A DNA stretch of 41,186 nt from the NCBI GenBank assembly GCA_034439615.1, contig JAWXAT010000033.1:1-41186 (forward strand), read 5' to 3'. The position numbers and the translations under genes are program-made. Source of the stretch: Oligoflexia bacterium. GTDB taxonomy: Bacteria > Bdellovibrionota > Bdellovibrionia > JABDDW01. This document shows positions 1-41,186 of the stretch, in pieces. Below the pieces are notes generated by a model. That model saw only the letters and a program-made list of their open reading frames with translations. It searched no databases and was not told the origin of the DNA. How positions within the stretch are numbered: the stretch's first letter is position 1; every line of letters begins with the position of its first letter.

Positions 1-10
1 AAAAAATATT

Positions 11-399
11 CATGCCCATCAATTTCCAAGCCATCGCGGTAAAATTATGTTTCAGGTTGCGCCATTAAAAAATGTGGTGTTGCAGCGATAATGTCACCAT
101 ATTAAAATTAAAAAATATTTCGCTCATCATTTTCGTGCTTATATATTCATGCGCAAATATTCGCACCAACATATTCGTGCTTACATATTCACGATCACCA
201 TTTCCCAAGAAACCTCAGCAAAATCACGATCACTATTTCCCAAAACACCTCGGTAAAATCGCGATCATCATTTTCAAAGCTACCTCGGTAAATCCGCACT
301 CATCATTTTCCAAGCCACTTCGGCAAAATCGTGATCATCATTTTCAAAGCTATCTCGGTAAATCCGCACCCACTATTTTTCAGGCTACATCCACTTTTA
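11..399. repeat. degenerate 35-bp tandem repeat region
   Basis: Head-to-tail units of 35 bp can be aligned at 190-224, 225-259, 260-294, 295-329, 330-364 and 365-399. An isolated, well-matched copy lies at 11-45, and partial copies (a shared segment around 132-148 and 174-189, 42 bp apart) lie between. The core reads like ATCATTTTCAAAGCTACCTC followed by GGTAAAT. Units differ at several positions, so the array is old. The unit length is not a multiple of three, so an open frame across 72-506 changes phase at each unit and encodes no repeated peptide. The region is therefore treated as non-coding. The array probably continues past the left edge. No spacers are present, so it is not a CRISPR. 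Confidence 0.8.
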
Positions 400-456
400 G
401 CTATCCAAGAAAATTAGATTTCATATCAACCGCCACGAGACCAAATGGTTTAGATA

Positions 457-482
457 CAAAAAGGCCCTCGCAAAGAGGGCCT
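457..482 (-). terminator. rho-independent terminator of the STN-like gene
   Basis: On the minus strand an 8-bp GC-rich stem (AGGCCCTC / GAGGGCCT) with a 5-nt loop is followed by a T run. It lies about 25 bp past the stop of the gene at 507-815 and separates it from the repeat region. Confidence 0.85.
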
Positions 483-506
483 GAGATTAAAATCAATTTT
501 TTTTGA

Positions 507-815
507 CTAGAGATCTACGGCTACAGACCCTGTAGGAGTAATGGTATACTTTACCCCACCTATGTCAGCGATAGCAGCGAGTGCATCAGTGATTTTCATC
601 TTTTTGATTTTGAGAGAGATTTTTTTGTCGTTAGTAACTTTGTCTGAAATTTCATATTTGATATTGCTATCAAGGTTCAAAACAGCTTCTACGGCTTGTC
701 TAACTCCCAATTTCTTTACATGCAGTGAAATTACTTTGTCTGATACTTTCTCATTTGCAGCAAATACTGCTGTTGAAACTAATAAACAAACCAAGGCGAT
801 TAGTTTTTTAATCAT
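507..815 (-). CDS. small exported STN-like (secretin/TonB N-terminal) protein
   Basis: This 102-residue protein has a signal peptide (residues 1-19, cleavage after VFA) followed by a single compact domain at about 27-95. The alternation of beta strands and helices, with an 'ISLHVKKLGVRQAVEAVL' segment and a second 'KISLKIKKMKITDALAAI' segment, resembles the STN domain at the N-terminus of secretins and TonB-dependent transducers. Here the domain stands alone, with no secretin or receptor attached. The start at 815 is preferred over the in-frame ATG at 821 because AGGAGG (822-827) sits 6 nt upstream of it but directly abuts the other. It has its own promoter and terminator, so it is monocistronic. 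It may be a periplasmic partner of a secretin, type IV pilus or outer-membrane system encoded elsewhere. The fold call rests on pattern only. Confidence 0.75.
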   Translation of the reverse strand: MIKKLIALVCLLVSTAVFAANEKVSDKVISLHVKKLGVRQAVEAVLNLDSNIKYEISDKVTNDKKISLKIKKMKITDALAAIADIGGVKYTITPTGSVAVDL

Positions 816-852
816 AAACATCCTCCTAGAATGATGTGTTCTTTATTCAAAT

Positions 853-881
853 ATTACAGCTTGGTTTAACTTCTATGTAAA
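853..881 (-). promoter_or_regulatory. sigma70-like promoter of the STN-like gene
   Basis: On the minus strand TTTACA (876-881) and TGTAAT (853-858) are separated by 17 bp. Each matches its consensus at 5 of 6 positions. It lies about 40 bp upstream of the start codon at 815. Confidence 0.55.
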
Positions 882-930
882 GAAATAAAATTTACCAAAG
901 ACAGCGGCGTTGATCATACGCCCAGAAAAT

Positions 931-956
931 AGATTATTTGCGACTGCAAATAATCT
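931..956 (-). terminator. hairpin overlapping the stop codon at the end of the lip/PDH operon
   Basis: A perfect 11-bp inverted repeat (AGATTATTTGC / GCAAATAATCT, 4-nt loop) includes part of the stop codon of the membrane-protein gene. On the minus strand it is followed by a short ATTTTC tract. The stem is AT-rich, so it is at best a moderate terminator; it could instead protect the transcript 3' end. Confidence 0.5.
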
Positions 957-1329
957 AAATAGAATCCGTACTGTACTCACTGTAAACGATGAGCAAAATA
1001 CCGACCAGATAGAGTGTCGTGAGAACGCCATGCCAATGGCTGCCGTTTATGCCTAAGAGAAAAGATTCGTTGAGTGGTAAGATTTGAAAAAAGCGCCAGG
1101 TCCAAAATAGAATTTGGAGACCTAAAAAGCTTGAAAAATAAATGCGTGTGTATTTTGGGAAATCGTGTCTGATCGATAAAAATAAAGCCCACACTCCAGC
1201 CATAATAAAAAGGGCTCCCGCAAAAATTCCGGCTCGATGTTTACTCTCTAGGCTTTTAAAAATAATGGGTGCGGCAAAACCGCTGACGAGGTAAGGCAAA
1301 ATATATGGGAAAGAATTAAATATTTTCAT
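955..1329 (-). CDS. small four-helix inner-membrane protein, unknown
   Basis: This 124-residue, mostly hydrophobic protein has four probable membrane helices at about residues 8-25, 34-53, 62-80 and 101-119, with a His-containing loop (SHWHG) just before the last. I do not recognise the family. The ATG at 1329 is chosen because it lies 1 nt past the lipB stop with an AGGTG motif about 9 nt upstream. A GTG at 1341 would give four more residues and overlap lipB. It is the last gene of the lipA-E2-lpdA-lipB operon, and a hairpin covers its stop codon. Its position alone does not show a role in lipoate metabolism. Confidence 0.7.
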   Translation of the reverse strand: MKIFNSFPYILPYLVSGFAAPIIFKSLESKHRAGIFAGALFIMAGVWALFLSIRHDFPKYTRIYFSSFLGLQILFWTWRFFQILPLNESFLLGINGSHWHGVLTTLYLVGILLIVYSEYSTDSI

Positions 1330-1330
1330 T

Positions 1331-2014
1331 TTATATTTCACCTACAAGTTGATTTTTTAAATTTTCAATAATTCTTAAACGGACATTTTTAAATAAACTT
1401 TCAGGCTCTATAGCCCAAGTTTTTTTGTACTCTTCAGGCATTTCATCAATCATTGAGGTCATCACACTTGAGTTAAAACCACAGGGGCTTAAATTGGAGA
1501 ACATTTTTAAATCGCAAGTCACATTAAGTGCCAATCCGTGATAACTCACCCATTTTTTTGCAGCAATTCCCAGACTTGCAATTTTTCTCTCAGTAATACT
1601 GTTAGCATCAACGCTCTCATCTATAACCCATACACCTGTTTTACCTTCAATGGATTGAGCTGTAATTCGAAAATCAGCAAGTGTTTCAATGATTGCATTT
1701 TCTAAAAGGCGCATCAGACTATGTAAGTCACGACCACGCTTTTCTAAATCTAAAATCGGATACACCACAATCTGACCAGGCAAGTGAAGAGTAGACCTTC
1801 CCCCCCGGCTCACTTCATAAACGGGAAGTTTATCTGTTAACACTTCTTCTCGTGAACCAGCTGCACGACCAACAGTAATAACTGCCGGATGTTCACAAAC
1901 CAATAATTTCTCAAGATTTGTATTTCGATTGGAAATTAATTCAGCAACAGCTTTTTCTTGAACTTCAAGTGCTTTTGGATAATCAATCAGACCTAAACTT
2001 TCTACTAGCAGCAC
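1331..2014 (-). CDS. lipB: octanoyl-[acyl carrier protein]:protein N-octanoyltransferase
   Basis: LipB moves octanoate from octanoyl-ACP to the lysine of lipoyl domains in the cytoplasm; LipA then inserts the two sulfurs. The 227 residues show the family motifs: HPAVITVGR (43-50), RGGRSTLHLPGQ (70-81; most homologues have HGPG, here HLPG), KIASLGIAAKKWVSYHG (144-160) and SPCGF (176-180). The catalytic pair is Lys144 and Cys178. The start is a GTG with AGGA about 7 nt upstream. It is fourth in the operon, 65 bp after lpdA, beside lipA, so octanoyl transfer and sulfur insertion are encoded with one of their protein substrates (E2). Confidence 0.95.
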   Translation of the reverse strand: MLLVESLGLIDYPKALEVQEKAVAELISNRNTNLEKLLVCEHPAVITVGRAAGSREEVLTDKLPVYEVSRGGRSTLHLPGQIVVYPILDLEKRGRDLHSLMRLLENAIIETLADFRITAQSIEGKTGVWVIDESVDANSITERKIASLGIAAKKWVSYHGLALNVTCDLKMFSNLSPCGFNSSVMTSMIDEMPEEYKKTWAIEPESLFKNVRLRIIENLKNQLVGEI

Positions 2015-2079
2015 AATTTATTCCTAACAAAACAACAAAAACGGTTCGCCATTTTACACGGCGGACATACGTTACAATA

Positions 2080-3510
2080 TTATGGCCTTGGTTGGCGTTC
2101 ACGTTCGGTTTTTGCCATGATGTGAATGGCTTTACCCATGGCGGCTTCTGCAGCTTCCATGATCATCTCCGGCAAGGTGGGATGCGGATGAATTGTCGAC
2201 GCAAGATCTTCTGCTGTTGCTCCCATTTCAATTGCCAATGCTGCTTCAGAAATAAGATTACTCGCCTCATAACCAACAATATGAACACCGAGTACTAAGC
2301 CTGTTTTTTTATCAGTCACAATCTTCACAAACCCGTCGGAATCCATCATGCTCAAAGCGCGACCGTTTGCCACATAGGGGAATTGCCCCACTTTAGTTTC
2401 AAAACCTTTGGCTTGAGCTTCTTCAACAGTTAACCCAGCTGATGCAATTTCTGGATCAGTAAAAATAACTGCGGGAATAGTTTTAACATCCATCACAACA
2501 TTATGACCTGCGATGACTTCAGCGCATATGATTCCCTCTTTACTCGCCTTATGAGCAAGCATGGGTTGACCTGCGATATCACCAATTGCATAAATATGTG
2601 AAATATTGGTGCGCAATTGTTTATCAACTTCGATAAAGCCACGTTTATCAGTTTTTAATCCGATTGAAGTAATACCTAATTGATCACTATTTGGTTTACG
2701 ACCAACAGTTACTAAAATTTTATCTGCGAGAACCGTTTGCTCAGCACCTTCGACACTAATTGTGATGGCAAGCTCTGAACCAGATTTTTTAAAACTCACA
2801 GCTTTAGCATTATGCAAAACCTTAACGCCACGTTTTTTAAGTTTGCGCGCAACCACTTGAGCACAATCAGGATCAACCACACCTGCTAATAAAGTTTTAT
2901 TCGCTTCGATGATGGTAACTTCAACACCTAGTTTTTGATAAAAACTACCGATCTCTAAACCGATGTAACCGCCGCCAATAACTGCTAGGCGTTTCGGTAA
3001 TTCTGCGAGCTCTAAAGCTTCAGTGCTGCTTAAAACATTTTTCTTATCGTAAGCAAATCCTGGAATCTCAATGGGGCGTGAGCCTGTCGCAATAACAAAG
3101 TTTGTGGCTTTGATTTTTTCAGTTGTTCCGTCACTTAATTTTACTTCAAGCTCTTGAGGAGTTAAGAATTTCGCAGCACCAGCAATATACTCACATCCAT
3201 TTGCTTTTAAAAGCTGACCGATTCCACCAGTGAGTTTATTGACAACACTTTGCTTCCACTCTTGAAGCTTTGGCATATCGACTGATGATTTAGGAACGTT
3301 AATGCCCATATCAGCGGCATGTTGAATTTTATCATAAAAATGTGCAGCAGAGATCAAGGCTTTTGAAGGTATGCAGCCACAATTCAGACACACGCCACCA
3401 ACTTTATCTCTATCAACGACGATAACTTTTTTACCCAACTGCGCAAGCTTAATAGCCGCAACGTAACCACCTGGGCCTGCACCAATGACGCAAACATCTG
3501 TTTGTTTCAA
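2080..3510 (-). CDS. lpdA: dihydrolipoamide dehydrogenase (E3)
   Basis: This flavoprotein reoxidises dihydrolipoyl groups of 2-oxoacid dehydrogenase complexes using NAD+. Its 476 residues contain an N-terminal FAD Rossmann motif (GAGPGG, 10-15), the redox disulfide segment GGVCLNCGCIPSK (38-50; active Cys41 and Cys46), a second nucleotide-binding motif GGGYIG near 180, and the C-terminal HPHPTLPE (441-448; catalytic His443 and Glu448). Cys44, between the redox pair, is an extra cysteine where most homologues have Val, Trp or Arg. There is no fused lipoyl domain. It starts at a TTG with AAGGAG 6 nt upstream, 11 nt after the E2 stop, so it is cotranscribed with E2. Confidence 0.96.
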   Translation of the reverse strand: MKQTDVCVIGAGPGGYVAAIKLAQLGKKVIVVDRDKVGGVCLNCGCIPSKALISAAHFYDKIQHAADMGINVPKSSVDMPKLQEWKQSVVNKLTGGIGQLLKANGCEYIAGAAKFLTPQELEVKLSDGTTEKIKATNFVIATGSRPIEIPGFAYDKKNVLSSTEALELAELPKRLAVIGGGYIGLEIGSFYQKLGVEVTIIEANKTLLAGVVDPDCAQVVARKLKKRGVKVLHNAKAVSFKKSGSELAITISVEGAEQTVLADKILVTVGRKPNSDQLGITSIGLKTDKRGFIEVDKQLRTNISHIYAIGDIAGQPMLAHKASKEGIICAEVIAGHNVVMDVKTIPAVIFTDPEIASAGLTVEEAQAKGFETKVGQFPYVANGRALSMMDSDGFVKIVTDKKTGLVLGVHIVGYEASNLISEAALAIEMGATAEDLASTIHPHPTLPEMIMEAAEAAMGKAIHIMAKTERERQPRP

Positions 3511-3521
3511 TTACGACTCCT

Positions 3522-4811
3522 TCAAACCATTTCAAGTAAAAGTGATTGCGGATTTTCAAGATACTTCATGAATTTATTTAAAAACTTCGCTGCTTGAGCA
3601 CCATCAATCATGCGATGATCACATGTGGCTGTTACGCCCATCATCTCGCGAATTTTTATTTCATCATTAATGACGACAGGTTTTTTCTGTATCTTGTAAA
3701 CGCCAATGATTGCCACTTCAGGATGATTAATAATAGGCGTCGCATAAACACCACCAACACTTCCGATATTTGTGACAGTAATGGTTCCACCACGCATATC
3801 ATCAGGAGTGAATTTACCGGTACGCGCTCTTTCTGCAAGTGTTGAAATATCGTGAGCGATTTCTAAAATCGACTTATGCTCAACATCTTTTACAACTGGT
3901 ACAAGCAACCCCTCTGGAGTGTCAGCTGCAAAACCCACATTGTAGGAATGTTTAAAAACCATTTCGCCAGCTTGATCATCGATCGAAGAATTAAAGTTTG
4001 GAAACTCACGACAAGTGACAACTAAAGCTTTCATGATAAAAGGAAGATAAGTCAGCTTCACACCTTTTGCGGCAGCCACTTCTTTCATTGATGATCGCCA
4101 CCTTACAAGTTCAGTTACATCGCACTCATCGGCGTGAGTGAAATGGGGAATCGTCTGTTTTGAACGAACAAGATTTTCTGCAATTTTTCGTCGAATTCCA
4201 CGAAGCGGTTTTCGCTCTTCACCACCACTAGCTGTTTGTGTACGCGCTGGTGGACTGTATTGTGGTTTTGCTCCACCCGCAACGGCACCCGTACCTTGCG
4301 AATGTGAACCCGCTTTTATAACATCATCACGAGTAACGCGACCTACGGGGCCTGTTCCTTTTAGCGTATTAAGATCAACTCCTGATTCACGGGCATAACG
4401 ACGAGTGGCCGGAGTTGCCAAAACATGTTCACCCGCTGGGGGAGGTGAAATACTTTGGCCAGCAGCGCGCTCGTGCCCACTTGGTGTTGGTGTTGGTGTT
4501 GGTGCAGCTGCAGATTTAGGCTGAGCATTTGGTGTGGAAGTCGCACCATGACCAGCACCAACATGAGCGCCAGCGCCGTCCATCGTTAACAGAGTTCCGC
4601 CAACTTTTACAATGGAACCCTCTTGTGCGACGATCTTTACGACTTTTCCTTCTGATGAACATGGAATCTCAACGGTCGCCTTGTCAGTCATCACTTCAAC
4701 CATAGGTTGATCGTGTTTAACAATATCACCTTCTTTGACCAGCCAACGAACGACTTCACCTTCGTTAACACCCTCACCAATATCAGGAAGTTTTAATTCA
4801 AAAGAGGCCAT
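3522..4811 (-). CDS. dihydrolipoamide acyltransferase (E2) of pyruvate dehydrogenase
   Basis: E2 is the core that passes acetyl groups from E1 to CoA. In order there are: one lipoyl domain (1-80) with the lipoylated Lys44 in EVMTDKATVEIP, an Ala/Pro/Gly-rich linker with a TP dipeptide run (about 81-130), a peripheral-subunit-binding domain (131-167, TPATRRYARE through GPVGRVTRDDV), a second linker, and the catalytic domain ending in DHRMIDG (His399, Asp403). The EVMTDKATVEIP lipoyl motif is also common in branched-chain E2 proteins, so substrate specificity is not fixed by sequence; the AceE-type E1 at 12379 and the lip genes favour pyruvate. ATG has GGAG 8 nt upstream. Only 3 nt separate it from lipA. 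Confidence 0.93.
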   Translation of the reverse strand: MASFELKLPDIGEGVNEGEVVRWLVKEGDIVKHDQPMVEVMTDKATVEIPCSSEGKVVKIVAQEGSIVKVGGTLLTMDGAGAHVGAGHGATSTPNAQPKSAAAPTPTPTPSGHERAAGQSISPPPAGEHVLATPATRRYARESGVDLNTLKGTGPVGRVTRDDVIKAGSHSQGTGAVAGGAKPQYSPPARTQTASGGEERKPLRGIRRKIAENLVRSKQTIPHFTHADECDVTELVRWRSSMKEVAAAKGVKLTYLPFIMKALVVTCREFPNFNSSIDDQAGEMVFKHSYNVGFAADTPEGLLVPVVKDVEHKSILEIAHDISTLAERARTGKFTPDDMRGGTITVTNIGSVGGVYATPIINHPEVAIIGVYKIQKKPVVINDEIKIREMMGVTATCDHRMIDGAQAAKFLNKFMKYLENPQSLLLEMV

Positions 4812-4814
4812 CGA

Positions 4815-5759
4815 TCAGACTCCGATTTGTTGCGCTTCATGCAAAGAAGTTGATCTTTGCCCACGCTGTTTTTTAATAATACCTTCCATGAAAAACTCTC
4901 CTGCACGGTAACTACTTCTCACTAACGGGCCACTAGCCACGTAGAGAAAACCCATGCTTTCTGCGGTTTCCTTCCAATACTGGAAACGCTCAGGCGTAAC
5001 ATATTCTTGAACTTTGAGATGACGTGGGGTTGGCTGAAGATACTGACCGAAAGTCACGATATCACAACCAACACTTCGCAAATCTTTTAACGTCTGCAAC
5101 ACTTCTTCATCTTTTTCGCCCAACCCCATCATGATCGAAGTTTTTGTGTAACGATGAGGATCAATTTCTTTTACCAAATTTAAAACAGCCATTGTTTGTT
5201 TGTAAGTCGCACGGGGGTCACGCACTTTGGGAGTTAATCGCTCAACAGTTTCAATATTGTGAGCGTAAACATCAGGCCCCGCTAAAACAATTTTTTGAAT
5301 CCACTCACGGTTTCCTAAAAAATCAGGAGTGAGTACTTCAATCATAAGATTTGGATCATGGGTTTTTAAATTACTAATTGTGTGCGCAAAATGCCCAGAG
5401 CCATGATCAGGTAGATCATCGCGATCAACACTGGTGATGACAACATACTTAAGACCCAATTTTGAAATAGCATAAGCCACTTTGACAGGCTCTAAAGTGT
5501 CGATTTTGCCTTTTGGGTTTCCAGTTTTCACTGCGCAAAATCTGCAACCACGAGTGCATGTGTCACCCATGAGCATAAACGTTGCCGTTCCACCGCCCCA
5601 ACATTCGCCAACGTTCGGGCATCTTGCTTCTTCACAAACTGTATACAGATTTAGTTCGCGTAAAAGCCCTTTAAGTTCAAGATAGCTTTCGCCTGAAGGA
5701 GGACGAATTTTTAACCAACTTGGTTTAGGCACCTTTTTGGCCTGATTTTGATCTGACAT
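4815..5759 (-). CDS. lipA: lipoyl synthase
   Basis: This radical-SAM enzyme inserts sulfur at C6 and C8 of protein-bound octanoyl groups. Its 314 residues contain the auxiliary [4Fe-4S] cluster motif C-x4-C-x5-C (Cys42, Cys47, Cys53), the radical-SAM CxxxCxxC motif (Cys68, Cys72, Cys75 in DTCTRGCRFC), and the C-terminal RSSYRAGEF, which supplies the serine ligand of the auxiliary cluster. It is the first gene of the minus-strand operon lipA-E2-lpdA-lipB. ATG is preceded by GAGG with a 4-nt spacer. It is divergent from the SDR gene across 174 bp. Confidence 0.96.
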   Translation of the reverse strand: MSDQNQAKKVPKPSWLKIRPPSGESYLELKGLLRELNLYTVCEEARCPNVGECWGGGTATFMLMGDTCTRGCRFCAVKTGNPKGKIDTLEPVKVAYAISKLGLKYVVITSVDRDDLPDHGSGHFAHTISNLKTHDPNLMIEVLTPDFLGNREWIQKIVLAGPDVYAHNIETVERLTPKVRDPRATYKQTMAVLNLVKEIDPHRYTKTSIMMGLGEKDEEVLQTLKDLRSVGCDIVTFGQYLQPTPRHLKVQEYVTPERFQYWKETAESMGFLYVASGPLVRSSYRAGEFFMEGIIKKQRGQRSTSLHEAQQIGV

Positions 5760-5847
5760 GGGGCCTCACTTACGATTAACTGAACCATTCTTTTTAGCAG
5801 CGATTTCAAGGGCTTTGCAAATAAATTAGAACCAATTAGACGCCCCA

Positions 5848-5876
5848 TTGACGCCATTACCTCTCTACCCTATCCT
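5848..5876 (+). promoter_or_regulatory. candidate sigma70 promoter of SDR-sfsA
   Basis: TTGACG (5848-5853) and TATCCT (5871-5876) are separated by 17 bp, about 57 bp upstream of the SDR start at 5934, in the divergent gap with lipA. Confidence 0.45.
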
Positions 5877-5933
5877 CGCTGACACCACTTAAAGCATTGA
5901 GACTCTGGGCGTACACAAATTTAGGGGAATTAG

Positions 5934-6785
5934 ATGGAACAAATCAAACGAAGTGTTGTCATTACAGGTGCTTCCACAGGAATCGGAGCCACAACGGCCC
6001 TTGAATTAGCAAGCCAGGGTTTTCAAGTTTTTGCAGGTGTTAGAAAGCCCGAAGACGGCGAAGCCCTTAAGAAAATGAATCCCGATATTGTTCCCCTGAT
6101 TTTAGATGTCACAAATGAAATTCATATTCTTCAAAGCGTTAAAGTGGTTCAGCAAAAACTTGGCAATGAAGGTCTTTGGGGCCTCGTGAACAATGCAGGT
6201 ATTGTCGTCGCCGGGCCGCTGGAATTTATTCCGCTCGCTGAACTTCGAAAACAAATTGAAGTAAATGTCATCGGACAAGTTGCAATCACTCAGGCATTTT
6301 TACCACTTATTCGAAAAGCTCGCGGACGCATCATAAATATTGGATCAGTAAGTGGGAGAAGTTCAATTCCCATTACCGGAGCCTACAGCGCCTCTAAATT
6401 TGCACTTACAGCAATCACCGATGCCATGAGATTAGAACTAAAACCTTGGGGAATTGAAGTCTGTAGCGTAGAACCCGGAGCTATCAAAACTTCTATTTGG
6501 GTAAAATCATCTAGCGCCGCTGAAAAAACAATCAACTCACTTCCCGCTATCGTTCAAGAACTTTACGGAAAAGTATTACTTGAAACTCAGCGCATGGTGA
6601 AACGTATAGAAGAAAATGCAACACCGCCTGAAAAAGTAGCTGCGGCAATTGCCCATGCTCTCACCGCTAAAACACCAAAAACACGTTACTTGGTTGGCAA
6701 AAATACAAGAGCACAACTGGCTCTTGAACTTTTACCCCACCGACTTCGCGATAAAATTTTAATCAAAGCAATGAGTAATCTGTGA
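5934..6785 (+). CDS. short-chain dehydrogenase/reductase (classical SDR)
   Basis: A 283-residue classical SDR that should oxidise or reduce an alcohol/ketone with NAD(P). It has the cofactor motif TGASTGIG (11-18), NNAG (86-89), the conserved Asn111, and the catalytic Ser138 or Ser140, Tyr151 and Lys155 (YSASK). The C-terminal 80 residues extend past the Rossmann core, as in the 17-beta-hydroxysteroid/retinol dehydrogenase-like group, which would fit a hydrophobic substrate. AGGGG lies 6 nt before the ATG. The stop overlaps the sfsA start by 4 bp (GTGA), so the two are translationally coupled. The substrate is unknown. Confidence 0.88.
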   Translation: MEQIKRSVVITGASTGIGATTALELASQGFQVFAGVRKPEDGEALKKMNPDIVPLILDVTNEIHILQSVKVVQQKLGNEGLWGLVNNAGIVVAGPLEFIPLAELRKQIEVNVIGQVAITQAFLPLIRKARGRIINIGSVSGRSSIPITGAYSASKFALTAITDAMRLELKPWGIEVCSVEPGAIKTSIWVKSSSAAEKTINSLPAIVQELYGKVLLETQRMVKRIEENATPPEKVAAAIAHALTAKTPKTRYLVGKNTRAQLALELLPHRLRDKILIKAMSNL

Positions 6786-7513
6786 AGTATGAAACACCCC
6801 TATTGGAGGGAATTTTACTTAAACGCTATAAACGATTTTTAGCAGATGTAAAATTAAGCGACACAGGTAAAACAGTTTTAGTGCATGTTCCAAATACAGG
6901 TTCAATGCTTGGTGTGAAAGACCCAGGGAGTTTTTGTCGCATTTCAATTTCAAAAAATCTTAAACGTAAAATTCCGTATACTCTTGAAATGGTACGCACC
7001 AAAGAAGGTGCATGGGTAGGGGTAAACACGAGCATTACAAACACCCTTGTCGCCGAAGCCTTTGAATTAAAAACAATAAAACATTGGAAAAAATTTGATA
7101 AAATTTCACGAGAAGTAAAAATCAGTGACGATAGTCGCCTTGATATTGTATTAAGTAATAAAAATAAAAAATGTTTTATTGAAGTTAAAAACGTCAGCAT
7201 GGCGTACCCGCCAAGTGCAGTATTTCCGGATGCTGTAACAAAACGCGGTCAAAAACATCTTCTCGAATTAGCAAAGCTTGTAAAAAAAGGCCACCTGGCT
7301 GAAATATTTTTTGTTGTGCAAAGAGAAGATTGCGTAGATTTTCGCCCGTGTGATGAAATTGATGCTGAATACGGAAAGCTCTTACGTCTAGTGAGTAAAG
7401 CCGGGGTTAAAATTCAATGCTGGACCTGTAAGGTTACACCTGAGGGAATTTGGCTTTCACATTCATTACCTATAAATCTAGACGATAGCCGCGTTCTTAC
7501 GTCAAGGAACTAA
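6782..7513 (+). CDS. sfsA: SfsA family DNA/RNA-nuclease-like protein
   Basis: This 243-residue SfsA (sugar fermentation stimulation) homologue has family motifs HVPNTGSMLG (about 35-44), an FIEVKNVSM segment, and FPDAVTKRGQKHL near the middle of the C-terminal half. The family combines an OB-like N-terminal part with a restriction-endonuclease-like fold; D..EVKN matches the nuclease metal site. Its cellular role is poorly settled (it was named as a regulator of maltose metabolism in E. coli). The start is a GTG overlapping the SDR stop by 4 bp. Confidence 0.93.
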   Translation: MKYETPLLEGILLKRYKRFLADVKLSDTGKTVLVHVPNTGSMLGVKDPGSFCRISISKNLKRKIPYTLEMVRTKEGAWVGVNTSITNTLVAEAFELKTIKHWKKFDKISREVKISDDSRLDIVLSNKNKKCFIEVKNVSMAYPPSAVFPDAVTKRGQKHLLELAKLVKKGHLAEIFFVVQREDCVDFRPCDEIDAEYGKLLRLVSKAGVKIQCWTCKVTPEGIWLSHSLPINLDDSRVLTSRN

Positions 7514-7554
7514 AAAAAATTCCTCCTAAAAAATAAATTCGTTATTCTTAATAC

Positions 7555-8778
7555 ATGCAAGACAACTCACATAAAAGTCGTTGGACGATATTCGCATTTG
7601 GGCTTTTACTTATTCTTGGTTGTAACTCCGGAAATGCACTTAATGGTCTTCCAGTTCCATCGGCACTATCACCGAGCCCCACACCCAAACCAACTGCTTC
7701 GCCAAATCCTTCTCCGGGCGCATCGGCTTCGCCCACGGCATTTCCAAATCCATTTCCTTCGCCTTCACCTTCTGCGTCAGCTACGGCGACTCCGATTTTT
7801 TCGCCTTTTCCATCGCCATCACCTTCTCCCTCACCGACACCTTTTACAAAGGTTGAAAAATTTTGGTTTAGCCCTGAACCCGGCAGTGACCACGCCGAGA
7901 TGTTCGAAAGACCCGATGAGTGGAGTACTGCTCGTTCAAAAATGGATATCATGTACATTGCAAGTCACTCGCTTTATCCAACATGTGGCCCCATTTGCAA
8001 AAACAACACGTGGGCTCGCATGGTGGAAGTACAAGCATTTCAAAAATTAAAACAATGGGATATCCCACTTTATCTCGCCGTGGGTTCAGTGAAACCTGAA
8101 ATTCATTGTGATGCAAAAATCTACGCTCGAGATGCGGTGGATTTATACATTAAGGGAATAAAAGACAATGGTGGTTTGGTTAAAGGACTCACCATGGATT
8201 GGCCTTTGTCTGCCGGCTCTGAGACTTGCGGCCAAACAATGGAAGAAACAGCAAACCATGTTGTGAATTATGTAAAAACAGTAACCGATGGTTACGCACT
8301 TCACCATCCGGGCCAAAAAATTGATATTGGAACATGGGAAGGCACTCCAACTTTCACGGCTGACCAACTTATTACTTGGATGAATTTATTGATTTCAAAA
8401 GGTTACAAACCTCATCACTTTATTGCCGACTTTGATCATGAAAGATTTCGCCGTGAAGGAAAACTTCCACTCATGAGAAGTTATCTTCTTAAACTGCAAA
8501 ATTATTGCCGAGCAAATGGGATTTTGTATGGCGTCGCCATTTGGGGAAATGATCTTCGAAGTCCAACGACTTATTATGCACAGGCAAGAAAATACGCACA
8601 GGAAGTCAAACGCGCCACTGGCGGCCCTGATTTTATTCAAGTGATTAGCTGGGAATATTGGGTCCAAAAACAAAATGCTGGAGATGTGTTTCCATATAAT
8701 TTGCCAGAGACTGACCCTTTAAGTCATACGCATTTCTTCTCAGAGATGCTTCAGTATTTCAAAGTTCCTACTTTGTAA
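7555..8778 (+). CDS. lipoprotein with Pro/Ser linker and TIM-barrel-like domain
   Basis: A 407-residue lipoprotein. The signal peptide ends in a lipobox (LILGC, Cys23). Residues about 33-103 form an SPSPTP-type Pro/Ser/Ala linker that would hold the folded part away from the membrane. The C-terminal 300 residues carry aromatic-rich segments such as GLTMDWPLSAGSE, IDIGTWEG, HFIADFDHERF, YGVAIWG and VISWEYW. These look like successive strands of a beta/alpha barrel with acidic residues at strand ends, as in glycoside hydrolases, but I cannot name a family. No Shine-Dalgarno motif precedes the ATG; TATTCT lies 6 nt upstream, so the transcript could be leaderless. The 3' end overlaps ygfZ by 11 bp, tail to tail. 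Confidence 0.8.
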   Translation: MQDNSHKSRWTIFAFGLLLILGCNSGNALNGLPVPSALSPSPTPKPTASPNPSPGASASPTAFPNPFPSPSPSASATATPIFSPFPSPSPSPSPTPFTKVEKFWFSPEPGSDHAEMFERPDEWSTARSKMDIMYIASHSLYPTCGPICKNNTWARMVEVQAFQKLKQWDIPLYLAVGSVKPEIHCDAKIYARDAVDLYIKGIKDNGGLVKGLTMDWPLSAGSETCGQTMEETANHVVNYVKTVTDGYALHHPGQKIDIGTWEGTPTFTADQLITWMNLLISKGYKPHHFIADFDHERFRREGKLPLMRSYLLKLQNYCRANGILYGVAIWGNDLRSPTTYYAQARKYAQEVKRATGGPDFIQVISWEYWVQKQNAGDVFPYNLPETDPLSHTHFFSEMLQYFKVPTL

Positions 8779-9739
8779 TTTCAAAACTATGAGGAAGCTG
8801 AAAAACTTCAGCTTGTACATCAACATCAGCAATTTGAAGTTTTTGACCTTGTTCGTAAAAAGGTTTTTTAACCATAGCCAAAGCTTTAACCGTTTTATTC
8901 CACGGCGTTAAACATGTAGATGTGATTACTCCAGCGTCTTTACCGTTTGATAATAATTTTGCGCCAGCATTTACTTCACCTGAAATTCTTAACCCCACAA
9001 GTTTTTTTGAGACATTACCGTAAGTAAAAACACGCTCCACCACTTCTTGACCCGGGTAGCAACCTTTATCACGATTAACATAGTGTTCAGCTGGTGCTTC
9101 TAAAACCAGGTTTTTATCAACGATATCGTCTCCAAAGGTGAAATGATCAGATTCGGCTCGCAACAATTCCCAAAGATCATGACTGAATAAAGTTAAATTA
9201 TCTGTGAGAAGTCTCATCCTCATGGCTTCAAAACGTTCTTTACGTACAAATAGGTGAAAGCCGCTTTGTTTAAAGTCATTTTCTTTGGCAATAATGACTT
9301 CATCACCGCCATGCTCGGTTGTGACATTTCCATGTTCTTCTAATGGCAATCTATTAAAAATTTTTAACAATTGCGATGCTACATCTGGACCTTGAACACT
9401 TATTGCGCTCATGCCTTCTGTAACATTTATGATTTCAACTTTTTCTGAGAAATGAAATTTTTCAAGATGTTCTGTAGTTGCTTGAGCGCGGTTTTGATCA
9501 GTGACTAATAAAAAAACATCACCACCATGATAAATATTAAAAAGTGAAATGATCATAGCGTTTGATTGCAAAAGTGCCCCAGGCCGCCCCTCACCAGGTT
9601 TAAGTGATTTTATATCTTGGCTAGAAAGTCTGTGAAGAAAATCAGGCGCATCGGGGCCTTTAACCTTAATAAATCCACGGGGGAGTTCAAATGCTCCGCC
9701 TATTTTTTTAAATACTTCATGCTCTGCTTTTGGGTCCAT
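8768..9739 (-). CDS. ygfZ: YgfZ/GcvT-like folate-binding protein
   Basis: YgfZ proteins are tetrahydrofolate-binding, GcvT-fold proteins that help make or repair [4Fe-4S] enzymes, LipA/MiaB-type radical-SAM proteins among them. The signature KGCYPGQEVVER is present in the second half, with the invariant cysteine, after a GcvT-like N-terminal domain (about 20-120). The protein has 323 residues from the ATG at 9739; a GTG at 9757 would add six residues, and neither start has a clear ribosome site. Its presence near lipA (about 3 kb away) fits a role in Fe-S enzyme upkeep, but it is not in the same operon. Confidence 0.9.
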   Translation of the reverse strand: MDPKAEHEVFKKIGGAFELPRGFIKVKGPDAPDFLHRLSSQDIKSLKPGEGRPGALLQSNAMIISLFNIYHGGDVFLLVTDQNRAQATTEHLEKFHFSEKVEIINVTEGMSAISVQGPDVASQLLKIFNRLPLEEHGNVTTEHGGDEVIIAKENDFKQSGFHLFVRKERFEAMRMRLLTDNLTLFSHDLWELLRAESDHFTFGDDIVDKNLVLEAPAEHYVNRDKGCYPGQEVVERVFTYGNVSKKLVGLRISGEVNAGAKLLSNGKDAGVITSTCLTPWNKTVKALAMVKKPFYEQGQKLQIADVDVQAEVFQLPHSFEITK

Positions 9740-9908
9740 GATTTGAATTTGTAGCACCCATGAATAAGTAGTTCAAGTTAATGAAATCTCACTTTTGGCA
9801 TAAACCATGCTCTAGAAGTAAGTAGGCTTGGTTTATCTCGGCTATATTTTAGCTGAGGTCACTAAGTTACTGTAAAAGCGACGCTTTTTGTACTTTGGAG
9901 GCTTAATT

Positions 9909-10475
9909 ATGTCACATATTCAACTTGCTGCTATGGTTCTTTTCGTAAGTTTTGGTCTATCTGCTCATGCAGATAAAGACACATGTAAACTTCCAAAAAA
10001 TGTTCGAGAGATCATGATGTGCGACACCGCCGATATGGAAAAACTCGTTCGCTCAAGCATCAACATGAAAGAAAAAAGCGACAATATTTTTTATGACAAT
10101 GCTGCAACTGTTTTAGCTGAAAAAGCACTTTCACACCCCAGACTTACCGAGCGTGATGCCGCGATAAAAGAACTCAAAAATAAATTTGATCAAGAATACT
10201 ATGTTGACGTTGTTAAACGTGCAGCTGAAAAACTATTAGTAAAAGTAAATTCACCCAATATTGCAGAACAAGCAACTGCCATGGTCGCACTCACAAATCT
10301 TGTAATTGAAGTGCGTGTCTTGAAAAACGATGAACTCAAAGCAACTCTTCAAAAAATTGCTGATGCTGATTTGCAGATTTCAGAAGGTGTGAATAAATAC
10401 GCCAAACAGCCTCTGTTAGGCGCAGATTTAATTTCACCAAGTAAGCAGGCAAAAGCAGCCCTCGCGACGTTGTAA
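9909..10475 (+). CDS. exported alpha-helical protein, unknown
   Basis: This 188-residue protein begins with a signal peptide (1-21, cleavage after AHA). The mature part is almost entirely predicted helix, with repeated Ala/Lys/Glu patterns and two cysteines near its start (DTCKLPKN and IMMCDTAD) that could form a disulfide. I do not recognise a family. The ATG at 9909 has GGAGG 7 nt upstream; an upstream ATG at 9888 has no such site and would spoil the signal peptide. It is monocistronic and convergent with ade, with only 14 bp between stops. Confidence 0.8.
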   Translation: MSHIQLAAMVLFVSFGLSAHADKDTCKLPKNVREIMMCDTADMEKLVRSSINMKEKSDNIFYDNAATVLAEKALSHPRLTERDAAIKELKNKFDQEYYVDVVKRAAEKLLVKVNSPNIAEQATAMVALTNLVIEVRVLKNDELKATLQKIADADLQISEGVNKYAKQPLLGADLISPSKQAKAALATL

Positions 10476-10489
10476 TTAAAATTTTAAGA

Positions 10490-12256
10490 TTAAGTGATCA
10501 CAACAGAAACAAAATCAAATTTATCGACGTCAACAAGACCACGATCTGTGATTTTAAGTTTAGGAATAACAGCAAGACATAAAAACGCCATCTGCAAAAA
10601 CGGATCTGTGAGTTTACAACCTAAACCGGAAGCGTTTTTTCTCAATAGCTTAAGATTTTTATAAATATCTTTAAGTGGCGCATTGGTCATTAAACCTGCA
10701 ACGGGAAGCGCTAGTTCTGCTAAAATTTTTCCGTTTTTTACGACGACAAATCCGCCGCCTAATTCTTTAAGTCTTGAAAAACATTTTACGATATCTTCAT
10801 CATTAACGCCAATCACCACAGCATTATGGCTGTCATGACCAACGCTTGAACCAATGGCTCCTGATTTAATTCCAAGGCCTTTGACAAAACCTACACTAGG
10901 CGCAATGTGACGACCGTGTCGCTCTACCACGACGATCTTTAATACATCTTGCTTTAAATCAGGTTGAACAAACCCGTGAGTGTTGACATTTAATTTCGCC
11001 GATAAACTTTCAGTCACAATATTATCTGCGACTATTCCAATAACGCGCACATCAACTGATGCGGGCTTTCGAATTATTTGCTCACTTGAATCGTTAACTA
11101 TAACTGAAACTTGAATTTGATCAACACCGGGAACCGTACAGCGCATGCTGTTTTCATGAGGAGCTAAAACAAGCTCTTGCCCTAATTCTGCGACATCAAC
11201 AAACCGCCCAGCTTTAATAACTTTTTCAACAACACATTTTTTGTAATCTTTTAAAACAACAATATCTGCATCCCACCCAGGAGCTATTGCCCCACGACCC
11301 TTAATACCAAAACACTGAGCCGTTGAAAGACTAGCGGCTCTGTAAACTGCCGGGGCTGGGGCACCAGCCTTGATTGCCATACGAATAAGATAATCAATAT
11401 GGCCTTCATCTAAAATATCTAGCGGGTTTCTATCATCGGTACACAAAGACACATGGGGTGATGAAAATTCTGTGAGCACACCTACAAGTTCCCGTAAATT
11501 TTTTGCAACACTGCCCTCGCGAAGCATCACTTGCATCCCACGTTCTAATTTTTCTTGTGCTTCATCTTGGGAAATACTTTCGTGACAAGTTTTTATTCCA
11601 CACGCCAAATATGCGTTGAGATCACGCCCGCGCAGCATGGGTGAATGGCCATCAATATGCACATCTTGAAACTGAAATATTTTTTCTAATACTTCTGGGT
11701 CTTTATTTAAAACTCCGGGGTAATTCATCATTTCGGCTAAACCCAAAACTTTGGGATGATTTTTAAATGGCAATAAATCTTGTGCAGATAATTTTGCACC
11801 ACTGGTTTCAAGATGTGTTGCAGGAACACAACTTGAAAGCATGATGAACATATCCATTTGCGCTTTCTCAGCGCATGCCAAAATATACTCTAATCCCTTT
11901 ACACCCATGACGTTTACAATCTCATGTGGATCAAGAATCGCTGATGTGGTTCCACGAGGTAAAACGACGCGCTCAAATTCACTTGGCACCATGAGTGTGC
12001 TTTCAACATGCACATGGCTGTCAATAAAGCCTGGCACGATGTAGCGACCTTTAAGGTTTATCACCTTTTTGCCTTCGTATTTTTCGCCAACACCAACAAT
12101 AACGCCCGCGTCAATAGCGATGTCCCCGCCGAGCCATTGGCCAGAGAAAACATCGAGCCACTTAGCTCCGCGCAAAACCAAATCGCACAAAACTTGGCCT
12201 CGAGCAGCGTCAATACGTGAACTTAATTCTTGTTTCGTCAGTTTCTTTTTCAACAT
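10490..12256 (-). CDS. ade: adenine deaminase
   Basis: This amidohydrolase-superfamily enzyme converts adenine to hypoxanthine for purine salvage. From ATG 12256 it has 588 residues, the usual length of the family. It shows the metal-binding GFIDSHVHVES (76-86; His81 and His83), DPHEIVNVMG (109-118), IDGHSP and the active-site TDDRNPLDI segment, followed by the C-terminal family domain with HDSHNAVVIGVND. An in-frame ATG at 12304 has a GAGG motif 5 nt upstream, whereas 12256 has no clear site, so a 16-residue longer protein is possible. It is divergent from aceE over about 120 bp. Confidence 0.94.
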   Translation of the reverse strand: MLKKKLTKQELSSRIDAARGQVLCDLVLRGAKWLDVFSGQWLGGDIAIDAGVIVGVGEKYEGKKVINLKGRYIVPGFIDSHVHVESTLMVPSEFERVVLPRGTTSAILDPHEIVNVMGVKGLEYILACAEKAQMDMFIMLSSCVPATHLETSGAKLSAQDLLPFKNHPKVLGLAEMMNYPGVLNKDPEVLEKIFQFQDVHIDGHSPMLRGRDLNAYLACGIKTCHESISQDEAQEKLERGMQVMLREGSVAKNLRELVGVLTEFSSPHVSLCTDDRNPLDILDEGHIDYLIRMAIKAGAPAPAVYRAASLSTAQCFGIKGRGAIAPGWDADIVVLKDYKKCVVEKVIKAGRFVDVAELGQELVLAPHENSMRCTVPGVDQIQVSVIVNDSSEQIIRKPASVDVRVIGIVADNIVTESLSAKLNVNTHGFVQPDLKQDVLKIVVVERHGRHIAPSVGFVKGLGIKSGAIGSSVGHDSHNAVVIGVNDEDIVKCFSRLKELGGGFVVVKNGKILAELALPVAGLMTNAPLKDIYKNLKLLRKNASGLGCKLTDPFLQMAFLCLAVIPKLKITDRGLVDVDKFDFVSVVIT

Positions 12257-12330
12257 ATATGTATGATGACAGAGACACACCACATTTTGCAAGGTTGGGC
12301 GCATCTTTGCCTCGACAAATCGAGCACTTA

Positions 12331-12359
12331 TTGAGTAAAACTTTCCTTTAAAATATATT
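12331..12359 (+). promoter_or_regulatory. candidate promoter of aceE
   Basis: TTGAGT (12331-12336) and TATATT (12354-12359) lie 17 bp apart. The predicted transcription start (about 12366) leaves a leader of only about 13 nt, just enough for the AGGTGG ribosome site before the TTG start. Confidence 0.55.
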
Positions 12360-12378
12360 TTATCTAAAAGGTGGAATT

Positions 12379-15108
12379 TTGAAAAATCAAAAACCAAATA
12401 TTGAATTACTCGAAACCATAGCGCGCCGCGCTCACTATTATGCGATGCAGATGATCGACATCGCTAATCACAAAAGAGAGCATGACCGTACCGACCCAAA
12501 AGTTGGGGGGCATCCAGCCGCTTCTGCTTCAGCGCTACATATTTTAGGTACTTTGCACTTATGGGTAAAAGAACCCCAAGATCATTTGGCTATCAAGCCA
12601 CATGCAAGCCCAGCTGATCACTCTTACAATTATCTTTTAAAAAATCTTTTTGAACATCAAACTCTCAACCGTCTCAGTGATGACGCCATGAAAGTGGCTA
12701 TGCAGGGTTTAAGAAAATTTTCTAATGACGGCGAGCCTGTTTTTCAAAGTTATCACTCCGGATGGGATCCAGACGGATTAAATTTTTTCCCCTCAGGAAG
12801 TGTTGGCATCCCACCCGTCATGGCCGCATATCTCGCCCACGCTTACCGTTTTGCTGAAGAACATGGCTATGAAGTTCCCAAAAATGCACATTTCTGGTCG
12901 TTGATTGGGGATAGTGAATTTCGCGAAGGTTCACTCTATGAAGCCATGCCCGATGCTGCCGAAAGAGAAATCGGAACCCTCACCTGGATCGTCGATTACA
13001 ACCGCCAATCACTTGATGGCCATCGCATCACAAATAGAGACATCATGAATGGTACCGACGATGATCGCATCGAACGCACCGCTATTGCCAATGGTTGGGA
13101 AGTCATTCAAGTCAGGCACGGCCGCAAACGCTTCGAGGCTTTTGCAAAAAAAGATGGAGATCTTCTTCAAAATATTTTTGAATCAGGTTTTGATGATTAT
13201 GAATATCAATGTTTACTCGTAAGTCGTGATGGAAATCTCATTCGCGAAGCCATTGTAAAAAAACAGCCTAAACTTAAAACTTTACTGAGCGAATTTAAAG
13301 ACAATCAACTTGTAGAATTATTTATCGATATGGGCGGCCATGACATGGGTGAGCTCATTAAAGCGTTTGAACAATCAAAGGTAAATAAAAGAAAACCCAC
13401 ACTCATCGTAGCACACACAGTTAAAGGTTGGAACCTTGAGTGCCTCGCTGTTAGCGGGAATCACAGCATGCTCCCCGATGATGCAGAAATTATAAAACTA
13501 CGCGAAACTCAAGGTATACCAAGTGATGATGTATTTGCTCGATACCCAGCAAATTCACCTGAGGCAAAGTTTTTAAAAGAGCGTGGTGACTATATTCTTA
13601 AAGGTTATGAAGAACAGGCTGCCATCAAGGCACGCAATGAAAAACTTTTTTCAAAACAACACGAACAAACAAATGGGGTTCCCGAGGCACTTAACATTAA
13701 TTTGAAAATGGTTCCCATTGTTCACACACAATGGATGCTCGGCCAACTAGCAGCAAAACTCACACGTATTTCTAATACTCCAAAAGACCCAACTAAACTT
13801 AAAGAAAAACAAAAACCACTCACCGAAGATGAACTTCGCTGGAAAACTGCCAGTGAACTCCTTGTAACCATGGCGCCAGATGTTGGCACGAGTACAAATC
13901 TCAATCCCACCATGGACGGCAAAATATTTGGCCCCGATATCGTCGAGGATTTCGAAACAACTTATAATGTCAAAGACACAAAGAGTCCTGACATTGTACC
14001 GGGCGAAGAGATTTCGCACAGGCATTTACGTTTTGAAATTGCTGAAGGCAACACCATGTCGTGTGTCGGAAGTTACGGCAAGCTGCGAGAAATCACAGGC
14101 ATTCCTGTTATTCCACTTATGACTGTCTATGATTTTTTTATTAAGCGAGCCCTTGATCAACTTTTTTATAATCTTTATTGGAACTCAAGTTTTATCTTAG
14201 TTGGTACTCCAGCAGGGGTATCACTTTCCCCTGAAGGTGCGCAGCACGGCTGGAAGAGTGATATTCAAATTCCCAACATGATCACATGGGAACCCATGTT
14301 TGCCGTGGAACTTGATTGGATTCTTAGCGAAAGTATTCGTCTGCATTTAGAAAACGCCAATCAAGGTCGCACAGGAGTTGTATTAAGACTCGTTACTCGT
14401 GGCATTGAACAACCAGAAATGCTCAATCGCCTACGCAAACAAAAACGATACAATGATCAATCAGATGAAGAAATTCTTCGTAAATTAAGAACAGACGTTT
14501 TAGCAGGAGCTTATTATCTTGTAGATTACAGCGGGTATGAAAGTTACGAACCTGGCGATAATGTGGTGAATATTTTTGCTATGGGCACAATGGGTACTGA
14601 GGCCTTAAAAGCCAGCGATAAGCTCTTAGAAAAAGGGGTTTACGCAAATGTTATTATGGTGAGTTCACCCGATCTTCTTGTTGGAAATCTTGCCTATGAA
14701 AATCAATATCATCACCTCAAAAACACGTTAGGCATTAACAGCAATCTGCATTTAGTACCCCATCTAAACGGCGATACACGCCCGGCAGATGTGGTTACTC
14801 TCGCTGGCCGCCGCGTTCCCTGTGTAAGTGTTCATGATGGCGAACCAGGTTTGCTCGATAACATTGGGAGTATCGTCGGTGTAAAACAAGAATCTTTGGC
14901 TGTTCGTCATCATTCTAAGAGCGGGCGCCCCGTTGAGATTTATCATTATCATCACATCGACAGTGATGCAGTCTATGAAGCCTGTGGAAAAGTCTTAGCT
15001 GAGACAGCACTTGAACAAGTTGTTATTTCACATCAAGTTATTGAACAAGCTGCTCAACAAGGCTCAACAAATGCTCACCAAAATTGGAAAGAGTTGTGGC
15101 CTCACTAA
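12379..15108 (+). CDS. aceE: pyruvate dehydrogenase E1, homodimeric (AceE-like, divergent)
   Basis: E1 decarboxylates pyruvate with thiamine diphosphate and transfers the acetyl group to the E2 lipoyl arm. The 909 residues are of AceE (single-chain) length, with transketolase-like N-terminal, middle and C-terminal domains. The ThDP/Mg motif is GDSE (177-180) with Asn208 in DYNRQSLDG, where E. coli AceE has GDGE. Other family-like segments are GGHPAASASALHILG (substrate/cofactor pocket) and SPEGAQHGWKSDIQIPN (about 618-634). The sequence is well diverged from enterobacterial AceE, so a related 2-oxoacid specificity cannot be excluded. The start is a TTG after AGGTGG. It is unlinked from the E2/E3 operon and heads an operon with a hydrolase and gph. 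Confidence 0.87.
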   Translation: MKNQKPNIELLETIARRAHYYAMQMIDIANHKREHDRTDPKVGGHPAASASALHILGTLHLWVKEPQDHLAIKPHASPADHSYNYLLKNLFEHQTLNRLSDDAMKVAMQGLRKFSNDGEPVFQSYHSGWDPDGLNFFPSGSVGIPPVMAAYLAHAYRFAEEHGYEVPKNAHFWSLIGDSEFREGSLYEAMPDAAEREIGTLTWIVDYNRQSLDGHRITNRDIMNGTDDDRIERTAIANGWEVIQVRHGRKRFEAFAKKDGDLLQNIFESGFDDYEYQCLLVSRDGNLIREAIVKKQPKLKTLLSEFKDNQLVELFIDMGGHDMGELIKAFEQSKVNKRKPTLIVAHTVKGWNLECLAVSGNHSMLPDDAEIIKLRETQGIPSDDVFARYPANSPEAKFLKERGDYILKGYEEQAAIKARNEKLFSKQHEQTNGVPEALNINLKMVPIVHTQWMLGQLAAKLTRISNTPKDPTKLKEKQKPLTEDELRWKTASELLVTMAPDVGTSTNLNPTMDGKIFGPDIVEDFETTYNVKDTKSPDIVPGEEISHRHLRFEIAEGNTMSCVGSYGKLREITGIPVIPLMTVYDFFIKRALDQLFYNLYWNSSFILVGTPAGVSLSPEGAQHGWKSDIQIPNMITWEPMFAVELDWILSESIRLHLENANQGRTGVVLRLVTRGIEQPEMLNRLRKQKRYNDQSDEEILRKLRTDVLAGAYYLVDYSGYESYEPGDNVVNIFAMGTMGTEALKASDKLLEKGVYANVIMVSSPDLLVGNLAYENQYHHLKNTLGINSNLHLVPHLNGDTRPADVVTLAGRRVPCVSVHDGEPGLLDNIGSIVGVKQESLAVRHHSKSGRPVEIYHYHHIDSDAVYEACGKVLAETALEQVVISHQVIEQAAQQGSTNAHQNWKELWPH

Positions 15109-15905
15109 AAAAACTACTTACAAGAAAATCTAAGTTACATCCCTACACGCTACATCTGGCTGATACCGATTCTACGCATAAACCTGCTAACAGACCCATT
15201 ATTGTATTTGTTCACCATTACGGGGGAAGTGAAAAAACCCTCAGGCGCCACGCAGAACTTGCCACCAAACTAGGTTTTGACTGCGTGACTTTTAATCTCA
15301 CCCATGACGGAATAAACCTTAAAAGTGTCATTCATAATTTTCCACGAATTCTTTTTATGTGGAGCGCTCAAAAAAGTTGGTCTATTGAAGTAACAAATGT
15401 TCTTGATCAATTGGGCGATCGTAAAAAAATCATTTTCGCATTTTCTGGCCCAAGTGCATGCGCTATTAGAGCTATCGCCTCACGGTATAAGAAAAATGTT
15501 TTTGATATAGAAGCCTATATCTGTGATTCAGGCCCTTTTTATGATCCGTGGTGGTGCACACGAGAAATGCTTAAAGAATTGCATGGCATGACATCCACTT
15601 GGCCGCGAGAACTTATATTAGCCTTTATGATGACTCGCTGGGATCTCAATCACAAAAACAATGTTCGCCGCGGGCTTTCTCACATCGTTCATCACAAGCC
15701 CGATATTCCTATTTTGTCGCTTCAAGGAGCAAAAGATGGAATTGTGCCCCCTGAGCAAATCAGTCCTGTGTTTAAAGGAATTGGATTTACAAATTACAAC
15801 GAATGCATTTTAGAAAAAGCTGGGCATTTAACTGGGCTAAAAAATGATCCAGCAGCATATGAAACAGCGGTGAAAAATTTTTTACGCGATAACAAGCTTG
15901 GTTAA
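15096..15905 (+). CDS. alpha/beta-hydrolase fold protein
   Basis: This 269-residue, probably cytoplasmic protein has a FVHHYGG segment (38-44) at the oxyanion strand, a modified nucleophile elbow GPSAC (Ser120; the second Gly of GxSxG is Cys), an acidic residue in GAKDGIVPPE and the catalytic-type His in AGHLTGL. The order Ser-Asp-His is that of alpha/beta-hydrolases. The substrate is unknown. GTG 15096 is chosen because GGAAAGAG precedes it; TTG 15084 would add four residues. Either start lies inside the 3' end of aceE, so translation is likely coupled. It is followed by gph after 23 bp. Confidence 0.8.
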   Translation: MASLKKLLTRKSKLHPYTLHLADTDSTHKPANRPIIVFVHHYGGSEKTLRRHAELATKLGFDCVTFNLTHDGINLKSVIHNFPRILFMWSAQKSWSIEVTNVLDQLGDRKKIIFAFSGPSACAIRAIASRYKKNVFDIEAYICDSGPFYDPWWCTREMLKELHGMTSTWPRELILAFMMTRWDLNHKNNVRRGLSHIVHHKPDIPILSLQGAKDGIVPPEQISPVFKGIGFTNYNECILEKAGHLTGLKNDPAAYETAVKNFLRDNKLG

Positions 15906-15928
15906 AATATAACTTTGAAGGATCACAA

Positions 15929-16594
15929 ATGATTAAACTTATAATATTCGATCTCGACGGAACATTGGTTGATTCAGCACAAGACATTATGGATGCTGCC
16001 AATAAAGCCATCGGCCACTATGGCAAAGAGCCCTTTACCTTTGAGGCCATCAAAAAATTCATCGGCGATGGCCGCAAACACTTTATTCAAGGCATCTCAG
16101 GTGACCGGCAAGCGGATCCTGAATTTGTAAAAGAAGTTTTTGATCGCTTTAGCAATCACTATGAAGAAATGCTTTTACAATCTACCGTTTTTTACCCAGG
16201 TGCTTTGAATTTTCTAAATGAGTTTCTAAAAGAATCACATAAAAAAATCGGTGTAGTGACAAACAAAGAAGAACGCCAAGCGCGCCTAATAATCAAAGGC
16301 CTAGGAGTACCTGAAGAGCGTTTCGTTCAAATTTATGGAGCCGATACTTTTGAGGTCAAAAAACCACATCCAAAACCGCTTCTTGAAATGATGAAACTCG
16401 CCCAAGTAAAACCCGAAGAAACAGTTATGATTGGTGATAGCAGACAAGACATTGAGGCCGCGCGCGCTGCAGGCACACATTTCATTGGCGTGACCTTTGG
16501 ATACAACACAATTGATAATCTCAAATCCCATGGTGCAGAAAAATTCATCGATCACTTCGATGAACTCACCGTCACAATGAAAGCGTTGTTTTAA
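15929..16594 (+). CDS. gph: HAD-family phosphatase, phosphoglycolate phosphatase-like
   Basis: A 221-residue HAD hydrolase of subfamily IA. Motif I is DLDGTLVD (nucleophile Asp8, acid/base Asp10), followed by a helical cap, motif II VVTN, motif III Lys in VKKPHPKP, and motif IV GDSRQDIEAA. The closest general type is Gph/PpaX, which removes phosphate from 2-phosphoglycolate or pyrophosphate; the specificity is not proven. AAGGA precedes the ATG with normal spacing. It is the last gene of the aceE-hydrolase-gph run. The 224 bp that follow hold no gene or clear terminator that I can see. Confidence 0.88.
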   Translation: MIKLIIFDLDGTLVDSAQDIMDAANKAIGHYGKEPFTFEAIKKFIGDGRKHFIQGISGDRQADPEFVKEVFDRFSNHYEEMLLQSTVFYPGALNFLNEFLKESHKKIGVVTNKEERQARLIIKGLGVPEERFVQIYGADTFEVKKPHPKPLLEMMKLAQVKPEETVMIGDSRQDIEAARAAGTHFIGVTFGYNTIDNLKSHGAEKFIDHFDELTVTMKALF

Positions 16595-16818
16595 AGCCGG
16601 TTTTGCCTCCAAATTCACATGAATATTTTATAGGTCTGTCCACCCTTTTACAGCTCCCACACATGCCAATTTGCATCCCCATTTTAAACCTCAATACTCA
16701 CCCCTTGCTGGTTTGAAGAGAGAATCCGCCGCCGCGTCATAAACCATTAATAACAATGGCCTGTTTATTGAAATTTAACGTTCTCAGAGTATCAATCAAC
16801 GGGGGAGTCTGACAGGTA

Positions 16819-19800
16819 ATGAAATTACTAATTCATTGTATTTTAGCATTCCAAATGGCGTTCGCTCCACTAACTACTTACGCCGTAGCTTCTGACCACA
16901 ATACTGAAAACAAAAACCAACCTCTAATACCTTCGGCATCTGAAACGATTTTTGGAAACCCAGAAATTAAAAACACCCTCACTCAAATTGAGGGACTAGT
17001 CACAGAATTAGGCCAAGCCGATGAAAGTACAAATCCCAAAAAGAGCTCAGATACATTTCGACTTGCTGGCCAAACTTTTCAAATTCAAACAGATGGTTCA
17101 AAAGCTGTTGAGTTTGCACTTGATGACATCAATATCAATTTGCCCACCGTAGGTTTTGAAGTCGCAAAACTTGAAGTTGAAATAGATCGAGAAAATCACA
17201 CCCTCGCACTTAAAACAGAAAGCACAGATGGTGAGCTCTACGGATTTCTCTCTCTCTTGGCTCCCCAAAAACTCATCAATAAAGCCCGACAATATAAAGT
17301 TTTAAATTACATCATCGGAAAAAAGAATACCGTTCGTCACGTCTTTAAAGGCCTTGATATTGTAAGCCATGCGCGTGACGGAGAACTTCTGATTCTTGTG
17401 GACTCCTCGGGTAAAATATATGCCATTGATATGGGTTATATCGCAGTAGCAGGTTTTAAAAATTCTGTTCCTGTATTTCCAGTGGGTGAAATTTCACAAA
17501 ACTTTAATTTAAACCAACCCACAAAAACTACATTTCTCACGCGCGGCCTAAAACCATTTCCTGCCGAGAACATGTATCTTGACCCGCAAGCGACAATCCC
17601 ACTTGATCGTGAGAAAGCGATTTTTTCTGCAGGCGATGCGGTAATTTATCAAGAAATAAATGGGCGTAGAAACCTTGTTGGAATTTATGACCGTCAAGTA
17701 ATGATGAGTTATGTTCTTATCGGAACACTTCTCTTAACATGGCAGGCCTATGCCATTATGCCGAGCGAACATAACGCAAGTGTTGAAAGCGGTTTAATCG
17801 CTCTACTCAAAGACCCTGCTTTTGCAAAAGCGGCACTCGCTCAAAATCTTGAAACAAATGAAATAAATCCACATGTTGTTAAAGCTCTGAGCGGAATTTC
17901 TACAGTCACAATTCAAAAACTTCTACTTCGTATTAAAACCATACAAGCTTCAACTCAAGACCTCAAAGATAGATTTGTCATCGGAGAATGGGAAAAATCT
18001 TTTACAAAGCTACTTGCGCAATCAGAAAAAACTAAACTCATAAAAGATGCACCAGCTGTGAACCCCAATGATCTTGGGCCTCAATGGAAAGAACTCACAA
18101 AAAATATGCTCAAAGAGCAAGAGGCTATTAAGAGTACGTTTTATCGAGTCATGCATTCAAAAGCCATGAAACTTATAGCAGCCCTTGCCATTGGTGGAGC
18201 TGCAGCTGCCGGCGCAACTTATTTACTCGGTGATAGTGGCCCTGCGTGGGCTGTGACAATTTCAAATAAACTTTTTGAGGCATTGCCTGAAGTTCTAAAA
18301 GTCTCCGGACAAGATGGATACCCCGCCTATCGCATTACTTTAATGAAGAGTCTTTTATCAATGGGCTCATTTGTTGTTGTTGCGTGGACAATTGGAGCCC
18401 TTACCGCACGCAACACAGGTTGGACATTTCGAAAACAACTCGGCGCGCTTGGCACAAGGTCTTACGCATTTTTTCAATTGCCCTTTTTTCACCGAGTAGC
18501 CAGCATGACTGGCCAACCAAATTTCTTGCGCGCTCTTGGTACTGGGGCAAATCCACTGGCAAAAATTAAACCCAGTTCTCCCATTGGGCAAAAACTTAAT
18601 CTTCAAGAAGGATTACGCTTAGGTCTGATTAATCCTTTTGCAAAAGATAGGGCTGAAAAAGCAGCGCTTCAAAATCAAGCGCTTTCTCAAATGGCGAGAC
18701 AACGAGCTAATGCTAAAATTGTCGCAGGCCTTGTTGCAAATATGGTTGTCAGTGAACAATTTCAAATAGATTTACCGACGATGCTGGTTGTTCAGGGTGA
18801 AAAACACGAAGCCGATAAATCAGCGCTTGCGATTATCAGTGATAAGAAATTTCACCAACAATGGGCCATTGTTGCAGCTGAGGTTACAAATCAGATTTTA
18901 AATTCATCAAAGGCTCAAGGCTTAGATTTTTCACAACTCACTGATGAAGAACTTAAACAATACATTCTCATGGCCGATGAAACCGCAAATGAAGTAAGAA
19001 CTTTTGCAAACAAACATCCAAAACTTACTCAATTACGAGCACGATTTAATGGTTTTGGAGCAAAAATGTTAAAAGGCACAGCTAACTTTGGATTAGCTGA
19101 AAACGCTTTTTTAAGAACAGTTGAACCCAATGAATTTGTGCAAAACCAGTTTTGGCGTCGATTTGTTTTAGAATATCTTTTGACCATAACTCAAGAAGGC
19201 CTGATCGGAAAACGCGCTGACCTTAGTAACAAAGGGGCTCTTGCCGCTGACCCCAATGGAGTTCTATGGACAGGTGAAAAACAACTTGGCGACAAAATGA
19301 ATATGCTTCGAAGCCAACTCATGAACCCCGCAGCACTAACCATGGTTTATCAACCCCCCGGAAGTGTCAGTGAGGGTAACTATAGCCCCATTGAAACCAT
19401 GACACTCAAAACGGCTATTCACCCAGAAAGTCTTATAGAGGGTGGGCGCACTTTATTTAAAGAAGTAACCAACCTACCTAAGGCTGATTATCCAAGTATT
19501 TTCTTACGCTCTATATTTTCGCGCCTTAAAACATTTCAAGCGCCAATGATCTTTATGGTGAGTACACGCATGGTACTCGGCGGAGATTCAACTGTTGATG
19601 CTTTTAGGCTTTTTGCTGTCTATACAATCTGGAGCCAATGGGCCTATGTGTTTGTATTACATATAGTTGATCGCGGCAGTCAGATGTATGAACAAAAATT
19701 TGCCGGGCCAAATAAGAGATTCGAACTCGCCCAGGTAAAACTTAGTCAAGGGCTCAATCTAAAAGATGATCGCCTTGCTCAAGATGGTTTTCAAGAGCTT

Positions 19801-20229
19801 GTGGAACTTTATGAAAATACTGAAAAACTGCCTCAAGAAATTTCAGACACACTCAAAAGCTCTGAAGAAATTTTTAAATCTTCACCAGAAGAACGTGAAG
19901 TTGCACTTCAAGAATTACTCGAATACACAAAACTTAACGCGCCTTTTAAAAATGCTCCAAGCAGACTGGTGAGTAATATTTTTGTCATTTTAGGCTCACT
20001 CACAGCCACATATCTCTCTGGGGCACTTTTTGTTTCGGGCGCATCGATGCCTTTGATCCCGCTGTTTTTCACTTCAGCAACAATGTATACAACGTCGTAT
20101 TTTACTCAAAAACTCATCATCAATAAAATTCCTGAATGGCGGAGAAAACGTGCAGAAGCCAAAACCGCTTCAGCTAGCACATTGCAATCCGAAAAATGTA
20201 AGTCTCTTTTTTCAAGACTGTTCAAATAA
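16819..20229 (+). CDS. very large membrane protein with signal peptide, unknown
   Basis: 1136 residues. A signal peptide (1-22, cleavage after TYA) is followed by an extracytoplasmic, beta-rich region to about 290 (with acidic repeats such as FALDDININLP). Probable membrane segments lie near 295-314, 449-471 (Ala/Gly-rich), 512-530, 930-951, 1050-1073 and 1076-1095. A long mostly helical region fills 531-929. The tail is basic (EWRRKRAEAK). No enzyme motif or family is recognised. It stands alone after gph, with GGGGGAG somewhat far (12 nt) upstream of the ATG. Similar giant signal-peptide proteins are common in Bdellovibrio-like genomes (general knowledge). See also the 863-residue protein at 37887. 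Confidence 0.85.
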   Translation: MKLLIHCILAFQMAFAPLTTYAVASDHNTENKNQPLIPSASETIFGNPEIKNTLTQIEGLVTELGQADESTNPKKSSDTFRLAGQTFQIQTDGSKAVEFALDDININLPTVGFEVAKLEVEIDRENHTLALKTESTDGELYGFLSLLAPQKLINKARQYKVLNYIIGKKNTVRHVFKGLDIVSHARDGELLILVDSSGKIYAIDMGYIAVAGFKNSVPVFPVGEISQNFNLNQPTKTTFLTRGLKPFPAENMYLDPQATIPLDREKAIFSAGDAVIYQEINGRRNLVGIYDRQVMMSYVLIGTLLLTWQAYAIMPSEHNASVESGLIALLKDPAFAKAALAQNLETNEINPHVVKALSGISTVTIQKLLLRIKTIQASTQDLKDRFVIGEWEKSFTKLLAQSEKTKLIKDAPAVNPNDLGPQWKELTKNMLKEQEAIKSTFYRVMHSKAMKLIAALAIGGAAAAGATYLLGDSGPAWAVTISNKLFEALPEVLKVSGQDGYPAYRITLMKSLLSMGSFVVVAWTIGALTARNTGWTFRKQLGALGTRSYAFFQLPFFHRVASMTGQPNFLRALGTGANPLAKIKPSSPIGQKLNLQEGLRLGLINPFAKDRAEKAALQNQALSQMARQRANAKIVAGLVANMVVSEQFQIDLPTMLVVQGEKHEADKSALAIISDKKFHQQWAIVAAEVTNQILNSSKAQGLDFSQLTDEELKQYILMADETANEVRTFANKHPKLTQLRARFNGFGAKMLKGTANFGLAENAFLRTVEPNEFVQNQFWRRFVLEYLLTITQEGLIGKRADLSNKGALAADPNGVLWTGEKQLGDKMNMLRSQLMNPAALTMVYQPPGSVSEGNYSPIETMTLKTAIHPESLIEGGRTLFKEVTNLPKADYPSIFLRSIFSRLKTFQAPMIFMVSTRMVLGGDSTVDAFRLFAVYTIWSQWAYVFVLHIVDRGSQMYEQKFAGPNKRFELAQVKLSQGLNLKDDRLAQDGFQELVELYENTEKLPQEISDTLKSSEEIFKSSPEEREVALQELLEYTKLNAPFKNAPSRLVSNIFVILGSLTATYLSGALFVSGASMPLIPLFFTSATMYTTSYFTQKLIINKIPEWRRKRAEAKTASASTLQSEKCKSLFSRLFK

Positions 20230-20265
20230 GACGCTAGCGTGACGCGTCAAACCTCCGATTTTGCT

Positions 20266-20294
20266 TTGACATTCTAAATTGCGTCTACTACGAC
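20266..20294 (+). promoter_or_regulatory. candidate promoter of the opp operon
   Basis: A perfect TTGACA (20266-20271) is followed 17 bp later by TACGAC (20289-20294, a weak -10). Two small perfect palindromes, ACGCTAGCGT (20231-20240) and GACGCGTC (20241-20248), lie just upstream and could be an operator or the tail of the previous gene's transcript. oppA starts at 20331. Confidence 0.4.
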
Positions 20295-20330
20295 TTAAGT
20301 AGGGTTTTGAATTTCTTATAGGGGGGTCAT

Positions 20331-22115
20331 ATGGGCTTAAGAATTCATGTTTCATTGATTGCACTTTTAGTTTCAGCAAGTTTTATTCTCACCGGCTGCA
20401 CTAAGAAAAAAGATGATACGGCATATGAAGGTTTTGCGCACATACCTCTCAAGGCCAACGTAAAAGGGTTTGACCCAGTTATTTCTGGTGATCTCTATAG
20501 CGGAACTGTCATGGATCAAATCTTTGATGGTTTGATGCAATACAGTTATCTCGAACGCCCCATCAAAGTAGAACCATTGATGGCAGCATCAATGCCGACT
20601 GTTTCTAAAGACGGCCTCACTTATACTTTCAAAATCAAACCAGGAATTTTATTTCACGATGATCCAAGTTTTAAAGAAACTGCAGGGAAAGGTCGTGAAG
20701 TCACAGCTGAAGATTTTATTTATTCTTGGAAACGACTTGCTGATCCTACACTTCGCTCAGACGCATTTTGGATCTTCGACGGAAAAATCAAAGGCATGAC
20801 ACAGTGGCGAGACGATGCCGCAAAAGCTGGCACTGCTGATTATTCAAAACCCGTTCCCGGTTTAAGTGCACCAGATAAATATACTTTGAAAATTCAATTA
20901 GAAAAACCCTACCCACAAATTCTCTATGTTTTAACAATGGTTCCCACTACGGTTTTACCCCGTGAAGCAGTTGAAGCTTACGGTAAAGAATTTCAAAATC
21001 ACCCTGTAGGCGCTGGGGCTTATCGATTTAAGAGCTGGACACGCAATGCTCGAATTGTATTAGAAAAAAATCCAAATTATTATGAAGATTATTATCCAAG
21101 TAAGGGCGAGCCCGAAGATGAAAAAGAAGGCCGTCTAGCAGATGCCGGTAAACGACTGCCTTTAAATGACGGCATTGTCTTCACAGAAATTGTTGAAGAC
21201 CAACCCCGTTGGTTAAACTTTCGTAAAGGAATTTTTGACATTGCTGAAATCCCCAAAGATAACTTTGATTCAAGTGTTCAAAATGGTGAACTCAATGCTG
21301 AAATGAAAAATCAAGGAGTACAACTCACCAAGTGGGTTGACCCTGATGTCACCTATGAATGTTTTAATATAGATGATGCTATAGTCGGTAAAAACAAATT
21401 TCTGAGACAAGCCATGGCTCTTGCCATTGATGTTAATGAACTCAATGTTAAATTTTATAAAAACGCTGCACTACCAGCTCAAGGCCCCATTCCTCCAGGC
21501 ATTAATGGGTATGATCCTGAATTAAAAAATCCTTATAAAGTTTATGATTTGGCCAAAGCAAAGGAGCTCTTGAAAAAAGCAGGGTATCCTGAAGGAAAAA
21601 ATTTACCTGAGATTAATTACGAGACTTATAGCGGTTCAACAGCACGTCAAATTGCAGAGTACATGCAGCAATCATATGCAAAAATTGGCGTTAAATTGAA
21701 AATCAATATGAACACCTGGCCTGAGTTTTTAGATAAAATTAAAACACGCAAAGCTCAGATGTTTGGAATGGCATGGTCAGCAGATTATCCAGATGCAGAA
21801 AATTTCTTACAACTCTCCTATGGTCGCAACGCAAGCCCCGGGCCTAATCACTCAAATTACAAAAACCCTGAGTTTGATAAACTTTATGAACAATCTACAG
21901 TTATGCAAGACACCCCTGCTCGTAGCAAGATTTACCAAAAGATGGTGCTCCTGCTGAACGAAGACATGCCTTGCATTTACAACGTGCATCGCAAAGGTTT
22001 TTGGCTCAATCATGGATGGCTAAAGAACTTTAAACACAATCTGATTAATCTAAATTACGTTAAGTATTTTAAAATCGATAAACAGGCAAAAGCTGAACTC
22101 AAAAAGAAATTATAA
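20331..22115 (+). CDS. oppA: oligopeptide ABC transporter substrate-binding lipoprotein
   Basis: A family-5 extracellular solute-binding protein of 594 residues, tethered by a lipobox (LTGC, Cys23). It captures peptides in the periplasm and delivers them to OppBC. Family features include LPLKANVKGFDPV-type N-terminal strands, DGLTYTFKIKPGI (about 99-111), the HPVGAGAYRF segment, and the C-terminal DYPDAENFLQL. Peptide-binding rather than nickel- or dipeptide-specific binding is judged from the operon. A strong GGGGGG-rich ribosome site precedes the ATG. It is the first gene of a six-gene operon. Confidence 0.92.
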   Translation: MGLRIHVSLIALLVSASFILTGCTKKKDDTAYEGFAHIPLKANVKGFDPVISGDLYSGTVMDQIFDGLMQYSYLERPIKVEPLMAASMPTVSKDGLTYTFKIKPGILFHDDPSFKETAGKGREVTAEDFIYSWKRLADPTLRSDAFWIFDGKIKGMTQWRDDAAKAGTADYSKPVPGLSAPDKYTLKIQLEKPYPQILYVLTMVPTTVLPREAVEAYGKEFQNHPVGAGAYRFKSWTRNARIVLEKNPNYYEDYYPSKGEPEDEKEGRLADAGKRLPLNDGIVFTEIVEDQPRWLNFRKGIFDIAEIPKDNFDSSVQNGELNAEMKNQGVQLTKWVDPDVTYECFNIDDAIVGKNKFLRQAMALAIDVNELNVKFYKNAALPAQGPIPPGINGYDPELKNPYKVYDLAKAKELLKKAGYPEGKNLPEINYETYSGSTARQIAEYMQQSYAKIGVKLKINMNTWPEFLDKIKTRKAQMFGMAWSADYPDAENFLQLSYGRNASPGPNHSNYKNPEFDKLYEQSTVMQDTPARSKIYQKMVLLLNEDMPCIYNVHRKGFWLNHGWLKNFKHNLINLNYVKYFKIDKQAKAELKKKL

Positions 22116-22118
22116 GGA

Positions 22119-23054
22119 ATGTTTGCTTACATAATAAGACGCATACTTTATATTATTCCAATATTATTTGGGGTTACGCTCCTCACTTTCGTTTTATTTA
22201 ACGTTGTGGGCGGAAACCCCGTTTATCAAAAATTAGGAAAACACGGTTCCGAAGCAGAAATTAAAATCATGACCAAAGAACTTGGTCTTGATCGCCCCCT
22301 ATTTGATCAATATCTTTTTTATCTCAAACAATGCGTAACATTTGATTTTGGTAGAAGTTGGTCTACGAATCAAAAAATCAGTGAGATGGTAAACCATGGT
22401 ATTGGCGCCACACTCAGCCTTACGATACCGGCGTTTACGATTTCTATTATTATTGCCATTCTCATAGCCATAATTGCGACTTTTTTACGAAATACCATCT
22501 TTGATAAAATATTAGTCGTCATGTGTCTGGCGGGGTTAAGCATTAGTATCTTGGCCTATATTATTTTCTTTCAGTATTACTTTAGTTTCAAATTAGGAAT
22601 GTTTCCCATCTCTGGGTATGACCAAAGCTGGACGGGCCGGTGGGAATATCTCGTCTTACCGATGATCATTTGGATTATCATCAGCGTAGGAAATGAAATT
22701 CTACTTTATCGCACAGTCATTTTAGATGAAGTGTTTCAAGATTATGTGCGCACCGCACGCGCTAAGGGTTTGTCAGAAAAATTTGTCATGCTCAAGCATG
22801 TTCTAAAAAATGCAATGATCCCCATCATCACAAATATCGTTATGGAAATTCCATTTTTATACACAGGTTCTTTACTACTTGAAAATTTCTTTGGAATTCC
22901 AGGGTTGGGCGGAATGACAGTTCAAGCCATTCAAAACTCAGATTTTCCTGTGATTAAGGCGATGACTTTTATCGGATCAATCATTTATGTTGTGTTTAAC
23001 CTTATCTCCGACGTGGCCTATGCATTGGTAGATCCACGTATTAAGCTGGAGTAA
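22119..23054 (+). CDS. oppB: oligopeptide ABC transporter permease
   Basis: Inner-membrane permease of 311 residues with six probable helices. It begins with the typical IIRRILYIIPILFGVTLL helix and carries the cytoplasmic EAA-type loop DYVRTARAKGLSEKFVMLKH, which docks on the ATPases, before a conserved ENFFGIPGLGG segment. It forms the peptide channel with OppC. It starts 3 nt after the oppA stop; the AAGGA motif abuts the ATG, so initiation probably depends on upstream translation. Confidence 0.93.
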   Translation: MFAYIIRRILYIIPILFGVTLLTFVLFNVVGGNPVYQKLGKHGSEAEIKIMTKELGLDRPLFDQYLFYLKQCVTFDFGRSWSTNQKISEMVNHGIGATLSLTIPAFTISIIIAILIAIIATFLRNTIFDKILVVMCLAGLSISILAYIIFFQYYFSFKLGMFPISGYDQSWTGRWEYLVLPMIIWIIISVGNEILLYRTVILDEVFQDYVRTARAKGLSEKFVMLKHVLKNAMIPIITNIVMEIPFLYTGSLLLENFFGIPGLGGMTVQAIQNSDFPVIKAMTFIGSIIYVVFNLISDVAYALVDPRIKLE

Positions 23055-23056
23055 AA

Positions 23057-23956
23057 ATGACGAGTGCTGCAACCGCGATTACGATTGCTGATATACCAAG
23101 CACTAAACCCCGCAGTCTTTGGGGCGATGCCTTCATTCGACTTAAGAAAAATAAATTAGCCATCGTTTGTTTTGTAATTATTAATTTATATGCCTTAACC
23201 GCACTTCTTGCATGGCTTGGTCTACTTGCTACAGATTACGGCACAACCACACCAGAAAGTTATGGCGCACCCTCATCAAATCATTGGTTTGGTACCGATA
23301 TTTTTGGACGCGATGTTTTTCAACGCACAATTCATGGTACCCGCATTGCCTTATCAATAGGGCTGGTGACCTCACTCATCGCTATCCCTATTGGCGTAGT
23401 CTTAGGAGCTTTAGCTGGATACTTTGGCGGCATCATTGATGACTTTATCGTTTGGTTTTACACAACCATGGATAGTATTCCCGATTTACTTAAAATTATC
23501 GCATTAAGCTTTGTTTTGGGCAGAGGTCTGATGAGTGTTTATGTCGCCATTGGATTCACCACGTGGGTTGGGCTATGTCGACTCATTCGCGGGGAATTTA
23601 TTAAACATAAAAACCGTGATTACGTTCACGCAGCACAAGCTTTAGGCGCAAGTCACATGCGCCGTATGTTCATACACATTTTGCCAAATGTTTTTCATAT
23701 TATACTTATTAACTTTAGCCTTCGCTTTATTGTCGGTATCAAAACTGAAGTTGTATTGAGTTATCTTGGTTTAGGTGTCGAGCCCGGGAATCCAAGCTGG
23801 GGTGTAATGATTGATGATGCAAAATTAGAATTAGCCCGTGGTGTATGGTGGCAATTAGCCGCTGCCACGTTTGCTATGTTTTTTCTCGTTTTAGCCTTTA
23901 ATATTTTTACAGATTCACTGCGTGAAGCACTGGATCCAAAGCTCAGGAACAAATAA
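23057..23956 (+). CDS. oppC: oligopeptide ABC transporter permease
   Basis: Second permease, 299 residues. It has an N-terminal OppC_N helix (about 35-57), an HWFGTDIFGRDVF motif, further helices, and the EAA loop DYVHAAQALGASHMRRM. The C-terminus ends in SLREALDPKLRNK, typical of DppC/OppC. It begins 2 nt after oppB. Its stop codon shares one base with the start of the next gene (TAATG), so the MshEN-like gene is translationally coupled to it. Confidence 0.93.
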   Translation: MTSAATAITIADIPSTKPRSLWGDAFIRLKKNKLAIVCFVIINLYALTALLAWLGLLATDYGTTTPESYGAPSSNHWFGTDIFGRDVFQRTIHGTRIALSIGLVTSLIAIPIGVVLGALAGYFGGIIDDFIVWFYTTMDSIPDLLKIIALSFVLGRGLMSVYVAIGFTTWVGLCRLIRGEFIKHKNRDYVHAAQALGASHMRRMFIHILPNVFHIILINFSLRFIVGIKTEVVLSYLGLGVEPGNPSWGVMIDDAKLELARGVWWQLAAATFAMFFLVLAFNIFTDSLREALDPKLRNK

Positions 23957-24894
23957 TGGTAACTGAGCAAGCTCGTAAATTAGGTGAAGGTCTTGTAGCT
24001 GCAAAGGTTATCACCCTTGATCAACTTAATTTAGCCATTGCTGAAGCTTCAATGGACAACGCACCTAGCTTGATTGTGAATCTTATTCAAAAAGATCTCC
24101 TCACCTATCAAATATTTGAAAAGTTCATTACCAGATCTTTAGGTATAAAATCTGCGATCATTAGCGACAGAAAATTTGATCCTACACTGATTAAAAAAAT
24201 TGGTGAGTCTGTTATTAAAAATCGACATATTTTTCCGTTGGCGATGAAAGAACAAGCTGGGAGCATGACCCTGCTCTTGGCCATGGTCGACCCACTTGAT
24301 ACCGATGTTATCGATATGGCAGAAAAGATATCAAAACTTAAAGTGGCACCCGTGCTTATTTCACTGCCTGATTTTGAACAAACAGTAAAAAAATATTTTA
24401 ATTCATCTAGTGGCGGTATTAACGTCAGCAGTAAAGCAGAGGCTGAAAAACTTGTACTTATTCGCCCCGGTGGCTATGAAGAAGAGATCGCCTTTCAAGC
24501 AAATAAAACTAGAACGGCTCAAGCTCAAAAAGCCAAAAGAATTTCTAATGAAGTCGAACTTGATCGATTTTCAGATAGTGATAACAGCACAACCACATCT
24601 TCATTTTTAGGAACTTCAGATAAGAAATACCGAGAAGAAATCATCGTTAAGCTTGGGCTACAAAGTTCTGATTCTAAAGCCTTGCAAAAAGAACTCTATA
24701 CCAAAGAACTTTTATACAATGATTTAATGGAAGTCAGCCACAAAGCACTTGACGCTTCATATGTTAATTTAAGCACAGAATCAAAAGTTGAAGCACTCGC
24801 CAATGCATTAATTAAACTCGGGCTGATGACTAAACGTGACTTAATGATGGCCGCTGCTGTAAGTTCGGTATTCGGAGAATCAGAGAATAAATGA
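23956..24894 (+). CDS. MshEN/GspE-N-like domain protein embedded in the opp operon
   Basis: 312 residues, soluble, no signal peptide. Residues about 6-31 (RKLGEGLVAAKVITLDQL, then the A..EA helix) match the first half of the MshEN (GspE/PilB N-terminal) domain, and 38-62 the second half, followed by strands to about 140. A third similar half-motif, ALANALIKLGLMTKRDL, lies near the C-terminus (about 283-299). The middle (150-230) is polar and probably flexible. No ATPase (Walker) domain is present, so it is not a GspE/PilB motor. MshEN domains bind c-di-GMP in several proteins, so a regulatory ligand-binding role is inferred. The gene overlaps oppC by 1 bp and oppD by 4 bp, so its product is made together with the transporter. 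Confidence 0.82.
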   Translation: MVTEQARKLGEGLVAAKVITLDQLNLAIAEASMDNAPSLIVNLIQKDLLTYQIFEKFITRSLGIKSAIISDRKFDPTLIKKIGESVIKNRHIFPLAMKEQAGSMTLLLAMVDPLDTDVIDMAEKISKLKVAPVLISLPDFEQTVKKYFNSSSGGINVSSKAEAEKLVLIRPGGYEEEIAFQANKTRTAQAQKAKRISNEVELDRFSDSDNSTTTSSFLGTSDKKYREEIIVKLGLQSSDSKALQKELYTKELLYNDLMEVSHKALDASYVNLSTESKVEALANALIKLGLMTKRDLMMAAAVSSVFGESENK

Positions 24895-25871
24895 CACCCG
24901 TTATTGAAGTTAAAAATTTAAGAACAAGTTTTAAAACCCATGAAGGTACTTTCATGGCAGTTGACGATATTAGCTTCAAAGTTGACGAAGGCAAAACATT
25001 AGGCATCGTCGGTGAATCTGGATGCGGAAAATCTGTCACTTCACTGTCGATTATGCAATTAATTCCTACACCTCCTGGTAAAATCGTATCTGGTCAAATT
25101 CTTTTTAAAGGTCAAAATCTTTTAGATCTATCAGCTCGTGAAATGCGCAGCATTCGTGGAAATAAAATTGGCATGATCTTTCAAGAACCCATGACATCAT
25201 TAAATCCTGTATTTACAATTGGTAATCAAATTGAAGAATCCATCAAAATTCACCAAGTGGGTTTGAGTCGAAAACAAATCAGAGATCGAGCAATTGAAAT
25301 GCTTCATCTCGTGGGCATTCATAGCCCTGATAAACGAATCTCTGATTATCCCCATCAACTATCGGGGGGCATGCGCCAACGAGTAATGATTGCTATGGCT
25401 TTGAGTTGTAACCCCGCACTGCTCATCGCAGACGAACCAACCACAGCACTTGACGTCACAATTCAGGCGCAGATCTTAGAGCTAATAAAAAAACTACAAA
25501 AAGAAACAAACACGGCCATGATACTCATCACCCATGATCTTGGTGTGGTAGCTGAAACATGCACCGATGTTGCGGTAATGTATGCAGGAAAAATTGTTGA
25601 GTACGGAACTGTTGAAGATATTTTTAATCACCCAAAACATCCGTATACAAGTGGACTTTTAAATTCAGTACCACATTTTGAACCAGGCAAACGACGCTCA
25701 CGTTTAGAAACAATTCCCGGAATTGTGCCTTCACTGGCTAATTTACCCGTAGGGTGTCGTTTTCAAGATCGCTGCAAATTTGCTACTGAAATTTGTAAAC
25801 AAAAAGAACCAACCCTTGAGGATAAACGCCCAGGTCATTTTGCCGCCTGTTATCATCCGGTGCAAGGATAA
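24891..25871 (+). CDS. oppD: oligopeptide ABC transporter ATP-binding protein
   Basis: 326-residue ATPase that drives peptide import. Walker A GESGCGKS (about 43-50), Q-loop [10 protein letters not shown], signature LSGGMRQR, Walker B LLIADEP with TALD, and the switch His in ITHDLG. The C-terminal oligo/dipeptide domain has clustered cysteines (GCRFQDRC, then ATEIC and AACYHP), the arrangement that holds an Fe-S cluster in structurally known dipeptide transporter ATPases. Its ATG overlaps the stop of the MshEN-like gene (ATGA). oppF follows after 2 nt. Confidence 0.95.
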
Positions 25872-25873
25872 CC

Positions 25874-26854
25874 ATGGAACCTTTAATTGAAGTAAGAAAT
25901 TTAAGAAAAGAATTCTCCATCAAGGGTGGAATTTTTTCTCGTGAGATCGGCAGTGTGAAAGCTGTAAGTGATGTCACTCTATCAATTAATAAAGGTGAGA
26001 CCTTAGGCCTTGTTGGCGAATCAGGTTGTGGGAAATCAACCTTAGGCCGTTGTGTGATTAGACTTTTAGAACCCACAGAAGGTAAAATTCTCTTTGAAGG
26101 AAAAGATATTACAGATTTAAAAGGTGAAAACCTTCGTGCCTTAAGACGTCGTATGCAAATAATATTTCAAGACCCATACGCAAGCCTTAACCCTCGAATG
26201 ACCATTGGTAGTATTATTTCAGAACCACTTTTGATTCATAAAATTGGCGAGAATAAATCTGACAGACTCAATCGTGTTCGTGAACTTTTAGAACTCGTTG
26301 GTCTTCGCAAAGAAACAATTGATCGTTACCCACATGAGTTTTCTGGTGGCCAAAGACAGCGTATCGGTATTGCACGCGCTTTGGCTGTGAATCCTGACCT
26401 CATTGTTTGTGACGAACCGGTTTCTGCATTAGATGTGTCTATTCAAGCACAAGTCATAAATCTACTCATGGATCTACAACAAAAGCTCGGGCTTACTTAT
26501 CTCTTTATCGCCCATGATTTAAAAGTTGTTGAGCATATCAGTACCCGTGTTGCCGTTATGTATCTAGGCCGTGTAGTAGAATTGGCGACAGCTGAGGAAC
26601 TCTACAAAAACCCACAACATCCGTATACTCAAGCGCTGTTATCAGCCATACCGGTACCCAAAGTAGGTGGAAAATCTCAGCGTGTAATCTTAAAGGGTGA
26701 TGTGCCCAGCCCCGTGAACCCGCCACCAGGTTGTCATTTTAATCCACGCTGCCCCATAGCCGAACAATCATGTCGTGAAATAGATCCGATTTTAAAAGAG
26801 ACAACAAATGGTCATTACACCCGCTGTATTAAAGTCACGCCACTTGGTCGATAA
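25874..26854 (+). CDS. oppF: oligopeptide ABC transporter ATP-binding protein
   Basis: Second ATPase, 326 residues, pairing with OppD. Walker A GESGCGKS (about 48-55), [11 protein letters not shown], signature FSGGQRQR, Walker B LIVCDEP with SALD, and switch IAHDL. The C-terminal domain carries [13 protein letters not shown] and TRC cysteines like OppD. It is the last gene of the opp operon. Its stop codon directly abuts the stop of the convergent lipoprotein gene with no base between, and there is no visible terminator in the gap, so the two transcripts must overlap. Confidence 0.95.
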
Positions 26855-28573
26855 TCAAATCGGTCGCAATGATGGTGGAATGCAAAACAACTCTCCACCC
26901 AATTGGTGACTTAAATATTCGCCAATTGAAATGAATCTTGCGTTTGATCCATTACTACTGACAAGTTCAGAGCAGCCTAAATTCCAACGACCCTGTTTTG
27001 GGTGTTGTGGATTAAGATATGCCGCTGGAACAGCAACTCCACTGACACCGATGACAGACATGTTTAATCCTCGATAAACTTCTAATCCAAGTCCAATTTT
27101 GTGAAAAAGTTTATTTGAAATATTATAATCTCTTTTTGAGAGTACATTTGTAGGTTCAGCTATTTCAAACTGTACGCGTTTTCCACCACTGACAAAAGTT
27201 AAAGGCATACCAGGCGATAAAAGAAGTGCATTTTCTAAATAAGTTCCGGCGGTTTCTGGTGTGCAATCTGCGTCAGATTCTAAAGTAGCTCCCCAATTAC
27301 CGAGATCCCAACTTGAAGGGTTATCACTTGTTCCACCTACACCACCCATAAGATCAATGGGAATATTTGCGCCACAATGATTTATGGGAGTTTGCGACGT
27401 GGTTCGTGGTGGGAGCAAATGACCATCTGATCTACGAACAATACCTGGGCCATCGCGCCACGGCGGGCTATCGACGTATAAACTTTTTTGATATTTAAAG
27501 TTTAGAGTAAAAAATATTAACTCAGTTTTTTCTTGAGCACCATGTGCGGCAACTACGAAGTTTTTTAATAAATCAGAGTAAGATAGATCTACAGAAAAAG
27601 TTTCACGAACCGCATAACGCGTAGAGGGGGCTTCTCCATTTGCCAGTGATTTCCAATAAGGATTTTGACACGCTCCACGTGGAGCTAATTGAGTGTCATC
27701 ACCCATACAACGCAATTCTTCTACACCCGTTTTAAAAATCGGATCTGCTGATCTTAAGGCATAGATTCCAGCGCCATTACCCGAATTACTTCCCACACCC
27801 GTTGTGTCTGTGTAGACAATGTAAAATAAACCATTGAGATACACAGCACTTGGTTGACCTGCGCCGTATAAGTTCGCGTATTGAGCAAAAGTATTTGGAG
27901 TTCTCGGATTACCATGGGGGGCGATTATGGGTTCACCATTGCTGAGTCTTTCCCAATTAATTCCATCACTGCTTTTTGCAACTCCAATATAAGTTGTACC
28001 TACAGAACCGTCTGTAGGAAATTTAGTTAAATTAATTGTGTGTCCGTTAATTGTAGTTTGCCTTTTATGACGAAACTGAGCATCGAGATCTTCTGAAAGA
28101 CCCCCATAATACATGTAATAAGTATTTCGAACTTTAATGACAGATGGATCGCAAGCATGAACACCATCAAATGTAGTTGAAGCTAAGTCAGAAGTTAGAT
28201 CGCCCTGTGCTCGGTTTTTAAAATACTGATTTACATCACCACTTGAGAGTCTATTTCCGAGAGAATTAGTCTCCGTGTATCCGACGTAATCACCAGAAAC
28301 ACCAGCGCACCACCAAACACGGTAACGACCATTCTCATCAAGCATTGCTGAAGGAGCATAATCATAACTAATACGGGTTAATGCTGATCGGCTATATGAA
28401 GTGCTGGGCTTTACGCTTATTGAATACGCATTATTTGATGAAGTCTCAGGCGACGAGAGATTTGATGGAATGTTGAGACTATTAATTTCTTGGTCATTTT
28501 GACACGCTAAAGAAGTCATAAAGATCGCAAAAAGAAGAAAACGCCCAGACACCCTGCGCATAATATCACACAC
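26855..28573 (-). CDS. lipoprotein with beta-propeller-like (glycosidase-type) domain
   Basis: 572-residue lipoprotein; the lipobox is TSLAC (Cys24 from GTG 28573, Cys20 from the alternative ATG 28561). The mature part has repeated Tyr/Trp/Asp-rich strands: YAPSAMLDENGRYRVWWCAG, ACDPSVIKVRNTYYMYYGG, YIGVAKSSDGINWERL, GAGQPSAVYLNGLFYIVYTD. The D-P-S-V-I plus YYMYYGG pattern and 'SSDGINW' turns are typical of five-bladed propellers of the GH43/GH117-like superfamily, usually sugar-active. The C-terminal 150 residues do not continue the repeat and may be a separate domain (VFSGG/GLNMSVIGVSGV segments). Function unproven. GAGGGG precedes the GTG. Confidence 0.8.
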   Translation of the reverse strand: MCDIMRRVSGRFLLFAIFMTSLACQNDQEINSLNIPSNLSSPETSSNNAYSISVKPSTSYSRSALTRISYDYAPSAMLDENGRYRVWWCAGVSGDYVGYTETNSLGNRLSSGDVNQYFKNRAQGDLTSDLASTTFDGVHACDPSVIKVRNTYYMYYGGLSEDLDAQFRHKRQTTINGHTINLTKFPTDGSVGTTYIGVAKSSDGINWERLSNGEPIIAPHGNPRTPNTFAQYANLYGAGQPSAVYLNGLFYIVYTDTTGVGSNSGNGAGIYALRSADPIFKTGVEELRCMGDDTQLAPRGACQNPYWKSLANGEAPSTRYAVRETFSVDLSYSDLLKNFVVAAHGAQEKTELIFFTLNFKYQKSLYVDSPPWRDGPGIVRRSDGHLLPPRTTSQTPINHCGANIPIDLMGGVGGTSDNPSSWDLGNWGATLESDADCTPETAGTYLENALLLSPGMPLTFVSGGKRVQFEIAEPTNVLSKRDYNISNKLFHKIGLGLEVYRGLNMSVIGVSGVAVPAAYLNPQHPKQGRWNLGCSELVSSNGSNARFISIGEYLSHQLGGELFCIPPSLRPI

Positions 28574-28695
28574 CTTTCCCCTCTCTATTAGAGTGCAAAA
28601 GCAGGGCCTATTAGCCTCAGGTGTAGAGCTTCAAATTTTATGTATTTTAGCTGATCCTTGACATTTGCCTAATTGTTAGACAAAAAAAATCAAGA

Positions 28696-30855
28696 TTATC
28701 GACGTGAAATACTCGGGTTCTCAAGTTCATTAACAAGTGCCGTAGCATTGTATACATTTCTGAGTGACTCCATCACTACACGAATATCAACACTCACACT
28801 TCGAGAACGATCAGTGTCATCATATGCAAAACGTTTTCCGAAGCCGTGTTTATTTCCGTCAAAAAGAAGGCCGACAATTTCTCTTTGTTTATTAATAACA
28901 GGGCTCCCTGAGTTTCCACCAATTGTGTCATGGGTACTGATAAAATTAAATTCAACTTTTTGATTAAGTTTTGCATTAGCCACGTGCCAACTTTCTGGCA
29001 AACGCCATGGCTCTTCACCTTTAAAGTGTGCTTCATCAATGAACGCATTTGCAACAGTCGTAAAAGGCATAACCTTTTGACCATTTACCTCGTCATAACC
29101 TTTTACAACACCGTAGGTAAGTCTCAGTGTGAATGTGGCATCAGGTGTAATCTCTGTTCCAAAAATCGCAAATTGTGCATTAGCAAGTTTTTGGTAAGCT
29201 ACCATAGAGGGTGTTTGTATTTTATCTTCATTTTCTGATCGTAAGCGCCTTGTTTCTGCGTCAAGAGATTTGAGCAGCAAAATCATGGGGTCAGTGCTCG
29301 CATCAATTGCTTTTTGCCCACCATCGATAAGTGCTTTACTAAAATCAGGATCAAAAAGCTTAGAATTTTCAATTAATTCTTTTGCCCTATCAGATGGAGA
29401 TTTTCCAGCAAGAGATATTTGAACCCAATGATTGTCAGCGCCTAATTTCTCAACCATAAACTGTAAAGAATCTGAAAGTTTAGCTACTTCTAATTCGCGA
29501 TATACTGGAACTTTTTCTAAAATTGATTTTTTTAAAGTTTCAAGATTTGCATCCTGATATGCGCCATAACGATCGCCGTTGGGTTTTGCAGTCTCAACAG
29601 GCAATCTAACAAGTACGCGAGCTTGTGAAAATAAAGACGTATTAAAACCCATTCCATCATCTAAGAAAATACGGGGCATTCTACTCATTGTATCAACACG
29701 ATTCACCTGTTCAATAATATTCCAAGCATCAGCATACTGCTGTAGTTTAGGATCACTCATTACACGCGCCCTAAAAGCTTTTTCGGTCACTTCACGTTTT
29801 TCGATAATTTTGTCATGATCAAATGCTGCGATTTCACCCTCATATACTTTTCGATAGTTCATGAGGCTTTGAAACTCTTTATCGATCTGGCGTTTTTGTT
29901 CAGAACCAAGAGAAGCGTATTTTCTTAATACATCAAGACGTCTGTAAAAAAACTCCAAGTTCCAAGGAAGTAGAACATTTCTCATGTGTTCTAAATCTGA
30001 TTTAGTAAAAATACGATTTGTATGCCCTGGGTGCCCAGAGATAAACAAAAGCTCACCATCTTTAGCCCCTTTACGAGATACTGGAAAATAATTATCTACA
30101 TTAACTGGTTTTCCATTCTCATAGGCACGAAAGAAAGTTACATCAAGATTAGTTCTAGGAAATTCAAAATTTGCAACATCTCCGCCGAATGAAGCGATAT
30201 CAGCCTCAGGAGCGAAAACTAAACGCAAATCAGTATAACGTTTGTAAATGTACAGATTGTATCGACCACCCTCGTAAAGTGATACCACTTCAACTTTTGT
30301 ATCTGAGCCTTTGTTTTCAATAGCCTCTTTTTCTATTTTAGCAATGACCTCGCGTCGCACTTTGCTGATATTTGCATAATCAGTTTCGGGTATGTTTTTT
30401 GTTGCCGCTATTACTTCAGCAGTTACATCTCGTATGATTTTTAAAACATCAATATAAAGATTAGGTATGGGGATTTCTTTATCTAATGAATTTGCATAAA
30501 ACCCGTCTCGAACATAATCTTGTCCTGGCTTTGATATCGCATTAAGTGCAGAGCGTGCTACGTGATGGTTCGTAGAAACTAAACTACGTGAAATAAATGA
30601 ACCAGAGCCACCCGAACTAAATCGTGTAGAAGCTAATCTTGTTCTTTTTAGAAAATTCTTTGAAAGACTAAAACCGAATTCTTTTTTAATTTTTTCTTTC
30701 GGTACCATGTTGTAGGGCCACATTTTACCGGCCTCATCAACAATTCGAGCAAGATTGGAATCACACTGAGGGCCAATCTCAACAGCAAGTGCAGATTGAT
30801 AAAGACCCATGACCACAATTAATGGACTCAGAACAACGAACTTCAAATTTCTCAC
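28696..30855 (-). CDS. S46 family dipeptidyl-peptidase
   Basis: Periplasmic serine exopeptidase that releases dipeptides from protein fragments. 719 residues, normal for DPP7/DPP11 proteins. Signal peptide 1-24 (ALA cleavage). The chymotrypsin-fold part carries GSGSFISRS then STNHHVA (catalytic His at 97-98), SGHPGHTNRI in the middle of the fold, and GGNSGSPV with catalytic Ser649 followed by GLLFDGN. The long helical insert (about 270-560) caps the active site and grips the peptide N-terminus in known structures. The catalytic-His loop is one residue shorter than the usual form. GTG start with GGAG 7 nt upstream. Its dipeptide products could feed the Opp importer next door. Confidence 0.92.
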   Translation of the reverse strand: MRNLKFVVLSPLIVVMGLYQSALAVEIGPQCDSNLARIVDEAGKMWPYNMVPKEKIKKEFGFSLSKNFLKRTRLASTRFSSGGSGSFISRSLVSTNHHVARSALNAISKPGQDYVRDGFYANSLDKEIPIPNLYIDVLKIIRDVTAEVIAATKNIPETDYANISKVRREVIAKIEKEAIENKGSDTKVEVVSLYEGGRYNLYIYKRYTDLRLVFAPEADIASFGGDVANFEFPRTNLDVTFFRAYENGKPVNVDNYFPVSRKGAKDGELLFISGHPGHTNRIFTKSDLEHMRNVLLPWNLEFFYRRLDVLRKYASLGSEQKRQIDKEFQSLMNYRKVYEGEIAAFDHDKIIEKREVTEKAFRARVMSDPKLQQYADAWNIIEQVNRVDTMSRMPRIFLDDGMGFNTSLFSQARVLVRLPVETAKPNGDRYGAYQDANLETLKKSILEKVPVYRELEVAKLSDSLQFMVEKLGADNHWVQISLAGKSPSDRAKELIENSKLFDPDFSKALIDGGQKAIDASTDPMILLLKSLDAETRRLRSENEDKIQTPSMVAYQKLANAQFAIFGTEITPDATFTLRLTYGVVKGYDEVNGQKVMPFTTVANAFIDEAHFKGEEPWRLPESWHVANAKLNQKVEFNFISTHDTIGGNSGSPVINKQREIVGLLFDGNKHGFGKRFAYDDTDRSRSVSVDIRVVMESLRNVYNATALVNELENPSISRR

Positions 30856-30986
30856 TGATTACTCCAAAATAATTAACAATTTGATTTAAAGCAGTTAAGC
30901 ACCCTGCAAAGCATGCTTATTTGTTCATTCTTGTAGCATATTTTAAGCAATATGTTTCATAGAAATACTAGGTTTTGTGGGTGAGC

Positions 30987-31490
30987 TTAACGAAGCTTAA
31001 GAAGTGTGCGAACGGTGTTTTTAATCTCATCTACGTTAAAAGGCTTTTTAATGTAATCATCACATCCTACGTCAAAGCCCCTACGCACATCGAGTTCACT
31101 GGTTTTTGCTGAAATAAATACAAGAGGAATTTTTTTGAGATCTGAATTTTCCTTGAGAAGTTTACACAGTTCAAAGCCGTTGATCCAAGGAAGGCCAATA
31201 TCAAGTACGATCAATTCTAATGGGCCCTCGTCAAGCACTTGAGAGAGTTGTGTACCATCTGCAGCGACCAAAACTCTGTAGCCCTCAGCTTCAAAAATAC
31301 GCTTGAGAGCTTGTCGCATAGACTCATCATCATCAATAACAAGAATTGTTTTTGGATCTTCTTTTTTCTTGAGTGATCGAAAATCACTGAGCGAAACCAC
31401 CTTTTCACGGGTGATTTTATCACGAGTTATTTTCTCAATTTTATCGACCAATTTTTTTGTATTTAGTGATTTACCTGAACCGCGCGACAT
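30987..31490 (-). CDS. single-domain response regulator with basic N-terminal extension
   Basis: 167 residues. The first 45 form a Lys/Arg/Ser-rich, probably helical and unstructured extension. The rest is one receiver domain: acidic pocket Asp53-Asp54, phospho-acceptor Asp97 (VLDIGLPW), Ser127 (FISAK) and Lys149 (KKPF). There is no output domain, so it works by protein contact or through the N-terminal arm. No histidine kinase is nearby, so its partner is unknown. It has a probable promoter of its own. Confidence 0.9.
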   Translation of the reverse strand: MSRGSGKSLNTKKLVDKIEKITRDKITREKVVSLSDFRSLKKKEDPKTILVIDDDESMRQALKRIFEAEGYRVLVAADGTQLSQVLDEGPLELIVLDIGLPWINGFELCKLLKENSDLKKIPLVFISAKTSELDVRRGFDVGCDDYIKKPFNVDEIKNTVRTLLKLR

Positions 31491-31527
31491 CCTGTCTTTA
31501 ACCTTTCAATATTTTGTCTTTCTTTTA

Positions 31528-31557
31528 AGTATAGAAAGTTACAAACAATTCACTCAA
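31528..31557 (-). promoter_or_regulatory. candidate promoter of the response regulator
   Basis: On the minus strand TTGAGT (31552-31557) and TATACT (31528-31533) are 18 bp apart. They lie in the 123-bp gap after trxB, about 38 bp upstream of the ATG at 31490. Confidence 0.5.
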
Positions 31558-31613
31558 GCCTAAAATAATACAAAAAGGTCGAGGTAGCCAACTACTGAAA
31601 GTACTTATGTTTT

Positions 31614-32534
31614 TTAACTATGATTGGCTTCTAAGAATCGCTCTGCTTCTAAGGCTGCCATGCATCCAGTGCCTGCCGCGGTTACAGCCTGCCGGTAGAC
31701 GTGGTCTTGAACATCACCCGCAGCATACACGCCAGCCACGTTCGTCTGCGTGGTACCGGGTTTAGTGATGATATAGCCTGTTTCATTGAGATTGATGATG
31801 CCTTTAAAAATATCGGTATTTGGCTTATGTCCTATGGCAACAAAATAACCCTCAGCTTTGAGCTCGGTAGTCTTGCCAGTCTTGATGTTTTTAATACGCA
31901 CAGATTGAACACTTTTTTCACCCAAGATTTCATCAACTGTAGAATCGTATATGGGTTCAATTTTCGGATTTTTTAACACGCGGTCTTGCATGATTTTACT
32001 GGCACGAAACTGATCACGCCTGTGCACAAGATAAACCTTGTTTGCAAAGCGTGTAAGAAAACTTGATTCTTCCATCGCTGTATCACCGCCCCCAACAACA
32101 ACGACATCTACTTTCTTAAAAAAAGCGCCATCACAAGTAGCACACGCAGATGCGCCTTTACCCATATATTTTTGTTCACTTGGAATTCCAAGCCACTTTG
32201 CACTTGCACCCGTAGCTATAATAATAGTTTGAGCTTCATACATTTCATCTTCAACCCAAACTTTAAACGGGCGTTTAGAAAAATCAACTTTAGTCACATT
32301 GTTTGTCACAAATCGCGTATCAAAACGTGCGGCTTGTTTTTTCATGATTTCCATTAATTCTGGGCCAGTAACGCCTTTATCAAAACCCGGATAATTTTCA
32401 ACATCGGTTGTGATCATTAATTGTCCGCCTGGTGTCAGGCCTTCGATCATCAATGGCTTAAGATTAGCGCGCGCTGCATAGATTGCGGCTGTGTAACCCG
32501 CGGGGCCTGAACCGATAATAATTACGTTTTCCAT
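31614..32534 (-). CDS. trxB: thioredoxin reductase
   Basis: NADPH-dependent flavoenzyme that reduces thioredoxin in the cytoplasm. 306 residues: FAD motif GSGPAG (8-13), redox pair Cys131-Cys134 in ACATCDGAFF, NADPH motif GGGDTAMEE (about 147-155), and the FAD-contacting GVYAAGDV near the end. ATG has GAGG 5 nt upstream. It follows the SDR gene by 9 bp, so the two are probably cotranscribed. Confidence 0.96.
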   Translation of the reverse strand: MENVIIIGSGPAGYTAAIYAARANLKPLMIEGLTPGGQLMITTDVENYPGFDKGVTGPELMEIMKKQAARFDTRFVTNNVTKVDFSKRPFKVWVEDEMYEAQTIIIATGASAKWLGIPSEQKYMGKGASACATCDGAFFKKVDVVVVGGGDTAMEESSFLTRFANKVYLVHRRDQFRASKIMQDRVLKNPKIEPIYDSTVDEILGEKSVQSVRIKNIKTGKTTELKAEGYFVAIGHKPNTDIFKGIINLNETGYIITKPGTTQTNVAGVYAAGDVQDHVYRQAVTAAGTGCMAALEAERFLEANHS

Positions 32535-32543
32535 TTTATCCTC

Positions 32544-33260
32544 TTAATTAAGAATTCGATGCCAGGGCCCATCTTTTTTAACCCAGCGAAGCAATGCTTG
32601 AGCTGCAGTATCGGCCGACATTAATTTTGAACCATCATGTCGCACTGACGCTGTCTTTGGCAACATTTCTGTGTCCATGTAACCAGGAGAAAACAACCAC
32701 ACTTTATTTTGATTACCTTCTAATTCTTTTTGAAGTGAACTGATAAAGCCAACTAATCCATGCTTGCACGCTGCGTAACTTGCAGCTAATGGATCTGGTG
32801 CCTGCTCAGCAATACGACTTCCGACAATTATAAACTTTCCAAGCTGCGATTCGTCTCGATGCTTTAACCAATCACGACATAGGCGCATGGGAGCTAAAAG
32901 CCCCACTTGTAGAGCCCAGTTGTGGTCTTTCCATTCTTTTGAGCGGAATTCACCGTGTGGCCCACCGCCCGCACTGTAGATGATGAGATCATATTCTTCG
33001 TTGGCTATAAGTAATGAAAGTGATTCTTGATCGACTCGCTGGCTTAAATCACACCTTACTGTTTTTACTTCAAAATTTGAGTCGATCTCTTTTTCAACAG
33101 TTTTTAAGACATCCTGACGCCTCGCCACGAGAGTAACTTCTTCTAAACTATCTAGATGTGTTTTTAAAAATAAAGCGAGTGAGCGGCCTAGCCCCTTACT
33201 TGATCCAATTATCAATGCTTTTTTAGGTACAAAATTTTCATCATTTGCTTCTGTCATCAT
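32544..33260 (-). CDS. short-chain dehydrogenase/reductase
   Basis: 238-residue SDR. Nucleotide motif GSSKGLG (19-25, a small variant of TGxxxGxG), YSAGGG (95-100) in place of the usual NNAG, catalytic Ser148, Tyr162 and Lys166 (YAACK), and the FSPGYMDTEM cofactor loop (classical P-G motif). YSAGGG replacing NNAG is also seen in some benzil-reductase-type SDRs. The substrate is unknown. Two adjacent ATGs (33260 and 33257) are possible. It leads a two-gene unit with trxB and is divergent from the ferredoxin gene over 54 bp. Confidence 0.85.
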   Translation of the reverse strand: MMTEANDENFVPKKALIIGSSKGLGRSLALFLKTHLDSLEEVTLVARRQDVLKTVEKEIDSNFEVKTVRCDLSQRVDQESLSLLIANEEYDLIIYSAGGGPHGEFRSKEWKDHNWALQVGLLAPMRLCRDWLKHRDESQLGKFIIVGSRIAEQAPDPLAASYAACKHGLVGFISSLQKELEGNQNKVWLFSPGYMDTEMLPKTASVRHDGSKLMSADTAAQALLRWVKKDGPWHRILN

Positions 33261-33314
33261 GAAATGTAATTAACATGATGCTCAAAGCATTGCCAGTCTG
33301 TTAAACTTCAAAAC

Positions 33315-33602
33315 ATGCCCATTATAACTTTTGCACCTGAAAATATAAGCATAGAGGTTTCTAAAGGAACCAATCTAATGACTGCTATTATTAAAGCTGA
33401 ATTACCCATAGGTAGTTCATGCGGTGCCATCGGAATTTGCGCTAAATGTTTTGTGCGAGTTATTCAGGGAATGGAAAATCTATCAAAACCAAACCCAATA
33501 GAGAAAAAGCTTTTGGAGCGCGAAAAGTATAACACTGACATAAGAATTTCTTGTCAGGCAAAAATATTAGGGCCTGTGACAATTACTACAAGCTATTGGT
33601 AA
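33315..33602 (+). CDS. [2Fe-2S] ferredoxin
   Basis: 95-residue electron carrier with the beta-grasp fold of plant/adrenodoxin-type ferredoxins. Cluster ligands Cys36, Cys42, Cys45 (C-x5-C-x2-C in SSCGAIGICAKC) and Cys80 (RISCQAKI). Length and spacing are normal. It is a single gene between divergent and convergent neighbours; its stop lies about 20 bp from the trmB stop. The partner enzyme is not in the window. ATG has no strong ribosome site. Confidence 0.92.
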   Translation: MPIITFAPENISIEVSKGTNLMTAIIKAELPIGSSCGAIGICAKCFVRVIQGMENLSKPNPIEKKLLEREKYNTDIRISCQAKILGPVTITTSYW

Positions 33603-33621
33603 TCTCAAAACACACCAGGAA

Positions 33622-34341
33622 TTATTTCTGAAGCCGGACGTAATAGGTTGGCAATTGTTTGCGAGTAAAAAGTTTTTCAAAGGCAGTCATAAAATTTTCT
33701 TGAGCCCATTCTGAGTTATGCAAATCACGACTCATGCGCACGACTTTATATAAGCTATGGGAAATTTCTTCATTTATGAAATTAAAATAATCTAAATCAT
33801 CGGTTTTGATATCGACGTAACAATCAGGTTTTTGTAGCGGGTAAAGCATTTCGAAAAACTCTCGCCTCAAAAGACGATTTTTTTGTTGGCGAAGTCTTGG
33901 CCACGGATCTGGAAAATAAATAAAAACATTGTTTAGTTCTTGTTCAAAAAAGATCTTATCTAGATAACGCGCGTGAAATCTGAGGCCACGGCCGTTTGGG
34001 AGTCCGTCTTTTTTAATGCGTCTCACCGTTTGAACCAATGGTTTGTATTTGATTTCAATTCCCAAAAGATTACGTGTATTTTGTGTGCGTACTTGATGCT
34101 CAAAGAAAAACCCGTTGCCACAACCGATTTCAAGATCCATAGGTTTTTGCTGATCAGTAAAGGCTGAGTTCCAAAGCCCTTTCATTAAAAGAGCTTCTTC
34201 TTCGAGATAAATCCAACCTTTGTATTCAGGTAACATCTTTATGTAGATGTTTGGATTAGGAATATTCTTGGTGAGGCTCATTTTAAGAGAATTTGCTGTA
34301 CGCATGCAAAAGCTTGTAACAGAAAGGTGCTCTTTATTCAA
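33622..34341 (-). CDS. trmB: tRNA (guanine-N7-)-methyltransferase
   Basis: SAM-dependent enzyme that makes m7G46 in tRNA variable loops. 239 residues with the SAM motif LEIGCGNGFF, LLGIEIKYKPL after it, and the family signature FIYFPDPWPRLRQQKNR, whose Asp is catalytic. The C-terminal TRKQLPTYYVRLQK is also usual. The start is uncertain: TTG 34341 overlaps the upstream stop by 4 bp (TTGA) and gives the full length; ATG 34281 would give a 219-residue protein that still contains the whole catalytic fold. Confidence 0.93.
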   Translation of the reverse strand: MNKEHLSVTSFCMRTANSLKMSLTKNIPNPNIYIKMLPEYKGWIYLEEEALLMKGLWNSAFTDQQKPMDLEIGCGNGFFFEHQVRTQNTRNLLGIEIKYKPLVQTVRRIKKDGLPNGRGLRFHARYLDKIFFEQELNNVFIYFPDPWPRLRQQKNRLLRREFFEMLYPLQKPDCYVDIKTDDLDYFNFINEEISHSLYKVVRMSRDLHNSEWAQENFMTAFEKLFTRKQLPTYYVRLQK

Positions 34342-35858
34342 CCAGAGCTAACTTGCCTTGGTGATAGCTTCTCAATATCTTTTTCGATCTCTAGAAAGTA
34401 ATCAGCCATTTGTTTGCTTAAGGCATCGATATCCTTCTCGATAAGCGATAATACTGAATCTAAGTTCTTTTTCCCTTCATCTAATAAAAGCCAGATCTTT
34501 GGGTTCACACTAGGGCTTCTTAAGCTATGAAACTCAACGAAGGTTGCAGAACTTAAGTGATCTACCAAGTTAAAACCTGTAATTTTTTTGCACTCAGCTT
34601 TTGCTTTTGTCCACTGACCACTTCTTACCAGGTAATGAAGCTCTTTAAGTGCAGAGAGATCACTCGCCATCTCTTGGAGTTGAGTCGCTGGGCTTAACAG
34701 TTGGCTCACATGATAAGCTTGAGGAAGTATGTTCACGTGAGGATGTGCTTTCACTCGATTCAGATTCTCACGAAACTTTTTTAAATTATCACCGTCAACA
34801 ATACCAATCATGCTCATTGAAATCTGATTTATTTTATTAAATATTGAAGCAACATCGATTTTTATACCAACTGCTGACTGATCAGCTTTATACCAATCAA
34901 CAAGGAGGGTTTTAAAATCTCGAGAAGCCATGCTCTCAACGGGCATATCTTGAGCCCAACGCCCAAACCATTCAGGATGCTGACGCTTAAATGCTTCAGT
35001 GTTTGTGCTAAATAAAAAAGAAGTTCTTGATAAATTAACGTTAGATTTTTTGATCCACTCAAGCATACCCAAAAGATGGGCGATACTTTGACAATTGCGA
35101 CTATCCGCAGTCACGAGCACGGGTACATGTTTTGTTTCACGACGAACATAAAAATGATCAGCACTTTCACTTACAGGGTAATCTGAACGAATGCTCATGC
35201 TTAAAGATACAGGCTCTTGTTTTAATTGAATTTTAATTTCTTCAGCATCATCTGAACTTATAAAAACCACAGGTAGGGGCAATAAGATGGTCGATAATGG
35301 AAGTTCATTTGCTTTTTTATTTTGATAAAAGGCAACGGCCATAGCTTTTTTGTTTTTTGCCTCAAAAACAAGTGCCAATGGATTTGCAATTTGCCCACGA
35401 TACTCCATTAGCCAAATTTTCCCAGCTAAGTCGTCACGACTTTTAAGCTCTTGGAGCGAACCAGAACCTACAAAAACTAATTGGCCAGATAATTTTTTTC
35501 CAGATTCTTCGTTACCAAACTTGATTGTGGAATCATTGATGGTTCCAAAAGTGCCGGGTGCTGACGAAAGCGTTTGCACCTCCATATTGTCGCCACCGAC
35601 TTTAAATTCTAAAACGTCATGCATCCATTTTAAAGTCTTTGTGTTTTCTTTAAAACTATCTGAATAACCAATTGCTGCGAGTTCATTTGCGAGCCACTCA
35701 TGAACTCCTGTTTGCTTGGCACGTGCACTTTCACAAGTTAACCGCTTTTGTTCGATAAACTTTGGATCAACAAGATCCAGCTGATTTTTTGTGAGTTTAG
35801 CGGCAAATACTTGGGATCCCCAACTAAGGGCTATAATAAATGCGATTAATTTTTCCAT
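34338..35858 (-). CDS. exported M28-like peptidase homologue lacking zinc ligands
   Basis: 506 residues with a signal peptide (1-19). Residues about 90-230 look like a PA (protease-associated) insert (GQLVFVGSGSLQELKSRDDL, then PLPVVFIS). About 250-320 match the M28 aminopeptidase core in shape (VPVLVTADSRNCQSIAHLLG, then RTSFLFSTNTEAF), but the metal-binding His of 'AHxDS' is Asp, and the following Asp and the EE pair are missing. A zinc peptidase activity is therefore unlikely; a binding or scaffolding role is more plausible. The C-terminal 100 residues are coiled-coil-like. It heads the unit with trmB. No ribosome site is seen and a TATAAT lies 6 nt upstream of the ATG, suggesting a leaderless message. 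Confidence 0.75.
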   Translation of the reverse strand: MEKLIAFIIALSWGSQVFAAKLTKNQLDLVDPKFIEQKRLTCESARAKQTGVHEWLANELAAIGYSDSFKENTKTLKWMHDVLEFKVGGDNMEVQTLSSAPGTFGTINDSTIKFGNEESGKKLSGQLVFVGSGSLQELKSRDDLAGKIWLMEYRGQIANPLALVFEAKNKKAMAVAFYQNKKANELPLSTILLPLPVVFISSDDAEEIKIQLKQEPVSLSMSIRSDYPVSESADHFYVRRETKHVPVLVTADSRNCQSIAHLLGMLEWIKKSNVNLSRTSFLFSTNTEAFKRQHPEWFGRWAQDMPVESMASRDFKTLLVDWYKADQSAVGIKIDVASIFNKINQISMSMIGIVDGDNLKKFRENLNRVKAHPHVNILPQAYHVSQLLSPATQLQEMASDLSALKELHYLVRSGQWTKAKAECKKITGFNLVDHLSSATFVEFHSLRSPSVNPKIWLLLDEGKKNLDSVLSLIEKDIDALSKQMADYFLEIEKDIEKLSPRQVSSG

Positions 35859-35864
35859 ACTTAA

Positions 35865-35870
35865 ATTATA
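35865..35870 (-). promoter_or_regulatory. perfect -10 box placing transcription start at the ATG
   Basis: On the minus strand TATAAT lies 6 nt before the ATG at 35858, so a normal start site would coincide with the A of the ATG. No good -35 is present (TCTTTG at 17 bp). It supports a leaderless transcript for the M28-like gene. Confidence 0.35.
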
Positions 35871-35918
35871 AGCATAATGACTTAAAACAAAGAAGTCCTT
35901 AAAAACAAACTACAATAA

Positions 35919-35945
35919 AAAGCCCCACCGATTCGATGGGGCTTT
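35919..35945 (-). terminator. rho-independent terminator of the His-rich peptide gene
   Basis: The stem AAAGCCCCA / TGGGGCTTT, with an inner partly paired loop, is followed on the minus strand by a TTTTTATTG tract. It sits about 25 bp past the stop at 35970. Confidence 0.8.
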
Positions 35946-35969
35946 ATATTATTTCAAAATTAGAACTGA

Positions 35970-36218
35970 TTAATGACCTTCACCATCAGCATGTTTATGA
36001 CCGTCAGTTGTATCATGCGCAGCATCTTTAGCGGCCTTAGTTGTTTTTGTCTTTTTAGTGGTCTTTGTAATTTTCTTTTTTGCAACTTTATCATTATCTT
36101 TTGTGGCTGGAGCTTCTGCAGCATTGGTTTCAGTTGTGGTGGTTTGGGTATTGGTTTCTTCAGCAACTGCCACGAGGCTCAATGCCGTTATAGCAATAAT
36201 GACGAGTAACTTTTTCAT
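35970..36218 (-). CDS. small exported Thr/Lys-rich, His-tailed peptide
   Basis: 82 residues from ATG 36218, which has GGGAGA upstream. Residues 1-19 are a signal peptide; the rest is low complexity: Thr/Glu-rich, then KKKITKTTKKTKTTKAAKD, then a His/Asp/Gly-rich tail (AHDTTDGHKHADGEGH, five His). The tail could bind metal ions (Zn, Ni or Cu). No family is recognised. It is monocistronic with its own promoter and terminator. Confidence 0.75.
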   Translation of the reverse strand: MKKLLVIIAITALSLVAVAEETNTQTTTTETNAAEAPATKDNDKVAKKKITKTTKKTKTTKAAKDAAHDTTDGHKHADGEGH

Positions 36219-36264
36219 TTGATCTCTCCCTTGAAAAGCCATGATTGGCTTAGTCTCGTCTGGC

Positions 36265-36293
36265 AGAATGGTAAGAACGCTATTATTTGTCAA
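36265..36293 (-). promoter_or_regulatory. promoter of the His-rich peptide gene
   Basis: On the minus strand a perfect TTGACA (36288-36293) and CATTCT (36265-36270) are 17 bp apart, about 47 bp upstream of the start at 36218. Confidence 0.55.
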
Positions 36294-36307
36294 GTATTGG
36301 AAACGAG

Positions 36308-36337
36308 TTGATTTAATGCGATAAGTCAATCTATGAT
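36308..36337 (+). promoter_or_regulatory. promoter of the Lys/Ala-rich helical protein gene
   Basis: TTGATT (36308-36313) and TATGAT (36332-36337) are 18 bp apart. The predicted start near 36344 lies upstream of the ATG at 36371 but downstream of the GTG at 36338, which supports the shorter reading frame. Confidence 0.55.
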
Positions 36338-36370
36338 GTGGAGCTTAATATGGCCGATTCAGGAGGACCA

Positions 36371-36730
36371 ATGGCAGAAGAAAAAAAAGAAGAAACTGCA
36401 AAAAAATCAGCTACTGATTTTTTTCGTGAGAAACTCTCAAACAAAGAACAAATTAAAGAAACAGTTCTTGAGGGTTTAAAAAGCACCAATTCACGGGTTC
36501 GTGCGTTGGCTGTAAAAACAGCGTTTAAACTTCAAGATCATCCATTTGTGAAAAAGAATGTTATGCCCCTTATTCAAAGTGATAAGAGCAAAAAAGTTCT
36601 TCGCACACTTTCACAAAAAGTAACACGCAAAGATCTCGTCAAAAAGATGGATGATCTCATTGCTGCTGCTAAAAAAGCTGCCGCTGCAAAAAAAGAAGCA
36701 GCTGATGCACCACCAGCTGACAAAGTTTAA
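36371..36730 (+). CDS. Lys/Ala-rich helical protein with histone-H1-like tail
   Basis: 119 residues from the ATG with AGGAGG 4 nt upstream. The N-terminal 20 residues are Glu/Lys-rich. About 20-85 are helices with a HEAT-like rhythm (LEGLKSTNSRVRALAVKTAF, then HPFVKKNVMPLIQSD, then KKVLRTLSQK). The C-terminus is Lys/Ala/Pro-rich (AAAKKAAAAKKEAADAPP), resembling eukaryotic H1 and bacterial AlgP-type tails that bind DNA. The family is not recognised. It is convergent with the histone gene and shares its terminator. A nucleoid role is only a guess from composition and neighbourhood. Confidence 0.75.
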   Translation: MAEEKKEETAKKSATDFFREKLSNKEQIKETVLEGLKSTNSRVRALAVKTAFKLQDHPFVKKNVMPLIQSDKSKKVLRTLSQKVTRKDLVKKMDDLIAAAKKAAAAKKEAADAPPADKV

Positions 36731-36753
36731 TTAATTTTCTTAAAACGAAAAAC

Positions 36754-36781
36754 AAAACCCATGGGTAAAACCATGGGTTTT
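36754..36781. terminator. bidirectional terminator between the Lys/Ala-rich and histone genes
   Basis: A perfect 11-bp stem (AAAACCCATGG / CCATGGGTTTT) with a 6-nt loop, flanked by A and T runs on both sides. It lies between the convergent stops at 36730 and 36813 and can serve both strands. Confidence 0.85.
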
Positions 36782-36812
36782 GTCTTATTATTAACTATTT
36801 AAATTTTTAATA

Positions 36813-37007
36813 TCACAGATCCCCTGCACGTACGGTTTTACGACCATTTGATTTCGCGCGCACAACAGCTTTTGACAAATGGTGTTCTACGAGACTGGTT
36901 AAGCCCTTAACAACATCACTTGCACAATTCATTTTATTCTTTTTAATGAAAGCTTTAACTTTGGACTGAACTACTAATGCGGGTCCACCGCCACCTTTTT
37001 TTGCCAT
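36813..37007 (-). CDS. bacterial histone (singleton histone fold, Bd0055-like)
   Basis: 64 residues. After a Lys/Gly N-terminus (AKKGGGG), helix 1 covers about 11-23 (VVQSKVKAFIKK), the long helix 2 about 28-54, and a short helix 3 follows the signature NGRKTVRAGDL at the very end. Arg56 and Asp63 keep the 7-residue spacing of the Arg-Asp salt bridge of archaeal histones, and Thr58 the 'RKT' loop. No C-terminal extension of helix 3 is present, as in the Bdellovibrio histone Bd0055, which is known to coat DNA. AGGAG lies 8 nt before the ATG. A strong promoter and terminator indicate abundant expression. Confidence 0.9.
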   Translation of the reverse strand: MAKKGGGGPALVVQSKVKAFIKKNKMNCASDVVKGLTSLVEHHLSKAVVRAKSNGRKTVRAGDL

Positions 37008-37037
37008 TTCGTATTCTCCTTTTTAAGTTGTCTGAAA

Positions 37038-37067
37038 ATTATGCGAAACATTGTGCTCTAAAGTCAA
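37038..37067 (-). promoter_or_regulatory. strong promoter of the histone gene
   Basis: On the minus strand TTGACT (37062-37067) and CATAAT (37038-37043) are 18 bp apart, each 5 of 6 to consensus. The -35 overlaps the stop codon of the upstream hydrolase gene, so the histone can be expressed separately. Confidence 0.6.
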
Positions 37068-37774
37068 ATTAGATTTTTTTTCCAAAACCAGGTATCAGCA
37101 TTTACACCTGCAAAATCGCTCTCAACGAACTCCACAAGCGGATCAATTGCTCCAGGATTATTCGTCAAATGCCTCGTACATTTCATACTATTTGCCGGCA
37201 CGAGTAGAAGTGCTCTGCGTGGTAAATTCTTTTGAGAACAGGCAAATATGCGAGTTTTTGTACCGGGGTAACTCGAAAGATAATCCAATGCTTTAGAGGT
37301 AAATCTTGGATTTTCAAAAATAAGACGCTTCACTAATTTACGATTTTGAAAAGCATAGTGAGCAGCAGTATTTGCCCCTTTAGACCAGCCATATACCAAT
37401 ATCGGCAAATGGGGTTGCGTACGTTTGATACGCATTGCGATTTTCTGAGTGGCACCCAGGTAGTCGGCTTCTTTAAGTTTCTTCCCTTTAAGGTCAAACG
37501 CATAAACAGAAAATCCGTGGCGACAAAAATTTTCTATAAGCTCGGTTGACGATTTGTAACTTGCCTCAGGACCTTGAATGAAAACAAGTGTCCCCTGTGA
37601 AGCTAAAGCTTGGAAATTCGCGGCCTTCATAACAACACGCTGACTGAGTTTAATATTAAATGTTTTAGCCTTGCAGGTGGCAGCTAACGCTTCACCTGAC
37701 CAAATCAGTGATACAAAAATCATCAAAAATTTAAGTGGCAAGAAGTTCATAATGATACATATCGCAAGTTTCAT
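37064..37774 (-). CDS. exported alpha/beta-hydrolase
   Basis: 236 residues from ATG 37774 (GAGTGGA just upstream; ATG 37750 also possible). A long signal peptide or membrane anchor spans 1-31. The core has GTLVFIQGPEA (oxyanion strand, 61-71), the nucleophile elbow YGWSKG (Ser131 in GxSxG), and an IFENPRF segment as in serine aminopeptidase S33-type folds. The expected C-terminal catalytic His is not obvious (the last 40 residues have one in CTRHL), so activity is uncertain. It lies between the 863-residue protein and the histone, all on the minus strand. Confidence 0.78.
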   Translation of the reverse strand: MKLAICIIMNFLPLKFLMIFVSLIWSGEALAATCKAKTFNIKLSQRVVMKAANFQALASQGTLVFIQGPEASYKSSTELIENFCRHGFSVYAFDLKGKKLKEADYLGATQKIAMRIKRTQPHLPILVYGWSKGANTAAHYAFQNRKLVKRLIFENPRFTSKALDYLSSYPGTKTRIFACSQKNLPRRALLLVPANSMKCTRHLTNNPGAIDPLVEFVESDFAGVNADTWFWKKNLI

Positions 37775-37886
37775 TCCACTCAAGTTACTGGTCAAATAGG
37801 GGTTTTGATGGAGAAGAGCCAATATCCAAAGCTACAAAGTTTTCAGCTGTTAAGCCAAAAACGTCACAACCTAAAAATCAACACGT

Positions 37887-40478
37887 TTAGGCCACATCAT
37901 TATAAACTCTGGTTGGCTGAAAACTCCAGGGACCAAGTAACGGAAAAAAACCTCGAATGAGATACATTGATTCAGGAGAAGCGGCATTTGGAACTCCCTC
38001 TCCATCAATGATGTAATCACCAATATAACTCCATTTAGAAACTGGATCTTTAAAATGTGTGAGTAGTGTTCCGGGAGTCATATTGTTAAATGCTTTTGGA
38101 TTTCCCAACATTTCTCGAATGAGCAAATGCACTTGAAGCCTGTGGGTTAAGGCGCCATGAAAACCATCAGCATGATAACTGTCATAAACAACTCTTCCAC
38201 GCCCACTTTTAGCACTTGAAAATTTGTTCCAAAAATCTAGAGCTGATTTTCTTCCTGAAACCACATCGACCGAGATATCAAGTGGCTCTACTGCCCCCTT
38301 AGACTCCCAACGTTTTAATACATTCTCTAAAGCCTGGTCATGGGTGAGCTTTTCAACTTTACCTTCATAGGCTATAGAATTATTTTCCATTTTTGAGCGC
38401 TCAAAAGCCACTTCACTTTCAAGTTCCTGCATACGCGCAAACCATCTTTTGCTGTCACTCATAAAAGCATATGATTCACGAACCACCCTACCAACTCTCC
38501 CCCTTATAGTATGAAGGGGAAGAGGCACAGTTGGCTTTGTTTGCATTCTAAAATTTTGATTCATTCCATTTAATAGCGGGTTGTTTCGTGCTTGAGTAAA
38601 GCGATCTCGTACTAATTTTTGGCGTGTTTGAACTTCACTCAACGTGATTCTACTTGGAATATTTTTTGGAATGTCTTTGACTATTTCTGAAACTGAAATT
38701 TCACTGACTATTCCAGAAGTTTGAGTAGGCGCCGGTGAATTACCGCGCACTTCGCCAACTGCTTTTTTGAACCCAGCAACAGTAAGACTACCCATAAGTA
38801 CGTTCACTGCAGCACTCGTACAGACTTTTCTAAAATCCGTTTTGTCCCATCGTTCAAGTAATGTTGGCTTGTGCCCAAGCCCATATTGCGCAACAAAAGC
38901 ACTGGAAGCAAAACTCTTAAAACAATCAGCACTAACAAGTAGCCCTTCTCCAGCGGGAGGAAGTACTACAAAACCTAAAGCGCCCATATTTAAAACTTTT
39001 AATGTAGAAAGGGCAGCTGGAAATGTCATGCCCGCAGGTAATGTAAGCGCTAAGACTCCACTCAATGCCACAGGAAACGAACCCAGGAGTGTAGACACCC
39101 CAACATGTGCGATACCTTCATGCCCAAAATTTTCTAAAAACTGACAACTAAATTTTCCACCAAATTCGTTTGATTCAAAAGCTGAATTTACGGCAATGCC
39201 TAATGTACCAAAAGCCATTGAGCCAAGTGCTATTGAGGCACCTGCCTTTGAACCCGATTCTATTAACGCAACTCGTGATGCTTGACTAAGACCAAGACCA
39301 AGACGACCTACAGAAGGTGCACCTGCCCTGATATATAAACTTCCCATTAAAACACCTGTTAACATTTTGAGAGTTTTTTCAGTTGAATCAATTACACCAA
39401 CAGCTTTGGCTTGATTTTGGGAGTGAATTTTAAACAAATCTTGTACTGATGTATTCACCTGATGAAGTACAGGTACTGGCAAACCAAGATTAGGAAATGT
39501 TACTCTTTGCATTTGTTGAACAGCTTCTGCAGTCTTGTCAAAAGTCAAACGTGAAGTGGTTCGCTTTAACGGATCACCATCTGCGCCATGCTCAAAACCA
39601 TAAGCACTTCTAAGTGACCCTTCAAAAATATCGCCCCATCTTGCAGAATTTCCAGAAGCTTTAAGTGCACGCACATATTCTGTTTGAAAAATCTTTACCG
39701 ACTTATCTACGAGTGAAAAATATTTTTCAAGTGGCATCACAACAACTGATTTATTGAGCCCCCCACCTTGCGGTGGCAAAATAACTTGATCCTCAAAAAA
39801 AACAGCCTCACGACGTTTAACATCTGTTAGCTTCTTTATCGTTTCAATTGACAAAATATCGGCTAATGCTTTTTGAAGGTCAGGGCTTGAGGACAATCGT
39901 ACAGGATCTAAATTTGCCTTGCTAAAATTCCACCCACCACGCGTGTCATTGGTAATTTTTTCTTTTTTTAATAAATTTATAGAAGGCCGCAGACGAGTTG
40001 CAACTTGATTTACAGCATTATCCAACTCAGCTTTTGAAATTTTAATTGGAAGCACAGAAACATTAATATTATTTTCTACTCCGTTAATTTTATTAATAGC
40101 CAGTTGAGAAATAAACTTTTCTTGAATCAAATTCTGAGTCTTTGCTATTTTCGCAACCAACAATGCTTTAGCCATTTTGTTTTTTTGTCTATCCGTCAAA
40201 TTCCTCAGTCTATATTGCGCATCTTGAATATCTTGTTTTGACATTTCGCTCATATAGCCCAACTTATACGAGCTATCCGCCGCCTTACGAAGCTGAGTCA
40301 AAGCTTCAATGGCCTCTAACTCATCTCGTGTATCTAAAATATGATCACAACTTTCATTTGATGCCGAAATTTCATTAAAATTTGCAGATGCCCCCTTAAT
40401 CTCACCGCCATGAGATACAGAGATCAAAATTAAATTTTGAATTAAAATCATGCTTATTTTAAATCGATCCCAAGACAT
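37887..40478 (-). CDS. very large exported protein, unknown
   Basis: 863 residues from ATG 40478, which has AAGGGG 8 nt upstream (an earlier in-frame ATG at 40511 has none). Residues 1-24 form a signal peptide. The N-terminal 350 residues are helical and charged. The central part (about 370-560) has several weakly hydrophobic Gly/Ala/Ser-rich stretches such as LTGVLMGSLYIRAGA, ASIALGSMAFGTLG and VALSGVLALTLPAG that could insert in a membrane. The C-terminal 200 residues are soluble, with an HADGFHGALTHRLQVHLL segment rich in His. No family is recognised. It resembles in architecture, not in sequence, the 1136-residue protein at 16819. Confidence 0.83.
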   Translation of the reverse strand: MSWDRFKISMILIQNLILISVSHGGEIKGASANFNEISASNESCDHILDTRDELEAIEALTQLRKAADSSYKLGYMSEMSKQDIQDAQYRLRNLTDRQKNKMAKALLVAKIAKTQNLIQEKFISQLAINKINGVENNINVSVLPIKISKAELDNAVNQVATRLRPSINLLKKEKITNDTRGGWNFSKANLDPVRLSSSPDLQKALADILSIETIKKLTDVKRREAVFFEDQVILPPQGGGLNKSVVVMPLEKYFSLVDKSVKIFQTEYVRALKASGNSARWGDIFEGSLRSAYGFEHGADGDPLKRTTSRLTFDKTAEAVQQMQRVTFPNLGLPVPVLHQVNTSVQDLFKIHSQNQAKAVGVIDSTEKTLKMLTGVLMGSLYIRAGAPSVGRLGLGLSQASRVALIESGSKAGASIALGSMAFGTLGIAVNSAFESNEFGGKFSCQFLENFGHEGIAHVGVSTLLGSFPVALSGVLALTLPAGMTFPAALSTLKVLNMGALGFVVLPPAGEGLLVSADCFKSFASSAFVAQYGLGHKPTLLERWDKTDFRKVCTSAAVNVLMGSLTVAGFKKAVGEVRGNSPAPTQTSGIVSEISVSEIVKDIPKNIPSRITLSEVQTRQKLVRDRFTQARNNPLLNGMNQNFRMQTKPTVPLPLHTIRGRVGRVVRESYAFMSDSKRWFARMQELESEVAFERSKMENNSIAYEGKVEKLTHDQALENVLKRWESKGAVEPLDISVDVVSGRKSALDFWNKFSSAKSGRGRVVYDSYHADGFHGALTHRLQVHLLIREMLGNPKAFNNMTPGTLLTHFKDPVSKWSYIGDYIIDGEGVPNAASPESMYLIRGFFPLLGPWSFQPTRVYNDVA

Positions 40479-40511
40479 TTCTATAACCCCTTCATGCATC
40501 AAGAATTGCAA

Positions 40512-40673
40512 TATCTAGGCACTGTTAGGAGCAAATTAGGCCCCTCATAATGGATAGGATTTAGACAGTTGTTTGACTGTTGTTTGTTTCGAAACACAAC
40601 ATTGCAATTTAGAAACTCTGCTGATTTTTTATCCAAAAGCTTACCGCCAGCAGATCTATGGAGAAAACGGGCT
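40512..40673. other. upstream region with palindrome and direct repeat
   Basis: No gene is seen. It holds a perfect 12-bp palindrome TGTTTCGAAACA (40585-40596) and two copies of GTTGTTTG (near 40568 and 40579) overlapping it. Lying upstream of the 863-residue protein gene, they could bind a dimeric regulator. Confidence 0.3.
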
Positions 40674-40856
40674 TCAAAGAAACATGTTCAATTGCAGGAA
40701 CGCATCAATTTCAGATTGAGGTATCGGATCTAGTCCAAATCGAGATTTTAGTTTTTCATACCTCACTTTCAAATGTGCAGGCAAATTCTCAGGATTTTGA
40801 AAGACCGCACCGATATGATTTTCTCGAATTGTCCATAAAGATTCCACAGTTTGCAA
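40674..40856 (-). CDS. short open frame, unknown, possible gene remnant
   Basis: About 60 residues from a TTG, or about 75 if the open frame upstream is included; no ATG or GTG start with a ribosome site is found. The text reads like the end of a soluble protein (AVFQNPENLPAHLKVRYEKL, then GLDPIPQSEIDAFL). Composition is protein-like rather than random, so it may be the 3' end of a decayed gene. Family not recognised. Confidence 0.3.
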   Translation of the reverse strand: MQTVESLWTIRENHIGAVFQNPENLPAHLKVRYEKLKSRFGLDPIPQSEIDAFLQLNMFL

Positions 40857-40923
40857 ATCAGGGTTTATTCGCTTTATGTGCCATTGATCTGAAATAAAAT
40901 GCTATGAATCCCCCAATTGACCA

Positions 40924-41186
40924 TCAACTCTCCAAATAGCGATCCATGGTCGTTTTGACAAAGGTGTGAAGCGCTTTGAGTTTATTGTGATTTGAACAAT
41001 GTAGTGTCAGGTTTTCTAGAGTTGAAGTTCCCCCTAAAGCAAATGGAATAATGTGCTCGGTTTGGAGAAAACGCGAAGCAGTACAACGAAACTTTGAAAC
41101 TGGATCAATAAAAGTACACTGAGATTTGGCTCGCACCCACACTTGACGTTTAATGTGAGCGGGAATGTAGCGAGAGCGTGGAGAAG
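40924..41186 (-). CDS. HNH endonuclease domain protein, 5' end beyond the window
   Basis: The reading frame stays open to the right edge, so only the C-terminal 86 residues or so are seen. They begin near RYIPAHIKRQVW and contain the HNH core: Cys in QCTF, a second Cys in RCTAS, the EHIIPFALGG strand-turn with the first catalytic His, and NLTLHCSNHNKLKA with the metal-binding C..HN. This C-terminal arrangement occurs in many delta-proteobacterial and Bdellovibrio-like HNH proteins. The N-terminal domain, and so the target, cannot be judged. Confidence 0.85.
   Translation of the reverse strand, partial: SPRSRYIPAHIKRQVWVRAKSQCTFIDPVSKFRCTASRFLQTEHIIPFALGGTSTLENLTLHCSNHNKLKALHTFVKTTMDRYLES

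What the first reader, a model, noticed from the sequence alone, without database searches (positions are those of the whole stretch)
36813..37007. Singleton bacterial histone with its own strong promoter and terminator
The 64-residue product has the full histone-fold order and the NGRKTVRAGDL loop with Arg56-Asp63 at the spacing of the archaeal Arg-Asp salt bridge, but ends right at the start of helix 3. True histones are rare in bacteria; Bd0055 of Bdellovibrio bacteriovorus is the studied example. The Gly-run N-terminus (KKGGGG) and single Cys28 at the head of helix 2 are details worth comparing.
Basis: partly seen in the sequence, partly recalled or inferred. Interest (0 to 1): 0.8.

Follow-up and report, generated by a model that had tools for sequence, protein, structure and literature searches.

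The report
Second, archaeal-type histone in Bdellovibrionia bacterium
This small bacterial gene encodes a real histone, but of the kind thought to form DNA-wrapping tetramers and most like those of certain archaea, and the same genome also carries the known DNA-bending Bdellovibrio histone, so one bacterium seems to keep two different histone systems.

Summary
The gene is real: a 64-aa protein on the minus strand (37007..36813), with a promoter conserved in two relatives, a Shine-Dalgarno site and a strong terminator. It is a true alpha3-truncated histone (AF2 mean pLDDT 87; best PDB folds HLp, then HBb/Bd0055 and HTkC). The short third helix is the family norm, not a defect.

It is not the genome's only histone and not the Bd0055 counterpart. 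The Bd0055/HBb orthologue lies on another contig (45% identical). The window protein carries the face-to-face (FtF) tetramer signature R50, N54, R56; HBb-types have aspartate (once glutamate) at the N54 position in all 60 genomes examined. With those columns masked, the 107-row tree still splits FtF from HBb/ZZ (100/100).

It sits in a small Bdellovibrionota subclade with Cys28 and an unusually basic fold (+7 to +9). Its nearest outside relatives are DPANN archaeal FtF histones (up to 69% over the fold). Transfer from archaea is only suggestive; AU tests reject no alternative.

Likely function: a homotetramer wrapping about 50-60 bp of DNA, beside HBb dimers and four HU-family proteins. Tetramer, wrapping and expression are inferred. 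A new member of a known kind, in an unusual two-histone combination.

The parts
36813..37007 (-). FtF-type histone gene, 64 aa (ATG 37007..37005, stop TGA 36815..36813). AF2 helices 14-23, 32-53, 61-63; tetramer-interface residues R50, S53, N54, R56; RD clamp R56-D63; DNA-face residues S15, K16, K18, K22, K57, T58
   Evidence: residue roles from PMC12701072
37016..37021 (-). Shine-Dalgarno AAGGAG, 8 nt before the ATG
   Evidence: read directly; equivalents upstream of the relatives' genes
37038..37067 (-). sigma-70-like promoter TTGACT-18-CATAAT
   Evidence: conserved in L003 and L004
36749..36786 (-). intrinsic terminator: 16-bp stem, 6-nt loop, T-rich 3' end
   Evidence: -22.8 kcal/mol, z -6.5
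36371..36730 (+). convergent Lys-rich 119-aa gene of unknown function; convergent neighbour of the histone gene in all three genomes of the family (not part of the histone itself)

Best explanation
The gene encodes an alpha3-truncated histone of the face-to-face (FtF) class, working as a nucleoid protein. Two chains pair through helix 2 into a histone dimer. Two dimers then join at both ends through R50, S53, N54 and R56 and the one-turn helix 3 to give a ring-shaped tetramer with a basic rim, around which about 50-60 bp of DNA wraps without sequence preference. It acts beside the genome's HBb (Bd0055-type) dimer, which has aspartate at the N54 position and therefore should stay dimeric and only bend DNA. 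Shown here: gene, fold, interface residues, subfamily placement, a second histone in the genome, conserved promoter and locus. Inferred from HLp: tetramer, wrapping, nucleoid role. Not shown: expression, abundance and division of labour with HBb.
For: R50, N54, R56, T58, D63 and K16 are invariant in the 64-row FtF alignment. R and N at the two interface positions occur in all 10 FtF-type proteins of the 60 genomes, against D (once E) at the N position in every HBb-type protein. The tree separates FtF from HBb+ZZ at 100/100 with both diagnostic columns masked. The FtF profile finds HLp at 8.8e-21, HTkC at 2e-14 and HBb at 7e-14. Foldseek ranks HLp first (TM 0.83-0.85, rmsd 0.8-0.9 A). In HLp, R49, S52, N53 and R55 build the tetramer interface and about 60 bp is wrapped (PMC12701072); in HBb the aspartate at that place salt-bridges its own RD-clamp arginine instead (PMC11317129). 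Lysines that touch DNA in HLp are kept (K16, K18, K22). Net charge is +11 for 64 aa.
Against: No multimer prediction could be run. A monomer model cannot show a tetramer, and HBb fits it nearly as well (TM 0.79-0.83). With single-sequence phmmer HBb scores slightly better than HLp (E 1e-6 against 2e-5). At three HLp interface or DNA-contact positions the residue differs (T27 to Cys28, G29 to Ser30, T61 to Gly62). The archaeal FtF tetramer HTkC appears to have Glu at the N position (alignment), so N may not be strictly needed. No expression data.
Confidence: 0.8

Rival explanations
1. It is a duplicated, diverged Bd0055/HBb-type dimer histone that bends DNA, and its FtF-like residues are convergent.
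For: Same short fold, 45% identity to HBb; HBb is the best single-sequence PDB hit. An AU test with the window clade held with HBb/ZZ is not rejected (p 0.28). FtF-type sequences sit at the base of the HBb clade, so the two groups are related.
Against: The FtF/HBb split has 100/100 support in the 107-row tree with the interface columns masked. Nearest sequences outside the phylum are FtF histones at up to 69%, HBb 45%. N54 and R50 are invariant in its clade.
Confidence: 0.1
2. It forms mixed dimers or tetramers with the HBb paralogue of the same cell, as a modulator of HBb chromatin and not a chromatin former of its own.
For: All three genomes of the family keep both genes; both have the same helix-2 dimer fold.
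Against: In family f14 of the phylum, four genomes with the window-type histone (G277, G279, G280, G281) show no other histone match in the search, so it does not need HBb there. Only 45% identity between the paralogues. No test of pairing was possible.
Confidence: 0.08
3. The gene is a binning or assembly contaminant from an archaeon.
For: The closest sequences outside Bdellovibrionota are DPANN archaeal.
Against: It lies inside a 41-kb contig of bacterial genes. trxR, SDR, ferredoxin, methyltransferase, the convergent gene and the histone lie in conserved order in two further genomes, with conserved promoters. The window type also recurs in families f13/f14.
Confidence: 0.01

Closest known systems
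HLp, FtF histone of Leptospira perolatii (PDB 9QT0-9QT2; PMC12701072)
   Same: Fold (rmsd 0.8-0.9 A), length, one-turn helix 3, interface residues R/S/N/R, RD clamp, alpha1 lysines, short disordered N-terminal tail
   Different: 41% identity over the fold; T27 replaced by Cys28, F63 by Leu64; far more basic fold (+9 against +3); in Leptospira it is the only histone and HU is reported absent, here it lives beside HBb and four HU-family genes
DPANN archaeal FtF histones (Aenigmatarchaeota L084/L085, Diapherotrites L087, Micrarchaeota L092)
   Same: Up to 69% identity over the 54-residue fold, same interface residues, same RAxDL ending
   Different: Thr or Met instead of Cys28, no or minimal N-terminal tail, archaeal hosts; uncharacterised
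HTkC, FtF histone of Thermococcus kodakarensis (PDB 9F2C)
   Same: FtF fold and class; solved tetramer
   Different: Low identity; two-residue insertion in loop L1; Glu at the N54 position in the alignment
HBb / Bd0055 of Bdellovibrio bacteriovorus (PDB 8FVX, 8CMP, 9EZZ)
   Same: Same histone fold, same class of host, RKT loop and RD clamp
   Different: 45% identity; Asp instead of Asn54 and no Arg50; stays dimeric and bends DNA; its true orthologue is the other gene of this genome (L002)

Membership tests
Face-to-face (FtF) histones | Interface Arg and Asn (R48/N52 of the FtF HMM; R49/N53 of HLp) | tested here: met
   R50, N54; invariant in 64 of 64 FtF rows
Face-to-face (FtF) histones | RxTxxxxD motif with RD clamp | tested here: met
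   R56-K-T58-V-R-A-G-D63
Face-to-face (FtF) histones | Helix 3 of only 3-4 residues and shortened helix 2 (alpha3 family) | tested here: met
   AF2/DSSP helices 14-23, 32-53, 61-63; pLDDT above 90 in the fold
Face-to-face (FtF) histones | Groups with FtF sequences, apart from bacterial dimers | tested here: met
   100/100 split with the diagnostic columns masked; profile hit order HLp, HTkC, HBb. Caveat: in the 77-row tree three FtF-type rows fall on the HBb side, and an AU test does not reject window clade + HBb
Face-to-face (FtF) histones | Torus-shaped homotetramer | not testable with these tools
   Only monomer prediction on hand; inferred from interface residues
Face-to-face (FtF) histones | DNA wrapping (50-60 bp) | not testable with these tools
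   Inferred from HLp; DNA-contact lysines conserved
Bacterial dimer histones (HBb/Bd0055) | Lack of the interface Arg and Asn (in HBb, Asp at the Asn position) | tested here: not met
   The window protein has Arg50 and Asn54; HBb-types have D (once E) in all 60 genomes
Bacterial dimer histones (HBb/Bd0055) | Sequence clustering with HBb | tested here: not met
   the HBb orthologue is L002
ZZ histones | N-terminal ZZ zinc finger | tested here: not met
   Only about 10 residues precede the fold
Nucleosomal (HMf-type) archaeal histones | Long helix 2 and about 10-residue helix 3 | tested here: not met
   HMfB TM only 0.58; Pfam CBFD_NFYB_HMF 13.6 bits, below its 21.4 cut-off

The most novel reading that the evidence does not exclude
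A Bdellovibrionota lineage took an FtF histone from DPANN archaea, separately from the main bacterial FtF clade, and now runs two mechanistically different histones in one cell: an HBb dimer that bends DNA and a highly basic, Cys28-bearing tetramer that wraps it, possibly assigned to different growth stages.
Probability: 0.25. Interest if true: 0.65.

Novelty: new member of a known kind. Interest (0 to 1): 0.42.

Why it matters
Only two bacterial histones, HBb and HLp, have been characterised in depth, and each stands for one assembly mode. Here both modes are encoded in one genome, and the two proteins differ at the position (Asn against Asp) that can be read as the tetramer/dimer switch. That makes a direct test possible of how a bacterium divides DNA packing between a bender and a wrapper. 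The literature places FtF histones mainly in class Bacteriovoracia and dimers in Bdellovibrionia (PMC11390915); ten of 60 sampled genomes of this class carry both types. The window clade also blurs the reported clean separation of bacterial and archaeal FtF histones (PMC12701072).

Tried and rejected
Contaminant contig: rejected by synteny in three genomes. Bd0055 orthology: rejected. Defective histone lacking helix 3: rejected, family norm. Mobile-element origin: no match in plasmids or phage records; only two distant viral-contig relatives, 44% and 32%. Transfer from archaea: suggested by identity and the first tree, but one clade with the other bacterial FtF histones is not rejected (AU p 0.43 and 0.41) and the second tree leaves the position open. 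Pfam and NCBIfam: no family reaches its cut-off for this protein. dS is saturated, so dN/dS could not be given for pairs with the window gene. No tRNA and no Rfam match anywhere in the window.

Full report
What is there. The minus strand at 37007..36813 encodes MAKKGGGGPALVVQSKVKAFIKKNKMNCASDVVKGLTSLVEHHLSKAVVRAKSNGRKTVRAGDL. An AAGGAG lies 8 nt before the ATG, a TTGACT-18-CATAAT promoter at 37067..37038 and a 16-bp terminator hairpin at 36786..36749 (z -6.5). The promoter pair alone would be within chance, but the same arrangement is upstream of the counterpart genes in L003 and L004 at otherwise diverged sequence, and each gene ends in its own terminator. The gene evolves under strong protein-level constraint: third codon positions differ at 61-65% against 9-17% at first and second positions in comparisons with the window gene.

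It is a histone. Single-sequence phmmer finds the Bdellovibrio histone (E 1e-6), HLp (2e-5) and HTkC (0.003) in the PDB. Pfam's general histone model misses its cut-off (13.6 against 21.4 bits), as a diverged short member would. AlphaFold2 with 64 aligned sequences gives helices 14-23, 32-53 and 61-63 with high confidence and a disordered tail 1-7. Foldseek's best solved structures are HLp (TM 0.83-0.85, rmsd 0.8-0.9 A), HBb and HTkC, far ahead of HMfB (0.58). The 'missing' helix 3 is the defining trait of alpha3 histones, whose helix 3 has 3-4 residues (PMC11390915).

It is not the genome's only histone. A second one lies on contig C31, 45% identical over the fold and of the HBb/Bd0055 type. 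Among the 60 genomes searched (own included, all of one class) all have an HBb-type histone; 43 have only that, 8 also have an FtF-type, 7 a ZZ-type and 2 all three. The own genome also has four HU/IHF-family genes. That the class is Bdellovibrionia is inferred from the record titles of the matching contigs and from the HBb genes themselves.

Which kind. Schwab et al. (PMC11390915) describe FtF histones by an interface arginine and asparagine that bacterial dimers lack. Hu et al. (PMC12701072) show R49, S52, N53 and R55 of HLp making the tetramer. The window protein has R50, S53, N54 and R56 at these places. In HBb the aspartate at the asparagine position instead forms a salt bridge inside its own chain (PMC11317129). 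All ten FtF-type proteins of the 60 genomes have R and N; HBb-types have D there in every case but one E. With these two columns masked, a 107-row tree separates FtF from HBb plus ZZ at 100/100. An FtF profile matches HLp best (8.8e-21).

Relatives and origin. The closest named records are two Oligoflexia MAGs (L081, L082), a Bdellovibrionales MAG (L083), then Aenigmatarchaeota (L084, L085: 69 and 65% over the fold) and other DPANN archaea. The two Aenigmatarchaeota contigs share neighbouring genes with each other, so both look archaeal and not misbinned. A phylum-wide search added members in families f13/f14. All nine clade members tested have Cys28 at the place of the DNA-contacting T27 of HLp, and a fold charge of +7 to +9, against a median of +3 for the ten FtF-types of the 60 genomes and +4 for HBb-types. 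The clade is firm (99/97), but its place is not: one tree nests it beside Aenigmatarchaeota (95/77 and 92/68), the other leaves it open, and AU tests do not reject joining it to the main bacterial FtF clade (p 0.43, 0.41) or even to HBb/ZZ (p 0.28). With 52-55 columns this question cannot be settled here.

Locus. Thioredoxin reductase, SDR, ferredoxin, methyltransferase, a convergent Lys-rich gene and the histone lie in conserved order in both other genomes of the family. The histone is thus a settled chromosomal gene and not a contaminant. Searches of plasmids and phage records found nothing.

How it most likely works (inference from HLp, confidence 0.8): dimers pair into a ring tetramer and about 50-60 bp of DNA wraps its basic rim. 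HBb in the same cell would bend DNA as dimers. Whether the two are expressed together, alternate or mix is unknown.

Novelty. The kind is known (FtF alpha3 histone). New here, as far as the papers searched show, are the FtF plus HBb combination within Bdellovibrionia and the archaeal-like, Cys28-bearing, highly basic subclade. Literature coverage is limited to open-access papers, and supplementary tables could not be read, so some of these sequences may already be listed there.

Noticed in passing
window 36371-36730 (+): Lys-rich 119-aa protein of unknown function with an H1-like AAAKKAAAAKKEA tail, convergent with the histone gene in all three genomes of the family and nearly absent from 57 other relatives (weak matches in G037 and G016).
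   Followed up: partly
window 35970-36329 (-): Small protein with a signal-like start and a Lys/Thr-rich, His-ending tail (KKKITKTTKKTKTTK...DGHKHADGEGH); no family reaches its cut-off.
   Followed up: no
L188, L180, L103: FtF-type histones (R and N kept) from Bdellovibrionota and a deltaproteobacterial MAG fall at the base of the HBb/ZZ clade, which would fit dimer histones having arisen from FtF histones by losing the tetramer residues.
   Followed up: partly
L007, L008, L010, L016, L095, L118, L141, L158: Other bacterial FtF histones carry 15-40-residue Lys/Thr/Ala-rich N-terminal tails, whereas the window family has almost none.
   Followed up: no
L121, L123: Marine Group II archaeal records encode a doublet (two histone folds in one chain) with FtF-type residues R and N in both folds.
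   Followed up: no
window 7555-8778 (+): Protein with a lipoprotein-like start and a long Pro/Ser/Ala repeat linker (PSPSPSPSPTP), followed by an uncharacterised C-terminal domain.
   Followed up: no
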